From positions 1-49,561 of the forward strand of contig JANYDY010000040.1 of assembly GCA_025363435.1 (NCBI GenBank): DNA of 49,561 bases, in the 5' to 3' direction. Positions 1 through 49,561 of the stretch are shown piece by piece (positions within the stretch are counted from its first letter, which is position 1; every line of letters begins with the position of its first letter). A program made the translations under genes and the position numbers. Under the pieces are notes generated by a model that searched no databases, was not told the origin of the DNA, and saw only the letters and a program-made list of their open reading frames with translations. This DNA comes from Betaproteobacteria bacterium. Lineage in GTDB: Bacteria; Pseudomonadota; Gammaproteobacteria; Burkholderiales; SG8-41.

Positions 1-36
1 CTTGTGCACGATCGTGTATCCGCCAAGCTCTGCCAT
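1..36 (-). CDS. N-terminal 12 codons of an unidentified gene cut by the window edge
   Basis: The minus strand has an ATG at 36 preceded by a good ribosome site (GGGGGAG, about 7 bases upstream). The frame stays open to the window edge and reads MAELGGYTIVHK. The gene lies 30 bases downstream of the Bug receptor and in the same direction, so it is probably the next gene of that operon. Twelve residues are too few to name a family. Confidence 0.55.
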   Translation of the reverse strand, partial: MAELGGYTIVHK

Positions 37-66
37 ATTTTTACTCCCCCGATTTCCTGAAGTGCG

Positions 67-1032
67 CTATTGCTCCGCTTTGACGCCAGCTTCCTTGATC
101 ACTTTTGCCCAGCGCGCGATGTCTTCCTTGACGAATTCGCCGAACGATTCCGCACTGCCACCGACGCCGTCGAGACCGAGGTCAAACATGCGATCTTTGA
201 CATCCTGCAGTTTGAGAATGCGATCGAATTCGGCGTTGAGTTTCGCGACGACGGCTTTCGGCGTTTTCACCGGAATATGGATGCCGTTCCACGTCACGAA
301 ATCGGCGCCGCCATATCCAGCTTCCGTGATCGTTGGAACGTCGGGTATCGATGGATGGCGTTTCTTGCCGGTGATGGCGACCGCGCGCAACTTGCCCGCC
401 TTCACCTGCGGCAGACCGCCCTGCATCACGGCGAACATCAACTGCGCCTGGCCAGCAACGACGTCGATGATGGCCGGCACCGTGCCTTTATAGGGAATCG
501 AGACGATGTCGATCTTCGCCGCGGACTTCAGCATTTCGCAGCCAAGATGGGCTGTGGTGCCCGGACCGGAATGCGCACAATTCAGCGTGCCCGGTTTGGC
601 TTTCGCCAGCGCGATCAGTTCCTGCATGTTCTTCGCCGGCAGCGACGGCGGTACGATCACCAGAAAGGATATCGATGCCAGCAAACTCACCGGTGCGAAA
701 TCTTTTTCGAGGTTGTAGGGCGCCTTCGGATACAGCGTGTGGTTGATCGTATACGCGCCGGTGGTCAGCAGCAGCGTGTAGCCGTCTGGCTGCGCTTTCG
801 ACACCATGTCGGCGGCGATCAGGCCGCCGGCGCCGGGGCGTTGATCAACGACGACCTGCTGCCCCCAGTTGTCGGTCATCCTGCCGCCGACAATGCGGGC
901 CAGCACATCGGGGCCGGGCCCGACGATCAGACGGATCGGTTTGTCCGGAAAACTTTGTGCATAAGCTGCAGCACCTGCGCACAGTTGTGCAGCGAGTAAC
1001 ACCACGAGCCTGCATTTGATCGTCTGCTTCAT
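67..1032 (-). CDS. Bug/TctC-family periplasmic solute receptor
   Basis: A 321-residue protein of the tripartite tricarboxylate receptor (Bug) family. These are periplasmic proteins that bind small carboxylates or related solutes. A signal peptide covers about residues 1-26 (hydrophobic core, then AYA-QS). The PDKPIRLIV strand opening the mature domain, the ANPDGYTLL-like stretch (QPDGYTLLL) and IPYKGTVPAIIDVVAGQ are all present. The usual glycine-rich loop after the first strand is short here (VGPGPDVLAR), a variant also met in the family. It lies 60 bases downstream of the tandem ThDP enzymes, so the ligand may be their substrate or a precursor. No TctA/TctB membrane genes are nearby. Confidence 0.93.
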   Translation of the reverse strand: MKQTIKCRLVVLLAAQLCAGAAAYAQSFPDKPIRLIVGPGPDVLARIVGGRMTDNWGQQVVVDQRPGAGGLIAADMVSKAQPDGYTLLLTTGAYTINHTLYPKAPYNLEKDFAPVSLLASISFLVIVPPSLPAKNMQELIALAKAKPGTLNCAHSGPGTTAHLGCEMLKSAAKIDIVSIPYKGTVPAIIDVVAGQAQLMFAVMQGGLPQVKAGKLRAVAITGKKRHPSIPDVPTITEAGYGGADFVTWNGIHIPVKTPKAVVAKLNAEFDRILKLQDVKDRMFDLGLDGVGGSAESFGEFVKEDIARWAKVIKEAGVKAEQ

Positions 1033-1092
1033 CGCACCTCTCCCCCGGTTGCGCGCGCTATTAACATCAGACGCTGCGCTTGAACGTTAAAT

Positions 1093-2787
1093 CTAGTGCC
1101 CGCCGCCCGCGCCGCCCGTCCACGCCGTCGGCGCCATCGCCTGCTCATCGGTCACCACATCGATCACCACCGGTTTGTTGGCGGCAAACGCTTTTGCGAA
1201 TGCCGCCGGTAAATCGGCAGCCTTCTCCACGCGGATGCCGACACAACCCATGTTTTCGGCGACCTTGGCGAAATTCACGTCGAGAAAACCCCAGATGTCA
1301 CGGCTCTTCTCGCCAGGCAGCCCTTTATAGGCACCGTTGACCAGCGGAATTTCCTGGTTAAGCGCACTGTTGTTATTGACCACCAGGACGATGTTGATGC
1401 CGTAACGCGCCGCCGTTTCTAGTTCAGCCATGTGATAGTAAACGCCGCCGTCACCGGCAAAACACACCACCGTCTTGTCGGGTTGCGCGCATTTCACGCC
1501 GATCGCTCCGGGCAGGCCCCAGCCGAGCGAGCCGGCGCAGCGGATCAAACGCTGGCCCTTCTTCTCAAATTCGATCAAGGCGCCGGTCCAGATACCCGAG
1601 TGACCGGTGTCCGAAACGACGATGCCGTTTTCCGGCAACGCCTTCGAAATCTCTTTGCACAAACGCTCCGGCCGCATCGGCACCGCGTCCGACGCATACA
1701 AGGACGCGAACGATTGCTTCCATTCAGCGACGAGTGCGCGCGTGCGCGCATGCCAGGCATCGCGTTTGACCGCTTTGACACTACCGAACTGATCAAGCAT
1801 TTGACGCAATATCGTACGCGCGTCGCCCAACAAACCGACTTTGGTTTCGTAATTGCGGCCGATTTCGCGCGCATCAATATCGAGATGGATCACCGGCGTG
1901 CCGAATTTCGGCACCTTCCAGTTGGTCGTCACCTGCCCGCCGGTCTGGCTACCGATGAAAAACACGAGATCGGCCTCCGCCACCGCCTTGTTGGCGCAGG
2001 CGCGCGAGTACAGGCCGATGACGCCGAGTGCAAGCGGATGACTGTCGGATAAAGTGCCTTTGGCGTTGAGTGACGTCGCCAGCGGAATCTGCAGTTTTTC
2101 CGCCAGCGCAACGACTTCGGCCTGCGCGCCAGACCACGTCACGCCACCGCCGGCGACGATGACCGGACGCTCCGCGGCAGCCAGCAGTTTCAATGCTTCA
2201 GCGACTGCCGCCGGATCGGACGGCGCGCGAAACGGCGGCACCGTTTTGTATTTCTCTTCGATGACGGCGCTGTATACGCCTTCCGCCAGCGTGACATCGC
2301 CATGATGCTGCCGCAACTCCAGATGCACCGGCCCCGGTGCGCCCGTAGTGGCTTCGCGGAAAGCGCGTTGCAACAGGTCGGGCAAACGCGCCGGATCTTC
2401 AACCCGCACATTCATCTTCGTCGTCGCATCGTACTGCGAGAAGTCTTCGATTTCCTGATACGCATTGCGATAACGCGAGGCCGGCGACGGCCCGCCGGAA
2501 AATGCGATCACCGGCGAACGTGCCATGAAGGCGTCGCGCAGGCCCGCGGCCAGATTGGAACCGCCGATATGCTGACCGAAACAAACGCCCGGCCGGTTCG
2601 ATGCACGCGCATAACCATCGGCCATGTAGGCAGCCGCTTTCTCGCCATGCACCATGATGCGGCGGATGCCGAGCGTTTCCATTTCTGCCAGCGTTTTAAG
2701 CAAAATCGCCGGCACGAAAAATACATGCGAGACGCCTGCGTCCTTCAGTGTTTCCGCGAGGTAACGTGCCCCGGTTTTTGTTGCCAT
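1093..2787 (-). CDS. ThDP-dependent enzyme, acetolactate-synthase-like (paralogue A)
   Basis: A 564-residue protein with the three-domain layout of the acetolactate synthase/benzoylformate decarboxylase superfamily. The activating glutamate of the ThDP site is E49 in VHGEKAAAYMADGYAR. The central domain has the RPVIVAGGGV strand, and the C-terminal ThDP-Mg motif runs from AGDGGVYYH to VVNNNS. The start at 2787 has a GAGGG ribosome site. By eye it is more than half identical to the next gene upstream (2866-4572), so the two look like a tandem duplication. The substrate (a 2-oxo acid decarboxylation or carboligation) cannot be read from sequence. The Bug receptor follows and a LysR gene diverges upstream. 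Confidence 0.9.
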   Translation of the reverse strand: MATKTGARYLAETLKDAGVSHVFFVPAILLKTLAEMETLGIRRIMVHGEKAAAYMADGYARASNRPGVCFGQHIGGSNLAAGLRDAFMARSPVIAFSGGPSPASRYRNAYQEIEDFSQYDATTKMNVRVEDPARLPDLLQRAFREATTGAPGPVHLELRQHHGDVTLAEGVYSAVIEEKYKTVPPFRAPSDPAAVAEALKLLAAAERPVIVAGGGVTWSGAQAEVVALAEKLQIPLATSLNAKGTLSDSHPLALGVIGLYSRACANKAVAEADLVFFIGSQTGGQVTTNWKVPKFGTPVIHLDIDAREIGRNYETKVGLLGDARTILRQMLDQFGSVKAVKRDAWHARTRALVAEWKQSFASLYASDAVPMRPERLCKEISKALPENGIVVSDTGHSGIWTGALIEFEKKGQRLIRCAGSLGWGLPGAIGVKCAQPDKTVVCFAGDGGVYYHMAELETAARYGINIVLVVNNNSALNQEIPLVNGAYKGLPGEKSRDIWGFLDVNFAKVAENMGCVGIRVEKAADLPAAFAKAFAANKPVVIDVVTDEQAMAPTAWTGGAGGGH

Positions 2788-2865
2788 TTTGATACCCTCA
2801 CAAATGCCGGTAGCGGCCGCGGACCAACCGCGAGCCGCCCCGTGCCAACTAGCCTGCTGTTGCTA

Positions 2866-4572
2866 TTAACCCTTCTGATACGAATGGAAATCGCGCGCCA
2901 CTGGCGTCCAGGGATGCGGTGCAATCGCATACATGTCGCTGACGACGTCGATCACCACCGGCTTGTTCATCGCAATGCCTTCCTTGATCGCGCCATTCAG
3001 TTCCGAGGCCTTTGTCACGCGGATGCCAACGCAGCCGAATCCCTCCGCGATCTTCGCAAAATTAACGTCGGGGAACTTCCACATTTCCTCTGCGCGGCCG
3101 CGCTGCTTGCCGCCGTAGGCGGCATTGTTCAGATTGATTTCCTGATTGAGCGCGCTGTTGTTGTTGACGACGATCACCGCGTTGATGTTATGGCGGCGCG
3201 CCGTTTCGAGTTCGGCAATGTGATAGTAGAAACCGCCGTCACCGGTAAAACACACGACCGGGCGATCGGGCATTGCGCATTTGACCCCCAGCGTGGCGGG
3301 AAAACCCCAACCGAGCGAACCCGCGGTGCGGAAATAGCGCTGGGTCGCGTATTTGAATTCAATGTACCGCGCGGTCCAGATGCCGGCGTGACCGGTGTCG
3401 GAGACCACCACACCGTTGGGCGGCAACGCTTCGGAGATTTCCTTGCAAATGCGCTCCGGACGGATCGGCGAGACATCGGCGTTGCGCATTTCCGACGTTT
3501 CACCGCGCCAGGCGGCCACCAGACCCTGCACATGCTTGACCCACGCGGCCGTCGCCTCCGGACGTTTCGGCGCCAGATTGATCATGTGACGCAGCGTCGT
3601 TTTCGCATCCCCCAATACCGACACCGTGTTCGGATAATTGCGACCGAGCTCGTTCGGATCGATATCGAGCTGGATGACTTTGGTGCCGACCGGCGGGAAC
3701 ATCCAGTTGTTGGTGACCTGTCCCCCGGTGTGACTGCCAATGAAAAACACCAGGTCGGCTTCGAGCAGCGTGCGGTTGGCGCAGTCGCGCGAGTAGGCGC
3801 CGGGCACGCCAACATTGAGTGGATGGCTATCGATCATCGACGCCTTCGAATTCAGTGATGTCGCTACCGGAATACCGAGTTTTTCAGCAAGTTCAACCAG
3901 TTCATCCGCCGCCCCCGAGCGCATGACGCCGCCGCCGGCGACGATCACCGGACGCTGCGCCGCCATCAGTGCGGCCAGCGCGTCTTTCACGCGCGGCATT
4001 TCCGGCTCCGGACGGAACGCCGGCGCCTGGCTGTACATGGTCTCGACCAGCGGATCGAGCTCTGCTTCCGCCTCGGTAATCTGGCCGAGGTGGCTTTGGA
4101 TGCGCAGATGTACCGGGCCCGGCGCGCCGCTGGTGGCAACACGGAAAGCCTGCCGCAACAAATCGGGCAGACGTGCGACGGTGTCGACCTGCGCGTTCAT
4201 CTTGGTCAGCGGATCGAACTGCGTGACGTCGTCGACTTCCTGATAAGCATGTTTGTAACGCGACACCGGCGTCGGGCCGCCAGTGATGGCGATGACCGGC
4301 GCACCGGCCATATGTGCGTCGCGGATGCCCGCGGCGAGATTGGAAGCACCGATCATCTGCGCCATGCAGACACCGGGTTTGCCGCTGGCACGCGCATAAC
4401 CGTCGGCCATGTACGCGGCGGCCTTTTCGCCGTGCACCATCACGCGCGCAATCGGCATGTCTTCCATTTCGGCGAACGCCTTGAGCATAAAGGCCGGCAC
4501 AAAAAAGATATGCGAGACGCCGTAGCCCTGCATCATTTCGGCGAACAGCCGCGAGCCTGTCATTTTCGGCAT
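2866..4572 (-). CDS. ThDP-dependent enzyme, acetolactate-synthase-like (paralogue B)
   Basis: A 568-residue paralogue of the gene at 1093-2787 with the same landmarks: E49 in VMVHGEKAAAYMADGYAR, the central RPVIVAGGGV strand, and the ThDP-binding GDG...NN motif at about residues 444-471. The start at 4572 is supported by GAGGAGGA 8 bases upstream. It is the first gene of the leftward operon and faces the CysB-like regulator across a 117-base AT-rich gap, the usual arrangement for a LysR protein and its target. Both paralogues keep the catalytic residues. They may therefore form a hetero-oligomer or act on related substrates, which is inference. An ilvN-type regulatory subunit is absent, arguing against a role in branched-chain amino acid synthesis. 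Confidence 0.9.
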   Translation of the reverse strand: MPKMTGSRLFAEMMQGYGVSHIFFVPAFMLKAFAEMEDMPIARVMVHGEKAAAYMADGYARASGKPGVCMAQMIGASNLAAGIRDAHMAGAPVIAITGGPTPVSRYKHAYQEVDDVTQFDPLTKMNAQVDTVARLPDLLRQAFRVATSGAPGPVHLRIQSHLGQITEAEAELDPLVETMYSQAPAFRPEPEMPRVKDALAALMAAQRPVIVAGGGVMRSGAADELVELAEKLGIPVATSLNSKASMIDSHPLNVGVPGAYSRDCANRTLLEADLVFFIGSHTGGQVTNNWMFPPVGTKVIQLDIDPNELGRNYPNTVSVLGDAKTTLRHMINLAPKRPEATAAWVKHVQGLVAAWRGETSEMRNADVSPIRPERICKEISEALPPNGVVVSDTGHAGIWTARYIEFKYATQRYFRTAGSLGWGFPATLGVKCAMPDRPVVCFTGDGGFYYHIAELETARRHNINAVIVVNNNSALNQEINLNNAAYGGKQRGRAEEMWKFPDVNFAKIAEGFGCVGIRVTKASELNGAIKEGIAMNKPVVIDVVSDMYAIAPHPWTPVARDFHSYQKG

Positions 4573-4689
4573 TACTGGGTTCCTCCTCGTTGGATGCGCA
4601 TCAGTTTAACCCCGCGCAAAGTATGTTATAAAAGAATCTTTCAGTATTAAACGATACGATTTCGTTATAATTAACATGCAGGGAAACGC
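4573..4689. promoter_or_regulatory. Divergent promoter/operator region between ThDP operon and LysR gene
   Basis: A 117-base gap, clearly more AT-rich than its surroundings at 4620-4675. It must hold the promoters for both directions. A TATAAT matching the -10 consensus lies at 4666-4671 on the plus strand, close to the LysR start, with the LysR ribosome site (AGGGA) at 4680-4684. Further AT-rich blocks around 4625-4650 could be the minus-strand promoter and LysR binding sites, but no clean T-N11-A pair stands out. Confidence 0.5.
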
Positions 4690-5634
4690 ATGAACCTGAC
4701 CCAGTTGCGCTATCTGCGCGGCATCGCCGAACAGGGCTTCAACATTTCGCGCGCGGCCGCCGCGCTGCACACCTCGCAGCCGGGCATCAGTAAACAGATC
4801 CAGCTGCTCGAACGCGAAATCGGTGTCGACATCCTGGTGCGCCGCGGCAACCGCATCGTCGGCGTCACCGAACCCGGCCAGGCCATCCTCAACGTCGCGC
4901 GCCGCATGCTCGGCGACGCCGAAGTCCTGCGCCGCATCGGCGAGGAATTCACCCAGCGCAAAAAACGCCTCGTCGTCGCCACCACCCACATCTATGCACG
5001 CTATGTGCTGCGCAGCGTGATCAAGGATTTCATGCGTCTGCACCCGGACGTGCAGCTCACGCTGCGTCAGGGCAGCCCCTCGCAGATCGCGCACTGGGTG
5101 GCAGCCGGCGACGCCGATGCCGGCGTCAGCAGCGAACCGCCGGAACCCATGCGCACCATCGCCCTGCTGCCCTGCTCGAGTTTGGAGCGCAGCGTGATCA
5201 CGCGCAAAAGCCATCCGCTGCTGAAGGAAAAGCGCCTCACGCTGGCCAAGCTTGCGAGTTATCCGTTGCTGACCCTCGACCAGAGTTTTCCCGGCGGCGC
5301 GGCAGTGCTGCACGCCTTCGGCAAGGCGCGCATCGAACCGAACATCGTCTTGAGTGCGATCGACGCCGACGTCATCAAGACTTACGTCGAACTCGGCCTC
5401 GGCGTCGCCATTCTGCCGTCGATCGCCTACGAGCCGGCGCGCGACCGGCGACTGGCCGCCATCAACGCCAGCCATCTGTTTGAACCAACGATCACGCATA
5501 TCGCGATCCGCCGCGACAGTTATCTGCGCGACTACATGTACGATTTCATTCTGATGATCGCACCGAACTGGGGGCGCGAGGCGATCGACCGCGTGGTCAG
5601 GAACCGCGGCGACGCCAGCGCCGCCGCGGCATGA
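4690..5634 (+). CDS. LysR-type regulator of the CysB/Cbl subfamily
   Basis: A 314-residue LysR regulator. The winged helix-turn-helix is in residues 1-60 (LHTSQPGISKQIQLLEREIG). The effector domain closely follows CysB/Cbl: VVATTHIYARYVLRSVIKDF, RQGSPSQIAHWVAAGDAD, IDADVIKTYVELGLGVAILPS and RDSYLRDYMYDFI near the end. CysB and Cbl respond to sulfur signals such as sulfate, thiosulfate and O-acetylserine. The ligand here is not known, but this makes an organosulfur substrate for the divergent ThDP genes worth considering. It is convergent with the Bug gene at 5641, with six bases between the stop codons. Confidence 0.93.
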   Translation: MNLTQLRYLRGIAEQGFNISRAAAALHTSQPGISKQIQLLEREIGVDILVRRGNRIVGVTEPGQAILNVARRMLGDAEVLRRIGEEFTQRKKRLVVATTHIYARYVLRSVIKDFMRLHPDVQLTLRQGSPSQIAHWVAAGDADAGVSSEPPEPMRTIALLPCSSLERSVITRKSHPLLKEKRLTLAKLASYPLLTLDQSFPGGAAVLHAFGKARIEPNIVLSAIDADVIKTYVELGLGVAILPSIAYEPARDRRLAAINASHLFEPTITHIAIRRDSYLRDYMYDFILMIAPNWGREAIDRVVRNRGDASAAAA

Positions 5635-5640
5635 GGCCTG

Positions 5641-6621
5641 CTACTCCAGCGTGAGTTTGGAGTCCTTGACGACCTTCGCCCACTTGGCGATTTCAACCTT
5701 GATGAAAGCTTCAAACGCGTCAGGCGTGCTGACCACCGGATCGTTGCCTGCCTTGATCAGACGCTCGCGCATTTCCGGGCTGTTGAAACCGCGTGCCGTT
5801 TCGGCGTGCATTTTGCGCACAATCTCCGCCGGCGTTGCGGCCGGCGCATAGAGACCGTACCAGCCCGTCACGTTGTAGCCGGGCACACCGGACTCGGCGA
5901 TCGTTGGCACACCCGGCAATTCGCTGTAACGCTGAGGGCCGGTGACGGCAATGGCGCGCACCCTCCCAAGCCGCGCCTGATCGACCAGTGAAGTCGTGCT
6001 GCCGAACGAGAAATCAACTTCGCCACCCATCAACCCGATGAGAGCCGGCCCCGAGCCCTTGAAAGGCACGTGGCCCCAGCGAATGCCGGTCATCGACTGC
6101 AACAGTTCGCCGGCCAGATGGTTAATGCTGCCGGTGCCCGAAGATCCATAGTTCAGGCGGCCCGGTCTGGACTTCGCCAGCGCGATCAGTTCTTTCACGC
6201 TTTTCACCGGCACCGAGGGATGGCAGGCAAGCAGAAACTGGCCCGAGGTCAGTTGCGAAACGAAAACAAAATCCTTCAGCGCATCGAAGGGCATTTTGCT
6301 CTTCACGCTCGGATTGATGGAAAACTCCGGTGCCGAGGTGAGCCAGACATAACCATCGGGCGCCGCCTTTGCGACCAGCTCCGCGCCGACCAGCCCGCCG
6401 CCACCGGCGCGATTTTCCACGATGAAGGAGCCGCCCAGCTGCTCGGTCAGCTTTTGCGCGAGAAAACGCGATACGGTATCGACGCCGCCGCCCGGCGCAA
6501 ACGGCACGATGATGCGCACCGGCCGCGACGGCCAGCTCTGCGCAAACGCGCCGCTCGCCAACACCGACAGGGTTACGCCCAAGCCCAGCGCGGCCGCAGC
6601 CGCCTCACGTCTGAATGCCAT
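5641..6621 (-). CDS. Bug/TctC-family periplasmic solute receptor
   Basis: A 326-residue Bug receptor. A signal peptide covers about residues 1-27 (ending AFA-QS), followed by RPVRIIVPFAPGGGVDTVSR (the ligand loop in its canonical long form), ENRAGGGGLVGAELVAKAAPDGY and VPFKGSGPALIGLMGGEV. The start at 6621 has a strong GGAGGAG site. It ends the leftward run that starts with the 3-hydroxyisobutyrate-dehydrogenase-like gene and lies 97 bases after the Old Yellow Enzyme gene. No cognate membrane subunits are visible. Confidence 0.93.
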   Translation of the reverse strand: MAFRREAAAAALGLGVTLSVLASGAFAQSWPSRPVRIIVPFAPGGGVDTVSRFLAQKLTEQLGGSFIVENRAGGGGLVGAELVAKAAPDGYVWLTSAPEFSINPSVKSKMPFDALKDFVFVSQLTSGQFLLACHPSVPVKSVKELIALAKSRPGRLNYGSSGTGSINHLAGELLQSMTGIRWGHVPFKGSGPALIGLMGGEVDFSFGSTTSLVDQARLGRVRAIAVTGPQRYSELPGVPTIAESGVPGYNVTGWYGLYAPAATPAEIVRKMHAETARGFNSPEMRERLIKAGNDPVVSTPDAFEAFIKVEIAKWAKVVKDSKLTLE

Positions 6622-6637
6622 GACTCCTCCACACTTC

Positions 6638-6652
6638 GCCGCCTGCGGCGGC
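6638..6652. other. GC-rich hairpin in the Bug leader
   Basis: GCCGCC-TGC-GGCGGC forms a 6-bp stem with a 3-base loop. On the plus strand it is followed by TTTTGTTG, and on the minus strand it sits just upstream of the GGAGGAG ribosome site of the Bug gene. It could be a leader structure or a weak plus-strand terminator. Confidence 0.35.
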
Positions 6653-6690
6653 TTTTGTTGAAGCCAAGCTTAACGCAAATCGGATTGCGT

Positions 6691-6710
6691 CCGGCTTCGG
6701 TGGAAGCCGG
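6691..6710 (-). terminator. Possible hairpin after the Old Yellow Enzyme gene
   Basis: CCGGCTTC and GAAGCCGG form an 8-bp perfect stem with a 4-base loop, 8 bases beyond the stop codon of the gene ending at 6719. There is no T tract on the minus strand, so it may instead be a processing or stability structure. Confidence 0.35.
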
Positions 6711-6718
6711 GCGAACCG

Positions 6719-7795
6719 TCAGCCCAGTGCCGGATAGTCCGTGTAGCCTTTCGCGTCGCCTGTGTAGAAGGTGTTGGCGTCCGGCGCATTGAGCGCCGCG
6801 CCCGCCTTTAAGCGCGCGACGAGATCCGGGTTGGCAAGAAACGGCCGTCCGAACGCGACGAGATCGCATTTGCCGGCGGCGAGATCGTTCTCTGCGCGCG
6901 CCGCGTCGTAACCACCCGACAGGATCAGTGCGCCCTTGAAGGTCTTGCGAAACACCGCCTTGATCGTATCGGGCACCGCAGGCGCTCCCATCGGCGAGTG
7001 ATCGACGAGGTGAATGTAAACGAGGCCGCGCGCGTTGAGTTGTTCGGCCAGATACGCGTAGTCCGCCGCCAATTCCGGGTAATCCGGCATGTCGTTGAAC
7101 ACTCCGAACGGTGACAGGCGAATGCCGGTTTTTTCCCTGCCGATGGCGGCAATCACTGCGTCGGCGACCTCCAGCACGAAACGCGCGCGGTTCTCGATGG
7201 CGCCACCGTAGTTGTCGCTGCGCCGGTTGGAAGTCGGGCGGATGAATTGTTCCAGCAGATAACCATTGGCCGCATGCAATTCGACGCCGTCGAAACCGGC
7301 GGCGACCGCATTTTTCGCGCCCTGCGTAAATTCGGCGATCGCCGCCTTGATGTCAGCCTCCGTCATCGCCGTCGGCGTCGCATTGGGCTTCATGCCTTCG
7401 GCGTCGGTCCACATTTCACCGGCTGCCGCCAGCGCCGACGGCGCGATAATGCGCGCACCGGCCGGCAGATTGAGCGGATGCGCGATACGGCCGCAATGCA
7501 TCATCTGCAGAAACATCTTCGCGCCCTTCGCATGCACGCCATCGGTCACGCGTTTCCAGCCGGCCACCTGCTCCGCCGAATAAATGCCGGGAATGCGCGC
7601 ATAGCCAATGCCGTCGGGCGACGGCGAAGTGCCTTCGCTGATGATGAGGCCGGCACCCGCGCGCTGCGCGTAATACTGCGCCATCAATTCGTTCGGCACA
7701 TTGCTGATCGCACGGCAACGGGTCAATGGCGACATGACGAAATGATTTTGCAGCGACAACGGGCCCAGCGAGGTTTTTTCAAATAAGAGGGACAT
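6719..7795 (-). CDS. Old Yellow Enzyme family ene-reductase (NemA-like)
   Basis: A 358-residue FMN-dependent TIM-barrel oxidoreductase of the classical OYE group. It would reduce activated C=C bonds of enones, maleimides or nitro-esters with NAD(P)H. Visible landmarks are MSPLTRCRA at the N-terminus, LQMMHCGRIAHP, the His-Asn substrate pair in VELHAANGYLLEQFIRP, and the signature SNRRSDNYGGAIENRARF. VAFGRPFLANPDL near the C-terminus binds FMN phosphate. Length is normal for the family. The physiological substrate is unknown. It lies downstream of the SET-domain gene and upstream of a Bug receptor. Confidence 0.92.
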   Translation of the reverse strand: MSLLFEKTSLGPLSLQNHFVMSPLTRCRAISNVPNELMAQYYAQRAGAGLIISEGTSPSPDGIGYARIPGIYSAEQVAGWKRVTDGVHAKGAKMFLQMMHCGRIAHPLNLPAGARIIAPSALAAAGEMWTDAEGMKPNATPTAMTEADIKAAIAEFTQGAKNAVAAGFDGVELHAANGYLLEQFIRPTSNRRSDNYGGAIENRARFVLEVADAVIAAIGREKTGIRLSPFGVFNDMPDYPELAADYAYLAEQLNARGLVYIHLVDHSPMGAPAVPDTIKAVFRKTFKGALILSGGYDAARAENDLAAGKCDLVAFGRPFLANPDLVARLKAGAALNAPDANTFYTGDAKGYTDYPALG

Positions 7796-7943
7796 GGCAG
7801 ACTTTCCGTGGAAATAAACGAGGGGATGGGAGAAAAGCGGGAAATATAGGGATGCCGCCCTAGATGCGGCCGTACCCGCCGGATTTCAAGCCCCGCCCGC
7901 CGTCGAGACCGGCGCGAAATCAGGAGCCGCGGCGTCAGCGGCC

Positions 7944-8441
7944 CTAACGCCGTGTCGCCATGATGAAATCGGGAATGATGCCGAGCCGCCGGTAGCGCCG
8001 CACCGTGGCCGCGGGCAACCGCGCGACATTCCTGACCGATTTGCGGCAATTCGCCTCGCCGCAGTTGCAGCGCATCGTCCACACATCGTCGGCACCGAGC
8101 AGGCTCGAGTAGTCATGTGTCACTTCATCGCCTGCGACGATCGACACGATCGCCTTCAGCAACAGCTTGCGTCCACGCTTGACGATGCCTGCGTTTGGAT
8201 TGCAGGAATGGTTGGCATAGGCGCCGATTTTTCCGTTCGGGTCGATATAATGATCGTCGTCACAGCGAAAGCAGTTTGCACCCCGGCGCTCGTCGACATC
8301 CCAATAACCCCAGACCACATCGTCGCTGACGATCCTGCCGGTGACTTCCATGACAATGGCGCCGCGCCGGAAGTTTTTCAGCGCAACGATACCGCGGCCG
8401 TTGCGGACTTTTTTGACGGCGAGGGTTTTCTGCTCTGTCAT
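7944..8441 (-). CDS. Bacterial SET-domain protein (putative protein lysine methyltransferase)
   Basis: About 165 residues, essentially one SET domain. It has the N-terminal strand KKVRNGRGIVALKNFRRGA, the S-adenosylmethionine motif NHSCNPN, the catalytic region GDEVTHDYSS, and a post-SET zinc cluster CNCGEANC. SET proteins methylate lysines. Free-living bacteria have them sporadically and few targets are known. I prefer ATG 8441 (AGAGAG about 9 bases upstream) over the in-frame GTG at 8477, which lacks a ribosome site. The C-terminal tail (RRYRRLGIIPDFIMATRR) is basic. Neighbours are a lipoprotein and the ene-reductase and give no clue to the target. Confidence 0.85.
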   Translation of the reverse strand: MTEQKTLAVKKVRNGRGIVALKNFRRGAIVMEVTGRIVSDDVVWGYWDVDERRGANCFRCDDDHYIDPNGKIGAYANHSCNPNAGIVKRGRKLLLKAIVSIVAGDEVTHDYSSLLGADDVWTMRCNCGEANCRKSVRNVARLPAATVRRYRRLGIIPDFIMATRR

Positions 8442-8522
8442 TTCGTGAAATCTCTCTGCTATGAATGTTCTCGCCACGGATATTACCGCGGTGAATCTGC
8501 TGGTTCGGCCTGACAGGCGCCT

Positions 8523-9227
8523 TTATTTGATCGGCAGAAAAACCGCCGAAGCGAGGCTTTGTATGACTTTGACGACCGTCCGGTTCGTCTTATCGGCGAT
8601 GATTTTCGACAGAATGTCGAGACTGCCGATGACTTTGCCGAATTCGCGCTCGAAGCTCAGGTTTGCCACCGGCCCCGCCCCCTCGTTGGACAGCAAAAAC
8701 AGTTTGCCCTGCGCATTGTGGGCGTTGGATAGTTTCCACACGGCAATCTCGACATTGCGCGCCGCGTTGTAAAGACTCTGCGGCTCGAGGTCGTCGAGCA
8801 CGAAGAACTCGGTTTTGTCCTGAAACGCGGTCTGTATCATGCTCGCAAGGCCTGCCATATACGCCAGCACACGGTCGCCGCGATAGTCCTCCTGAAACGC
8901 CAGCTGGATCGCCTGCGCGCCGCGTTTGCCTTGCAGTTCGGCTAGGTTCCAGGCATGCGGCTCGTCGAAGATGCGCGCCACACCCGCCGCCACACTGGCG
9001 CGGTTGTGCTTCTTCAGTTCGGCGGGATTGCGTCGATAGAGCTTTTCGGCGAGCGCCCTGAGGTTCGCAAAAACTTCGCGCTGGTGCGCTTCGGCGAAGC
9101 GGTCGATATCCGACTTGGCAAGCTGGGAGGCGGAGAAGCCGCCGGAATTTTTCTCCGGCACCGTGCCGCGGCTTGCGCACGCGGCCAGGGCGAAAATGCA
9201 GATCACAGCCAGGATTTGCTTAGGCAT
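8523..9227 (-). CDS. Predicted lipoprotein of unknown function
   Basis: I do not recognise a family. The 234-residue product begins with a lipoprotein signal peptide, MPKQILAVICIFALAACAS, whose lipobox LAAC puts the acylated cysteine at residue 17. The rest is mostly amphipathic helix with many Ala, Arg and Glu residues (RFAEAHQREVFANLRALAEKL) and a hydrophobic C-terminal end. I chose ATG 9227 because the signal peptide starts there; the frame is open further upstream but that part has no secretion signal. It follows the dehydrogenase gene by 79 bases containing a hairpin. Confidence 0.75.
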   Translation of the reverse strand: MPKQILAVICIFALAACASRGTVPEKNSGGFSASQLAKSDIDRFAEAHQREVFANLRALAEKLYRRNPAELKKHNRASVAAGVARIFDEPHAWNLAELQGKRGAQAIQLAFQEDYRGDRVLAYMAGLASMIQTAFQDKTEFFVLDDLEPQSLYNAARNVEIAVWKLSNAHNAQGKLFLLSNEGAGPVANLSFEREFGKVIGSLDILSKIIADKTNRTVVKVIQSLASAVFLPIK

Positions 9228-9257
9228 CACACCCGCTTGATGAACATTCGCGTAAGG

Positions 9258-9298
9258 TGCGTATCCTGCCGCCCCTTTTTGCAGACGGCAGGCACGCA
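9258..9298 (-). other. Bulged hairpin between dehydrogenase and lipoprotein genes
   Basis: The arms TGCGTATCCTGCCG (9258-9271) and CGGCAGGCACGCA (9286-9298) pair over 12 bases with one small internal bulge around a 14-base loop. It lies between the stop at 9307 and the lipoprotein start at 9227. Without a T tract on the minus strand it is more likely an intercistronic RNA structure than a simple terminator. Confidence 0.45.
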
Positions 9299-9306
9299 AT
9301 CCGGCG

Positions 9307-10224
9307 CTAACGCTGCTTGCCCTTGCGCGCGACGCGACGTAATACTTCATGCACGATCGCCGTGTCCTGCTTGTCGAAACCGGCCGCCATCGCCATGTCG
9401 TAGTACTTTTTGCTGAGCGCAAAAAGCGGTGTCGGCGTTTTGATCGCCCTGGCGAAAGCGCCGATGATGGCGATGTCCTTCTGGTAGACATCGACCTTCA
9501 TAGTGGCGGGCAGATAATTACGCTTGATCATGAGCGGACCGCGCACTTCGAACATGCGCGAGGTACCGGCGCCATCCTTGATGACATCGTACATGAGCTT
9601 CGCATCGACCCCGGCCTCCTCCGCCATCACGAAGGCTTCAGCCGCCGAGAGATTGTGGATGGTGACGAGATGATTGGCGATGTATTTGAGTTTGGAACCG
9701 ACGCCGAATTTGCCGCAATAATAAGTATTGCGCGCCATGCCGGCAAACACGGCTTTGCATTTTTTGTAAGCGGCCGCGTCGCCGCTGGCGTAAACCACGG
9801 CGTCTTTGGCCGCCGCCTGCGCACCGGTGCCACTGATCGGGCAATCGAGCATAATGACGCCGATTTTAGCGAAACGCTTGCGCGCATCTTCCTTAAGCTT
9901 CAACGGCAACGTGCTGACTTCGACAACGACCGTGCCGCGTTTGGCGCCGGCGGCAATGCCGTCCTTGCCGAACAGCGCGGCTTCGAATGCCGCATACGAC
10001 GGCAGCGACGTAATAATAATCTTCTGGCTGGCGGCCACATCAGCGGCCGACGCGGCGACCACGCCACCCAGCTTTTTCAGTGCCTTGATGGCCGGCGGTG
10101 CAATGTCGAAACCGGTGACCTTGAAGCCGGCCGCCGTCAAATGTTTGGCGAACGCGCCGCCCATGATGCCGAGGCCGACGACGCCGACCGTGCCCGCGCT
10201 GCGCTTTCCTGCGTTTGCTTTCAT
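9307..10224 (-). CDS. 3-hydroxyisobutyrate dehydrogenase-like NAD(P) oxidoreductase
   Basis: A 305-residue beta-hydroxyacid dehydrogenase. The dinucleotide loop is VGVVGLGIMGGAFAKHL, followed by LDCPISGTGAQAA (substrate site) and the catalytic lysine region VGSKLKYIANHLV. The C-terminal helical domain has DVYQKDIAIIGAFA. The family oxidises 3-hydroxyisobutyrate, tartronate semialdehyde or similar hydroxy acids. The start ATG 10224 follows AGAGAT; the longer frame to 10320 has no family similarity and is cysteine-rich leader. It is the first gene of a leftward run and is divergent from the Gfo/Idh pair, suggesting a shared carbohydrate or hydroxy-acid theme. Confidence 0.9.
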   Translation of the reverse strand: MKANAGKRSAGTVGVVGLGIMGGAFAKHLTAAGFKVTGFDIAPPAIKALKKLGGVVAASAADVAASQKIIITSLPSYAAFEAALFGKDGIAAGAKRGTVVVEVSTLPLKLKEDARKRFAKIGVIMLDCPISGTGAQAAAKDAVVYASGDAAAYKKCKAVFAGMARNTYYCGKFGVGSKLKYIANHLVTIHNLSAAEAFVMAEEAGVDAKLMYDVIKDGAGTSRMFEVRGPLMIKRNYLPATMKVDVYQKDIAIIGAFARAIKTPTPLFALSKKYYDMAMAAGFDKQDTAIVHEVLRRVARKGKQR

Positions 10225-10415
10225 GCTATCTCTCGTTTTTGAAAAAAATGTCGCGCCGCAAGCCGTTTGCGGCGAAGAACAGCATGATTGCAGCACTCGG
10301 GCGCCCGCGCAAGTGCACACGCGGAGCGTTGGCCGTTAGGCTAAAATGTGTGCCCGCACCATGCGCCTGGCGCGTGGCACCCAAAGCATCCAATGCAAAC
10401 ACCGAAAGGACACTC
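10225..10415. promoter_or_regulatory. Divergent promoter region with terminator-like leader hairpin
   Basis: The gap between the divergent dehydrogenase and Gfo/Idh genes. At 10254-10274 CGCCGCAA and TTGCGGCG form a perfect 8-bp stem with a 5-base loop. On the minus strand it is followed after 5 bases by a run of seven T, so the dehydrogenase leader could terminate or attenuate. A possible plus-strand -10 box TAAAAT lies near 10343 without a convincing -35. Confidence 0.45.
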
Positions 10416-11492
10416 GTGAAGCAACTCAACATGGGAATTATCGGCACCGGCTGGTGCGGCGGCATCCGCGCCGAAACCTGCGCGCGCCATCCGCTCATCA
10501 AAAGCCTGCATATTGCGGAAACGCGACCGGAACGCCTTGCCGAAATGACCAAGCTGGTCAATCCCGCCACGGCGACCGCCGACTTCCGCCAGATCATTGA
10601 CAACAAGTCGATAGACGCCGTGATGATTTCCGCCACACCGGAAACGCTGCACTATCCGATGGCACGCGACGCGCTCAATTCCGGCAAACACGTGTTTCTC
10701 GAAAAGCCAATCGCCATCGAGCTGCACGAAGCCGACGACCTGATTCACATTGCTAAAAAGAACAATCTCAAATTCACCATCGGTTATTCGCAGCGTTTTA
10801 ATCCGAAATTCGCCTATGTGCACAAATGCGCCACCGACGGCACGCTCGGCAAACCGGTCAGCGCGCTGGTCAGCCGTCACATCGGCCGCGGCCTCGGCAA
10901 AAAAATCAACAGCCGCACCAAACTGTCGCCCGCCGCGATGGAAGCCACACACGACCTCGATTTTATTTTGTGGTGCCTGCTGCCGGCCAAACCGGTGCGT
11001 GTCTATTCGCAGGTCAACTACGGCGCGATGCGTGAGGCCACTGGCGCCGATTTTCCGGATACCCAGTACATCACGGTAACGATGGACAGCGGTGTGTCGT
11101 TCGTCGTCTGCGCCGGCTGGAGCCTGCCGCCCGCCTATCCGAATTTTTCAATGACCTGGATCGAATTCGTCGGCACCGAAGGCGCGCTGTTCATCGACGA
11201 CACCCACCGCGACACCCAGCTCACCACCATGAAAACCGGCATCGTGCATCCGATGTCGACCATGCCGGGCGAATTCGTCGAGCACACCTATGCCGGCCCG
11301 ATGAAGCCGGAGACCGTGGATTTCATCGAGGCCTGCGCCTGCGACCGCCCGGTGCTGGTGAAACCCGAGGAAGCGCGCCAGGTCATGGAGGTCTACCTCG
11401 CCGCCGACATTTCGGCCGAACGTAACGAGCCGGTGTCGCTGCCGCTGCCGGAATCGCGTCCGACCATGCTCGCAGCGGGAGGCGCGCGTTGA
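10416..11492 (+). CDS. Gfo/Idh/MocA family oxidoreductase
   Basis: A 358-residue NAD(P)-dependent oxidoreductase of the glucose-fructose oxidoreductase/inositol dehydrogenase family. It has the N-terminal Rossmann motif MGIIGTGWCGGIRAE, the EKP catalytic lysine motif in HVFLEKPIAIE, and a C-terminal alpha/beta domain with FVGTEGALFIDDTHRD. I place the start at GTG 10416, five bases after AAAGGA; upstream sequence in frame is unrelated. The family oxidises sugars, inositols or their acids. It overlaps the next, homologous gene by four bases and shares the unusual DDTHRD segment with it, so the pair probably arose by duplication and may form a heteromer or act in series. Confidence 0.92.
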   Translation: MKQLNMGIIGTGWCGGIRAETCARHPLIKSLHIAETRPERLAEMTKLVNPATATADFRQIIDNKSIDAVMISATPETLHYPMARDALNSGKHVFLEKPIAIELHEADDLIHIAKKNNLKFTIGYSQRFNPKFAYVHKCATDGTLGKPVSALVSRHIGRGLGKKINSRTKLSPAAMEATHDLDFILWCLLPAKPVRVYSQVNYGAMREATGADFPDTQYITVTMDSGVSFVVCAGWSLPPAYPNFSMTWIEFVGTEGALFIDDTHRDTQLTTMKTGIVHPMSTMPGEFVEHTYAGPMKPETVDFIEACACDRPVLVKPEEARQVMEVYLAADISAERNEPVSLPLPESRPTMLAAGGAR

Positions 11493-12604
11493 GAAAGCAG
11501 GCGAAAAAAATCGGCCTCGCCATTGTCGGCGCCGGCCGCGTCGGCTTGATCCGCGGCGAACTAGCCGCGCGACACCCGGCGGTGGAATGGATCGGCATCG
11601 CCGAAAAGAACCCCGAGCGCGCGAAGCTGGTTGGCGACAAGATCGGCGCCGAATTCGTCACCGCGGACTATCGCGAGCTGATCTCGCGCCCCGAGGTCAA
11701 TGCACTGATCGTTTCGACCGACGAGCACCTGCACGTCGACCCCATCCTCGCGGCCTGCGAACGCGGCCTGCCGATGCTCATCGAAAAACCGCTCGCCACC
11801 GATCTGGGCGAATCGCAGATGGTGATGGACGCTCTGGAACATGCAGGCATCGACGCGGTGATCGGCTACACCCAGCGTTTCCGCCGCCGCTGGCTGGTGG
11901 CCAAAGAAAAAGTGCGCAACGGTTCGCTCGGCGAAGTGACGATGGTGACCTCGCGTGCCTTCATGAACCGGCTGGTCGCCATCGACAATTACAAGCGATC
12001 TGACAATCCGGCGGAAATTTCGCCAATGGTGATCTCGGGCACACACGCGCTCGACATCGTCATGTGGCTGATGGAAGCGAAGAAGCCGGTTGAAGTCTAC
12101 GCCCGCTCGGTCAACAAGGCACTCGGCCCCACCTGGCAGGGCATCGATGGCACTGCTTACACCATCACGTTCGACGACGGCGCGATCTATCACGGTGTGA
12201 TTTCCTGGGCGCTGCCGGAAGTCTGGCCCGGCGCGGTCTACAGCCTCGAAGTCGGCGCGGTCGGCACCGAAGGCGTGCTGACTATCGATGACACCCACCG
12301 CGACATCGTGCTGGCGACCAATCTGGTGCAGGGCGAAGGCTACGCGCCGGACAAACGCCGCCACGTCGACTTTCTGACCAGCTATCCGGTCGGCGACATG
12401 GCTCTGGGCGAACTGCGCGGCCCGATGCGCGAGGAAACCAACTCGTGGCTTAACCGCGTGGCGCTTGGTTCAACCACGCAGCACGCCACCGCGCGCGAAG
12501 GTCATAACCGTTTGATGCTAACCAAGGCGATCGACCTCTCGGCACGGCTGAAAAAACCGGTGTCGCTGCCGATTTCGCCCGAAGACGAAAAACGCGGCCG
12601 CTGA
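11489..12604 (+). CDS. Gfo/Idh/MocA family oxidoreductase, TTG start coupled to previous gene
   Basis: A 371-residue homologue of the preceding gene. Landmarks are IVGAGRVGLIRGELAARHPAVE, MLIEKPLATD, the substrate-domain helix SGTHALDIVMWLMEA (supplying the conserved histidine) and VGTEGVLTIDDTHRD. Translation starts at TTG 11489, which overlaps the upstream TGA as TTGA. GGGAGG lies about 8 bases before it inside the upstream gene, so expression is translationally coupled. The likely role is oxidation of a sugar or cyclitol. A Bug receptor follows 57 bases later and may take up the substrate. Confidence 0.91.
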   Translation: MRKQAKKIGLAIVGAGRVGLIRGELAARHPAVEWIGIAEKNPERAKLVGDKIGAEFVTADYRELISRPEVNALIVSTDEHLHVDPILAACERGLPMLIEKPLATDLGESQMVMDALEHAGIDAVIGYTQRFRRRWLVAKEKVRNGSLGEVTMVTSRAFMNRLVAIDNYKRSDNPAEISPMVISGTHALDIVMWLMEAKKPVEVYARSVNKALGPTWQGIDGTAYTITFDDGAIYHGVISWALPEVWPGAVYSLEVGAVGTEGVLTIDDTHRDIVLATNLVQGEGYAPDKRRHVDFLTSYPVGDMALGELRGPMREETNSWLNRVALGSTTQHATAREGHNRLMLTKAIDLSARLKKPVSLPISPEDEKRGR

Positions 12605-12661
12605 TGCTGTAGCTGCGCGGCCGCGCATCGCGCACGAATCGCATTACTTCTGGAGGAAACC

Positions 12662-13657
12662 ATGAAGCATTCGCGTTTGAAAGTTGCATCAGTCGCGTTG
12701 GCCGCGGCATTTTCGTGCTGCACGCTCAGTGCAACGGCGCAACCAGCCGATAAATTCCCGACCCGGCCGGTGCGCATGATCGTGCCGTATGCGCCCGGGG
12801 GCGCCACCGACATCGTGGCGCGGCAAGTCGCCCAGCGCTTGTCCGAGTTGTGGGGATATCAGGTGGTCGTCGATAACCGCGCCGGAGGCTCCGGCGCAAT
12901 TGCGCTCGAAACCGTTGCCCGCGCCACCCCCGACGGTTACACGCTGATGGTAGGCAACGTGTCGACCAACGCAATCGCCGAAACAGCATTTGCAAAAACA
13001 CTCTCGATCAAGCCGTCGCGCGACCTCACCGCCGTCACCAATCTGATCGAAATTCCACATATGTTCATCGCCAGCATGGCGGTTCCGGTAACTAATCTGA
13101 AGCAGCTTGCGGAATATGCGAAAACGGCGCCGCGCATGGCATACGCCTCTGCCGGTATCGCGTCCTACCCGCACCTCGATGCAGCGCGTCTGCTGAAGGC
13201 AATGGGCGTCGAAATGACGCATATTCCCTACAAGGGAGGTGCCGGCCAGATGATTCCGGCGATGATCGGTAACGAAACACAATTCACCATGCTGAATCTG
13301 GCGTCGACACTGCCGCATATCCGCGCTGGCCGCATGAAACCGCTGGCGACGACATGGCCGACCCGGCGCAGTGAATTTCCGGAAATTCAGACCATGGCCG
13401 AAGCGGGCTATCCAGGCATCGGCACCAATGCATGGAACGGATTGTTTGCGCCGTCGAAGATGCCGCCGGCGTTACTCACGCAAATTTACGCCTCGACGCT
13501 CAAAGTGCTGGACTCGTCCGAGATGAAGGAATCTCTCGGCAAACAACTGATCTCTGTCGTTCCCAGCAAGTCGCCCGCCGAATACGCGCGCTTCGTCAAT
13601 GAAGAAGTCGCAAAATGGGCGGCGGTGATTCGCGATAATAATATCTCTCTCGATTAG
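12662..13657 (+). CDS. Bug/TctC-family periplasmic solute receptor
   Basis: A 331-residue Bug receptor. A signal peptide covers about residues 1-28 (core VALAAAFSCCTLSATA). The mature protein has TRPVRMIVPYAPGGATDIVARQ, VVVDNRAGGSGAIALE, TPDGYTLMVG and IPYKGGAGQMIPAMIGNE. The start follows GGAGGAAACC. It is the third gene of the unit with the two Gfo/Idh oxidoreductases. The gap of 314 bases before the next gene suggests the transcription unit ends here. Confidence 0.93.
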   Translation: MKHSRLKVASVALAAAFSCCTLSATAQPADKFPTRPVRMIVPYAPGGATDIVARQVAQRLSELWGYQVVVDNRAGGSGAIALETVARATPDGYTLMVGNVSTNAIAETAFAKTLSIKPSRDLTAVTNLIEIPHMFIASMAVPVTNLKQLAEYAKTAPRMAYASAGIASYPHLDAARLLKAMGVEMTHIPYKGGAGQMIPAMIGNETQFTMLNLASTLPHIRAGRMKPLATTWPTRRSEFPEIQTMAEAGYPGIGTNAWNGLFAPSKMPPALLTQIYASTLKVLDSSEMKESLGKQLISVVPSKSPAEYARFVNEEVAKWAAVIRDNNISLD

Positions 13658-13971
13658 ACCGGCCGCGCGCCAGGCCCGCTTTATGCCTTGCCGTTATCGA
13701 TCATCTTTGATGGTAATCAAGTTCCGGCGCTAGAACTGCCCCTCGAACCCGTGCTAAACTTGCTCCCGATTCGTCGCCTTTTTTATGGATCGGCAGCTAA
13801 CTTCATGCCGAGAGCCGCTGGCGACACGGATGGTCGAGGAATTCTGCGCTGAAATCCAGAGCTGAATGTCCGGCGCGACGGCTGCAAAACCGCCCGCCGC
13901 GTTGACGATCTGCCCGTATTTGGCATTGCAAAGCTGAAGTAATTTGTCGATTAACTGAACCGGAGGAAATG
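13658..13971. other. Non-coding gap upstream of the M24/ADH operon
   Basis: This 314-base gap holds no credible gene on either strand. It should carry the promoter of the operon starting at 13972. I see a short inverted repeat (TTGAT-GGTA-ATCAA near 13708) and AT-rich patches near 13785 and 13935, but no promoter that I would place with confidence. A strong ribosome site, GGAGG, is at 13962-13966. Confidence 0.5.
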
Positions 13972-15249
13972 ATGGCCAATGTAGGCATGGTAGGGTTGGA
14001 CTGGCAAGAGCGCATCAACTGGAGTCGGCTGCGCACGTACCGGCTCGAGCGTGCCCGCGAGCGCATGAAGGCTCACGGCTTGGGCGCCATGCTGCTGATG
14101 TACGACGAAAACGTCCGTTACGTCACCAGCACCCTGACCCCGGGCTGGAACAAGCTGAAGCCCGGCCTGCGCTATTGCCTGCTGTGTGGTGATGATGCGC
14201 CGGTTCTGTTCGAGCAGGGCGACATCGGTCTGCATATCGAAAAGCATTCGCCGTGGATTCCGAAGGAAAACATCCGTTATTCGTACGCGTGGATCAAGGG
14301 CGCGGCCGGCCCGGCTTCGACCCAGCAGGTCACCAAGTTCACCAACGCGATCAAACAGGAAATGAAAAAGCGCGGCGTCGAGGGCATGAAGCTCGGCGTC
14401 GACTTTGTCGACATCAACATGATCCAGATCTTCAAGGAAGCGAAGATCGACTGGGTTGACGGCATGACACCGATGATGGAAGCGCGTGCGGTCAAGAACC
14501 AGGACGAGCAGGAATGTTTCCGCCAGGTCGGCGCGATCGGCGACGCTGCGCACTGGGAATTTATGAAATTCCTCAAGCCCGGCCTGACCGAGAACCAGCT
14601 GACCGCGCACATCATGGAGTTCCTCTACAACGTGCCCGGCATGGAAGACGTCGAGGACGTGATCGTGTCTTCGGGCCTCAACACCTGGCCGAACTGGCGC
14701 AACTTCTCCGACCGTATCATCAAGCCGGGGGACATGGTGTTCATGGATCTGGCCGCCTTGACCTGGAACGGCTACAAGTCCTGCTACTACCGCACCTATA
14801 TGGTCGGTCGCGAGCCGAACCAGGAGCAAAAAGATTATTACGCCACCGCGCTCAAGTGGCTTTACGACTCGATCAAAGTGGTCAAACCGGGCGTCACCAC
14901 CCGCGACATCGCGATGAAGTGGCCATCGGCAAAAGAAGCCTGGGGCTACGAAGAAGAAGACCAGGCCGCCGCCAACCTGTGGGGGCACGGCCTCGGCCTC
15001 GCGCAATATGACCAGCCGGTCATTTCGCGTATCTGGTCGCTCGATCACCCGATCGAAATCAAGGAAGGCATGACCTTCGCGCTGGAAACCCAGCATGGCA
15101 AGAATCACCAGTGGGGCGTGCGCATCGAGGAAATGCTCATCGTCACAAAGACCGGCTGTGAAATCGTGTCGAACTTCCCGGTCGAGCAAATTACCGTGGT
15201 CGATCCGATGCCCGGATATTCGGACTACGGCAAGTTGCCGGGCCATTAA
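13972..15249 (+). CDS. M24 peptidase-like (aminopeptidase P/creatinase fold) protein
   Basis: A 425-residue protein with the creatinase-like N-terminal domain (ARERMKAHGLGAMLLMYDENVRYVTS) and the pita-bread M24 domain from about residue 165. Four of the five usual metal ligands can be placed: D259 (GDMVFMDLA), H339 (GHGLGL), E372 (FALETQ) and E386 (VRIEEM). The second aspartate of the usual SD-x-TRT motif is a cysteine, C271, in YKSCYYRT. The family includes aminopeptidase P, creatinase, ectoine hydrolase and DMSP lyase DddP, so a non-peptide substrate is quite possible. Of two adjacent ATGs, 13972 has the better spacing to GGAGG. It is first in an operon with an alcohol dehydrogenase six bases downstream. 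Confidence 0.88.
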   Translation: MANVGMVGLDWQERINWSRLRTYRLERARERMKAHGLGAMLLMYDENVRYVTSTLTPGWNKLKPGLRYCLLCGDDAPVLFEQGDIGLHIEKHSPWIPKENIRYSYAWIKGAAGPASTQQVTKFTNAIKQEMKKRGVEGMKLGVDFVDINMIQIFKEAKIDWVDGMTPMMEARAVKNQDEQECFRQVGAIGDAAHWEFMKFLKPGLTENQLTAHIMEFLYNVPGMEDVEDVIVSSGLNTWPNWRNFSDRIIKPGDMVFMDLAALTWNGYKSCYYRTYMVGREPNQEQKDYYATALKWLYDSIKVVKPGVTTRDIAMKWPSAKEAWGYEEEDQAAANLWGHGLGLAQYDQPVISRIWSLDHPIEIKEGMTFALETQHGKNHQWGVRIEEMLIVTKTGCEIVSNFPVEQITVVDPMPGYSDYGKLPGH

Positions 15250-15255
15250 GCCTCA

Positions 15256-16299
15256 ATGAAGCAGTCCATACGCGCCGCGGTGCTTGCAGCACCGCGGCGT
15301 TTTAATCTGGTCGACCGCCCCGCTCCGGTCGCCGCGCCCGGTGAAGCCGTCGTTCGCGTCTCGTCCACCGCGGTCTGTCATACCGATTTGTCGATATTCA
15401 CCGGTGAACACCCGGGCATCAAATATCCGGTCATTCTCGGCCACGAATCGACCGGCATTGTTGAAAGTGTCGGTGATGGTGTCACCGGCATGAAGAACGG
15501 CCAGCACGTCATCATCAATCCGATTATTTCCTGCGGCCATTGCGATTCGTGCCTGCGCGGCGCGCAACAACTGTGCCGCAACGCCGGCCTGTTCGGCCGC
15601 GAAGTTGAAGGCTCGATGTGCGAATTCGTGCGTCTGCCTGTACGTTATCTGCACACACTGCCGGACGACATGTCGCTTGCCGATGCAACGCTGATTGAAA
15701 CGCTGGCAACCGTGCGCCACGCACAAGACCGGCTGGGCGTCAAAGCCGGCGAATCCGTTGTTGTGCTGGGCCAGGGCACCACCGGACTGCTGCATACGCG
15801 GCTCGCCGTGATTGCCGGCGCCAACCCGGTCATTGCGATCTCACGCACCAAATGGAAGCTCGACATGGCTACGCGCATGGGCGCGCACCACGTGCTCGAC
15901 ATCAGCGCGGAAAAAGCCGTGGATGAAGTACTGCGCCTGACCGGCGGCTCCGGTGCCGATATCGTCATCGACACCGCGGGCGGCGCCGCCACCCTGATGG
16001 CATCGATTGAAATGCTGCGTCCGGGCGGACGTTTATCACCTTACGCGGTCAGCCATGAATGCTGCACGCAGTTCACGACCTTCCCGCTTTATTACAAAGA
16101 AATCAGCATTATCGGTTCGCGCGCACTGAATCCAACCGATATGGCGCCGGCGATTGATCTCGTGGCCGGCGGCCAAATCGACGTCGCCGGTTTTGTTTCC
16201 GCAACCTATCCGCTGGATCGTGCCGCCGATGCGTTTGATGAATACGAGCGCAATCCCGGCAAGGTGCTGCGCATCGTCATCGATTCGACTGCGAGTTAG
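15256..16299 (+). CDS. Zinc-dependent medium-chain alcohol dehydrogenase
   Basis: A 347-residue MDR alcohol dehydrogenase. Catalytic zinc ligands are visible in AVCHTDLS (Cys) and LGHESTGIVESVG (His-Glu). The structural zinc loop is CGHCDSCLRGAQQLC. The coenzyme loop is VVVLGQGTTGLLHTRLA, with a following SRTKWKLDMA that leaves the NAD/NADP preference open. It would oxidise an alcohol to an aldehyde or ketone or the reverse. It begins 6 bases after the M24-like gene and ends one base before the PEP-utilising gene. The start lacks a strong ribosome site, so translation is probably coupled. Confidence 0.92.
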   Translation: MKQSIRAAVLAAPRRFNLVDRPAPVAAPGEAVVRVSSTAVCHTDLSIFTGEHPGIKYPVILGHESTGIVESVGDGVTGMKNGQHVIINPIISCGHCDSCLRGAQQLCRNAGLFGREVEGSMCEFVRLPVRYLHTLPDDMSLADATLIETLATVRHAQDRLGVKAGESVVVLGQGTTGLLHTRLAVIAGANPVIAISRTKWKLDMATRMGAHHVLDISAEKAVDEVLRLTGGSGADIVIDTAGGAATLMASIEMLRPGGRLSPYAVSHECCTQFTTFPLYYKEISIIGSRALNPTDMAPAIDLVAGGQIDVAGFVSATYPLDRAADAFDEYERNPGKVLRIVIDSTAS

Positions 16300-16300
16300 C

Positions 16301-17587
16301 ATGACGCAATACATTTTTCCGATTACTGATCCGGTTGCGACAGACGCCGGCCGTGTCGGCCCGAAGGCCGCAAACCTTGCGCGCATGGCTAACGCCGGCC
16401 TGCCGACTCCACCGGGCTTCTGCATCGACGCATCCGCCTACCGCGCACAGATTCACGCCCTCGGCCTTGATGACGATGCGCGCGGCGTGATGAGCGCCAC
16501 CGAAAGCCCGCAGGCGCGCCGGCATGCGCTGAACATGAAACTGGGTCTGCTCGACAAGGCGATCACACCGGAAATTCTCGAACCGCTGCTGGCTGCGCGT
16601 CAAAAGCTGATCGACGAAACCGGCGCCCTGCTGTGCGTGCGCTCCTCGGCCTTAGTCGAAGACCGCTTCGGTTCGAGTTTTGCCGGCCAGTTCGAAAGCT
16701 TCATCGGCATCGAATCGGAAATCGACTTTATTACGGCGGTGAAATCGTGCTGGGGTGCGCTGTGGATGACGCGCGCGCTGCGCTACATGGCAACCCATGA
16801 CATCGATCCCGCCGACACCGCGATGGGCGTACTGGTGCAACCGCTGATTTCGGCGCGCGCGTCCGGCGGCGGCTTGAGCACATCCGCCGAAGGCAGCATG
16901 CTTTTAAGCGCGACTTGGGGCCTCGGCTCCGCCATTGCGCAAGGCGAAGTCACGCCGGATCGTTATGAACTGCGCCGCGACGCTTCGGTTGTCAGCATCA
17001 CCCCCGGCCTCAAGGATCACCAAGTCGGCTGCGCGCATAAAGCCGAGCCGACCACCACCATGGTGCCGAAGAACATGATCACGGAACCCTGTCTGTCGGA
17101 GGCAGAAGCACAAGAACTCGGCAAACTGCTGCTGCGCGTCGAAAAATTCATGGATATGCCGGTCGAGATCGAATGGGCGATCGACGACAAGGGCTTCAAG
17201 CTGCTGCAGGCGCGCCCGCTGCACACGGCAGAGGCGACAGTGCCCGATGCGATTTGGGAAGGACGCCCGCGCCTGAACGGCCACGCCGCCGGCATCGGCT
17301 GGGGCACCGGCCGCGCCTGCGTCATTAACTGCGAATGCGAAATGTCGCGGGTTGCGCCCGGCGACATCCTGATCACCAAGGTGGCCGGGCCGGCGCTCAG
17401 CCACATCCTGAACAAGGTCGCCGGCGTGGTCGCCGAGCGCGGCGGCAGCACTTCGCATATGGCCTCGCTTGCGCGCGAACGCGGCATTCCGATGGTATTG
17501 GGCGTGCTCGACGCGACGCAGCGCATTCCCGACGGTTCGACTGTTGCCGTCGATGGCGTAGCGGGCGTCGTGCGCTGGATGAATTGA
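16301..17587 (+). CDS. Two-domain PEP-synthase-like phosphohistidine protein
   Basis: A 428-residue protein with the ATP-grasp domain of PEP synthase/PPDK at about residues 10-310 and the swivelling phosphohistidine domain at about 340-428. In the first domain GPKAANLARM, CVRSSALVEDRFGSSFAGQFES, WGLGSAIAQGEVTPDRYE and EIEWAIDDKGFKLLQARPL are all intact. In the second, GGSTSHMASLARERGIP carries the phosphorylated H386. The C-terminal PEP/pyruvate barrel is absent, and so is the inserted substrate domain of rifampin phosphotransferase. It should phosphorylate its own histidine from ATP, but the acceptor is not visible. Start ATG 16301 lies one base after the dehydrogenase stop; its own stop overlaps the next start (TGATG). 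Confidence 0.9.
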   Translation: MTQYIFPITDPVATDAGRVGPKAANLARMANAGLPTPPGFCIDASAYRAQIHALGLDDDARGVMSATESPQARRHALNMKLGLLDKAITPEILEPLLAARQKLIDETGALLCVRSSALVEDRFGSSFAGQFESFIGIESEIDFITAVKSCWGALWMTRALRYMATHDIDPADTAMGVLVQPLISARASGGGLSTSAEGSMLLSATWGLGSAIAQGEVTPDRYELRRDASVVSITPGLKDHQVGCAHKAEPTTTMVPKNMITEPCLSEAEAQELGKLLLRVEKFMDMPVEIEWAIDDKGFKLLQARPLHTAEATVPDAIWEGRPRLNGHAAGIGWGTGRACVINCECEMSRVAPGDILITKVAGPALSHILNKVAGVVAERGGSTSHMASLARERGIPMVLGVLDATQRIPDGSTVAVDGVAGVVRWMN

Positions 17588-18576
17588 TGCGCCCGCGGGT
17601 GTTCATCACCCAGCCGGTCGCGGCCTCGGCGGTCGAGCGCTTACGCGCAGTGGCCGACGTGACGATGAATCCGGATATGCTGCACATCGCCAGCAGGGAC
17701 GAACTGATCGCTGCGGCAGGAACGCACGACGTGCTGTTCTGCCTGTTGCACGATCACATCGGCAGCGATGTCATTGCCGCCAATCCGAAATTGAAAGCGA
17801 TCGCGTCCACCACGATCACACCGGCCGATATCGATATCGCCGAAGCCACACGCCATCGCATTCCGGTAACCGTCATCCCCTCGGTATTGCTTGACGACGC
17901 TACCGCCGATCTGGCGTGGGCGCTGCTGTTCGCGGTCGGCCGCCGCGTCGTCGAAGCCGATCGCCTGGCCCGTGCCGGCGTGATTCCCGGTTCGCAATCG
18001 AATTATCTGTCGGCGCACGGCGTCTCAGGCAAAACGCTCGGCATACTGGGCATGGGTGGCGTTGGTCGCGCCATGGCGCAGCGCGCCACCGGCTTTCCGA
18101 TGCGGCGCTGCTACCATGACCCGCAGCGGCTCGCACTGGCGGATGAAGCCGCGCTCGGGTTGACCTGGCTGCCGTTCGACGAACTGTTGGCGACAGTCGA
18201 TTACCTGTCGATACACGTCAATCTCAACGCAAAGACACGCCATCTGATCGGAACACGCGAACTGGCATTGATGAAACCGGCTGCGTACCTGATTAACACG
18301 GCGCGCGGGCCGATTGTCGATGAAGATGCGCTGATCGCCGCCCTGCAGGAAGGCCGCATTGCTGGCGCCGGCCTCGATGTCTTCGAGCACGAACCCGGCA
18401 TCGCCCCGGTGCTATTGGGGCTGCCCGGCGTTGTCGTGACCGCACATATGGGCAGCGCCGTCGACAGCCTGCGCGAGGCAATGGCGGCGGTTGCCGTCGA
18501 CAATATCCTGGCGGTGCTGGCCGGCCGCCCCGCCCCCAATTGCTGGAACCCGGAGGTGTATTCCCGCACCGCCTGA
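17587..18576 (+). CDS. D-2-hydroxyacid dehydrogenase (glyoxylate/hydroxypyruvate reductase-like)
   Basis: A 329-residue D-isomer-specific 2-hydroxyacid dehydrogenase. The Rossmann loop is LGILGMGGVGRAMAQRA. All three catalytic positions are present: Arg in NTARGPIVDEDAL, Glu in LDVFEHEPG and His in VVTAHMGSA. It would interconvert a 2-oxo acid and a D-2-hydroxy acid. The start ATG overlaps the upstream stop by one base (TGATG), so it is tightly coupled to the phosphohistidine protein. A 101-base gap with AT-rich sequence separates it from a second, only distantly related family member. Confidence 0.92.
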   Translation: MRPRVFITQPVAASAVERLRAVADVTMNPDMLHIASRDELIAAAGTHDVLFCLLHDHIGSDVIAANPKLKAIASTTITPADIDIAEATRHRIPVTVIPSVLLDDATADLAWALLFAVGRRVVEADRLARAGVIPGSQSNYLSAHGVSGKTLGILGMGGVGRAMAQRATGFPMRRCYHDPQRLALADEAALGLTWLPFDELLATVDYLSIHVNLNAKTRHLIGTRELALMKPAAYLINTARGPIVDEDALIAALQEGRIAGAGLDVFEHEPGIAPVLLGLPGVVVTAHMGSAVDSLREAMAAVAVDNILAVLAGRPAPNCWNPEVYSRTA

Positions 18577-18677
18577 CAGGAACCAGCGAACGAATAGGCG
18601 ACGGGAATAGTCTTAAACTTACGTTTTAAAATAGCATTTTGGACCGACAGCTTCGATTGACACAGGAGTAACGAGAA

Positions 18678-19667
18678 ATGGCTGCAAAAGCAAAGGTTGT
18701 ATTGACCGATTATGTGTGGGATTCGCTCGATGTCGAAAAGAAAACGCTCGCGGGTCTGGCTGATCTGGTAGCGCTGCAAACCAAGAAACCTGAAGAATTC
18801 ATTGCCGAGGCCGCCGACTGCGATGCCTTGCTTAATACCTATGCGGGCCCGATCACGGCCGACGTCATGGCGAAAATGCCGAAATGCAAAATCATCGCGC
18901 GCTACGGCATCGGCGTTGACACCATCGACCTCGAAGCCGCCACGGCGGCCGGCATCATCGTCACCAACAATCCGACCTATTGCGTTGAGGAAGTCGCCGA
19001 CCACAGCATGGCGATGGTGCTTACCTGCGCGCGCAAAATTGCGTTTTACGATCGTCAGGTGCGTGCAGGTCAGTGGACAGTGCCGCCGGGCAAACCGATG
19101 TTCCGCCTTGCCGCCTGCACCATGGGCCTGGTCGGTTACGGCAATATCGCGCGCCAGGTCGCTATTCGCGCCGCGGCATTCGGTATGCGCGTGATTTATT
19201 CCGACCCCTTCGTCAAAGAGGGCCAATTCGACACGCCGGGCCGCAAAGTCGAGCTCAATGAGCTGCTCAAGAAGTCGGATTTCATTTCGGTACACGCGCC
19301 CCTGATGGCGCAGACACGCAAGATGTTTAACGACGAGATGTTCGGCATGATGAAATCGACCTCTTTCATCATCAACTGCTCGCGCGGCCCCTTAATCGAC
19401 ACCGATGCGCTGGTGCGCGCACTCGACGCCAAAAAAATTGCCGGCTGCGCGCTCGACACCACGGATCCGGAACCCCTGCCCAATCCGCATCCGCTGCGCA
19501 ATCGCGAAAACGTGATTATCAATCCGCACGCGGCCTGGTACAGCGAACAGGCGATGGTTGGTTTGCAGGCCGGCGCGCCTAGTGAAGTGCGCCGCGCCCT
19601 CTCCGGCGAATGGCCGGTCAACGTCGTCAACAAGGCCGTTAAAGGCAAAAGTCGCGCGGGTATATAA
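18678..19667 (+). CDS. D-2-hydroxyacid dehydrogenase, CtBP/phosphoglycerate dehydrogenase-like
   Basis: A 329-residue member of the D-2-hydroxyacid dehydrogenase family, closer to CtBP-type proteins (DYVWDSLDVEKK start, NPHAAWYSEQAMVGLQ end). The nucleotide loop reads LVGYGNIARQVA, with alanine in place of the third glycine. Catalytic Arg is in NCSRGPLIDTDAL and His in NPHAAW. The acidic catalytic position is an aspartate (LDTTDPEP) rather than the more common glutamate, a variation seen elsewhere in the family. The start has AGGAG 9 bases upstream. A strong terminator follows at 19712, so this is the last gene of the rightward block. Confidence 0.9.
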   Translation: MAAKAKVVLTDYVWDSLDVEKKTLAGLADLVALQTKKPEEFIAEAADCDALLNTYAGPITADVMAKMPKCKIIARYGIGVDTIDLEAATAAGIIVTNNPTYCVEEVADHSMAMVLTCARKIAFYDRQVRAGQWTVPPGKPMFRLAACTMGLVGYGNIARQVAIRAAAFGMRVIYSDPFVKEGQFDTPGRKVELNELLKKSDFISVHAPLMAQTRKMFNDEMFGMMKSTSFIINCSRGPLIDTDALVRALDAKKIAGCALDTTDPEPLPNPHPLRNRENVIINPHAAWYSEQAMVGLQAGAPSEVRRALSGEWPVNVVNKAVKGKSRAGI

Positions 19668-19711
19668 GTCTTTTGAAGGGCTGGCGCCCCTCAACGCGGT
19701 AAAAATCAAAG

Positions 19712-19743
19712 GCCGCTTCAGTTTATTCTGAAGCGGCTTTTTG
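19712..19743 (+). terminator. Rho-independent terminator of the rightward block
   Basis: GCCGCTTCAG and CTGAAGCGGC form a perfect 10-bp stem with a 6-base loop (TTTATT), directly followed by TTTTTG. It sits 44 bases after the dehydrogenase stop. An A-rich stretch on the left side may let it work weakly in the other direction too. Confidence 0.92.
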
Positions 19744-19776
19744 TTATTTGGCGCTCAGCTCACGGTGCGAGCGGGC

Positions 19777-19810
19777 AAAAAAACGCCCGCCGGTTGTGCC
19801 GGCGGGCGTT
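19777..19810 (-). terminator. Rho-independent terminator of pckG
   Basis: CGCCCGCCGG (19784-19793) and CCGGCGGGCG (19799-19808) form a perfect 10-bp stem with a 5-base loop. On the minus strand it is followed by seven T residues. It lies 55 bases beyond the pckG stop, tail to tail with the rightward terminator. Confidence 0.9.
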
Positions 19811-19864
19811 GGTAACCACCCGTAAGGAGATTTAGTTTGGGTTACCGAAAAGTATTCAGCCAAC

Positions 19865-21703
19865 TTACGCGAAGCTCGCCCCACGCCGCTTGCGCTCATC
19901 GCGCAAGGCTGCCGGCAGACGGGCGCCAAGACTTGCAAACAGCACGTCGTGATCCTGCAATTCCTTCTTCCATAGACCGGTATCAAGCGACATCAGTTCA
20001 CCGAACTGCTCACGCGAAATATCGAGACCGTTCAAATCCAGATCTTCATAACCCGGTGCATTGCCAACCGGCGTTTCCGCCGCACCGGCCTTGCCCTCAC
20101 AGCGTTCAACAATCCATTTCAGCACGCGCATGTTCTCGCCATAGCCGGGCCACAGGAACTTGCCCTGCTGATCGAGGCGGAACCAGTTGACGCTGAAAAT
20201 CTTCGGCGGCATTGCCAGTTTGGCGCCGACGTCGAGCCAATGCTTGAAGTAATCACCGAAGTGGTAACCGCAGAACGGCAACATCGCAAACGGGTCGCGT
20301 CGCACCACGCCCTGCGCGCCGGTTGCCGCGGCGGTGGTTTCCGACGCCATGGTCGCGGCCTGATACACGCCGCTGACCCAATCGCGGGCCTCGCTCACCA
20401 GCGGCACCGTGGTGCTGCGGCGGCCGCCGAACAGGAAAGCTGAAATCGGCACGCCGGTCGGGCTTTCCCAGTCTTTATCGATGCACGGAATTTGCGACGC
20501 ATGCACGGTGAAGCGCGCATTCGGATGCGCGGCTTTGCGGTCGCAATCGGGCGTCCATTCCTTGCCCTGCCAGTCGATCAGTTTCGCCGGCGGCATTTTG
20601 GTCAGACCTTCCCACCACACGTCACCGTCGGGCGTCATCGCGACATTGGTGTAAATGACATTGCTCTTGAGCGCTTCAAGGCAATTCGGATTGGTCTTGA
20701 GCGAGGTTCCGGGGGCGACGCCAAAAGCGCCGGCTTCCGGATTGATCGCATAGAGCTGACCGTCCTTGCCCGGTTTGATCCAGGCGATGTCTTCGCCGAT
20801 CGTCGTCACCTTCCAGCCCGGCAATGCATCGGGCGGAATCAGCATAGCCAGATTGGTTTTTCCGCAGGCGCTCGGGAATGCCGCCGCGATGTAACGCTTT
20901 TCGCCGTTGGGCGGCTGTATGCCCAGAATCAGCATGTGTTCGGCCAGCCAGCCCTGCTCGCGCGCCATGATCGAAGCGATGCGCAGGGCAAAACATTTTT
21001 TGCCGAGCAAGGCGTTGCCGCCGTAGCCGCTGCCGAACGACCAGATCGATTTTTCCTCAGGGAAATGGACGATCCACTTTTCAGCTTTATTGCTCGGCCA
21101 GACGACGTCCTTCTGCCCTTTCGCCAACGGCATGCCCACCGAATGTACGCAGGGTACGAAAAATCCGTCGGCGCCGAGCACATCGAGCACCGGTGTGCCG
21201 ATACGCGTCATCACGCGCATGCTCACCGCCACATAGGGCGAGTCGCTCAGTTCAACGCCGATGTGCGAAATATGCGAACCCAGCGGACCCATGCTGTACG
21301 GAATCACGTAGAGCGTGCGACCGCGCATGCAACCGTCAAACAGACGGTCCATGGTCGCTTTCATTTCAACCGGGTTGATCCAGTTGTTGTTCGGGCCCGC
21401 GTCTTCCTTGTTCTTGCTGCAAACAAAGGTGCGGTCTTCCATCCGCGCAACGTCATCAGGATCGGAACGCGCGAGGAAACTGTCGGGACGTTTCTCGGCG
21501 TTCAACCGGACCATCGTGCCGGTGGCAACCATCTCGTTGCACAAGCGATCGTACTCGGCTTGCGAACCGTCGCACCAGTAGATGTTGTCCGGTTTTGTCA
21601 GTGCTGCAATCTCGTAAACCCAGGCCTTGAGTTTTTCATGGCGCACGTACGCCGGTGCTTGCTGCGTTTCCGGGATACGTACCGCTGTGGCCGCTTGTTT
21701 CAT
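19865..21703 (-). CDS. pckG: Phosphoenolpyruvate carboxykinase (GTP)
   Basis: A 612-residue cytosolic GTP-dependent PEP carboxykinase that converts oxaloacetate and GTP to PEP, the entry step of gluconeogenesis. Family landmarks are all present: [42 protein letters not shown], the P-loop [12 protein letters not shown] with its hyper-reactive cysteine, [26 protein letters not shown] and the C-terminal [11 protein letters not shown]. Length matches the family. The start at 21703 follows AGGAGAAGGG. It has its own terminator and a 182-base upstream gap with AT-rich repeats. It complements the TCA genes further right by draining oxaloacetate to PEP. Confidence 0.97.
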
Positions 21704-21782
21704 CAGAACCCTTCTCCTAATCGCACGCCGATTCTTATTTAAGATCAGACGCTTATGCAGTGCGCCGGTTCATCACCAGCAG

Positions 21783-21860
21783 AAAGGAACAAAATTTTAC
21801 TCCTTTTCGGCGTGGGGTTACAGTTTCCCATTGCCCCCGCTGAGAGGAATAAATTTTCTA
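21783..21860. repeat. Imperfect palindrome and related AT-rich repeat upstream of pckG
   Basis: AAAGGAACAAAA/TTTTACTCCTTT (21783-21806) is a 24-base palindrome with 10 of 12 positions paired. About 60 bases further, GAGAGGAATAAATTTTC repeats its left half with small changes. The pair lies in the otherwise featureless 182-base gap before pckG and could be regulator binding sites. Confidence 0.4.
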
Positions 21861-21885
21861 TATGAAATTCAACTATTTACTGCGA

Positions 21886-23061
21886 CTAAACGGGCCGGCG
21901 GCGGTGCAACCGCAGCCACAACATCGAGGCCCCGGTCACGAGCAGAAATGGCACCGCCATCTGGTTCATCAGCACCCAACCCTTGAGCGTGAAGAGCAAG
22001 CCGGATGAAAGTGAACTCGCCGCCATGGTGATGAAGATCAGCGTGTCGTTCAGGCCTTGCGCCTTGGCTCGCTCAGACGGCGTGTGGCATTCAGTCAGCA
22101 AGGTGGTGCCGCCGATAAACATGAAGTTCCAGCCGATACCGAGCAGCACCAGCGCAAACCAGAAATGCGCTACTTCAGTACCGTTCAACGCGACGACGAC
22201 ACAACTCAAGCTGACGAGGACCCCGCTCAGCATGACGGCAATCACACCGAATCGCTTAATCAAGGCACCGGTGAAAAACGACGGCCCGTACATTCCGATT
22301 ACGTGCCACTGAATCACCAGCGCCGCAGCGCTGAACGGATGCTGGCACGCTGCCATCGCCAGTGGTGTCGCGGTCATCAACAGATTCATCGCACCATAAC
22401 CGATTACGGAACTCAACACCGCCACTACAAACGCGGGGTGCCGCGCGATCACCGTCAACGGACGCCCCTGATCGCGCTGCTCCGCCACACTAAGCGGAGG
22501 AATTTGAATGCGCGACAACACCGCCAGACTCAACAGGCAAAACAGGCTCAAAGAAAAATAGGAACCGGCAAACACCGCATCCGGAATCAGATCCTTGGTG
22601 TATTTGCTGCTTTCCGGCCCGAGCAAACCGCCGAGTATGCCGCCGGCAAGTACCAGCGAAATCGCCTTGCTCTTGAAGCTTGCACTCGCGCTATCGGCTG
22701 CAGCAAAGCGGTAGTACTGGCCGTTGGCGTTATAAATGCCCACCAGCAGCGCACCGGCACACAGCAGCCAGAAATTGTGCAGCAACATCGCCGCCGTGCA
22801 CACCAGCGCCCCCGCCACACCGAATCCGGCGCCCAGCATGAATCCGGCGCGACGGCCGTAGCGCCGCATCAACATCGATGCCGGCATGGTCGTCAGCGCG
22901 GCGCCAAGGATGAATGCAGTGAACGGCAAAGTTGCCAGCGATTTGTCGGTGGCCAGCGCATAGCCGGCCAGCCCGTTGGTCGTCAATAGGATCGAATTGT
23001 TGGTGATCAACAGGCCCTGGCAGGCCGACAGCAGCGCAACGTTTTTCTTTTCCGAGGACAT
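21886..23061 (-). CDS. Major facilitator superfamily transporter
   Basis: A 391-residue integral membrane protein with about 12 hydrophobic segments, beginning near residue 10. The MFS loop 2-3 signature is present as MPASMLMRRYGRRAGFMLGAGFG, and NANGQYYRFAAADSA follows in helix 4-5. The C-terminal half has a second signature-like loop (LIKRFGVIAVM). The family suggests a proton-coupled exporter, but the substrate cannot be read. It lies in the same direction as pckG and downstream of the glutathione transferase gene, 69 bases away. Confidence 0.88.
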   Translation of the reverse strand: MSSEKKNVALLSACQGLLITNNSILLTTNGLAGYALATDKSLATLPFTAFILGAALTTMPASMLMRRYGRRAGFMLGAGFGVAGALVCTAAMLLHNFWLLCAGALLVGIYNANGQYYRFAAADSASASFKSKAISLVLAGGILGGLLGPESSKYTKDLIPDAVFAGSYFSLSLFCLLSLAVLSRIQIPPLSVAEQRDQGRPLTVIARHPAFVVAVLSSVIGYGAMNLLMTATPLAMAACQHPFSAAALVIQWHVIGMYGPSFFTGALIKRFGVIAVMLSGVLVSLSCVVVALNGTEVAHFWFALVLLGIGWNFMFIGGTTLLTECHTPSERAKAQGLNDTLIFITMAASSLSSGLLFTLKGWVLMNQMAVPFLLVTGASMLWLRLHRRRPV

Positions 23062-23130
23062 GAATGGCCCGCCCGTCCGCGGCCGCAGGAGTTGCGGGCG
23101 CGAACGAAAATGACAGCTTGAAGGTTTGAA

Positions 23131-23826
23131 CTAGCGGCGCTGGAACTGCGTTTTGCCGAACAGGATGTCGCGCGACTTTTCGTCATGCGGCGCCGAGTTG
23201 TTAGTATCCGACAGCACCTGCAATGCACGCTGCACCGCCGGACGCACGTTGATTGCGTCGAACCAGCGTTGCGCATTCGGGAATTCGGGCAAATTAATGC
23301 CGCGCTTGTCGGCATTGCGAAGCCACGGAAACACCGCAATATCGGCGACCGAATAGTGATCGCCGCCGAGGAAACGGGCCTCGCCCAGACGCCGGTCGAG
23401 TACGCCGGTCAAACGGTTGGCTTCATTGGTATAGCGGTCGATGGCGTAGTGAATTTTTTCGACCGAGTAGGCACGAAAGTGGTTCGCCTGACCAAACATC
23501 GGGCCAACGCCGCCCATCTGCCACATCAGCCAGCACAGCGCTGAGTAGCGTTCGTGCAAATCCTGCGGTAGAAATTTTCCGGTCTTGCCAGCGAGATACA
23601 GCAGAATTGCGCCGGATTCAAATAATGAAATCGGTTTACCGTTCGGGCCGTCGGAATCAACAATCGCCGGAATGCGGTTATTCGGCGAAATTTTCAGGAA
23701 TTCCGGTTTGAATTGATCACCAACGCGAATATTGATCGGATGCACCTTGTATTTCAGGCCGCATTCCTCAAGCATGATATGAACTTTATGGCCGTTTGGG
23801 GTCGGCCAGCTGTAAGCGTCGATCAT
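23131..23826 (-). CDS. yfcG: YfcG-like glutathione transferase/disulfide reductase
   Basis: A 231-residue glutathione transferase of the Nu class. The thioredoxin-like N-terminal domain closely follows E. coli YfcG: SWPTPNGHKVHIMLEECGL, KISPNNRIPAIVDSDGPNG and SLFESGAILLYLAGKTG. The helical domain has GGVGPMFGQANHF and GGDHYSVADIAVFPWL. YfcG has glutathione-dependent disulfide-bond reductase activity and little classical transferase activity. Start ATG 23826 follows CGGAGGAAAAA; the longer frame to 23979 is unrelated to the family. It diverges from an MFS gene by 105 bases. Confidence 0.88.
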   Translation of the reverse strand: MIDAYSWPTPNGHKVHIMLEECGLKYKVHPINIRVGDQFKPEFLKISPNNRIPAIVDSDGPNGKPISLFESGAILLYLAGKTGKFLPQDLHERYSALCWLMWQMGGVGPMFGQANHFRAYSVEKIHYAIDRYTNEANRLTGVLDRRLGEARFLGGDHYSVADIAVFPWLRNADKRGINLPEFPNAQRWFDAINVRPAVQRALQVLSDTNNSAPHDEKSRDILFGKTQFQRR

Positions 23827-23931
23827 TTTTTCCTCCGGACAGTGATAATCGATACTACCAACAACACCGCGCAGCGGCAAACCAACACAGTTCTCGCCGC
23901 CACCCGATGTTCTTGTTAGGCTTGCCACCCC

Positions 23932-25191
23932 ATGTCTGCAACACGCTTCTCTTTTACATTTTTGCCACCGGGCACTCAACCCGATGCACGCCGCCTGCTG
24001 TGGACGCGCGGCCTGCGCGCGTTCGGCGATGGATTCGTCAGTCTGTTGCTGCCCTACTACCTCACGCTGCTCGGTTATCGCGCGTTCGAGATCGGCATCA
24101 TCATCACCGCAACCCTGCTCGGCTCCGGCGTATTGACGCTTTCAGTCGGTTTGCACGCGCACCGTTTCCGCCAGCACGTGCTGCTCGGTTATGCCGCGCT
24201 GCTGATGGCGTGCACCGGTGTTGCCTTTATTGCCGTGTCGGGATTCTGGCCGCTGCTGCTGGTTGCGATTGTCGGCACAGTCAACCCGTCAAACGGCGAC
24301 GCCAGCGTATTCGGCCCGCTTGAACAATCTCTGCTGACACGCGCGGTCGATGCCGTTCACCGCACCACCCTGTTCGCCCGCTACAGCCTGGTTGGTGCAC
24401 TGATGGGCGCAGTCGGCGCACAATTTGCCGCAGCACCCGAGTTATTGCAGCAATGGCTGTCGGTCGAACCCGTATTTGCAGTACAGGCGATGTTCGGCAT
24501 CTACGGCCTGCTTGGCATCGCGAGTTTTTTGATCTATCGACAACTTAAGCCGGCCGCCGACACTGCCCCCGAACCTGCGGCGTCGCCGCTGGGCCGTTCG
24601 CGCAAAACGGTTTATACGCTTGCTGCATTGTTCAGTCTGGATTCATTCGCCGGCGGGCTTGCCGTGCAGTCCCTGCTGGCCTTGTGGCTGCTCGACCGTT
24701 TCGATCTATCGCTTGCCGCAGCCGCATCGATCTTTTTCTGGACCGGTATTTTGAGCGCGCTGTCGCAACTCGCAGCGGCGCCGCTGGCGCGACGCATCGG
24801 CCTGATCAACACCATGGTATTCACGCATATGCCGGCCAGCGTGTTTCTGATTCTCGTGCCCTTCATGCCCAACCTGCCGCTCGCCCTGCTGTTTCTGAGT
24901 TTACGTTCGGCTTTGTCGCAAATGGACGTGCCGGCGCGCAGTTCCTACGTCATGGCCGTCGTTACGCCCGGTGAACGCGCCGCGGCGGCCAGCGTAACCG
25001 CAGTGCCGCGCAGCCTTGCAGCGGCGGCCAGCCCAGCCATCGCCGGCTGGATGCTGTCGGTTTCGGCGTTCGGCTGGCCGCTGGTGTTGTGCGGTGGCAT
25101 CAAAATCACTTACGACCTGCTGCTGCTTTACATGTTCCGGCACGTACGCCCGCCGGAGGAGGAAGCGCAAAAAGTTCGCGCTGCCGAATAA
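23932..25191 (+). CDS. Major facilitator superfamily transporter
   Basis: A 419-residue membrane protein with two bundles of hydrophobic helices separated by a hydrophilic linker near residues 205-225 (KPAADTAPEPAASPLGRSRK). The N-terminal part reads LRAFGDGFVSLLLPYYLTLLGYRAFEIG and is typical of MFS exporters. The C-terminal RSALSQMDVPARSSYVMAVVTPGERAAAASV is a conserved loop in a group of poorly characterised MFS proteins. The substrate is unknown. The start lacks a clear ribosome site. It is convergent with the Bug gene ending at 25202. Confidence 0.87.
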   Translation: MSATRFSFTFLPPGTQPDARRLLWTRGLRAFGDGFVSLLLPYYLTLLGYRAFEIGIIITATLLGSGVLTLSVGLHAHRFRQHVLLGYAALLMACTGVAFIAVSGFWPLLLVAIVGTVNPSNGDASVFGPLEQSLLTRAVDAVHRTTLFARYSLVGALMGAVGAQFAAAPELLQQWLSVEPVFAVQAMFGIYGLLGIASFLIYRQLKPAADTAPEPAASPLGRSRKTVYTLAALFSLDSFAGGLAVQSLLALWLLDRFDLSLAAAASIFFWTGILSALSQLAAAPLARRIGLINTMVFTHMPASVFLILVPFMPNLPLALLFLSLRSALSQMDVPARSSYVMAVVTPGERAAAASVTAVPRSLAAAASPAIAGWMLSVSAFGWPLVLCGGIKITYDLLLLYMFRHVRPPEEEAQKVRAAE

Positions 25192-25201
25192 TAACGCGCA
25201 A

Positions 25202-26233
25202 TCAATGCGCCGCCGTCGATTGCCCGGCACGCAGCGCCAAACGCAGGCGTTCACGTGAAATCAGTGCGCGGAATTCTTCTACTTCGGCAGTGAGCGGAAA
25301 CAACCCGCGCGCGAACAGCATGCTTTGCCAGCCGTCCTCTTTAACCAACCGGTTGATATCGCCGTTCAAGCGCGCCACGATCGCCCGCGGCGTAGCGAGC
25401 GGCGCGAAAATCCCGAACCAGCCGCCGGCAGAAAAATCATCGACGCCCGATTCGGCAATGGTCGGCGTATCCGGCACAGACGGATGCCGGCGTTGCGAGG
25501 TCAGCGCGATGATTCTCAATTTGCCGCCGCCAACAAACGGCAGTACCGCAGTCAGCGGCACAAAACCGAATTCGACATTGCGTGTCGCCACTGCATTGAG
25601 TGCATCAGTGCTGCCGTTGTAATTGACGCGAACGCCTTGAATGCCGGTTGCCTGAAAAAACGCTTCACTTGCATAGTGCGAAGTCGTTGTCTCGCCAAGC
25701 GCAGCGAAATTGACCTGCCTGGTGGCGGAGCGCGCACCTTCGATAAGTTGCCGTACTGTCCGCCGCGAATTCGTGGATTCGCCGATCAGCGCCAGCGGCA
25801 CGGCAGCCACCGGCGCAACCGGCGCGAGATCATGCGGCAGACCGCCGCTAGCGTGCTGTAACGGGGTCGAGTTGTCTGCAAACAGCAAGCTGTGCCCATC
25901 CGGCAAGGCGCGCGCGACATGCGATACGCCGTTGGCCCCCATACCGCCGGCCTTGCGCTCCCATAGAACCGTGCGCTCGAGCGCCGTGCCCAACCCAAAC
26001 GCGACTTCCTGCGCGAGCGCATCCGCCAACGACGGCGTTGACAGCGTTTGCACCAGTTTTACCATTTTGGTCAAACGCGGCGTGCCGTTGATATCCGGCG
26101 TTCCGGTCGCCGGAAATGGCACAACCAGCGTCAATGGCCGCTCGGGATATGCATGCAACCGGCCACATTGTGTAAGCAGCATCAGTGCCGCCAGACCAAG
26201 TTTAAAATGTTGCAATGTCATCGCCCGCGCCAT
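25202..26233 (-). CDS. Divergent Bug/TctC-like receptor with an internal insertion
   Basis: A 343-residue Bug-like receptor: signal peptide (LGLAALMLLTQCGRLHA), ERPLTLVVPFPATGTPDI, ALPDGHSLLFADNS, VRVNYNGSTDALNAVATRNVEFG, and a normal C-terminal domain (DTPTIAESGVDDFSAGGWFGIFAPLATPRAIVARLN). Between the ligand loop (after TPDI, about residue 49) and ADALAQEVAFGLG there are roughly 20 extra residues (NGTPRLTKMVKLVQTLSTPS), absent from the other five Bug proteins here. The VPYKG motif is also changed to VNYNG. It may bind an unusual ligand. Start choice is uncertain because neither candidate ATG (26233 or 26221) has a clear ribosome site. Confidence 0.82.
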   Translation of the reverse strand: MARAMTLQHFKLGLAALMLLTQCGRLHAYPERPLTLVVPFPATGTPDINGTPRLTKMVKLVQTLSTPSLADALAQEVAFGLGTALERTVLWERKAGGMGANGVSHVARALPDGHSLLFADNSTPLQHASGGLPHDLAPVAPVAAVPLALIGESTNSRRTVRQLIEGARSATRQVNFAALGETTTSHYASEAFFQATGIQGVRVNYNGSTDALNAVATRNVEFGFVPLTAVLPFVGGGKLRIIALTSQRRHPSVPDTPTIAESGVDDFSAGGWFGIFAPLATPRAIVARLNGDINRLVKEDGWQSMLFARGLFPLTAEVEEFRALISRERLRLALRAGQSTAAH

Positions 26234-26311
26234 TCAACCGTTAATAGTGTAATAGTCGGTGCTGGTGCAAAAACCTTGCACTGCCGCAAATAACCGGCAA
26301 AGGAGAAAACC

Positions 26312-26590
26312 ATGAGAATTTTGTTCCTGGCAATTCTTGCCGCAATTGCAATCGGTGGCGGCGCATCTGCCGCAGATGACCGTTCGCCCTATGACAAGAA
26401 CCCAGCCTGCCTCGACCCCAAGGTCGACGCAAGCAAAGGCGACTGTGTTATCCAGGATAGTGGTACGCCGCGTCACAAATATCCGCCAAAAACAACCACC
26501 AGCGGAACCGCGAAACCTGCAACGCCGACCGCCACACCGGCTGCCGCAGGCAGAGAAGCAGCGCCTGCCACGACACGCAAAGGCGGCTAG
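26312..26590 (+). CDS. Small secreted protein with Thr/Pro/Ala-rich tail
   Basis: A 92-residue protein of no family I recognise. A signal peptide occupies residues 1-20 (MRILFLAILAAIAIGGGASA), followed by a short region with two cysteines (NPACLDPKVDASKGDC) that could form one disulfide. The remainder is a low-complexity tail rich in Thr, Pro, Ala and Lys, probably unstructured. AAAGGAG 7 bases before the ATG supports it as real. Its stop overlaps the stop of the convergent gene in the tetranucleotide CTAG. Confidence 0.7.
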   Translation: MRILFLAILAAIAIGGGASAADDRSPYDKNPACLDPKVDASKGDCVIQDSGTPRHKYPPKTTTSGTAKPATPTATPAAAGREAAPATTRKGG

Positions 26591-27054
26591 TTCGCCGCGG
26601 CCTGTGGTCGCCAGCGCAGCCAGACGCGCAAACGGCGATAGTCATCGGCGGCCATGCAATCGGGCAGAATAATCACACTGCGAACGCGGCGCTCACCGGT
26701 TGCCCGCAGGTTCACCACAGTCAAAAACGCCGTGACATAGCTGCTGTCGAGCACTGCGCAACCCCGCCACTCACCGCTCTGCGAGCGGATGCTGATCGCC
26801 CCGTCTTTTGCGACGCGAAATGCCGTGACTGCATGGACCCCGAATCGTAGGGCCACGCGCAACTCATAAATCAGGCTCACCAAAAGCAGCGCCAACGCCG
26901 GGATTTTCCACGCCGGCGAAAAATCCAGAAACAACAGCAACGCGGCAACACTCAAGTGCCCAACGGTCAGTATCGCCGCCAGATACCGTGACGGCCCGAG
27001 CGGATAATCACCCGCAGCGCGCGCCGGTTCTTCGTTGTTTGCAGTCATCGTCAT
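26587..27054 (-). CDS. YgfX-like inner membrane protein
   Basis: About 155 residues. Two adjacent hydrophobic segments (AAILTVGHLSVAALLLF and KIPALALLLVSLIYELRVAL, roughly residues 25-65) are followed by a cytoplasmic beta-rich domain with an SGEWRG motif and an end region DDYRRLRVWLRWRP. This order matches YgfX/CptA, a small membrane protein reported in enterobacteria together with SdhE (YgfY). In this window sdhE lies 18 kb away with the sdh genes. The start at 27054 is chosen because the conserved part begins just after it; the frame is open further upstream without similarity. Identity is moderate, so the assignment is tentative. Confidence 0.7.
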   Translation of the reverse strand: MTMTANNEEPARAAGDYPLGPSRYLAAILTVGHLSVAALLLFLDFSPAWKIPALALLLVSLIYELRVALRFGVHAVTAFRVAKDGAISIRSQSGEWRGCAVLDSSYVTAFLTVVNLRATGERRVRSVIILPDCMAADDYRRLRVWLRWRPQAAAN

Positions 27055-27132
27055 TAATATACACCCGGCGAATCCCGGTGATGGCTGCTGCAAATACTTT
27101 CCAACATACGCCATGCCCATTATGATCGGCCG

Positions 27133-28101
27133 ATGACGCTGATTCGATTTTTTATTGCCATGCTCATCGCGACTACAGCAATGCCTGCTGCTGTTGCGCA
27201 ATCTTTTCCTAACCGGCCGCTGCGTTTGATTGTACCGAACGGCGCCGGCGGCTCGACCGATCTGGTCGCACGCACTGTCGCCAGTAAACTTGCCGAATCG
27301 CTGGGCCAGCAAGTCATTATCGACAATCGCGGTGGCTCGGGCGGCATCATCGGCACCGAGATCGTGGCCAAAGCCGCGCCCGACGGACACACCCTGCTCG
27401 TCGGCACTATCGGCAATCTCGCCATCAGCCCGCATCTATATCGAAAACTGCCGTACGATCCATTGCGCGACTTCGCACCAGTCACGCAGCTTTCAGCCGC
27501 TGCTTATATGTTGCTGGTCAATCCGTCGTTGCCGGCAAAGTCTTTACGCGAGTTCGTCGTCTACGCAAAAACAAAATCGGGGCAATTGTCCTACGCTTCG
27601 GCCGGCAACGGTACCGGCTCACACTTGAGCACCGTGCTATTCATGTCGATAGCCGGAATCGAGCTCGCGCATGTGCCTTACAAAGGCGGTGCGCCGGGAC
27701 TCACCGATCTGATCGCAAATCAGGTGCAAATGATGTTCAACGGCATTCCGGCATCGCTTCCGCATATTTCCGGCGGTCGCATACGCGCGCTTGCCGTTTC
27801 ATCGGCCGTGCGCGTCGCCGTCGCACCCGAGCTGCCGACTTTTACCGAAAGCGGATTCGGCGGCGCTGAAGCAACGTCGTGGACCGGCATACTTGCACCG
27901 ACGGGAACGCCGTCGCCTATCATCACGCGCCTCAACACGGAATTGCGGGCAATACTACAATTGCCGGAGATCCGCAGCCGTTTGATCGCCGACGGCGCCG
28001 AGCCGGCGGGAAATTCACCCGCAGCATTCGGTATCTATATCAAAACCGAGCTGGAGAAATGGAGCAAGGTCGTGCGGGCGACCGGCGCCAAAGCCGATTA
28101 A
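27133..28101 (+). CDS. Bug/TctC-family periplasmic solute receptor
   Basis: A 322-residue Bug receptor. A signal peptide covers residues 1-22 (FIAMLIATTAMPAAVA-QS). The mature protein has NRPLRLIVPNGAGGSTDLVART, VIIDNRGGSGGIIGTEIVAKAAPDGH and VPYKGGAPGLTDLIANQ. It is the first gene of a three-gene unit with a Gal80-like Gfo/Idh protein (59 bases downstream) and a second Bug receptor. Two different Bug proteins bracketing one oxidoreductase suggests two related ligands or a recent duplication. Confidence 0.93.
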   Translation: MTLIRFFIAMLIATTAMPAAVAQSFPNRPLRLIVPNGAGGSTDLVARTVASKLAESLGQQVIIDNRGGSGGIIGTEIVAKAAPDGHTLLVGTIGNLAISPHLYRKLPYDPLRDFAPVTQLSAAAYMLLVNPSLPAKSLREFVVYAKTKSGQLSYASAGNGTGSHLSTVLFMSIAGIELAHVPYKGGAPGLTDLIANQVQMMFNGIPASLPHISGGRIRALAVSSAVRVAVAPELPTFTESGFGGAEATSWTGILAPTGTPSPIITRLNTELRAILQLPEIRSRLIADGAEPAGNSPAAFGIYIKTELEKWSKVVRATGAKAD

Positions 28102-28160
28102 TATCTTTTACAGACACAGAATATTCAACCGTTCAGCAATCGAGAGGAGCAAATCCAGGC

Positions 28161-29381
28161 ATGAGCAGCAAACGCATCAAGGTCGCCGTCGTCGGCGCCG
28201 GATTCAGCAACAGCCCCGATGGACGCGAACGCTGGGCCGTGCGCACACATGTGCCCGCCCTTAAAGCGTTGCCGGAAATTTATGACCTTGCCGCCGTCTG
28301 CACCACGCGCATGGAAACCGCCACCACCGCAGCACAACACTTTGACGTGCCGCACGCCTTCGACAGTGTCGAGCGCATGTTGAAGGAAATGCCGGACCTC
28401 GATGCCGTCTGCGTGAGCGTGCGCCCCACCCTGCACCATCAGGTTGTCACCGCCGCACTGCGCGCCGGTAAACATGTTTACTGCGAACAGCCACTCGGCC
28501 TCAACACCAATGAGGCGCAGGAAATGTATGAGCTTGCGCGCAAGAACAATCTGCGCACCGTACTCGGCCACCAGAGCCACTATGAACCGGCCACATTACA
28601 AATGGCGGAACTGGTGCGCGACGGCTTTATCGGTGAGCCGCTTGCATTCAACCACGCCTACTTTGTCGCTAACCAGATCGTGCCGCGTCCGTCGCACCGT
28701 CAATGGGTATTCGATGCCAAATCCGGCGGGCATCCGCCTTTTCGCAGCGGCCACAGTCTTGATCGCATCAATCAGGTCATCGGCCGCGACGTCACCGAAA
28801 TCTGCGCTGACATGGCGGTACAGGTGCCGGAACGCGCCAATGTCGACGGCGGTGCGCCGATACGCAGCACCCAGGTCGATAACACCAATTATCTCTTGCG
28901 CGTCGGCGACAGCATCATGGGCACCATGCAAACCTGTTTCACTGCGTGGTTCGGCACCGGCAATCGATTCGAAATCTATGGCACGGAAGGCATGCTAATG
29001 CTCTCCACCGACCCGTCGCCGGCGTGGGAGAAAAACACAGGCCTCGGCGACCCCAGCCGCGGCGAACTGAAACTTTACGGCGCGCGAGCCAATCTCAAAG
29101 ACATTATCGAAAACCCCGTGCCGCCCGAACGCCTGCAGCGCCAGTTCAAGGAACTGCCGGTGGATGCCAAACACTATTACTTGCAAGGCATCGAGCGCGG
29201 CCGCGCCACCTACCTCGTCGCACAAATGTGGTATGCGTTTGCCGAGGCGATACGCAACGGCACTGAATGCGCACCGAGTTTTCGCGACAAACTGAAAATT
29301 CACTACATCTGGGACGCCGCCGAACAATCGGTGCGCGAAAACCGCTGGGTCAAAGTCGACTACAGTAAACTCGGCGCATGA
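28161..29381 (+). CDS. Gfo/Idh/MocA family protein, Gal80-like, with EQP in place of EKP
   Basis: A 406-residue Gfo/Idh/MocA protein. The Rossmann motif is VAVVGAGFSNSPDGRERW, with an insertion typical of Gal80-like members. The usual EKP motif, whose lysine is important for catalysis, reads YCEQPLGLN, so glutamine Q110 replaces lysine. Gal80-type relatives often carry EWPLG at this place. The C-terminal domain has RFEIYGTEGMLMLST. Start ATG 28161 follows GAGAGGAG. It could be a catalytically altered oxidoreductase or a sugar-sensing or binding protein. Its stop overlaps the next start as ATGA. Confidence 0.88.
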   Translation: MSSKRIKVAVVGAGFSNSPDGRERWAVRTHVPALKALPEIYDLAAVCTTRMETATTAAQHFDVPHAFDSVERMLKEMPDLDAVCVSVRPTLHHQVVTAALRAGKHVYCEQPLGLNTNEAQEMYELARKNNLRTVLGHQSHYEPATLQMAELVRDGFIGEPLAFNHAYFVANQIVPRPSHRQWVFDAKSGGHPPFRSGHSLDRINQVIGRDVTEICADMAVQVPERANVDGGAPIRSTQVDNTNYLLRVGDSIMGTMQTCFTAWFGTGNRFEIYGTEGMLMLSTDPSPAWEKNTGLGDPSRGELKLYGARANLKDIIENPVPPERLQRQFKELPVDAKHYYLQGIERGRATYLVAQMWYAFAEAIRNGTECAPSFRDKLKIHYIWDAAEQSVRENRWVKVDYSKLGA

Positions 29382-30367
29382 TGATGCAACGCCGGCAAAA
29401 ACAATTCTGTGCAATCGCTGCGATGCTCTTCGGCGCTGCGGCTCTATTACCGCTGTCGCCGCTGCATGCAGCCTATCCCCAACGCCCTGTTCGCATCATC
29501 GTGCCGGTGGCGCCGGGCGGCGGTAACGACATCGTCGCGCGCCTGCTGGCACAACGCCTCACCGACAAATGGGGGCAACAGGTTGTTGTCGATAATCGGC
29601 CGGGCGCGTCCACGGCGATCGGCGCGGAAATTGTGTCGCGCGCCAACCCCGACGGCTACACCATCATGTTTCACTCGGCGAGCTTTGCCATCAACGCCGC
29701 AATGCAGCGCAAACTCGCGTTTGATCCGATCAAGGATTTCGCGCCGATCACGCTGGTGGCGCGCGTGCCGCAGTTGCTCGTCGTTAACCCGGCGTTTCCC
29801 GCGAAGACGCTCGCTGAGCTTATTGCCCATGCAAAAGCGCGCCCGGGGCAGATTAATTTCGCGTCGTCAGGCACCGGTTCGGCGCCGCATCTCGCCATGG
29901 AAGTGTTCATGGAGTTGACCGGCGTGTCGCTCAATCACGTTCCCTACAAAGGCACCGCCCCCGCGCTCGCCGACGTCATCGCCGGCCAGGTGCAAGTCAC
30001 CTTCGACGCAATTCCGCCGGCGCTGTCCTACGTTCGCGGCGGCCGCGTGCGCCCGCTGGCGGTATCGTCACCCAAGCGTTTTCCCTTGCTGCCCGATGTA
30101 CCGACCATGGGCGAAGCCGGCCTACCGGCCTATGATTTCGCGTCGTGGTTCGGCATGCTGGCGCCTGCCCGCACGCCGCATGCCATCATCGCAACGCTCA
30201 ATCACGAAATAGTGGCAATCATACAGTCAGCGGAAATTCGCGACCGCCTGACCGATCTTGGACTGGAACCGCGGGGAACTTCAGCCGAGGAATACGGCCG
30301 TCACCTGCAAGCGGAAATTAAGCGTTGGCGCGCGTTCATTCAGCGCCACGACATCCGGCCGCACTAA
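29378..30367 (+). CDS. Bug/TctC-family periplasmic solute receptor
   Basis: A 329-residue Bug receptor. A signal peptide runs to about residue 31 (ALLPLSPLHA-AY), followed by QRPVRIIVPVAPGGGNDIVAR (canonical ligand loop), VVVDNRPGASTAIGAEIV, NPDGYTIMF and VPYKGTAPALADVIAGQV. The first ATG overlaps the upstream stop by four bases (ATGA), so it is translationally coupled to the Gal80-like gene. This supports a shared substrate. It is convergent with the J-domain-like gene; a short AGCGGC/GCCGCT hairpin lies between the two stops. Confidence 0.93.
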   Translation: MMMQRRQKQFCAIAAMLFGAAALLPLSPLHAAYPQRPVRIIVPVAPGGGNDIVARLLAQRLTDKWGQQVVVDNRPGASTAIGAEIVSRANPDGYTIMFHSASFAINAAMQRKLAFDPIKDFAPITLVARVPQLLVVNPAFPAKTLAELIAHAKARPGQINFASSGTGSAPHLAMEVFMELTGVSLNHVPYKGTAPALADVIAGQVQVTFDAIPPALSYVRGGRVRPLAVSSPKRFPLLPDVPTMGEAGLPAYDFASWFGMLAPARTPHAIIATLNHEIVAIIQSAEIRDRLTDLGLEPRGTSAEEYGRHLQAEIKRWRAFIQRHDIRPH

Positions 30368-30383
30368 GCGGCGCAAAAAGCCG

Positions 30384-30908
30384 CTAGCGCCGCGCCTCTT
30401 TTTCGCCGGCACCGGCGGCGATCACCGGTTCCGTGCGCACGGTAGTGACAACGCTCGGTGCGCCCTGATCGGGCGGCGGCGCATCAATCACCACCGGCGC
30501 TTTTTGCGCCGCTTGCTTGCGCGCAACCACCGTCTCGTAATCGACTCGCACTTCGTTGATCTTGCGATTCATCTGCCAAAAGACAACCCCGACGAATGTC
30601 GTCGCCAGCAACGCAAACACCACCGCCTGCATACCGAGTTTTTTCTGGTCTTTTTTATCGTCCGGAAAAAACATCAGTTGCACGCCGGATTCCGCCGCCG
30701 AGAGCTTCGCATCGTAGCGCGCGCGTTTTGCCGGATCGGAAAGTATCTGGTAGCCGTCGCGCACCAGTTGCGCTTCCATGGTCGCGTCTTCTGCGCCGCG
30801 CTTGATGCCATCGTTTAAACGCTCAATCACCTGCGTGTAGGCGGTGGTTATCGCCGTCTGGTCGGCGTCGTGCGCCACCCCGATCATTTCATAAAACGAG
30901 CGCTTCAT
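30384..30908 (-). CDS. Membrane-anchored J-domain-like protein lacking HPD
   Basis: A 174-residue protein. Residues 1-68 resemble a DnaJ domain: FYEMIGVAHDADQTAITTAY at the start and QILSDPAKRARYD at the end. The invariant HPD tripeptide that stimulates DnaK is absent; the aligned stretch reads RLNDG. A single transmembrane helix follows at about residues 93-112 (AVVFALLATTFVGVVFW) and then a Pro/Ala-rich tail. Without HPD it is unlikely to be a normal co-chaperone. It is 25 bases downstream of a second J-like gene and appears to share its promoter. Confidence 0.8.
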   Translation of the reverse strand: MKRSFYEMIGVAHDADQTAITTAYTQVIERLNDGIKRGAEDATMEAQLVRDGYQILSDPAKRARYDAKLSAAESGVQLMFFPDDKKDQKKLGMQAVVFALLATTFVGVVFWQMNRKINEVRVDYETVVARKQAAQKAPVVIDAPPPDQGAPSVVTTVRTEPVIAAGAGEKEARR

Positions 30909-30933
30909 CGATTTCTCCCGATTACCGCTGGCG

Positions 30934-31206
30934 CTATTTACTCTGCGCCTGCGCGGCTCGCGCCGCCTTCACGCGTTCAGACAAACTCTGCGTCCGCAAC
31001 GTCAAATCGTATTTGCTGCGCGCCACCGGGTCATTCAGCGTCCGGTAGGCATCATGCACGGCCTGATACATCGCCAGCGCCTCGGTGTTGGCCTGATTGA
31101 GCGGTTCTTTGGGGTCGTACTTTTTCGCGAGCCTCACAAAGGACTGCTCGATCGCGCGTGGACTCGCCTGTGGCGTCAAACCCAATTGTTCGTAGTGCGT
31201 TTTCAT
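30934..31206 (-). CDS. Small J-domain-like protein lacking HPD
   Basis: A 90-residue protein made almost only of a J-like domain (HYEQLGLTPQASPRAIEQSF ... YRTLNDPVARSKYD). The YHPD motif is replaced by YDPK at residues 30-33, so two of the three HPD residues are lost. A basic Ala/Arg/Gln tail follows. The start follows GGGAGGG and a readable promoter lies 45 bases upstream. With the neighbouring gene it makes a two-gene unit of degenerate J proteins, one soluble and one membrane-bound. Confidence 0.8.
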   Translation of the reverse strand: MKTHYEQLGLTPQASPRAIEQSFVRLAKKYDPKEPLNQANTEALAMYQAVHDAYRTLNDPVARSKYDLTLRTQSLSERVKAARAAQAQSK

Positions 31207-31251
31207 GCCGCCCTCCCAGGCCCGAGCATTCCAACGGAACGTACATTGAGC

Positions 31252-31280
31252 ATTAGAAATCAGGTTTAACCCATTGTCAA
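31252..31280 (-). promoter_or_regulatory. Sigma-70 promoter of the J-like pair
   Basis: On the minus strand TTGACA (31280-31275) matches the -35 consensus fully. After 17 bases TCTAAT (31257-31252) matches the -10 at five of six positions. The predicted transcript starts near 31245, about 40 bases before the ATG at 31206. An inverted repeat AAATCTA-N9-TAGATTT (31279-31301) touches the -35 box and could be an operator. Confidence 0.8.
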
Positions 31281-31301
31281 ATCTATCATTTTGGTAGATT
31301 T

Positions 31302-31585
31302 TTTCTAAATGGCTGATTTAACTTGGATTATTTCCAAAAGATAGTGAGGCAGTCGGCTTAAATTGTTGTTTTTGTGTGGCTTATTTCGCAGATTCAATGT
31401 TCCAGCGCCGCACTCGAAGTGCGCGATTTAGGGAATCCCTCCGACGGCCCCTGAGCGTAACGCTACAGCACCAACGGGTGTTTTCTTTCTGCGCCACGCA
31501 CCGTTTCGCGCGCGAGTTTCGCCTCGAACGTAACGAATTTGCCGAATTGAAAACGCCCCTTTCGGGGCGTTTGTGATCTTTATTT
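31302..31585. other. Non-coding gap between J-like and NHL genes
   Basis: No credible gene on either strand. The left part (31302-31380) is AT-rich. At 31552-31571 AACGCCCC-TTTC-GGGGCGTT forms an 8-bp hairpin followed on the minus strand by TTTCAATT, and is the likely terminator of the NHL gene ending at 31586. Short open frames here have no recognisable features. Confidence 0.55.
31552..31571 (-). terminator. Probable terminator of the long leftward run
   Basis: A perfect 8-bp stem (AACGCCCC/GGGGCGTT) with a TTTC loop, 15 bases beyond the NHL gene stop. The T run after the stem on the minus strand is short, so efficiency is uncertain. Confidence 0.6.
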
Positions 31586-32668
31586 TCATTCCACCAGCTT
31601 GAACTTCTGTATCCGCCGCCCCCAGTCCGTTTCGGCAACGTAAAGATTGCCTTTCGAATCGACGGTCAGCGTATGGCCGTGGGTGAAGTTGCCGAGCTGA
31701 TGCCCGGGCCGGCCGAAGCTTGAGAGTATTTTTCCGCTAGCGTGGTCGAGGATATGCACCTGTTCGTTGCGGCCGTTCATCAGGTACATATACTTCTGTT
31801 CCTTGTCGCGCGAGAAATCGATCCACCACGCAGTGCCACGCGGGTCGGGCAACTCCTTCGTTCCCGTTCTGATCCAGATATTGCGCTGGAATTTGCCCAT
31901 CTTGTCGAACACCTGCATGCGGTCGCCCTGGCGGTCGCAGACATAAACGAGGCCGGCATTGCTCATGGCGATGCAATGCACAACTTGCGAGAACACGCCG
32001 GGATCGCCGCGTTCGGTTTCCTCTTTAGTCGCCTGACGTCCCCACTGGCGCAGGAACTTGCCATTACGATCAAACACCGCAACGCGGCGGTTGCCGTAAC
32101 CGTCGGCGACATAGATATCGCCGTTGTCGGGGTCAATCACGAGGCCGGCTGGATTGAAAAAGCCGGTCTGGCTGGCGTTGAGGCGTTTGCCTTTGGCGGT
32201 GCCGTCTGAAGTATCAAACACGCCGCGCTTGCCGATCTGCATCAACAGTTTGCCATCATGCGAATATTTCTGGATCACGCCGTCGCCATTGCCGGTGGTC
32301 CAAATGTTGTTGTCCTTGTCGGCGTAGCAGCCGTGAATGACGCCGGGCACCTTATCCCAGTCGCCGTCCCAGGCATCGACCATATTGCCGGCGAGGTCGA
32401 AAATGATGACCGACGGCGCCTGTTTGGAGGTTTCTTCCTCCTCCTTGGTGATGTCGCGGCGGTTGGTGATGATGATGTGATCGTGCGAGTCCGAGCATAC
32501 AGCGCCGACACGACCGGTGATCCAACCTTCTGGCAGAGCCTTTGGCCACCACGGATCGACTTCGAATTTAGGCACGCCGCCGGCTGAAGTTGTCGGTCCG
32601 CTGGCGCAACCGAACATGGTTAGCGCCGCCAGTGCGGCCGCGATGAATAGTGCGTATGATTTTTTCAT
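31586..32668 (-). CDS. NHL-repeat beta-propeller lipoprotein
   Basis: A 360-residue exported protein. The signal peptide ends in the lipobox MFGCAS, so residue 21 is probably lipidated. The rest is a beta-propeller with NHL-type repeats: FNPAGLVIDPDNGDIYVADGYGNRRVAVFDRNGKFL is the clearest, and GHTLTVDSKGNLYVAETDWGRRIQKF closes the propeller. WWPKALPEGW after the signal peptide is common in this group. Related propellers include peptidyl-hydroxyglycine lyase-like proteins, but the role here is unknown. It follows the amidohydrolase by 35 bases in the same direction. Confidence 0.85.
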   Translation of the reverse strand: MKKSYALFIAAALAALTMFGCASGPTTSAGGVPKFEVDPWWPKALPEGWITGRVGAVCSDSHDHIIITNRRDITKEEEETSKQAPSVIIFDLAGNMVDAWDGDWDKVPGVIHGCYADKDNNIWTTGNGDGVIQKYSHDGKLLMQIGKRGVFDTSDGTAKGKRLNASQTGFFNPAGLVIDPDNGDIYVADGYGNRRVAVFDRNGKFLRQWGRQATKEETERGDPGVFSQVVHCIAMSNAGLVYVCDRQGDRMQVFDKMGKFQRNIWIRTGTKELPDPRGTAWWIDFSRDKEQKYMYLMNGRNEQVHILDHASGKILSSFGRPGHQLGNFTHGHTLTVDSKGNLYVAETDWGRRIQKFKLVE

Positions 32669-32703
32669 TACTCCTCCAGTTTGATTTTTTGTAGTGTGCT
32701 ACT

Positions 32704-33948
32704 TTACTCGAAACGTTTACCGCCCAGATAAATCGTCTGTATTGCCCGCATATTGGAGATATTTTCCAGCGGGTTGCTATTCAGTATCAGCAGATCGGCA
32801 GCCTTGCCCGCTGCCAGTGTGCCGAAGTCGTGGTCTATGCCCAGCACTTCGGCGGCGTTTTTCGAAAACGACTGTATCACCTGCATCGGTGTCAACCCTG
32901 CCTGCACCATCAACTCCATCTGCCGGTGTTCAAAAAACCCTTGAATAAAAAAGCGATTCAAATCGCCGCCGCTGTCGGTGCCGAGTGCGATGCGCACGCC
33001 GGCATCGACCAGTTTCTTGAGATTCAGTTTGTCGATTTCGAGTGCGCGGATATTCCTTGCGCGCTCCGGATCCCCGGCCTGCTCTTCGCGTTTGTTGGTT
33101 TTCAACAGCGCCAGCCGTTCTGCCGACAGGCCTTTGCGGAAAAACGGATCGTCGAGCCAGGTCGGTGCGTCGGCATAGACGAACATTGCCTCTTCGCGCA
33201 TCAATGTCGAAATCACCGACACATTGCGGCGCTTGAGCGTGGCGATGAAGCCGGCGTCGATTTCCTGATCGCGCACGTTGTGCACCAGTATGTTGACGCC
33301 TTCATCGACAATCATTTTTGCGTCGGCAAGTTCGTAAACATGCGCCATGGTGATCCTGCCATGCTTGCGTGCCTGATCCATCACGGCGGCGCAGAATTCA
33401 CGCGTCAGCTTGGCGCGCTTGCCGCCCTGACTGTCAAGCCAGACTTTGACGAAATTACCGCCGGTCGCAACGATTTCATCAACCTTGGCGCGCGCCTGCT
33501 CAAGCGTGACGATTTTGGGATCCGGCCCCATGAAGCGGTGCTTGACGGTCAGCACGCGCGCGCCGCGCAGCACACCGCGCTGCTGTTCCTCGTGCAGTTG
33601 CACGATTTCATCCGGATCGGTCGCCATGCTGGTAGTCGTTGTCACGCCGTAGAGCGCGTACTGGCGCAACTGCGGCTCGGGGTTGGCGCCGACGTGGCCG
33701 TGCGCGTTGATGATGCCGGGGACTATGAATTTGCCGGAGGCGTTGATCACCTGCGCGCCCGCCGGGACTACCGTCTGCGCCGACGGGCCGAGCGCGCGTA
33801 TGCGCCCAGCCTCCATCACAATAGTTACATCGCGTTGCGGCGGCGTGCCAGTGCCGTCGATCAGCGTGGCGTTCGTCAGAGCCGTGATCTGCGCGGCAAC
33901 CGGCGAGGCCAGCAGTAGTGCAAACACAAAAATCAGCGTTGAACGCAT
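32704..33948 (-). CDS. Exported amidohydrolase-superfamily protein
   Basis: A 414-residue metal-dependent hydrolase with a signal peptide (LIFVFALLLASPVAAQ), so it probably acts in the periplasm. The fold and metal site are readable: NATLIDGTG and GRIRALGP in the beta-sandwich, INAHGHVG (first two His), FVKVWLD (bridging Lys), MAHVYEL and LVHNVRD (His ligands) and LGTDSGG (catalytic Asp), ending with GTLAAGKAADLLILNSNPLENI. This is the imidazolonepropionase/prolidase-like branch; the substrate is unknown. Its ribosome site (GGAG) lies in the last codons of prpE, four bases separating the genes, so translation is coupled. Confidence 0.88.
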   Translation of the reverse strand: MRSTLIFVFALLLASPVAAQITALTNATLIDGTGTPPQRDVTIVMEAGRIRALGPSAQTVVPAGAQVINASGKFIVPGIINAHGHVGANPEPQLRQYALYGVTTTTSMATDPDEIVQLHEEQQRGVLRGARVLTVKHRFMGPDPKIVTLEQARAKVDEIVATGGNFVKVWLDSQGGKRAKLTREFCAAVMDQARKHGRITMAHVYELADAKMIVDEGVNILVHNVRDQEIDAGFIATLKRRNVSVISTLMREEAMFVYADAPTWLDDPFFRKGLSAERLALLKTNKREEQAGDPERARNIRALEIDKLNLKKLVDAGVRIALGTDSGGDLNRFFIQGFFEHRQMELMVQAGLTPMQVIQSFSKNAAEVLGIDHDFGTLAAGKAADLLILNSNPLENISNMRAIQTIYLGGKRFE

Positions 33949-33952
33949 CGTA

Positions 33953-35854
33953 TCAGTCTCCGGACGTTACAGCTGAATGCACCTGCTCGATGCCGCCCGG
34001 ATCGTCGAGCGTAGTCAGATCGCCGGGATCACGCCCTTCCGCAATCGCCTGTATGCTCCTGCGCAATACTTTGCCCGAGCGCGTCTTCGGCAACTGCGCG
34101 ACGAAAAATACCCGTGACGGGCGGCCAACCGGCCCAAGCGCCGTGTCGACGACATCGAATACTTCCTTTTCCATTGCGCTCCGGCCTTCGGCGGTTGCAA
34201 CTCTGGACGCATCCTTGACTACGGCAAACGCCATCGGCACCTGGCCCTTGATCGCATCGTGCACGCCGACTACCGCGACTTCGGCGATGTTGTTGTGGCC
34301 GCTGACCGCCTCTTCGATTTCGCGCGTGCCGAGACGATGGCCGGCGACGTTGATGACGTCGTCGGTGCGGCCCAGGATGAAGTAGTAGCCGTCGTCGTCG
34401 CGTATACCCCAGTCGAAGGTGGTGTAGACGAATTTGTCCTTGAAACTGGTGAAATAGGTTTGCACGAAGCGTTCGTCCTGCCCCCACACGGTGGTCATGC
34501 AGCCGGGCGGTAGCGGCGGCACGACGGTCACCACAGCCTTTTCGTTGGCGCCGACTTCTTCTCCGGTTGTTTCGTGCAAAAGCTTCACGTCATAGCCGTA
34601 TGCAGGAAAACCCGGGCTGCCGAATTTCAGCGGCGTCGCCTCGATCCCCGGCAGGCTGGATAGCAGCGCCCAGCCGGTTTCGGTCTGCCAGTAGTGATCG
34701 AGCACCGGTACTTTGAGCGAATCTGAAATCCAGCGCGCGGTCGGTTCGTCGAGTGGTTCGCCGGCGAGAAACAGGTAACGCAATGAGCTGACGTCGTGCC
34801 TGGTCAGATAGGCCTGGTCCTGCTTTTTCAGCACGCGTATCGCGGTGGGTGATGAAAACATCACGCTGACCTTGTGCTGCTCGACGATCTTCCACCAGAT
34901 CGCCGGGTCCGGGCGTATCGGCAGGCCTTCGTACAGGATAGTTGTCATGCCGTGTATCAGCGGCCCGTAGACGATGTACGAGTGCCCGACTACCCAGCCG
35001 ATGTCGGAAGTCGTGAACATGGCTTCGCCGGGCTTGCCGCAATAAATGTGTTTCATCGAAGCGGCCAGCGCCACAGCGTAACCGCCGGTGTCGCGCTGCA
35101 CGCCCTTGGGTTTACCGGTGGTGCCGGAGGTGTAGAGGATGTACGAAGGCTCGCTCGATTCGAGCCAGGTCACCGGCACCTGCGCATCCATATGCTTTGC
35201 GCGCTCATGCGCGTAGTCGAGATCACGCCCGGCAATGAGTTTGAGATCACCATCAATACCACGATTAACCAGAATCACCTTCTGAGGCGGATGCGCGGCG
35301 AGTTTGATCGCCTCATCAACCAGGCCTTTATACGGTATCGGTTTGCCGCCGCGCATACCGGCGTCAGCGGTGAACAGCAGTTTGGGTTTTGCGTCATCGA
35401 TGCGCGAAGCGAGGCTGTGTGCAGCAAAACCGCCGAACACCACTGAATGAATCGCGCCCAGGCGCACGCAGGCGAGCATGGCGAACACCGCCTCCGGCAC
35501 CATCGGCATGTAAATCAGGATGCGGTCGCCCTTGACTATGCCCTGCTCGCGCAGCACCGCGGCGCAGCGGTTGACCTCGGCGTGCAGTTCGCGAAACGTG
35601 TAAGTGCGATCCTGCCCGGTCTCGGTCGAGATATAAATCAGCGCATTTTGCCCGGCGCGATCCTTGAGATGACGATCCACCGCGTTGTGGCAAAGATTGG
35701 TCGTGCCGCCGACAAACCAGCGGGCGAACGGCGGCCGGCTGTAATCAAGGACCTGTCTGAACGGTTCATGCCATTCGATGGCCGCAGCCTGCTCGCGCCA
35801 GAACGCATCGCGATCGGTGATCGAGCGTCGATGAAACTCGCGATACGTTGCCAT
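33953..35854 (-). CDS. prpE: Propionyl-CoA synthetase (propionate-CoA ligase)
   Basis: A 633-residue AMP-forming acyl-CoA synthetase, converting propionate (and less well acetate or acrylate) to the CoA thioester. The N-terminal region DYSRPPFARWFVGGTTNLCH is the PrpE rather than Acs type. The P-loop YTSGTTGKPKGV, the motif DHYWQTETGW, GRTDDVINVAGHRLGT and the acetylatable lysine in PKTRSGKVLRR are all intact. The start follows GGAGGAG. It lies 47 bases after an acrylyl-CoA-reductase-like gene, consistent with acrylate or 3-hydroxypropionate being channelled to propionyl-CoA. Confidence 0.93.
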   Translation of the reverse strand: MATYREFHRRSITDRDAFWREQAAAIEWHEPFRQVLDYSRPPFARWFVGGTTNLCHNAVDRHLKDRAGQNALIYISTETGQDRTYTFRELHAEVNRCAAVLREQGIVKGDRILIYMPMVPEAVFAMLACVRLGAIHSVVFGGFAAHSLASRIDDAKPKLLFTADAGMRGGKPIPYKGLVDEAIKLAAHPPQKVILVNRGIDGDLKLIAGRDLDYAHERAKHMDAQVPVTWLESSEPSYILYTSGTTGKPKGVQRDTGGYAVALAASMKHIYCGKPGEAMFTTSDIGWVVGHSYIVYGPLIHGMTTILYEGLPIRPDPAIWWKIVEQHKVSVMFSSPTAIRVLKKQDQAYLTRHDVSSLRYLFLAGEPLDEPTARWISDSLKVPVLDHYWQTETGWALLSSLPGIEATPLKFGSPGFPAYGYDVKLLHETTGEEVGANEKAVVTVVPPLPPGCMTTVWGQDERFVQTYFTSFKDKFVYTTFDWGIRDDDGYYFILGRTDDVINVAGHRLGTREIEEAVSGHNNIAEVAVVGVHDAIKGQVPMAFAVVKDASRVATAEGRSAMEKEVFDVVDTALGPVGRPSRVFFVAQLPKTRSGKVLRRSIQAIAEGRDPGDLTTLDDPGGIEQVHSAVTSGD

Positions 35855-35901
35855 ACAAACTCCTCCGGAACGACTGCAACGCGGCGACTTTACAGTCGCT
35901 C

Positions 35902-36888
35902 TTATCTGATTTGCACTACCGTACGGCCCCGTGATTGTTGTTTGAGCATTTTTTCGAAGGTTACCGGCAGATCGTCAAGCGTGATGGTAGTGGCGATGGT
36001 CTTCAGGTTAGGTGGCTTCAAATCGCCGGCGAGGCGTGACCATACGGTCTGCCGCAAAGCCATTGGAGTAGCCGCCGAATCAATTCCGATCAAACGCACG
36101 CCGCGCAATATGAACGGCAGCACGGTGGTATGCAGCTCGATGCCGCCGGCGTTGCCGAAACTTGCAATCGAGCCGTGCGGTTGCATGCTGCGTATCATCG
36201 CTGACAACTGGTCGCCGCCGACCGAATCGAAGCCCGCCGCCCATGCCGCCTTCTCCAGCGGCCGCGTGCCGGCCGGCAGCGCTTCGCGGCCGAGCACTTC
36301 GGCGGCGCCGATAGATTTCAGATAATCATGTTCGGCGCTTTTACCGGTGACTGCGGTGACTTTATAACCAAGGTTGGCCAGCATGCTGATCGCAAGACTG
36401 GCGCAACCACCGGTGGCGCCGTTGACGACAACTTTGCCGCCGCCCGGCGTCATGCCGTTGTGTTCCAGCAGATGTATGCCCAGCGCCGAGGTATAACCGG
36501 CGGTGCCGATCGCCATTGCTTCAAACAGCGAAAGCCCGCGAGGCAATGGCACCACCCAGTCGGCGCGCACGCGCATCATGCCGGCGTAGCCGCCGTCGTG
36601 ACCGACGCCGAGATCATAGCTGGTGCAGATCACTTCGTCGCCGGCCTTGAAACGGCCGTCGCTCGATGTGACGACAGTGCCACAGCCATCAATGCCGCCG
36701 ACGCAGGGAAAGCGCCGCACCACCTTGCCGGCGCCGGTACCGGTCAAAGCATCCTTGAAGTTGACGCTCGAATACGCGGTGCGGATGACGACTTCACCGG
36801 CGTCGAGTTCATCCAACGTCATATCGACCAGGCGGCCTTTGCTTTTGCCGTCTTCTTCAAAAATCCGACAGGCGCGAAATTTTTCCAT
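35902..36888 (-). CDS. acuI: Acrylyl-CoA reductase (AcuI/YhdH family)
   Basis: A 328-residue zinc-free medium-chain reductase of the YhdH/AcuI group, which reduces acryloyl-CoA to propionyl-CoA with NADPH. Landmarks are the N-terminal AYSSVNFKDALTGTGAGKVVRRFPCVGGIDGCG, GVGHDGGYAGMMRVRADWVVPLP, the nucleotide loop VVVNGATGGCASLAISML and the C-terminal GRTVVQIR. I prefer ATG 36888 over the adjacent GTG 36891 because GGGGA is then 5 bases upstream. Adjacency to prpE supports a role in acrylate/propionate CoA metabolism. Confidence 0.88.
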   Translation of the reverse strand: MEKFRACRIFEEDGKSKGRLVDMTLDELDAGEVVIRTAYSSVNFKDALTGTGAGKVVRRFPCVGGIDGCGTVVTSSDGRFKAGDEVICTSYDLGVGHDGGYAGMMRVRADWVVPLPRGLSLFEAMAIGTAGYTSALGIHLLEHNGMTPGGGKVVVNGATGGCASLAISMLANLGYKVTAVTGKSAEHDYLKSIGAAEVLGREALPAGTRPLEKAAWAAGFDSVGGDQLSAMIRSMQPHGSIASFGNAGGIELHTTVLPFILRGVRLIGIDSAATPMALRQTVWSRLAGDLKPPNLKTIATTITLDDLPVTFEKMLKQQSRGRTVVQIR

Positions 36889-36905
36889 CACTTCCCCGAT
36901 TTTTT

Positions 36906-38045
36906 TTACGGGAGATGCGGTTCGCTCAAATACTGATGCGTCTGCATCTCCGTGAGGCGGCTGACCGTGCGTATGAATTGATCGCCACCTTCGGCCATAG
37001 GATACAGCGCTTCGGGTTGGTCCGCCGCCGACATGATCAGTTTGACGCGGCGATCATAGAATTCGTCGATCAGCCAGGTGAAGCGCCGCACTACATCGGC
37101 GTTATTGCGACCGAAATACGGTATGCCGGATATGACCATGGTGTGATAACGGCGCGCCAGCTCGATATAGTCGGCCTTGCCGCGCGGGCCGTCGCATAGC
37201 TCGGCGAAATCGAACCAGGCCACACCACGGCCAAGTCGGCGCGCGTTGATGATGCGCCCTTCGATTTCGAGCGCGGTATCTTCTGCCTCTTCATGGCGGG
37301 CGATTTTTGCAAACGCCTTGTCGAGCCGCGCGTCGGCGCCTTCGCCGGTATGGTAAACGCCGGCGCTTTCGAGTTCACGCAGGCGGTAATCAACACCCTG
37401 ATCGACGTTGATGACTTCCAGATTGTGCTTAAGAAGTTCGATCGCCGGCAGAAACTGGCTGCGTTGCAGCCCGTGCGGATAGAGTTCGTCGGGATGCTGG
37501 TTCGATGTGGTGACGAGCACCAGGCCATTTTCAAAAATACCTTCGAGCAGACGCCGCATTAACATCGCATCGGTGATGTCGGTGACGTGAAATTCGTCGA
37601 GGCAGAGCAAGCGCGTATCGCGGGCGATCTCGCGCGCAATGGCGCGCAGCGGATCTTCTTCGCCCTGATGGCGATTGAGCGCGTGGTGTATTTCCTGCAT
37701 GAAGCGGTGGAAATGGATGCGCCGCTTGCGCGCCACCGGCGCGCAGTTGAAAAAACTGTCCATCAGGAAGCTCTTGCCGCGCCCGACGCCGCCCCACAAA
37801 TACAGTCCCGGCACGGTGCGCCGGCGCGCCAGCAGGCGGATCAGCGAGGCTTCAAGCTTTTCGAGGCCTGCAACATCCTCGTAGAGCCGCTGAAAGTGCT
37901 GCAATGCATTGAGTTGCGCGGCGTCCGGTTCGAAGCCGTGTTCGCGCGCATGCTGGCGCACCCACTCGACGACATCGGAGCTTTCCTGCGGCAGCGCAAA
38001 GTGGCCGTAGCGGTTTGCACCGTCCGTTCGGGATTCTTCACTCAC
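36906..38045 (-). CDS. zapE: ZapE/AFG1-family cell-division ATPase
   Basis: A 379-residue AAA-type ATPase. The Walker A motif is WGGVGRGKSFLMDSFF and Walker B is LLCLDEFHVTDITDA. The sensor region is VLVTTSNQHPDELYPHGLQR, and the C-terminus contains NADVVRRFTWLIDEFYDRRVKLIMSAADQP. ZapE binds FtsZ and affects Z-ring stability in E. coli; the mitochondrial relative is AFG1/LACE1. Translation appears to begin at GTG 38045, with a poor ribosome site. It directly follows lpdA (16 bases), a linkage often seen in betaproteobacteria. Confidence 0.93.
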   Translation of the reverse strand: MSEESRTDGANRYGHFALPQESSDVVEWVRQHAREHGFEPDAAQLNALQHFQRLYEDVAGLEKLEASLIRLLARRRTVPGLYLWGGVGRGKSFLMDSFFNCAPVARKRRIHFHRFMQEIHHALNRHQGEEDPLRAIAREIARDTRLLCLDEFHVTDITDAMLMRRLLEGIFENGLVLVTTSNQHPDELYPHGLQRSQFLPAIELLKHNLEVINVDQGVDYRLRELESAGVYHTGEGADARLDKAFAKIARHEEAEDTALEIEGRIINARRLGRGVAWFDFAELCDGPRGKADYIELARRYHTMVISGIPYFGRNNADVVRRFTWLIDEFYDRRVKLIMSAADQPEALYPMAEGGDQFIRTVSRLTEMQTHQYLSEPHLP

Positions 38046-38061
38046 AACGCCGGCCGCCGCC

Positions 38062-39486
38062 CTAGAGGTTCAGGGTGCGCTTGTCGACTGCCAGCGCTGC
38101 TTCCTTCATGGCTTCGGAGAGCGACGGGTGGGCGTGGCAGATCATGGCGATGTCTTCGGACGAGGCGCCGAACTCCATGGCGACCACCGCTTCGGCAATC
38201 AATTCGGAGGCCATCGGCCCGATAATGTGTACGCCGAGTATGCGGTCTGTTTTTGCATCGGCCAGCATTTTGACGAAACCGGTGGTGTCGCCGAGTGCAC
38301 GCGCGCGACCGTTAGCCATGAACGGAAAACTGCCGGCGCGAAATTCAACCCCATCGGCTTTGAGCTGCTGTTCGGTTTTGCCGACCCAGGCAATTTCCGG
38401 CGATGTGTAGATGACCCAGGGCACGGTATTGAAGTCGACATGACCGTGACGACCGGCAATACGTTCGGCCACCGCAACCCCCTCTTCCTCCGCTTTGTGC
38501 GCCAGCATCGGGCCGCGCACGACGTCGCCGACCGCCCAGACGTTCGGCAGATTGGTACGACAATCGTCATCAACTTTGACGAAGCCGCGTTCATCGAGCG
38601 CCAACCCGGCGCCGGCAGCGTTGAGCCCTTCAGTGTTGGGAATGCGCCCGATCGAGACGATCAGTTTGTCGAAAGCAGCACTTTGCGCAACGCCTGCGGC
38701 ATCGGTGTAGTCAACCGTGACGTTTTTCTTCGTCGTGACCTTGGTGATTTTTACACCGGTGTGTATGGCGAGGCCCTGCTTGACGAATACCTTGGCCGCT
38801 TCTTTGGCAATCTGTTCATCCGCCGCGCCGAGGAACACCGGCAACGCTTCGAGTATTGTCACTTCCGCTCCAAGGCGGCGCCAGACGCTGCCCATTTCCA
38901 GACCGATCACGCCGGCGCCGATGACGCCGAGTTTCTTCGGTGTATCTGGTATCGCCAGCGCACCGGCGTTGGAAAGAATCAGTTTTTCGTCAAATGGAGA
39001 GCCGGGCAGCGCGCGCGGGCTCGAACCGGTGGCAACGATGACGTGTTTGGCTTCTATCGCTTGCGCGTTCTTGCCGGCGACATTGATGCTCCAGGCCTCG
39101 CCCTGCCGGCTGCCGAAACTGCCGCGGCCGTGGAAGAACTCGATCTTGTTTTTCTTGAGCAGGAAAAGGATGCCGTCGTTGTTCTGCTGCACGACCTTTT
39201 CCTTGCGCGCCAGCATGCGCGTGACATCGATGGCCAGACCTTTGACGTCGATGCCGTGCTCGCCGAAATGATGGCTGACGTCATCGAAGTGCTCGGACGA
39301 TTGCAGCAGCGCCTTCGACGGTATGCAGCCGACGTTGGTGCAGGTGCCGCCCGGCGCCGGTTTGCCGGCAGGCGTGGCCCATTCATCGATGCAGGCGGTT
39401 TTGAAACCGAGTTGGGCGGCGCGTATGGCGGCGATATAACCGCCGGGGCCGCCGCCGATGACTACGACGTCAAATGTGTTTGCCAT
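38062..39486 (-). CDS. lpdA: Dihydrolipoamide dehydrogenase (E3 of 2-oxoglutarate dehydrogenase)
   Basis: A 474-residue FAD enzyme that reoxidises dihydrolipoyl groups with NAD. It has the FAD loop [21 protein letters not shown], the redox disulfide [13 protein letters not shown], the NAD loop [39 protein letters not shown], and the C-terminal catalytic His-Glu in [14 protein letters not shown]. Start ATG 39486 follows GAGGTC; the frame extends five codons upstream but similarity begins here. It is the third gene of the sucA-sucB-lpdA set and is separated from sucB by 95 bases holding an 18-bp inverted repeat. Confidence 0.96.
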
Positions 39487-39505
39487 TTTCAATGACCTCA
39501 AAAAT

Positions 39506-39573
39506 AGCCACAGAGATCACAGAACACACAGAGTCAAAATCAGCGCTCCGTGAAATCTGTGATCTCTGTGGCT
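39506..39573. repeat. 18-bp perfect inverted repeat between sucB and lpdA
   Basis: AGCCACAGAGATCACAGA at 39506-39523 is exactly complementary to 39556-39573, with a 32-base loop. The left arm and loop contain three CACAGA units. In the operon transcript it would fold into a long stem starting 8 bases after the sucB stop, with no T tract, and lie 20 bases before the lpdA start. It resembles scattered intergenic palindromic elements rather than a simple terminator. Confidence 0.9.
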
Positions 39574-39581
39574 GTCTTGCT

Positions 39582-40781
39582 CTAAACGTCCAGCAGCATG
39601 CGCGCCGGATCTTCGAGCGCTTCCTTCATGGCGACCAGCGCGAGCACCGCCTCGCGGCCGTCGATAATGCGATGATCGTAGGACAGCGCCAGATAATTCA
39701 TCGGCCGCACCACGACCTGGCCGTTTTCAACAACCGCGCGGTCTTTGGTCGCATGTACGCCGAGTATCGCGCTTTGTGGCGGATTGATGATGGGGGTGGA
39801 CAGCATCGAACCGAACACGCCGCCATTGGAAATCGAAAACGTGCCGCCGGTCAGATCTTCGATGCTGAGTTTGCCGTCCTGTGCGCGTTTACCGTATTCG
39901 GAAATCTGCTTCTCGATATCCGCCAGCGACATCTGATCGACGTTGCGCAGTATCGGCACGACGAGGCCGCGCGGGCTGCCGACGGCGATGCCGATATCAA
40001 AGTAACCGTGGTAAACAACGTCATTACCATCGATCGACGCATTGACCACCGGATAGCGTTTGAGCGCCACCACTGCAGCCTTGACGAAAAACGACATGAA
40101 ACCGAGTTTGACGCCGTGTTCTTTTTCGAATTTGTCTTTGTAACGATTACGCAACTCGATGACCGGTTGCATGTTCACTTCATTGAATGTCGTAAGAATG
40201 GCAGCCGTCGATTGCGATTGCACCAACCGTTCGGCGATGCGCGCGCGCAGCCGCGACATCGGCACGCGCTGTTCCGGGCGCTCGCCGAGAGCGCCGAGAT
40301 CAACGGACGGCGCTGCAGCACGCGGTGCTGCCGGTGCCGCGGCCGGCTGGCTGCCGCCCTGTATCGCACCGATGATGTCGCCTTTGGTAACGCGTCCGCC
40401 GCGGCCGCTGCCACTGATGCCGCCGGTATCTATTTTGTTGTCTGCGGCGACTTTCTGTGCTGCCGGCATGACGCCGCCAGCGCGTGCGGTCGCCGCCGCC
40501 GGAGCCGCGGTCGCCGCAGCAGGCGCCACCGCCGCTGCTTTGCCATCGGTATCGATGGTGGCGATGATTTCCTTGCTGGCGACCGTGCTGCCGTCGCCCT
40601 TGACGACCTTGACCAGCACGCCGGATTCCGGCGCCGGCGTTTCAAGCACAACCTTGTCGGTCTCGATATCAACGAGGTTTTCGTCGCGATTAACGAACTC
40701 ACCGATTTTTTTGTGCCACGAAACCAGCGTCGCCTCGGCGACTGATTCCGATAACTGTGGCACTTTGACTTCGACTAACAT
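39582..40781 (-). CDS. sucB: Dihydrolipoyllysine succinyltransferase (E2 of 2-oxoglutarate dehydrogenase)
   Basis: A 399-residue E2 core enzyme. The lipoyl domain covers residues 1-77 with the lipoylated lysine in [10 protein letters not shown]. An Ala/Pro-rich linker follows, then the E1/E3-binding domain ([28 protein letters not shown]) and the catalytic domain ending in [14 protein letters not shown] (HxxxDG). One lipoyl domain is normal for OdhB/SucB. It lies between sucA (27 bases upstream) and lpdA, and passes the succinyl group to CoA. Confidence 0.96.
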
Positions 40782-40808
40782 TTGCAGCCCCTGAAATGAG
40801 TTTGCGCG

Positions 40809-43655
40809 CTACCGGATGCCATCGGCCCGGGAGGCGGCGCCCGGCGTCAGCGCCAGGTTAACCAGTTCCTTCTGCTGCTGCTCGTGCAGCGCCTTGTAGC
40901 CGGCCGCCGGCGTTGCCGACGAATCGCGTCCCGCATAGGTCAGTTTCTGATGCGGCAGCAAATGCCGTTGCAGGTAATGCTGAATGCGATGCCACGCGCC
41001 CTGATTGCGCGGTTCCTCCTGACACCACACGATTTCGGTGGCGTTCTTGTATTTTTCGATCTGCTTCTTGAAATCTTCGTGCGCAAACGGATACAGCTGC
41101 GCAATGCGGATCAATGGAATGTCATCGATACCGCGCTCGCGGCGACCGGCGCGCAAGTCGTAGAACACCTTGCCGCTGCAGAACACCACGCGCTTGACCT
41201 TTTGCGGGTCGAGGTTGTCATCCCATTCCTCGTTGACCGGGCTGAATTTGTCGTTCGAAAACTCTTCGAGCGGCGACACCGATTCTTTATGCCGCAAGAT
41301 GCTCTTCGGCGAAAAAATAATCAGCGGCCGGCGGTACGGGCGCACCATCTGGCGGCGCAGCAGGTAATACATCTGCACCGGTGTGGCCGGAATGCAAACC
41401 TGCATGTTGTAGTCGGCGCAAAGCTGCATGAAGCGCTCGATACGCGCCGACGAATGCTCGGGGCCGGCGCCTTCATAACCGTGCGGCAGCATCATGGTCA
41501 GGCCGCACAGGCGCCCCCATTTGATTTCACCCGAAGCGATGAACTGGTCGATGACGACCTGCGCGCCGTTGACGAAGTCACCATATTGCGCTTCCCAGAT
41601 CACCAGTTCGTCGGGGCTGGATGTCGCGTAGCCATATTCAAAGCCAAGAACCGCCTCTTCCGACAACAGCGAATCAATGACGACGAATTCGCCCTGTTTT
41701 TCACTCAGATGCTGCAACGGAATGTGGATGCCCTGATCCCATTTCTCGCGATTCTGATCGTGCAGCACGGCGTGGCGGTGGAAGAAAGTACCGCGGCCGG
41801 CGTCCTGCCCGACCAGCCGGATCGAATAACCTTCACTCAAGAGCGACGCGTAGGCGAGGTTCTCCGCCATGCCCCAGTCGAGCGGCAGTTTGCCTTCCGC
41901 CATCAGCTTGCGGTCGCCCATGATTTTTTCGACGCGCGGGTGCAACTTGAAATTGGCCGGCACCTCGGCGACCTTGCGACCCAGCGCCTGCAGATGCTCA
42001 AGCGGCAGCCGTGTGTCGTCGTTCTCGTTCCACTTGGTACCGATATACGGCCGCCAGTTGACTTCGAACGGCGGTTTGTAGTTCGACAGTATTGTCTGGT
42101 TAGTGTGGTGTCCACCGTCGAGCGCTTTGCGGAAATTCTGCACCATGGCGTCGCCGCCATCTGCCAGAATCACGCCTTCGGCTGCCAGTTTGTCGCTGTA
42201 AATTTTGCGCGTAGTCGGATGTTGATGGATGGCCTTATACATCAGCGGCTGCGTCACCATCGGCTCGTCCTGCTCGTTGTGGCCAAGCCGGCGGTAACAG
42301 ACGAGATCGATGACGACATCACGGCCGAATTTCATGCGGTAATCGAGCGCCATCTCGGTGACCAGGCACACCGCTTCGGGATCGTCGCCGTTGACATGCA
42401 GGATGGGCACCTCGAGCATTTTTGAGATGTCGCTGCAATACTGCGTTGAGCGCGAGTCGCGCGGATCAGACGTTGTGAAACCGATCTGGTTGTTGACGAT
42501 GATGTGCACGGTGCCGCCGGTGCCGAAGCCACGCGTTTGCGCGAGGTTCAGCGTTTCCATCACCACGCCCTGGCCCGCATACGAGGCGTCGCCGTGGATC
42601 ATGATAGGCAGCACCTGCTTGCCGGCCTTGTCCTTGCGGCGATGCTGACGCGCGCGCACCGAGCCGACCACCACCGGATTGACGATCTCGAGATGTGACG
42701 GGTTAAAGGCCAGCGTCACGTGCATGGGACCGCCGGGCGTCATGATGTTCGACGAGAAGCCGTCGTGATACTTGACGTCGCCGGCCATCACCGAGATTTC
42801 ATGCTTGCCTTCGAATTCCGAGAACAGGTCCTTCGGCATCTTGCCCAGCGTATTGACCAGCACGTTCAGACGGCCGCGATGCGCCATGCCGATCACGATT
42901 TCCTGCACGCCGGCGCTGCCGGCGCGTTGCAACAGATTGTCGAGCAACGGAATCAGGCTGTCGCCGCCCTCGAGTGAAAAGCGCGTCTGGCCGACGTAGC
43001 GCGTATGCAAGTAACGCTCAAGGGTTTCGGCCGCCGTCACGCGTTCGAGTATGTGCTTCTTGTAAGCGGCGTCGTAGCTCGGCTTTGAGCGGATGCTTTC
43101 CACGCGCTCCTGAAACCAGCGCTTCTGCGGAATATCCGTCATGTACATGTATTCGTAACCGATCGAACGGCAGTAGGTCTCCTGCAGAAAGCTCACGATA
43201 TCGGCGAGTTTCATCTGCTTGGGTCCGACCAGCGAACCGGTCGAGAACACCGTGTGCTGATCAGCGTCGGTCAGCCCGTAGAAGGCCGGATCGAGTTCGG
43301 GGATATTCGGTTTTTCCTGGCGGCGCAAAGGATCGACTGCGGCGTGGCGCGTACCCTGAAAGCGATAGGCGCTGATCATTTGCAGCACGCCGAATTGTTT
43401 TTCGCTGAGTTGCGGCTTGTTGCTGCCGCCGGCTACCGCGGCGACGCGTGTTTTCGCAATCTGCGCAAACCGCTCCTGCACCGCCGTGTGCGAGACGTCG
43501 CGGGCGCCATCGTCGAGCTTTTGCAACTCGTCGAAATAGCTGCGCCAGCGCGGCTCTACGGCTGCCGGGTCTTCAAGGTAACGGTCGTACAGCGCCTCTA
43601 TAAACGGTGCATTGGCGCCGAACAGGTACGAATTGCCGCGTAACTCATCAAACAT
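40809..43655 (-). CDS. sucA: 2-oxoglutarate dehydrogenase E1 component
   Basis: A 948-residue ThDP-dependent E1 that decarboxylates 2-oxoglutarate, full length for the family. The N-terminal FGANAPFIEALYDRYLEDPAAVEPRW binds the E2 core. Other landmarks are GMAHRGRLNVLVNTLGK, the ThDP/Mg site IHGDASYAGQGVVMET with NNQIGFTT, and the C-terminal LPHGYEGAGPEHSSARIERF. It lies 23 bases after gltA, so the sucA RNA motif known from Burkholderiales 5' regions has no room here. Confidence 0.97.
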   Translation of the reverse strand: MFDELRGNSYLFGANAPFIEALYDRYLEDPAAVEPRWRSYFDELQKLDDGARDVSHTAVQERFAQIAKTRVAAVAGGSNKPQLSEKQFGVLQMISAYRFQGTRHAAVDPLRRQEKPNIPELDPAFYGLTDADQHTVFSTGSLVGPKQMKLADIVSFLQETYCRSIGYEYMYMTDIPQKRWFQERVESIRSKPSYDAAYKKHILERVTAAETLERYLHTRYVGQTRFSLEGGDSLIPLLDNLLQRAGSAGVQEIVIGMAHRGRLNVLVNTLGKMPKDLFSEFEGKHEISVMAGDVKYHDGFSSNIMTPGGPMHVTLAFNPSHLEIVNPVVVGSVRARQHRRKDKAGKQVLPIMIHGDASYAGQGVVMETLNLAQTRGFGTGGTVHIIVNNQIGFTTSDPRDSRSTQYCSDISKMLEVPILHVNGDDPEAVCLVTEMALDYRMKFGRDVVIDLVCYRRLGHNEQDEPMVTQPLMYKAIHQHPTTRKIYSDKLAAEGVILADGGDAMVQNFRKALDGGHHTNQTILSNYKPPFEVNWRPYIGTKWNENDDTRLPLEHLQALGRKVAEVPANFKLHPRVEKIMGDRKLMAEGKLPLDWGMAENLAYASLLSEGYSIRLVGQDAGRGTFFHRHAVLHDQNREKWDQGIHIPLQHLSEKQGEFVVIDSLLSEEAVLGFEYGYATSSPDELVIWEAQYGDFVNGAQVVIDQFIASGEIKWGRLCGLTMMLPHGYEGAGPEHSSARIERFMQLCADYNMQVCIPATPVQMYYLLRRQMVRPYRRPLIIFSPKSILRHKESVSPLEEFSNDKFSPVNEEWDDNLDPQKVKRVVFCSGKVFYDLRAGRRERGIDDIPLIRIAQLYPFAHEDFKKQIEKYKNATEIVWCQEEPRNQGAWHRIQHYLQRHLLPHQKLTYAGRDSSATPAAGYKALHEQQQKELVNLALTPGAASRADGIR

Positions 43656-43678
43656 GTGGCCTTTCGCACCTCTTGAGA

Positions 43679-44977
43679 TTATTTGCGTTTATTGAGCGGG
43701 ACGAAATCGCGTTTCGGCGAACCGGTGAACAACTGGCGCGGACGCGCGATTTTCTGCTCGGTATCGCCGATCATTTCGTTCCACTGTGCGATCCAGCCGA
43801 CCGTACGTGCCACCGCGAACAGCGCGGTAAACATCGCCACCGGAATGCCGATCGCCTTGTAAACGATGCCGGAATAGAAATCGACGTTCGGATAGAGTTT
43901 GCGCGTGACGAAGTATTCGTCTTCGAGCGCGATTTTTTCCAGCGCCATCGCCAGCTTGAACAGCTTGTCGTCCTTCAGGCCCAACTCGTCCAGGACTTCG
44001 TGGCAGGTCTTCTGAATAATCTTGGCACGCGGATCATAGTTCTTGTAAACGCGGTGGCCAAAGCCGTAAAGCATCGCGTGGTTATCTTTTTCCTTGACGC
44101 GCTTGATATAGCTGCCGATGTGATCGACATCGCCGATCTCGGCCAGCATCTTCAGCACTGCTTCGTTGGCGCCGCCATGAGCCGGGCCCCACAGACTGGC
44201 CACGCCCGAGGCGATGCAGGCAAACGGATTCGCCCCCGACGAGCCGGCCGTGCGCACGGTCGAGGTCGATGCGTTCTGCTCATGATCGGCGTGCAAAATC
44301 AGAATGCGATCAAGCGCGCGTGTGATGGTCGGGCTGGATTTCCACGGCTCGCACGGCGTGCCGAACATCATGTAGAGGAAATTTTCGGTGTAGGACAGAT
44401 CGTTCCGCGGATACATGAACGGCTGGCCCTGATTGTATTTGTAGACCATCGCGGTAATGGTCGGCAGCTTGGCGATCAGGCGAAACGCGGTGATTTCGCG
44501 GTGGCGCGGATTGTTGATATCGAGCGCGTCATGGTAGAACGCCGACAATGCGCCGACTACGCCGCACAGGATTGCCATCGGATGCGCATCGCGGCGGAAA
44601 CCCTGAAAAAAGCGCGCGAGTTGCTCGTGCACCATCGTATGTTTGGTGACCGTGCTGACGAAATCGCCTTTTTGTGCAGGGTTCGGCAAATCGCCGTACA
44701 TGATCAGGTACGCAACCTCGAGAAAGTCGGCCTGTTCCGCCAGTTGCTCGATCGGGTAGCCGCGATACATGAGGATACCCTTGTCGCCATCGATGTAAGT
44801 GATGGTCGAGCGACAACTCGCGGTCGACATGAAGCCCGGGTCGTAGGTGAATTTTCCGGTTTTCGCGTAAAGCGGGCGAATGTCGACGACATCCGGGCCG
44901 ACCGAACCGCTCAAGACGGGAAAATCGATCGACGGCGTGCCGTCGCTGAAGGAAAGGGTTGCGAGCTTCTCTGCCAT
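43679..44977 (-). CDS. gltA: Citrate synthase (hexameric, NADH-type II)
   Basis: A 432-residue citrate synthase joining acetyl-CoA and oxaloacetate. Catalytic residues are visible in GPAHGGANE (His), [14 protein letters not shown] (His) and [10 protein letters not shown] (Asp). The long N-terminal beta domain (residues 1-60, [25 protein letters not shown]) marks the hexameric gram-negative type that NADH commonly inhibits. It lies between sdhE and sucA in one run, 93 bases downstream of sdhE. Confidence 0.97.
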
Positions 44978-45070
44978 TGATATCTCCGCGGAACTTGGTC
45001 TTGGAATGTAAGATTATACGTGAATCAATTTCGCCTGAAACGGCATTCCGAACACGATGCCGCCGGCTTT

Positions 45071-45304
45071 TCAGGCCGCCTTCAGCATTTGCAACATCGG
45101 CTGCAGGCGGGCTTCAGCCAGCGATTCACGCTCCAGAATCAAGTCGAGCAGATGGTTATCGTCCAATTCAAGCAATTCCTTGAACTGTTCGAGCTGATCG
45201 GGCGCGAGAATTGCAAGATGTTGCCGGTTAAAACGGTCGAGGATGATATCCAGTTCCAGCAGCCCTCGCCTGCAATGCCAGCGGATTCTGTCGAGGTCAG
45301 CCAT
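45071..45304 (-). CDS. sdhE: SdhE flavinylation factor
   Basis: A 77-residue all-helical protein of the SdhE/YgfY family that promotes covalent attachment of FAD to SdhA. The RGxxE signature is present as RRGLLELDIILDRF near the N-terminus. It starts 16 bases after sdhB and ends 93 bases before gltA, so it is co-transcribed with its target. Its usual partner in enterobacteria, YgfX, has a possible relative at 26587-27054. Confidence 0.95.
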   Translation of the reverse strand: MADLDRIRWHCRRGLLELDIILDRFNRQHLAILAPDQLEQFKELLELDDNHLLDLILERESLAEARLQPMLQMLKAA

Positions 45305-45320
45305 GGTGCATCACCCGCAC

Positions 45321-46016
45321 CTATACGGTGCGCTTGACCATCATCTCTTTGATCTTGCCGATGGCGCGCGTCGGGTTGAGTCCCTTCGGACAGACATCGA
45401 CGCAATTCATAATCGAATGGCAGCGGAACAGCCGATACGGATCTTCAAGATTGTCGAGCCGCTCGTTGGTTGCCTCGTCGCGCGTATCGGCGATAAAGCG
45501 GTAAGCCTGCAACAGACCGGCCGGGCCGACAAACTTGTCGGGGTTCCACCAGAACGACGGGCAGGCGGTCGAGCAGCAGGCGCACAGGATGCATTCGTAA
45601 AGACCGTTGAGCTCTTCGCGATCGGCCGGCGATTGCAAACGCTCCTTCTCCGGCTCCGGCGTGTCGTTTTGCAGGTACGGTTTGATCGAATGGTACTGCT
45701 TGAAGAACTGCGACATGTCGACGATCAGATCGCGGATCACCGGCAGGCCCGGCAAGGGGCGTATCACTACGGGTTCTTTGACGTCGGCGAGTTTGGTGAT
45801 GCAGGCCAGACCGTTCCTGCCGTTGATATTCATTGCATCCGAGCCGCAGACGCCTTCCCGGCAGGAGCGACGCAGCGACAGCGTGTCGTCATGCTCCTTG
45901 ATGCGCACCAGGGCATCGAGCAGCATGCGGTCGGTCGGCTCCAGCGCGATGTCGTAATCCTGCATGCGCGGCTCAGCATCGATGTCCGGGTTGTAGCGAT
46001 AGATCGAAAATCTCAT
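45321..46016 (-). CDS. sdhB: Succinate dehydrogenase iron-sulfur subunit
   Basis: A 231-residue subunit that carries electrons from FAD to quinone. The [2Fe-2S] site is [22 protein letters not shown], the [4Fe-4S] site [16 protein letters not shown], and the [3Fe-4S] site [17 protein letters not shown]. All ligand cysteines are present and length is normal. It starts 21 bases after sdhA. Confidence 0.97.
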
Positions 46017-46037
46017 GGCAATGTCCTGGAGAACGGG

Positions 46038-47798
46038 TTAGTACACGCGTGCTTTAGGCTGGAAGGTTTCAACAGTTAACGGCTTCAGCTTGACCGCTTT
46101 GTATTCAAGCCGGTTGCCGTCCTTCGACCAGAATGTATGTTTCATCCAGTTGACGTCGTCACGGTTTGGGAAATCGCTGCGGTCGTGTGCGCCGCGGCTT
46201 TCCTGACGCGCTGTCGCCGAAATCATGCTGGACACCGCGGTTTCAACCAGATTGTCGAGTTCAAGCGCTTCGATGCGCGCGGTGTTGAAGACCTTGCTCT
46301 TGTCTTTGGTGAAAGTGCGTTTGACGCGTTCGGCAACTGCCAGCATTTTGCGCACGCCTTCGGCAAGGCTGTCGGGAAAACGGAATACGCCGCAGTGCAA
46401 TTGCATGGTGCGGCGCATTTCGGCGCCGACTTCGGCCACGCTCTCGCCTGAGGTAGCACCGTCGAGTCGCGCCAGACGACCCAGCGGGCGATCGGTTGCG
46501 TCTTTTGGCAAATCCTTGTGCGCCTTGTCGCCGGCGATATCGCGCACGACCTGCTCCGCCGCAGACTTACCGAACACCAGCAGATCAAGCAGCGAGTTGG
46601 TGCCGAGACGATTCGCACCGTGCACCGAAACGCACGAGCATTCGCCCGCGGCATACAAACCACGCACAACTTTTTCCGCGCCGTTGTCCAGCGTATAGAC
46701 CTGACCGTGTATGTTGGTCGGCACACCGCCCATTTGATAATGGCAGGTCGGCACCACCGGGATCGGGTCTTTGGTGCAATCAACGTTCGCAAACTTCATC
46801 GCGATTTCGCGAATGCCCGGCAGGCGTTTGTCGATGACGTCGGCGCCGAGGTGATCGAGTTTGAGCAAAATGTATTCGCCGTCTTTGCCTGCGCCGCGGC
46901 CTTCCTTGATTTCGGTCGCCATCGCGCGCGACACCACGTCGCGTGAGGCCAGATCTTTCACCGTCGGCGCGTAACGTTCCATGAAACGCTCGCCGTTTTT
47001 ATTCAGCAGAAAGCCGCCTTCGCCGCGCACGCCTTCCGTGATCAACACGCCGGCGCCGGCGACGCCTGTCGGGTGAAACTGCCAGAACTCCATGTCTTCG
47101 AGCGGAATACCGGCGCGCGCCGCCATGCCGAGGCCGTCGCCGGTGTTGATGAATGCATTGGTGCTGGCGGAATAAATGCGCCCGGCGCCGCCGGTGGCGA
47201 GCAAGGTCGCCTTGGCCTGCAGGATCATGACTTCGCCAGTTTCCATTTCCATGGCGACGACGCCGAGCACGTCACCGCTTTGATCGCGGATCAGATCGAG
47301 CGCCATCCATTCGACGAAAAACTGCGTATGCGCGCGCACGTTGCGCTGATACAAGGTGTGCAGCATGGCATGACCGGTGCGATCGGCTGCAGCACACGAA
47401 CGCTTGACCGGGCCTTCGCCGTAATTGCGCGTCTGGCCGCCGAACGGGCGTTGATAAATTCTGCCGTCGGGTGTGCGATCGAACGGCATGCCGAAATGCT
47501 CAAGTTCGTACACTGCTTCGTTAGCCTTGCGACACATGAATTCAATCGCGTCCTGGTCGCCCAGATAATCAGAGCCCTTGACGGTATCGAACATATGCCA
47601 GTGCCAGTTGTCTTCGCCGTCGTTGCCGAGCGAAGCCGCCACCCCGCCCTGCGCTGCCACCGTATGCGAGCGGGTCGGAAAAACCTTCGACAATACTGCG
47701 ACTTTGAGATTGGATTCGGATAGCTGGAGGGCTGCGCGCAAACCGGAGCCGCCCGCGCCAACCACTACTGCATCAAATTGCCGTTTGGCGATCGACAT
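46038..47798 (-). CDS. sdhA: Succinate dehydrogenase flavoprotein subunit
   Basis: A 586-residue catalytic subunit that oxidises succinate to fumarate. The FAD loop is VVVGAGGSGLRAALQLSE. The histidine that binds FAD covalently is in RSHTVAAQGGVAASLG. HGANRLGTNSLLDLLVFGK and the catalytic Arg/His regions further on are intact. The ATG directly abuts the sdhD stop (TAGATG), with GGGGAA as ribosome site inside sdhD. Confidence 0.97.
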   Translation of the reverse strand: MSIAKRQFDAVVVGAGGSGLRAALQLSESNLKVAVLSKVFPTRSHTVAAQGGVAASLGNDGEDNWHWHMFDTVKGSDYLGDQDAIEFMCRKANEAVYELEHFGMPFDRTPDGRIYQRPFGGQTRNYGEGPVKRSCAAADRTGHAMLHTLYQRNVRAHTQFFVEWMALDLIRDQSGDVLGVVAMEMETGEVMILQAKATLLATGGAGRIYSASTNAFINTGDGLGMAARAGIPLEDMEFWQFHPTGVAGAGVLITEGVRGEGGFLLNKNGERFMERYAPTVKDLASRDVVSRAMATEIKEGRGAGKDGEYILLKLDHLGADVIDKRLPGIREIAMKFANVDCTKDPIPVVPTCHYQMGGVPTNIHGQVYTLDNGAEKVVRGLYAAGECSCVSVHGANRLGTNSLLDLLVFGKSAAEQVVRDIAGDKAHKDLPKDATDRPLGRLARLDGATSGESVAEVGAEMRRTMQLHCGVFRFPDSLAEGVRKMLAVAERVKRTFTKDKSKVFNTARIEALELDNLVETAVSSMISATARQESRGAHDRSDFPNRDDVNWMKHTFWSKDGNRLEYKAVKLKPLTVETFQPKARVY

Positions 47799-48146
47799 CT
47801 AGATTCCCCACAAAATTCTGACTGACCACGCGGCATACAGCAGCAGCGCGATGACAAACACTGCGTAGAGAGCGAGCCGCACGCCGGCGTGCTTGACGTA
47901 ATCCATGACGATGTCGCGAACGCCTATCCATGCATGCAGATAGAGGCTGAACAGAAACAGCAGCGTTGCGTATTTCATCCACTGCGGCGTAAACATCATG
48001 CGCCAGGTTGCGAAGTCCAGCTTCGGGCCGTTACACAGCAGAACGAAAAACCCCGCCACGTAAACAACCATGATAACGGCGGTGATGCGCTGGTAGAGCC
48101 AGTCGCGCAGACCGTAATGGGCGCCGACTATGGTCCGATTTACCAT
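47799..48146 (-). CDS. sdhD: Succinate dehydrogenase membrane anchor subunit D
   Basis: A 115-residue membrane protein with three hydrophobic helices. YQRITAVIMVVYVAGFFVLLC is the first, and LYLHAWIGVRDIVMDYVKH carries the HAWIG...DY signature that contributes to the heme and quinone site. I prefer ATG 48146 with GGGGTGG just upstream over the in-frame GTG at 48155. Either start overlaps the end of sdhC, so the two are coupled. Confidence 0.94.
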   Translation of the reverse strand: MVNRTIVGAHYGLRDWLYQRITAVIMVVYVAGFFVLLCNGPKLDFATWRMMFTPQWMKYATLLFLFSLYLHAWIGVRDIVMDYVKHAGVRLALYAVFVIALLLYAAWSVRILWGI

Positions 48147-48511
48147 ATTTGCCACCCCGCCAGCAGTGTCAGCACGATGCCGCCGGCAAGCACCCAGCGG
48201 CTGCTGGCGCGCGCCGTTTCAAGATCACCGCCGATATCGAGATCAAGCGCCAGATAACGTATGCCCGCGCACAAATGATGAAAAAACCCCCAGCACAATC
48301 CGAGCACGGCCAGTTTAACCAGCCAGCTCATGAAGAATATGCGCAGATCATTGAATGCGCCGAACGAAGTCAGGCTCTGCTGCAAGCCGTAGAGCAGCAG
48401 CGGCAGCGCAAAAAATAGCGCGGCGCCGCTGACGCGATGCATGATCGAGATGATCGCCGGCACCGGCTGCTTTATTTGCATCAAGTTAAGATATTTTGGT
48501 CGATTAGGCAT
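48140..48511 (-). CDS. sdhC: Succinate dehydrogenase cytochrome b556 subunit C
   Basis: A 123-residue membrane subunit with three transmembrane helices. PNRPKYLNL at the start is typical of SdhC. SIMHRVSGAALF supplies the quinone-site Ser/Arg region and FHHLCAGIRYLALD carries the heme histidine. Start ATG 48511 has GGAAG upstream; the long frame extending to 48763 has no family similarity. It is the first gene of the TCA operon. Confidence 0.95.
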   Translation of the reverse strand: MPNRPKYLNLMQIKQPVPAIISIMHRVSGAALFFALPLLLYGLQQSLTSFGAFNDLRIFFMSWLVKLAVLGLCWGFFHHLCAGIRYLALDLDIGGDLETARASSRWVLAGGIVLTLLAGWQIW

Positions 48512-48913
48512 GTCGCTTCCGATTGTGATCGTCAATCCGCAGGCCGCAACGCCGGGTGCGGCAAGGTGGCACGCAAACAGAGTCTGCAGAACGCTGCTAA
48601 CGTCGGCGATTTTAACAGCAAATGCTGCATTGCATAAGACGCGCCGCGCGCCGCTTGATTGGTGTGCGGTAACAACTTGCGCGAGTGTCGCGCTAACCCG
48701 GAATCTCCATTTCAAGGCGGGCGAACTGATGCGCGCAAACACAAGCGCGCGGCGCTTTGACACCCCCCGACCCGATTCGCTATTATCAGGTGTTGGTTCG
48801 ATTGCTTGCGCGCCCAGCGATGAAGTTCCTTTCCGCGCCTATGCCCGCCGCAAGCATCTGCTAGTCTGAATTTTTAACTGTTTGTTTTCTAATCGTTCCC
48901 GGGAGTACCAGAA
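48512..48913. promoter_or_regulatory. Divergent promoter region of the sdh operon and mdh
   Basis: A 402-base gap without a credible gene. On the minus strand an extended -10 (TG-T-TAAAAT, box at 48614-48609) with a weak -35 could start the sdh operon transcript near 48602, giving a leader of about 90 bases with GC-rich self-complementary stretches. The mdh promoter is listed separately. Confidence 0.55.
48757..48786 (+). promoter_or_regulatory. Sigma-70 promoter of mdh
   Basis: TTGACA at 48757-48762 matches the -35 consensus exactly. After 18 bases TATTAT at 48781-48786 matches the -10 at five of six positions. The start would be near 48793, leaving a leader of about 120 bases before the mdh ATG. 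Confidence 0.85.
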
Positions 48914-49561
48914 ATGAAACGTCCTGTTCGCGTAGCGGTCACCGGCGCGGCCGGCCAGATCGGCTACAGCCTGTTGTTCCGTATTGCATCCGGCGAAATG
49001 CTTGGCAAAGACCAGCCGGTCATTCTCCAGTTGCTGGAAATCCCGGACGAAAAAGCGCAAAAAGCGCTGGGCGGCGTCATGATGGAGCTTGACGACTGCG
49101 CGTTTCCGCTGCTCGCCGGCATGATTCCGGCAAGCGATCCGAAAGTTGCGTTTAAGGATGCCGACTATGCGCTGCTGGTCGGCGCGCGTCCGCGCGGCCC
49201 CGGCATGGAACGCAAGGATCTGCTCGAAGCCAACGGAAAAATTTTCGGACCGCAGGGCAAGGCACTTTCGGAAGTTGCCAGCCGCGACATCAAGGTGCTG
49301 GTGGTCGGCAATCCGGCCAATACAAACTGCCTGATCGCGATGAAAAACGCGCCGGAACTGAAGCCGACGCAGTTCACTGCAATGATGCGCCTCGACCACA
49401 ACCGCGCGCTGACCCAGGTCGCGCAAAAAGTCGGCAAACCGGTTTCCAGCGTGACCAAAATGACGGTGTGGGGCAACCACTCCGCCACCCAGTATCCGGA
49501 TATTTTCCAGACCGAAGTCGAGGGCAAAAAAGCCTGGCCGATGATTAACGACCAGAACTGG
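48914..49561 (+). CDS. mdh: Malate dehydrogenase, N-terminal 216 residues (cut by window end)
   Basis: The frame is open from ATG 48914 to the window end. The protein is the betaproteobacterial/cytosolic type malate dehydrogenase, NAD-dependent, converting malate to oxaloacetate. Visible are the Rossmann loop [36 protein letters not shown] (mobile loop with substrate arginines), [25 protein letters not shown] (the catalytic-aspartate region) and VTVWGNHS-like [14 protein letters not shown] (catalytic His). About one third of the usual 327 residues is missing. The ribosome site GGGAG is about 8 bases upstream. Confidence 0.97.

Follow-up and report, generated by a model that had tools for sequence, protein, structure and literature searches.

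A truncated PEP synthase and an M24-fold protein in a conserved, probably catabolic gene module of uncultured bacteria: a possible split dikinase

The small-molecule dikinases HpeHI, CreHI and PpsAB are two-component catabolic systems, split over two genes (PMC12167813). A different kind of reduction is seen in the mycobacterial protein VadK (Rv1127c), a PPDK without the PEP/pyruvate domain that autophosphorylates on His422, binds methylcitrate-cycle enzymes and has a regulatory role there (PMC13400623). The M24 fold is represented among lyases by the DMSP lyase DddP (PDB 4b28, 4s00), with six invariant metal ligands, D295, D297, D307, H371, E406 and E421 (PMC4108388). The literature searched yielded neither a dikinase whose acceptor component has an M24 fold nor a described pathway with the M24, alcohol dehydrogenase, phosphohistidine protein and hydroxyacid dehydrogenase gene set considered here, in agreement with the first-pass annotation, which had known of none.

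The window, a stretch of 49,561 nt from a betaproteobacterial genome (GCA_025363435.1, contig JANYDY010000040.1), includes the following features, identified by Pfam families unless otherwise stated:

9307..10218 (start codon provisional), minus strand: divergent 3-hydroxyisobutyrate/tartronate-semialdehyde-reductase-like dehydrogenase, from ORF reading
10410..11492, plus strand: GfoA, Gfo/Idh/MocA oxidoreductase, frequent upstream neighbour
11489..12604, plus strand: GfoB, Gfo/Idh/MocA oxidoreductase, frequent upstream neighbour
12662..13657, plus strand: TctC/Bug solute-binding receptor, frequent upstream neighbour (TctC)
13969..15249, plus strand: M24-fold protein (M24), 426 aa, core gene 1 (Creatinase_N + Peptidase_M24)
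15256..16299, plus strand: Zn-dependent medium-chain alcohol dehydrogenase (ADH), 347 aa, accessory (ADH_N + ADH_zinc_N)
16301..17587, plus strand: phosphohistidine protein (PH), 428 aa, core gene 2 (PPDK_N + PEP-utilizers)
17587..18576, plus strand: D-2-hydroxyacid dehydrogenase (DH1), 329 aa, accessory (2-Hacid_dh + 2-Hacid_dh_C)
18678..19667, plus strand: second D-2-hydroxyacid dehydrogenase (DH2), 329 aa, commonest accessory
19708..19741, plus strand: terminator-like hairpin after DH2, 14-bp stem, from a consensus scan that is not functional evidence by itself

The ORFs of M24, ADH, PH and DH1 are all intact at these positions, with 6 bases between M24 and ADH, 1 base between ADH and PH, and a 1-base overlap (TGATG) between PH and DH1; the close spacing and family assignments of the first-pass annotation are thus borne out. 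The M24 start at 13969 is the first ATG of an ATGATG, and the 13972 given previously is the second. DH2 begins 101 bases after DH1, and the terminator-like hairpin downstream of it may close the operon. As read from the sequence, the Arg, Glu and His typical of an active D-2-hydroxyacid dehydrogenase are retained in DH1 and DH2, as are the Cys and His that bind zinc in ADH. Another hairpin, at 15272-15300 inside the start of ADH, was considered as an attenuator and rejected, as the stem is not kept in the nearest relatives. No riboswitch or other RNA was found within 8000-22000 at Rfam gathering thresholds.

PH has an ATP-grasp domain (PPDK_N, residues 18-313, E 3e-61) and a swivel domain (PEP-utilizers, 352-422), after which the chain ends. 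It aligns to residues 5-460 of the 798 of PEP synthase, the N-terminal 60%, and scores 255.6 bits against the PEP synthase equivalog NF005057 (below its 598-bit cutoff) vs. 31 bits against the PPDK model. The C-terminal pyruvate/PEP-binding barrel is absent, both the alignment and the AF2 model ending after the swivel domain. The model (pLDDT 82) contains no third domain, and in Foldseek it is matched by rifampin phosphotransferase (RPH), PEP synthase and HpeI; at the sequence level there is also resemblance to enzyme I swivel domains. By alignment and predicted structure, then, PH corresponds to the first two domains of a PEP synthase, with the pyruvate domain lost. The usual residues of the part that remains are intact: the phosphohistidine motif GGSTSH, with His386 (codon 17456-17458), is present, and Lys22, Arg114, Glu289/Glu291, Gln303, Arg305 and His386 show no variation across 23 diverse members. 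The loss of the acceptor domain of full-length dikinases, which had gone unremarked in the first-pass annotation, means that PH alone has nothing known to phosphorylate.

To place the locus in a wider context, 84,980 species genomes were scanned with PH, giving 334 relatives, the best 80 of which were retained together with the flanking sequence; neighborhood ORFs were called by script and assigned by BLAST to the proteins of the window. M24 lies upstream of PH on the same contig in 73 of these best 80 loci, and wherever the contig extends 6 kb or more on the upstream side of PH (48 loci, without exception) it is either immediately upstream or one ADH away. Six of the seven genomes whose PH locus shows no M24 have an M24 orthologue on another contig. 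Of 300 genomes sampled from the order, seven have PH (E<=1e-60), and these same seven have M24 orthologues at 82-100% identity, the next matches being at most 37% identical (Fisher p about 2e-14, a value that ignores kinship). Within the family, 39 of 74 genomes have both genes, 32 have neither, and three are discordant: in two of these M24 is truncated by the end of the contig, and the third has PH next to a broken M24. M24 and PH are thus an inseparable, fixed core, with ADH, DH1, DH2 and the Gfo/Idh pair as optional additions. M24 is the most conserved gene, with a mean identity of 84% (DH2 69%, PH 66%), and its divergence correlates with that of PH at r 0.62 (PH vs. DH2, r 0.39). No M24-PH fusion was found among the best 80 of 334 loci; six PH ORFs over 500 aa were considered as candidates, but these have just out-of-frame upstream extensions and short tails.

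The search for conserved gene order proposed in the first-pass annotation shows that the arrangement is not unique to this genome: it recurs across several classes and phyla, and is not a matter of chance. The idea of a four-gene unit holds to that extent, but the four genes are not an equal set, since the full M24-ADH-PH-DH1 order is found in just 15 of the best 80 of 334 loci. In that same set, DH2 is present in 65, DH1 in 53 and ADH in 22, the last always as M24-ADH-PH where the contig includes M24. The commonest order is M24-PH-DH1-DH2, without ADH (26 loci), followed by M24-PH-DH2 (14) and M24-ADH-PH-DH1-DH2 (13). DH2 and the Bug receptor, tentatively included in the first-pass annotation, do often belong with the others, the receptor being found within 7 kb in 24 of the 48 loci with 6 kb upstream. 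The two Gfo/Idh genes are often part of the conserved unit as well (GfoB in 21 of these 48 loci, GfoA in 15; the order around GfoB in the window is also that of three others, L016-L018). A relative of the divergent dehydrogenase at 9307-10218 is within 7 kb in eight of the 48, making it a weak member. Further neighbors in related loci include HMGL-like and FAH-family proteins; like DH1 and DH2, these handle 2-oxo acids. Around the core, the NAD-linked dehydrogenases and hydrolases differ from locus to locus. Transport genes also vary by lineage, with Bug/TTT types in many and branched-chain-type ABC transporters in others, which suggests a small organic acid as substrate. The module is probably catabolic, acting on a carboxylate, e.g. 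a hydroxy or sugar acid.

By taxa as named in the MAG records, the best 80 of 334 loci span Beta-, Alpha- and Gammaproteobacteria, Acidobacteriota and SAR324, from soil, groundwater, lake and marine habitats. By their titles, 79 of these 80 records are MAGs and the remaining one a bin; with the module as yet found only in uncultured organisms, culture-based work would have overlooked it. In a broad phylum sample of 399 genomes it occurs in the source genome only, so its distribution is patchy, and a search of a plasmid collection for PH and M24 gave nothing at 60% identity or higher. In the M24+PH tree, the five Acidobacteriota rows are placed among betaproteobacteria and need three changes. 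Single bins may be mis-binned, but in at least two acidobacterial loci, L023 and L019 (the latter absent from the tree), the genes downstream are distinct, an HMGL-like gene and one 41-43% identical to DH2, so transfer fits better here than mis-binning. The module is most likely spread horizontally.

The AF2 model of M24 (pLDDT 87) has its best Foldseek matches in DddP (TM 0.80-0.82 over about 407 columns), ahead of prolidases and other peptidases, the ectoine hydrolase DoeA, and creatinase. Equivalog scores are nevertheless far below cutoff for both DddP (NF043017, 97.2 bits, cutoff 600) and DoeA (TIGR02993, 57.7 bits, cutoff 613). Alignment to 4s00 and prolidases identifies Asp260, His340, Glu373 and Glu387 as retained metal ligands, with Ala262 in place of DddP D297 and Cys272 (codon 14782-14784) in place of D307. 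The metallopeptidase (prolidase/aminopeptidase P) ligand set is likewise incomplete, as Cys272 takes the place of its second Asp. This cysteine is found in 71 of 71 orthologues with a readable column. It was considered as a mark of a pseudoenzyme adapted to PH, but M24 paralogues at 35-38% identity, with no PH partner, have Cys at the same site; it therefore marks a larger M24 subfamily and does not reflect adaptation to PH. Nor can the high conservation of M24 be taken as a sign of a complex, with the unpaired paralogues nearly as conserved among themselves (83%, vs. 87% for PH-paired M24). The unpaired paralogues adjoin 2-oxoacid dehydrogenase E1/E2 genes in Phaeobacter (PGAP annotation) and in two or three betaproteobacterial loci (ORF reading). 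This suggests that the Cys-type subfamily may feed 2-oxo acids to the next enzyme, a role that would suit DH1 and DH2.

The reading preferred here, though only tentatively (a probability of roughly 0.38), is that PH and M24 make up a split dikinase within a catabolic module, PH drawing phosphate from ATP and M24 serving as the acceptor side. A phosphoryl group from ATP would be transferred to His386, as in PEP synthase, and since PH has no substrate domain, the class mechanism (PMC12167813) implies that it would be passed to an acceptor outside PH, most likely a substrate in the active site of M24. The dikinase would be divided at the end of the swivel domain, with the DddP-like fold of M24 standing in for the pyruvate barrel, and the two chains would presumably form a physical complex. 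Substrate might enter through the Bug/TTT or branched-chain-type ABC transporters. A 2-oxo acid for DH1 and DH2, or for the HMGL-like enzyme in other lineages, could plausibly result if a hydroxyl or enol were phosphorylated with concomitant or subsequent beta-elimination. The more specific version, in which the two proteins are a single enzyme with the pita-bread, DddP-like M24 protein as its acceptor site and ATP drives phosphorylation-elimination on a hydroxy acid, seems unlikely as a whole. The split-dikinase reading is favored by the obligate M24-PH pairing together with the domain loss and invariant ATP-grasp and His residues of PH, by the similarity of the M24 model to a lyase and the 2-oxo-acid-handling neighbors, and by the precedent of HpeHI for a dikinase in two chains. 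Against it are the complete lack of fusions in 80 loci, the presence of Cys272 in PH-free paralogues, and the many causes besides a joint enzyme that operon co-occurrence can have.

A second, doubtful possibility is that M24 and PH act independently and are neighbors only through serving consecutive steps, M24 as a lyase or hydrolase and PH as an ATP-dependent kinase phosphorylating a free intermediate at its own domain interface. The optional dehydrogenases do mark the module as a metabolic pathway, catalytic residues are intact in both proteins save for the Cys and Ala ligand changes, and M24 paralogues of the Cys subfamily work without PH. PH, however, lacks an acceptor-binding domain, unlike PEP synthase, PPDK, RPH and HpeH, and while every other gene of the pathway has been lost in some lineage, M24 has never parted from PH. 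This constancy also bears on the idea of a VadK-like regulatory kinase, in which PH would autophosphorylate and control the pathway by binding or phosphorylating M24 or the dehydrogenases rather than act on a metabolite: one would expect some lineages to do without a regulator, but PH is as obligate as M24. Although the two-domain architecture is common to both proteins (PMC13400623), the sequence affinity of PH for PEP synthase (255 bits vs. 31 for PPDK) indicates parallel truncation, and a regulatory role is judged improbable.

Much less probable still is that PH represents a residual or alternative piece of PEP synthase lending phosphate to central metabolism (pyruvate or the PTS), with M24 unrelated. 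Its resemblance in sequence to PEP synthase and to the swivel domain of enzyme I would fit, as would a GTP-type PEP carboxykinase gene close by in 16 loci, but the latter is on the opposite strand and in betaproteobacterial loci only, a proximity judged to be regional synteny rather than membership in the module. The source genome, moreover, already has a full-length PEP synthase-like gene (an 807-aa open frame) and an enzyme-I-like match, and the pairing with M24 would be left unexplained. The split dikinase, if real, would represent a second way of dividing this enzyme class and a new kind of role for the M24 fold; the M24-PH pair in any case offers two concrete proteins from which to begin the search for the substrate of this widespread uncharacterized pathway.

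Compared with described systems, PH shares with PEP synthase intact ATP-grasp and swivel motifs, but not the pyruvate/PEP barrel. With HpeHI it has in common the ATP-grasp domain and swivel His, and the HpeI crystal structure 9goj is among the matches to its model, but the cut is in a different place: HpeI is the ATP-grasp domain and HpeH the swivel plus a RIF-like substrate domain, whereas PH joins ATP-grasp and swivel in one chain and has no substrate domain. Its constant partner differs too, being an M24-fold protein where that of HpeI is HpeH. VadK has the same ATP-grasp and His layout in two domains, but belongs to the PPDK lineage and has no M24 partner described in the accessible part of PMC13400623, while PH comes from the PEP synthase lineage and lies in a probable catabolic operon. 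M24, for its part, resembles DddP in fold and in four of six metal ligands, with the other two, both Asp in DddP, replaced.

Other features of the window are as follows:

15272-15300 (+), G+C-rich hairpin with a perfect 13-bp stem, then T, just within the reading frame of the Zn-dependent alcohol dehydrogenase
7944-8477 (-), 177-aa ORF that looks like a bacterial SET-domain protein

The hairpin stem is not kept by the nearest relatives, so it probably arose by chance.

Among the loci compared with the window's pairing of the M24-fold gene and PH (ATP-grasp plus phosphohistidine swivel), four MAG records (L016, L053, L058, L061) are titled Bordetella parapertussis, yet group with uncultured betaproteobacteria; these labels look wrong. 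Near M24-PH, Acidobacteriota, SAR324 and a single Rhodospirillaceae MAG (L019, L023, L091, L093) have a gene for an HMGL-like metallolyase, which in L023 belongs to PF00682; L091 and L093 have this gene but lack both D-2-hydroxyacid dehydrogenase genes (DH1/DH2).

A large M24 subfamily has the signature D..GY[KR][ST]CYYRT[FY], in which the second metal Asp is replaced by Cys; no characterised member of it was found. Its genes adjoin those for 2-oxoacid/acetoin-type dehydrogenases, without PH (L141, L142, L143 and, on a Phaeobacter inhibens plasmid, L127).

Rhizobium leguminosarum plasmid pRlBT01c (L130) carries a two-component dikinase pair, a PEP-utilizing enzyme and a PEP/pyruvate-binding protein, accompanied by genes for a biotin carboxylase, a HAD hydrolase and an acetoacetate-CoA ligase, a set resembling the Hpe acetophenone pathway.
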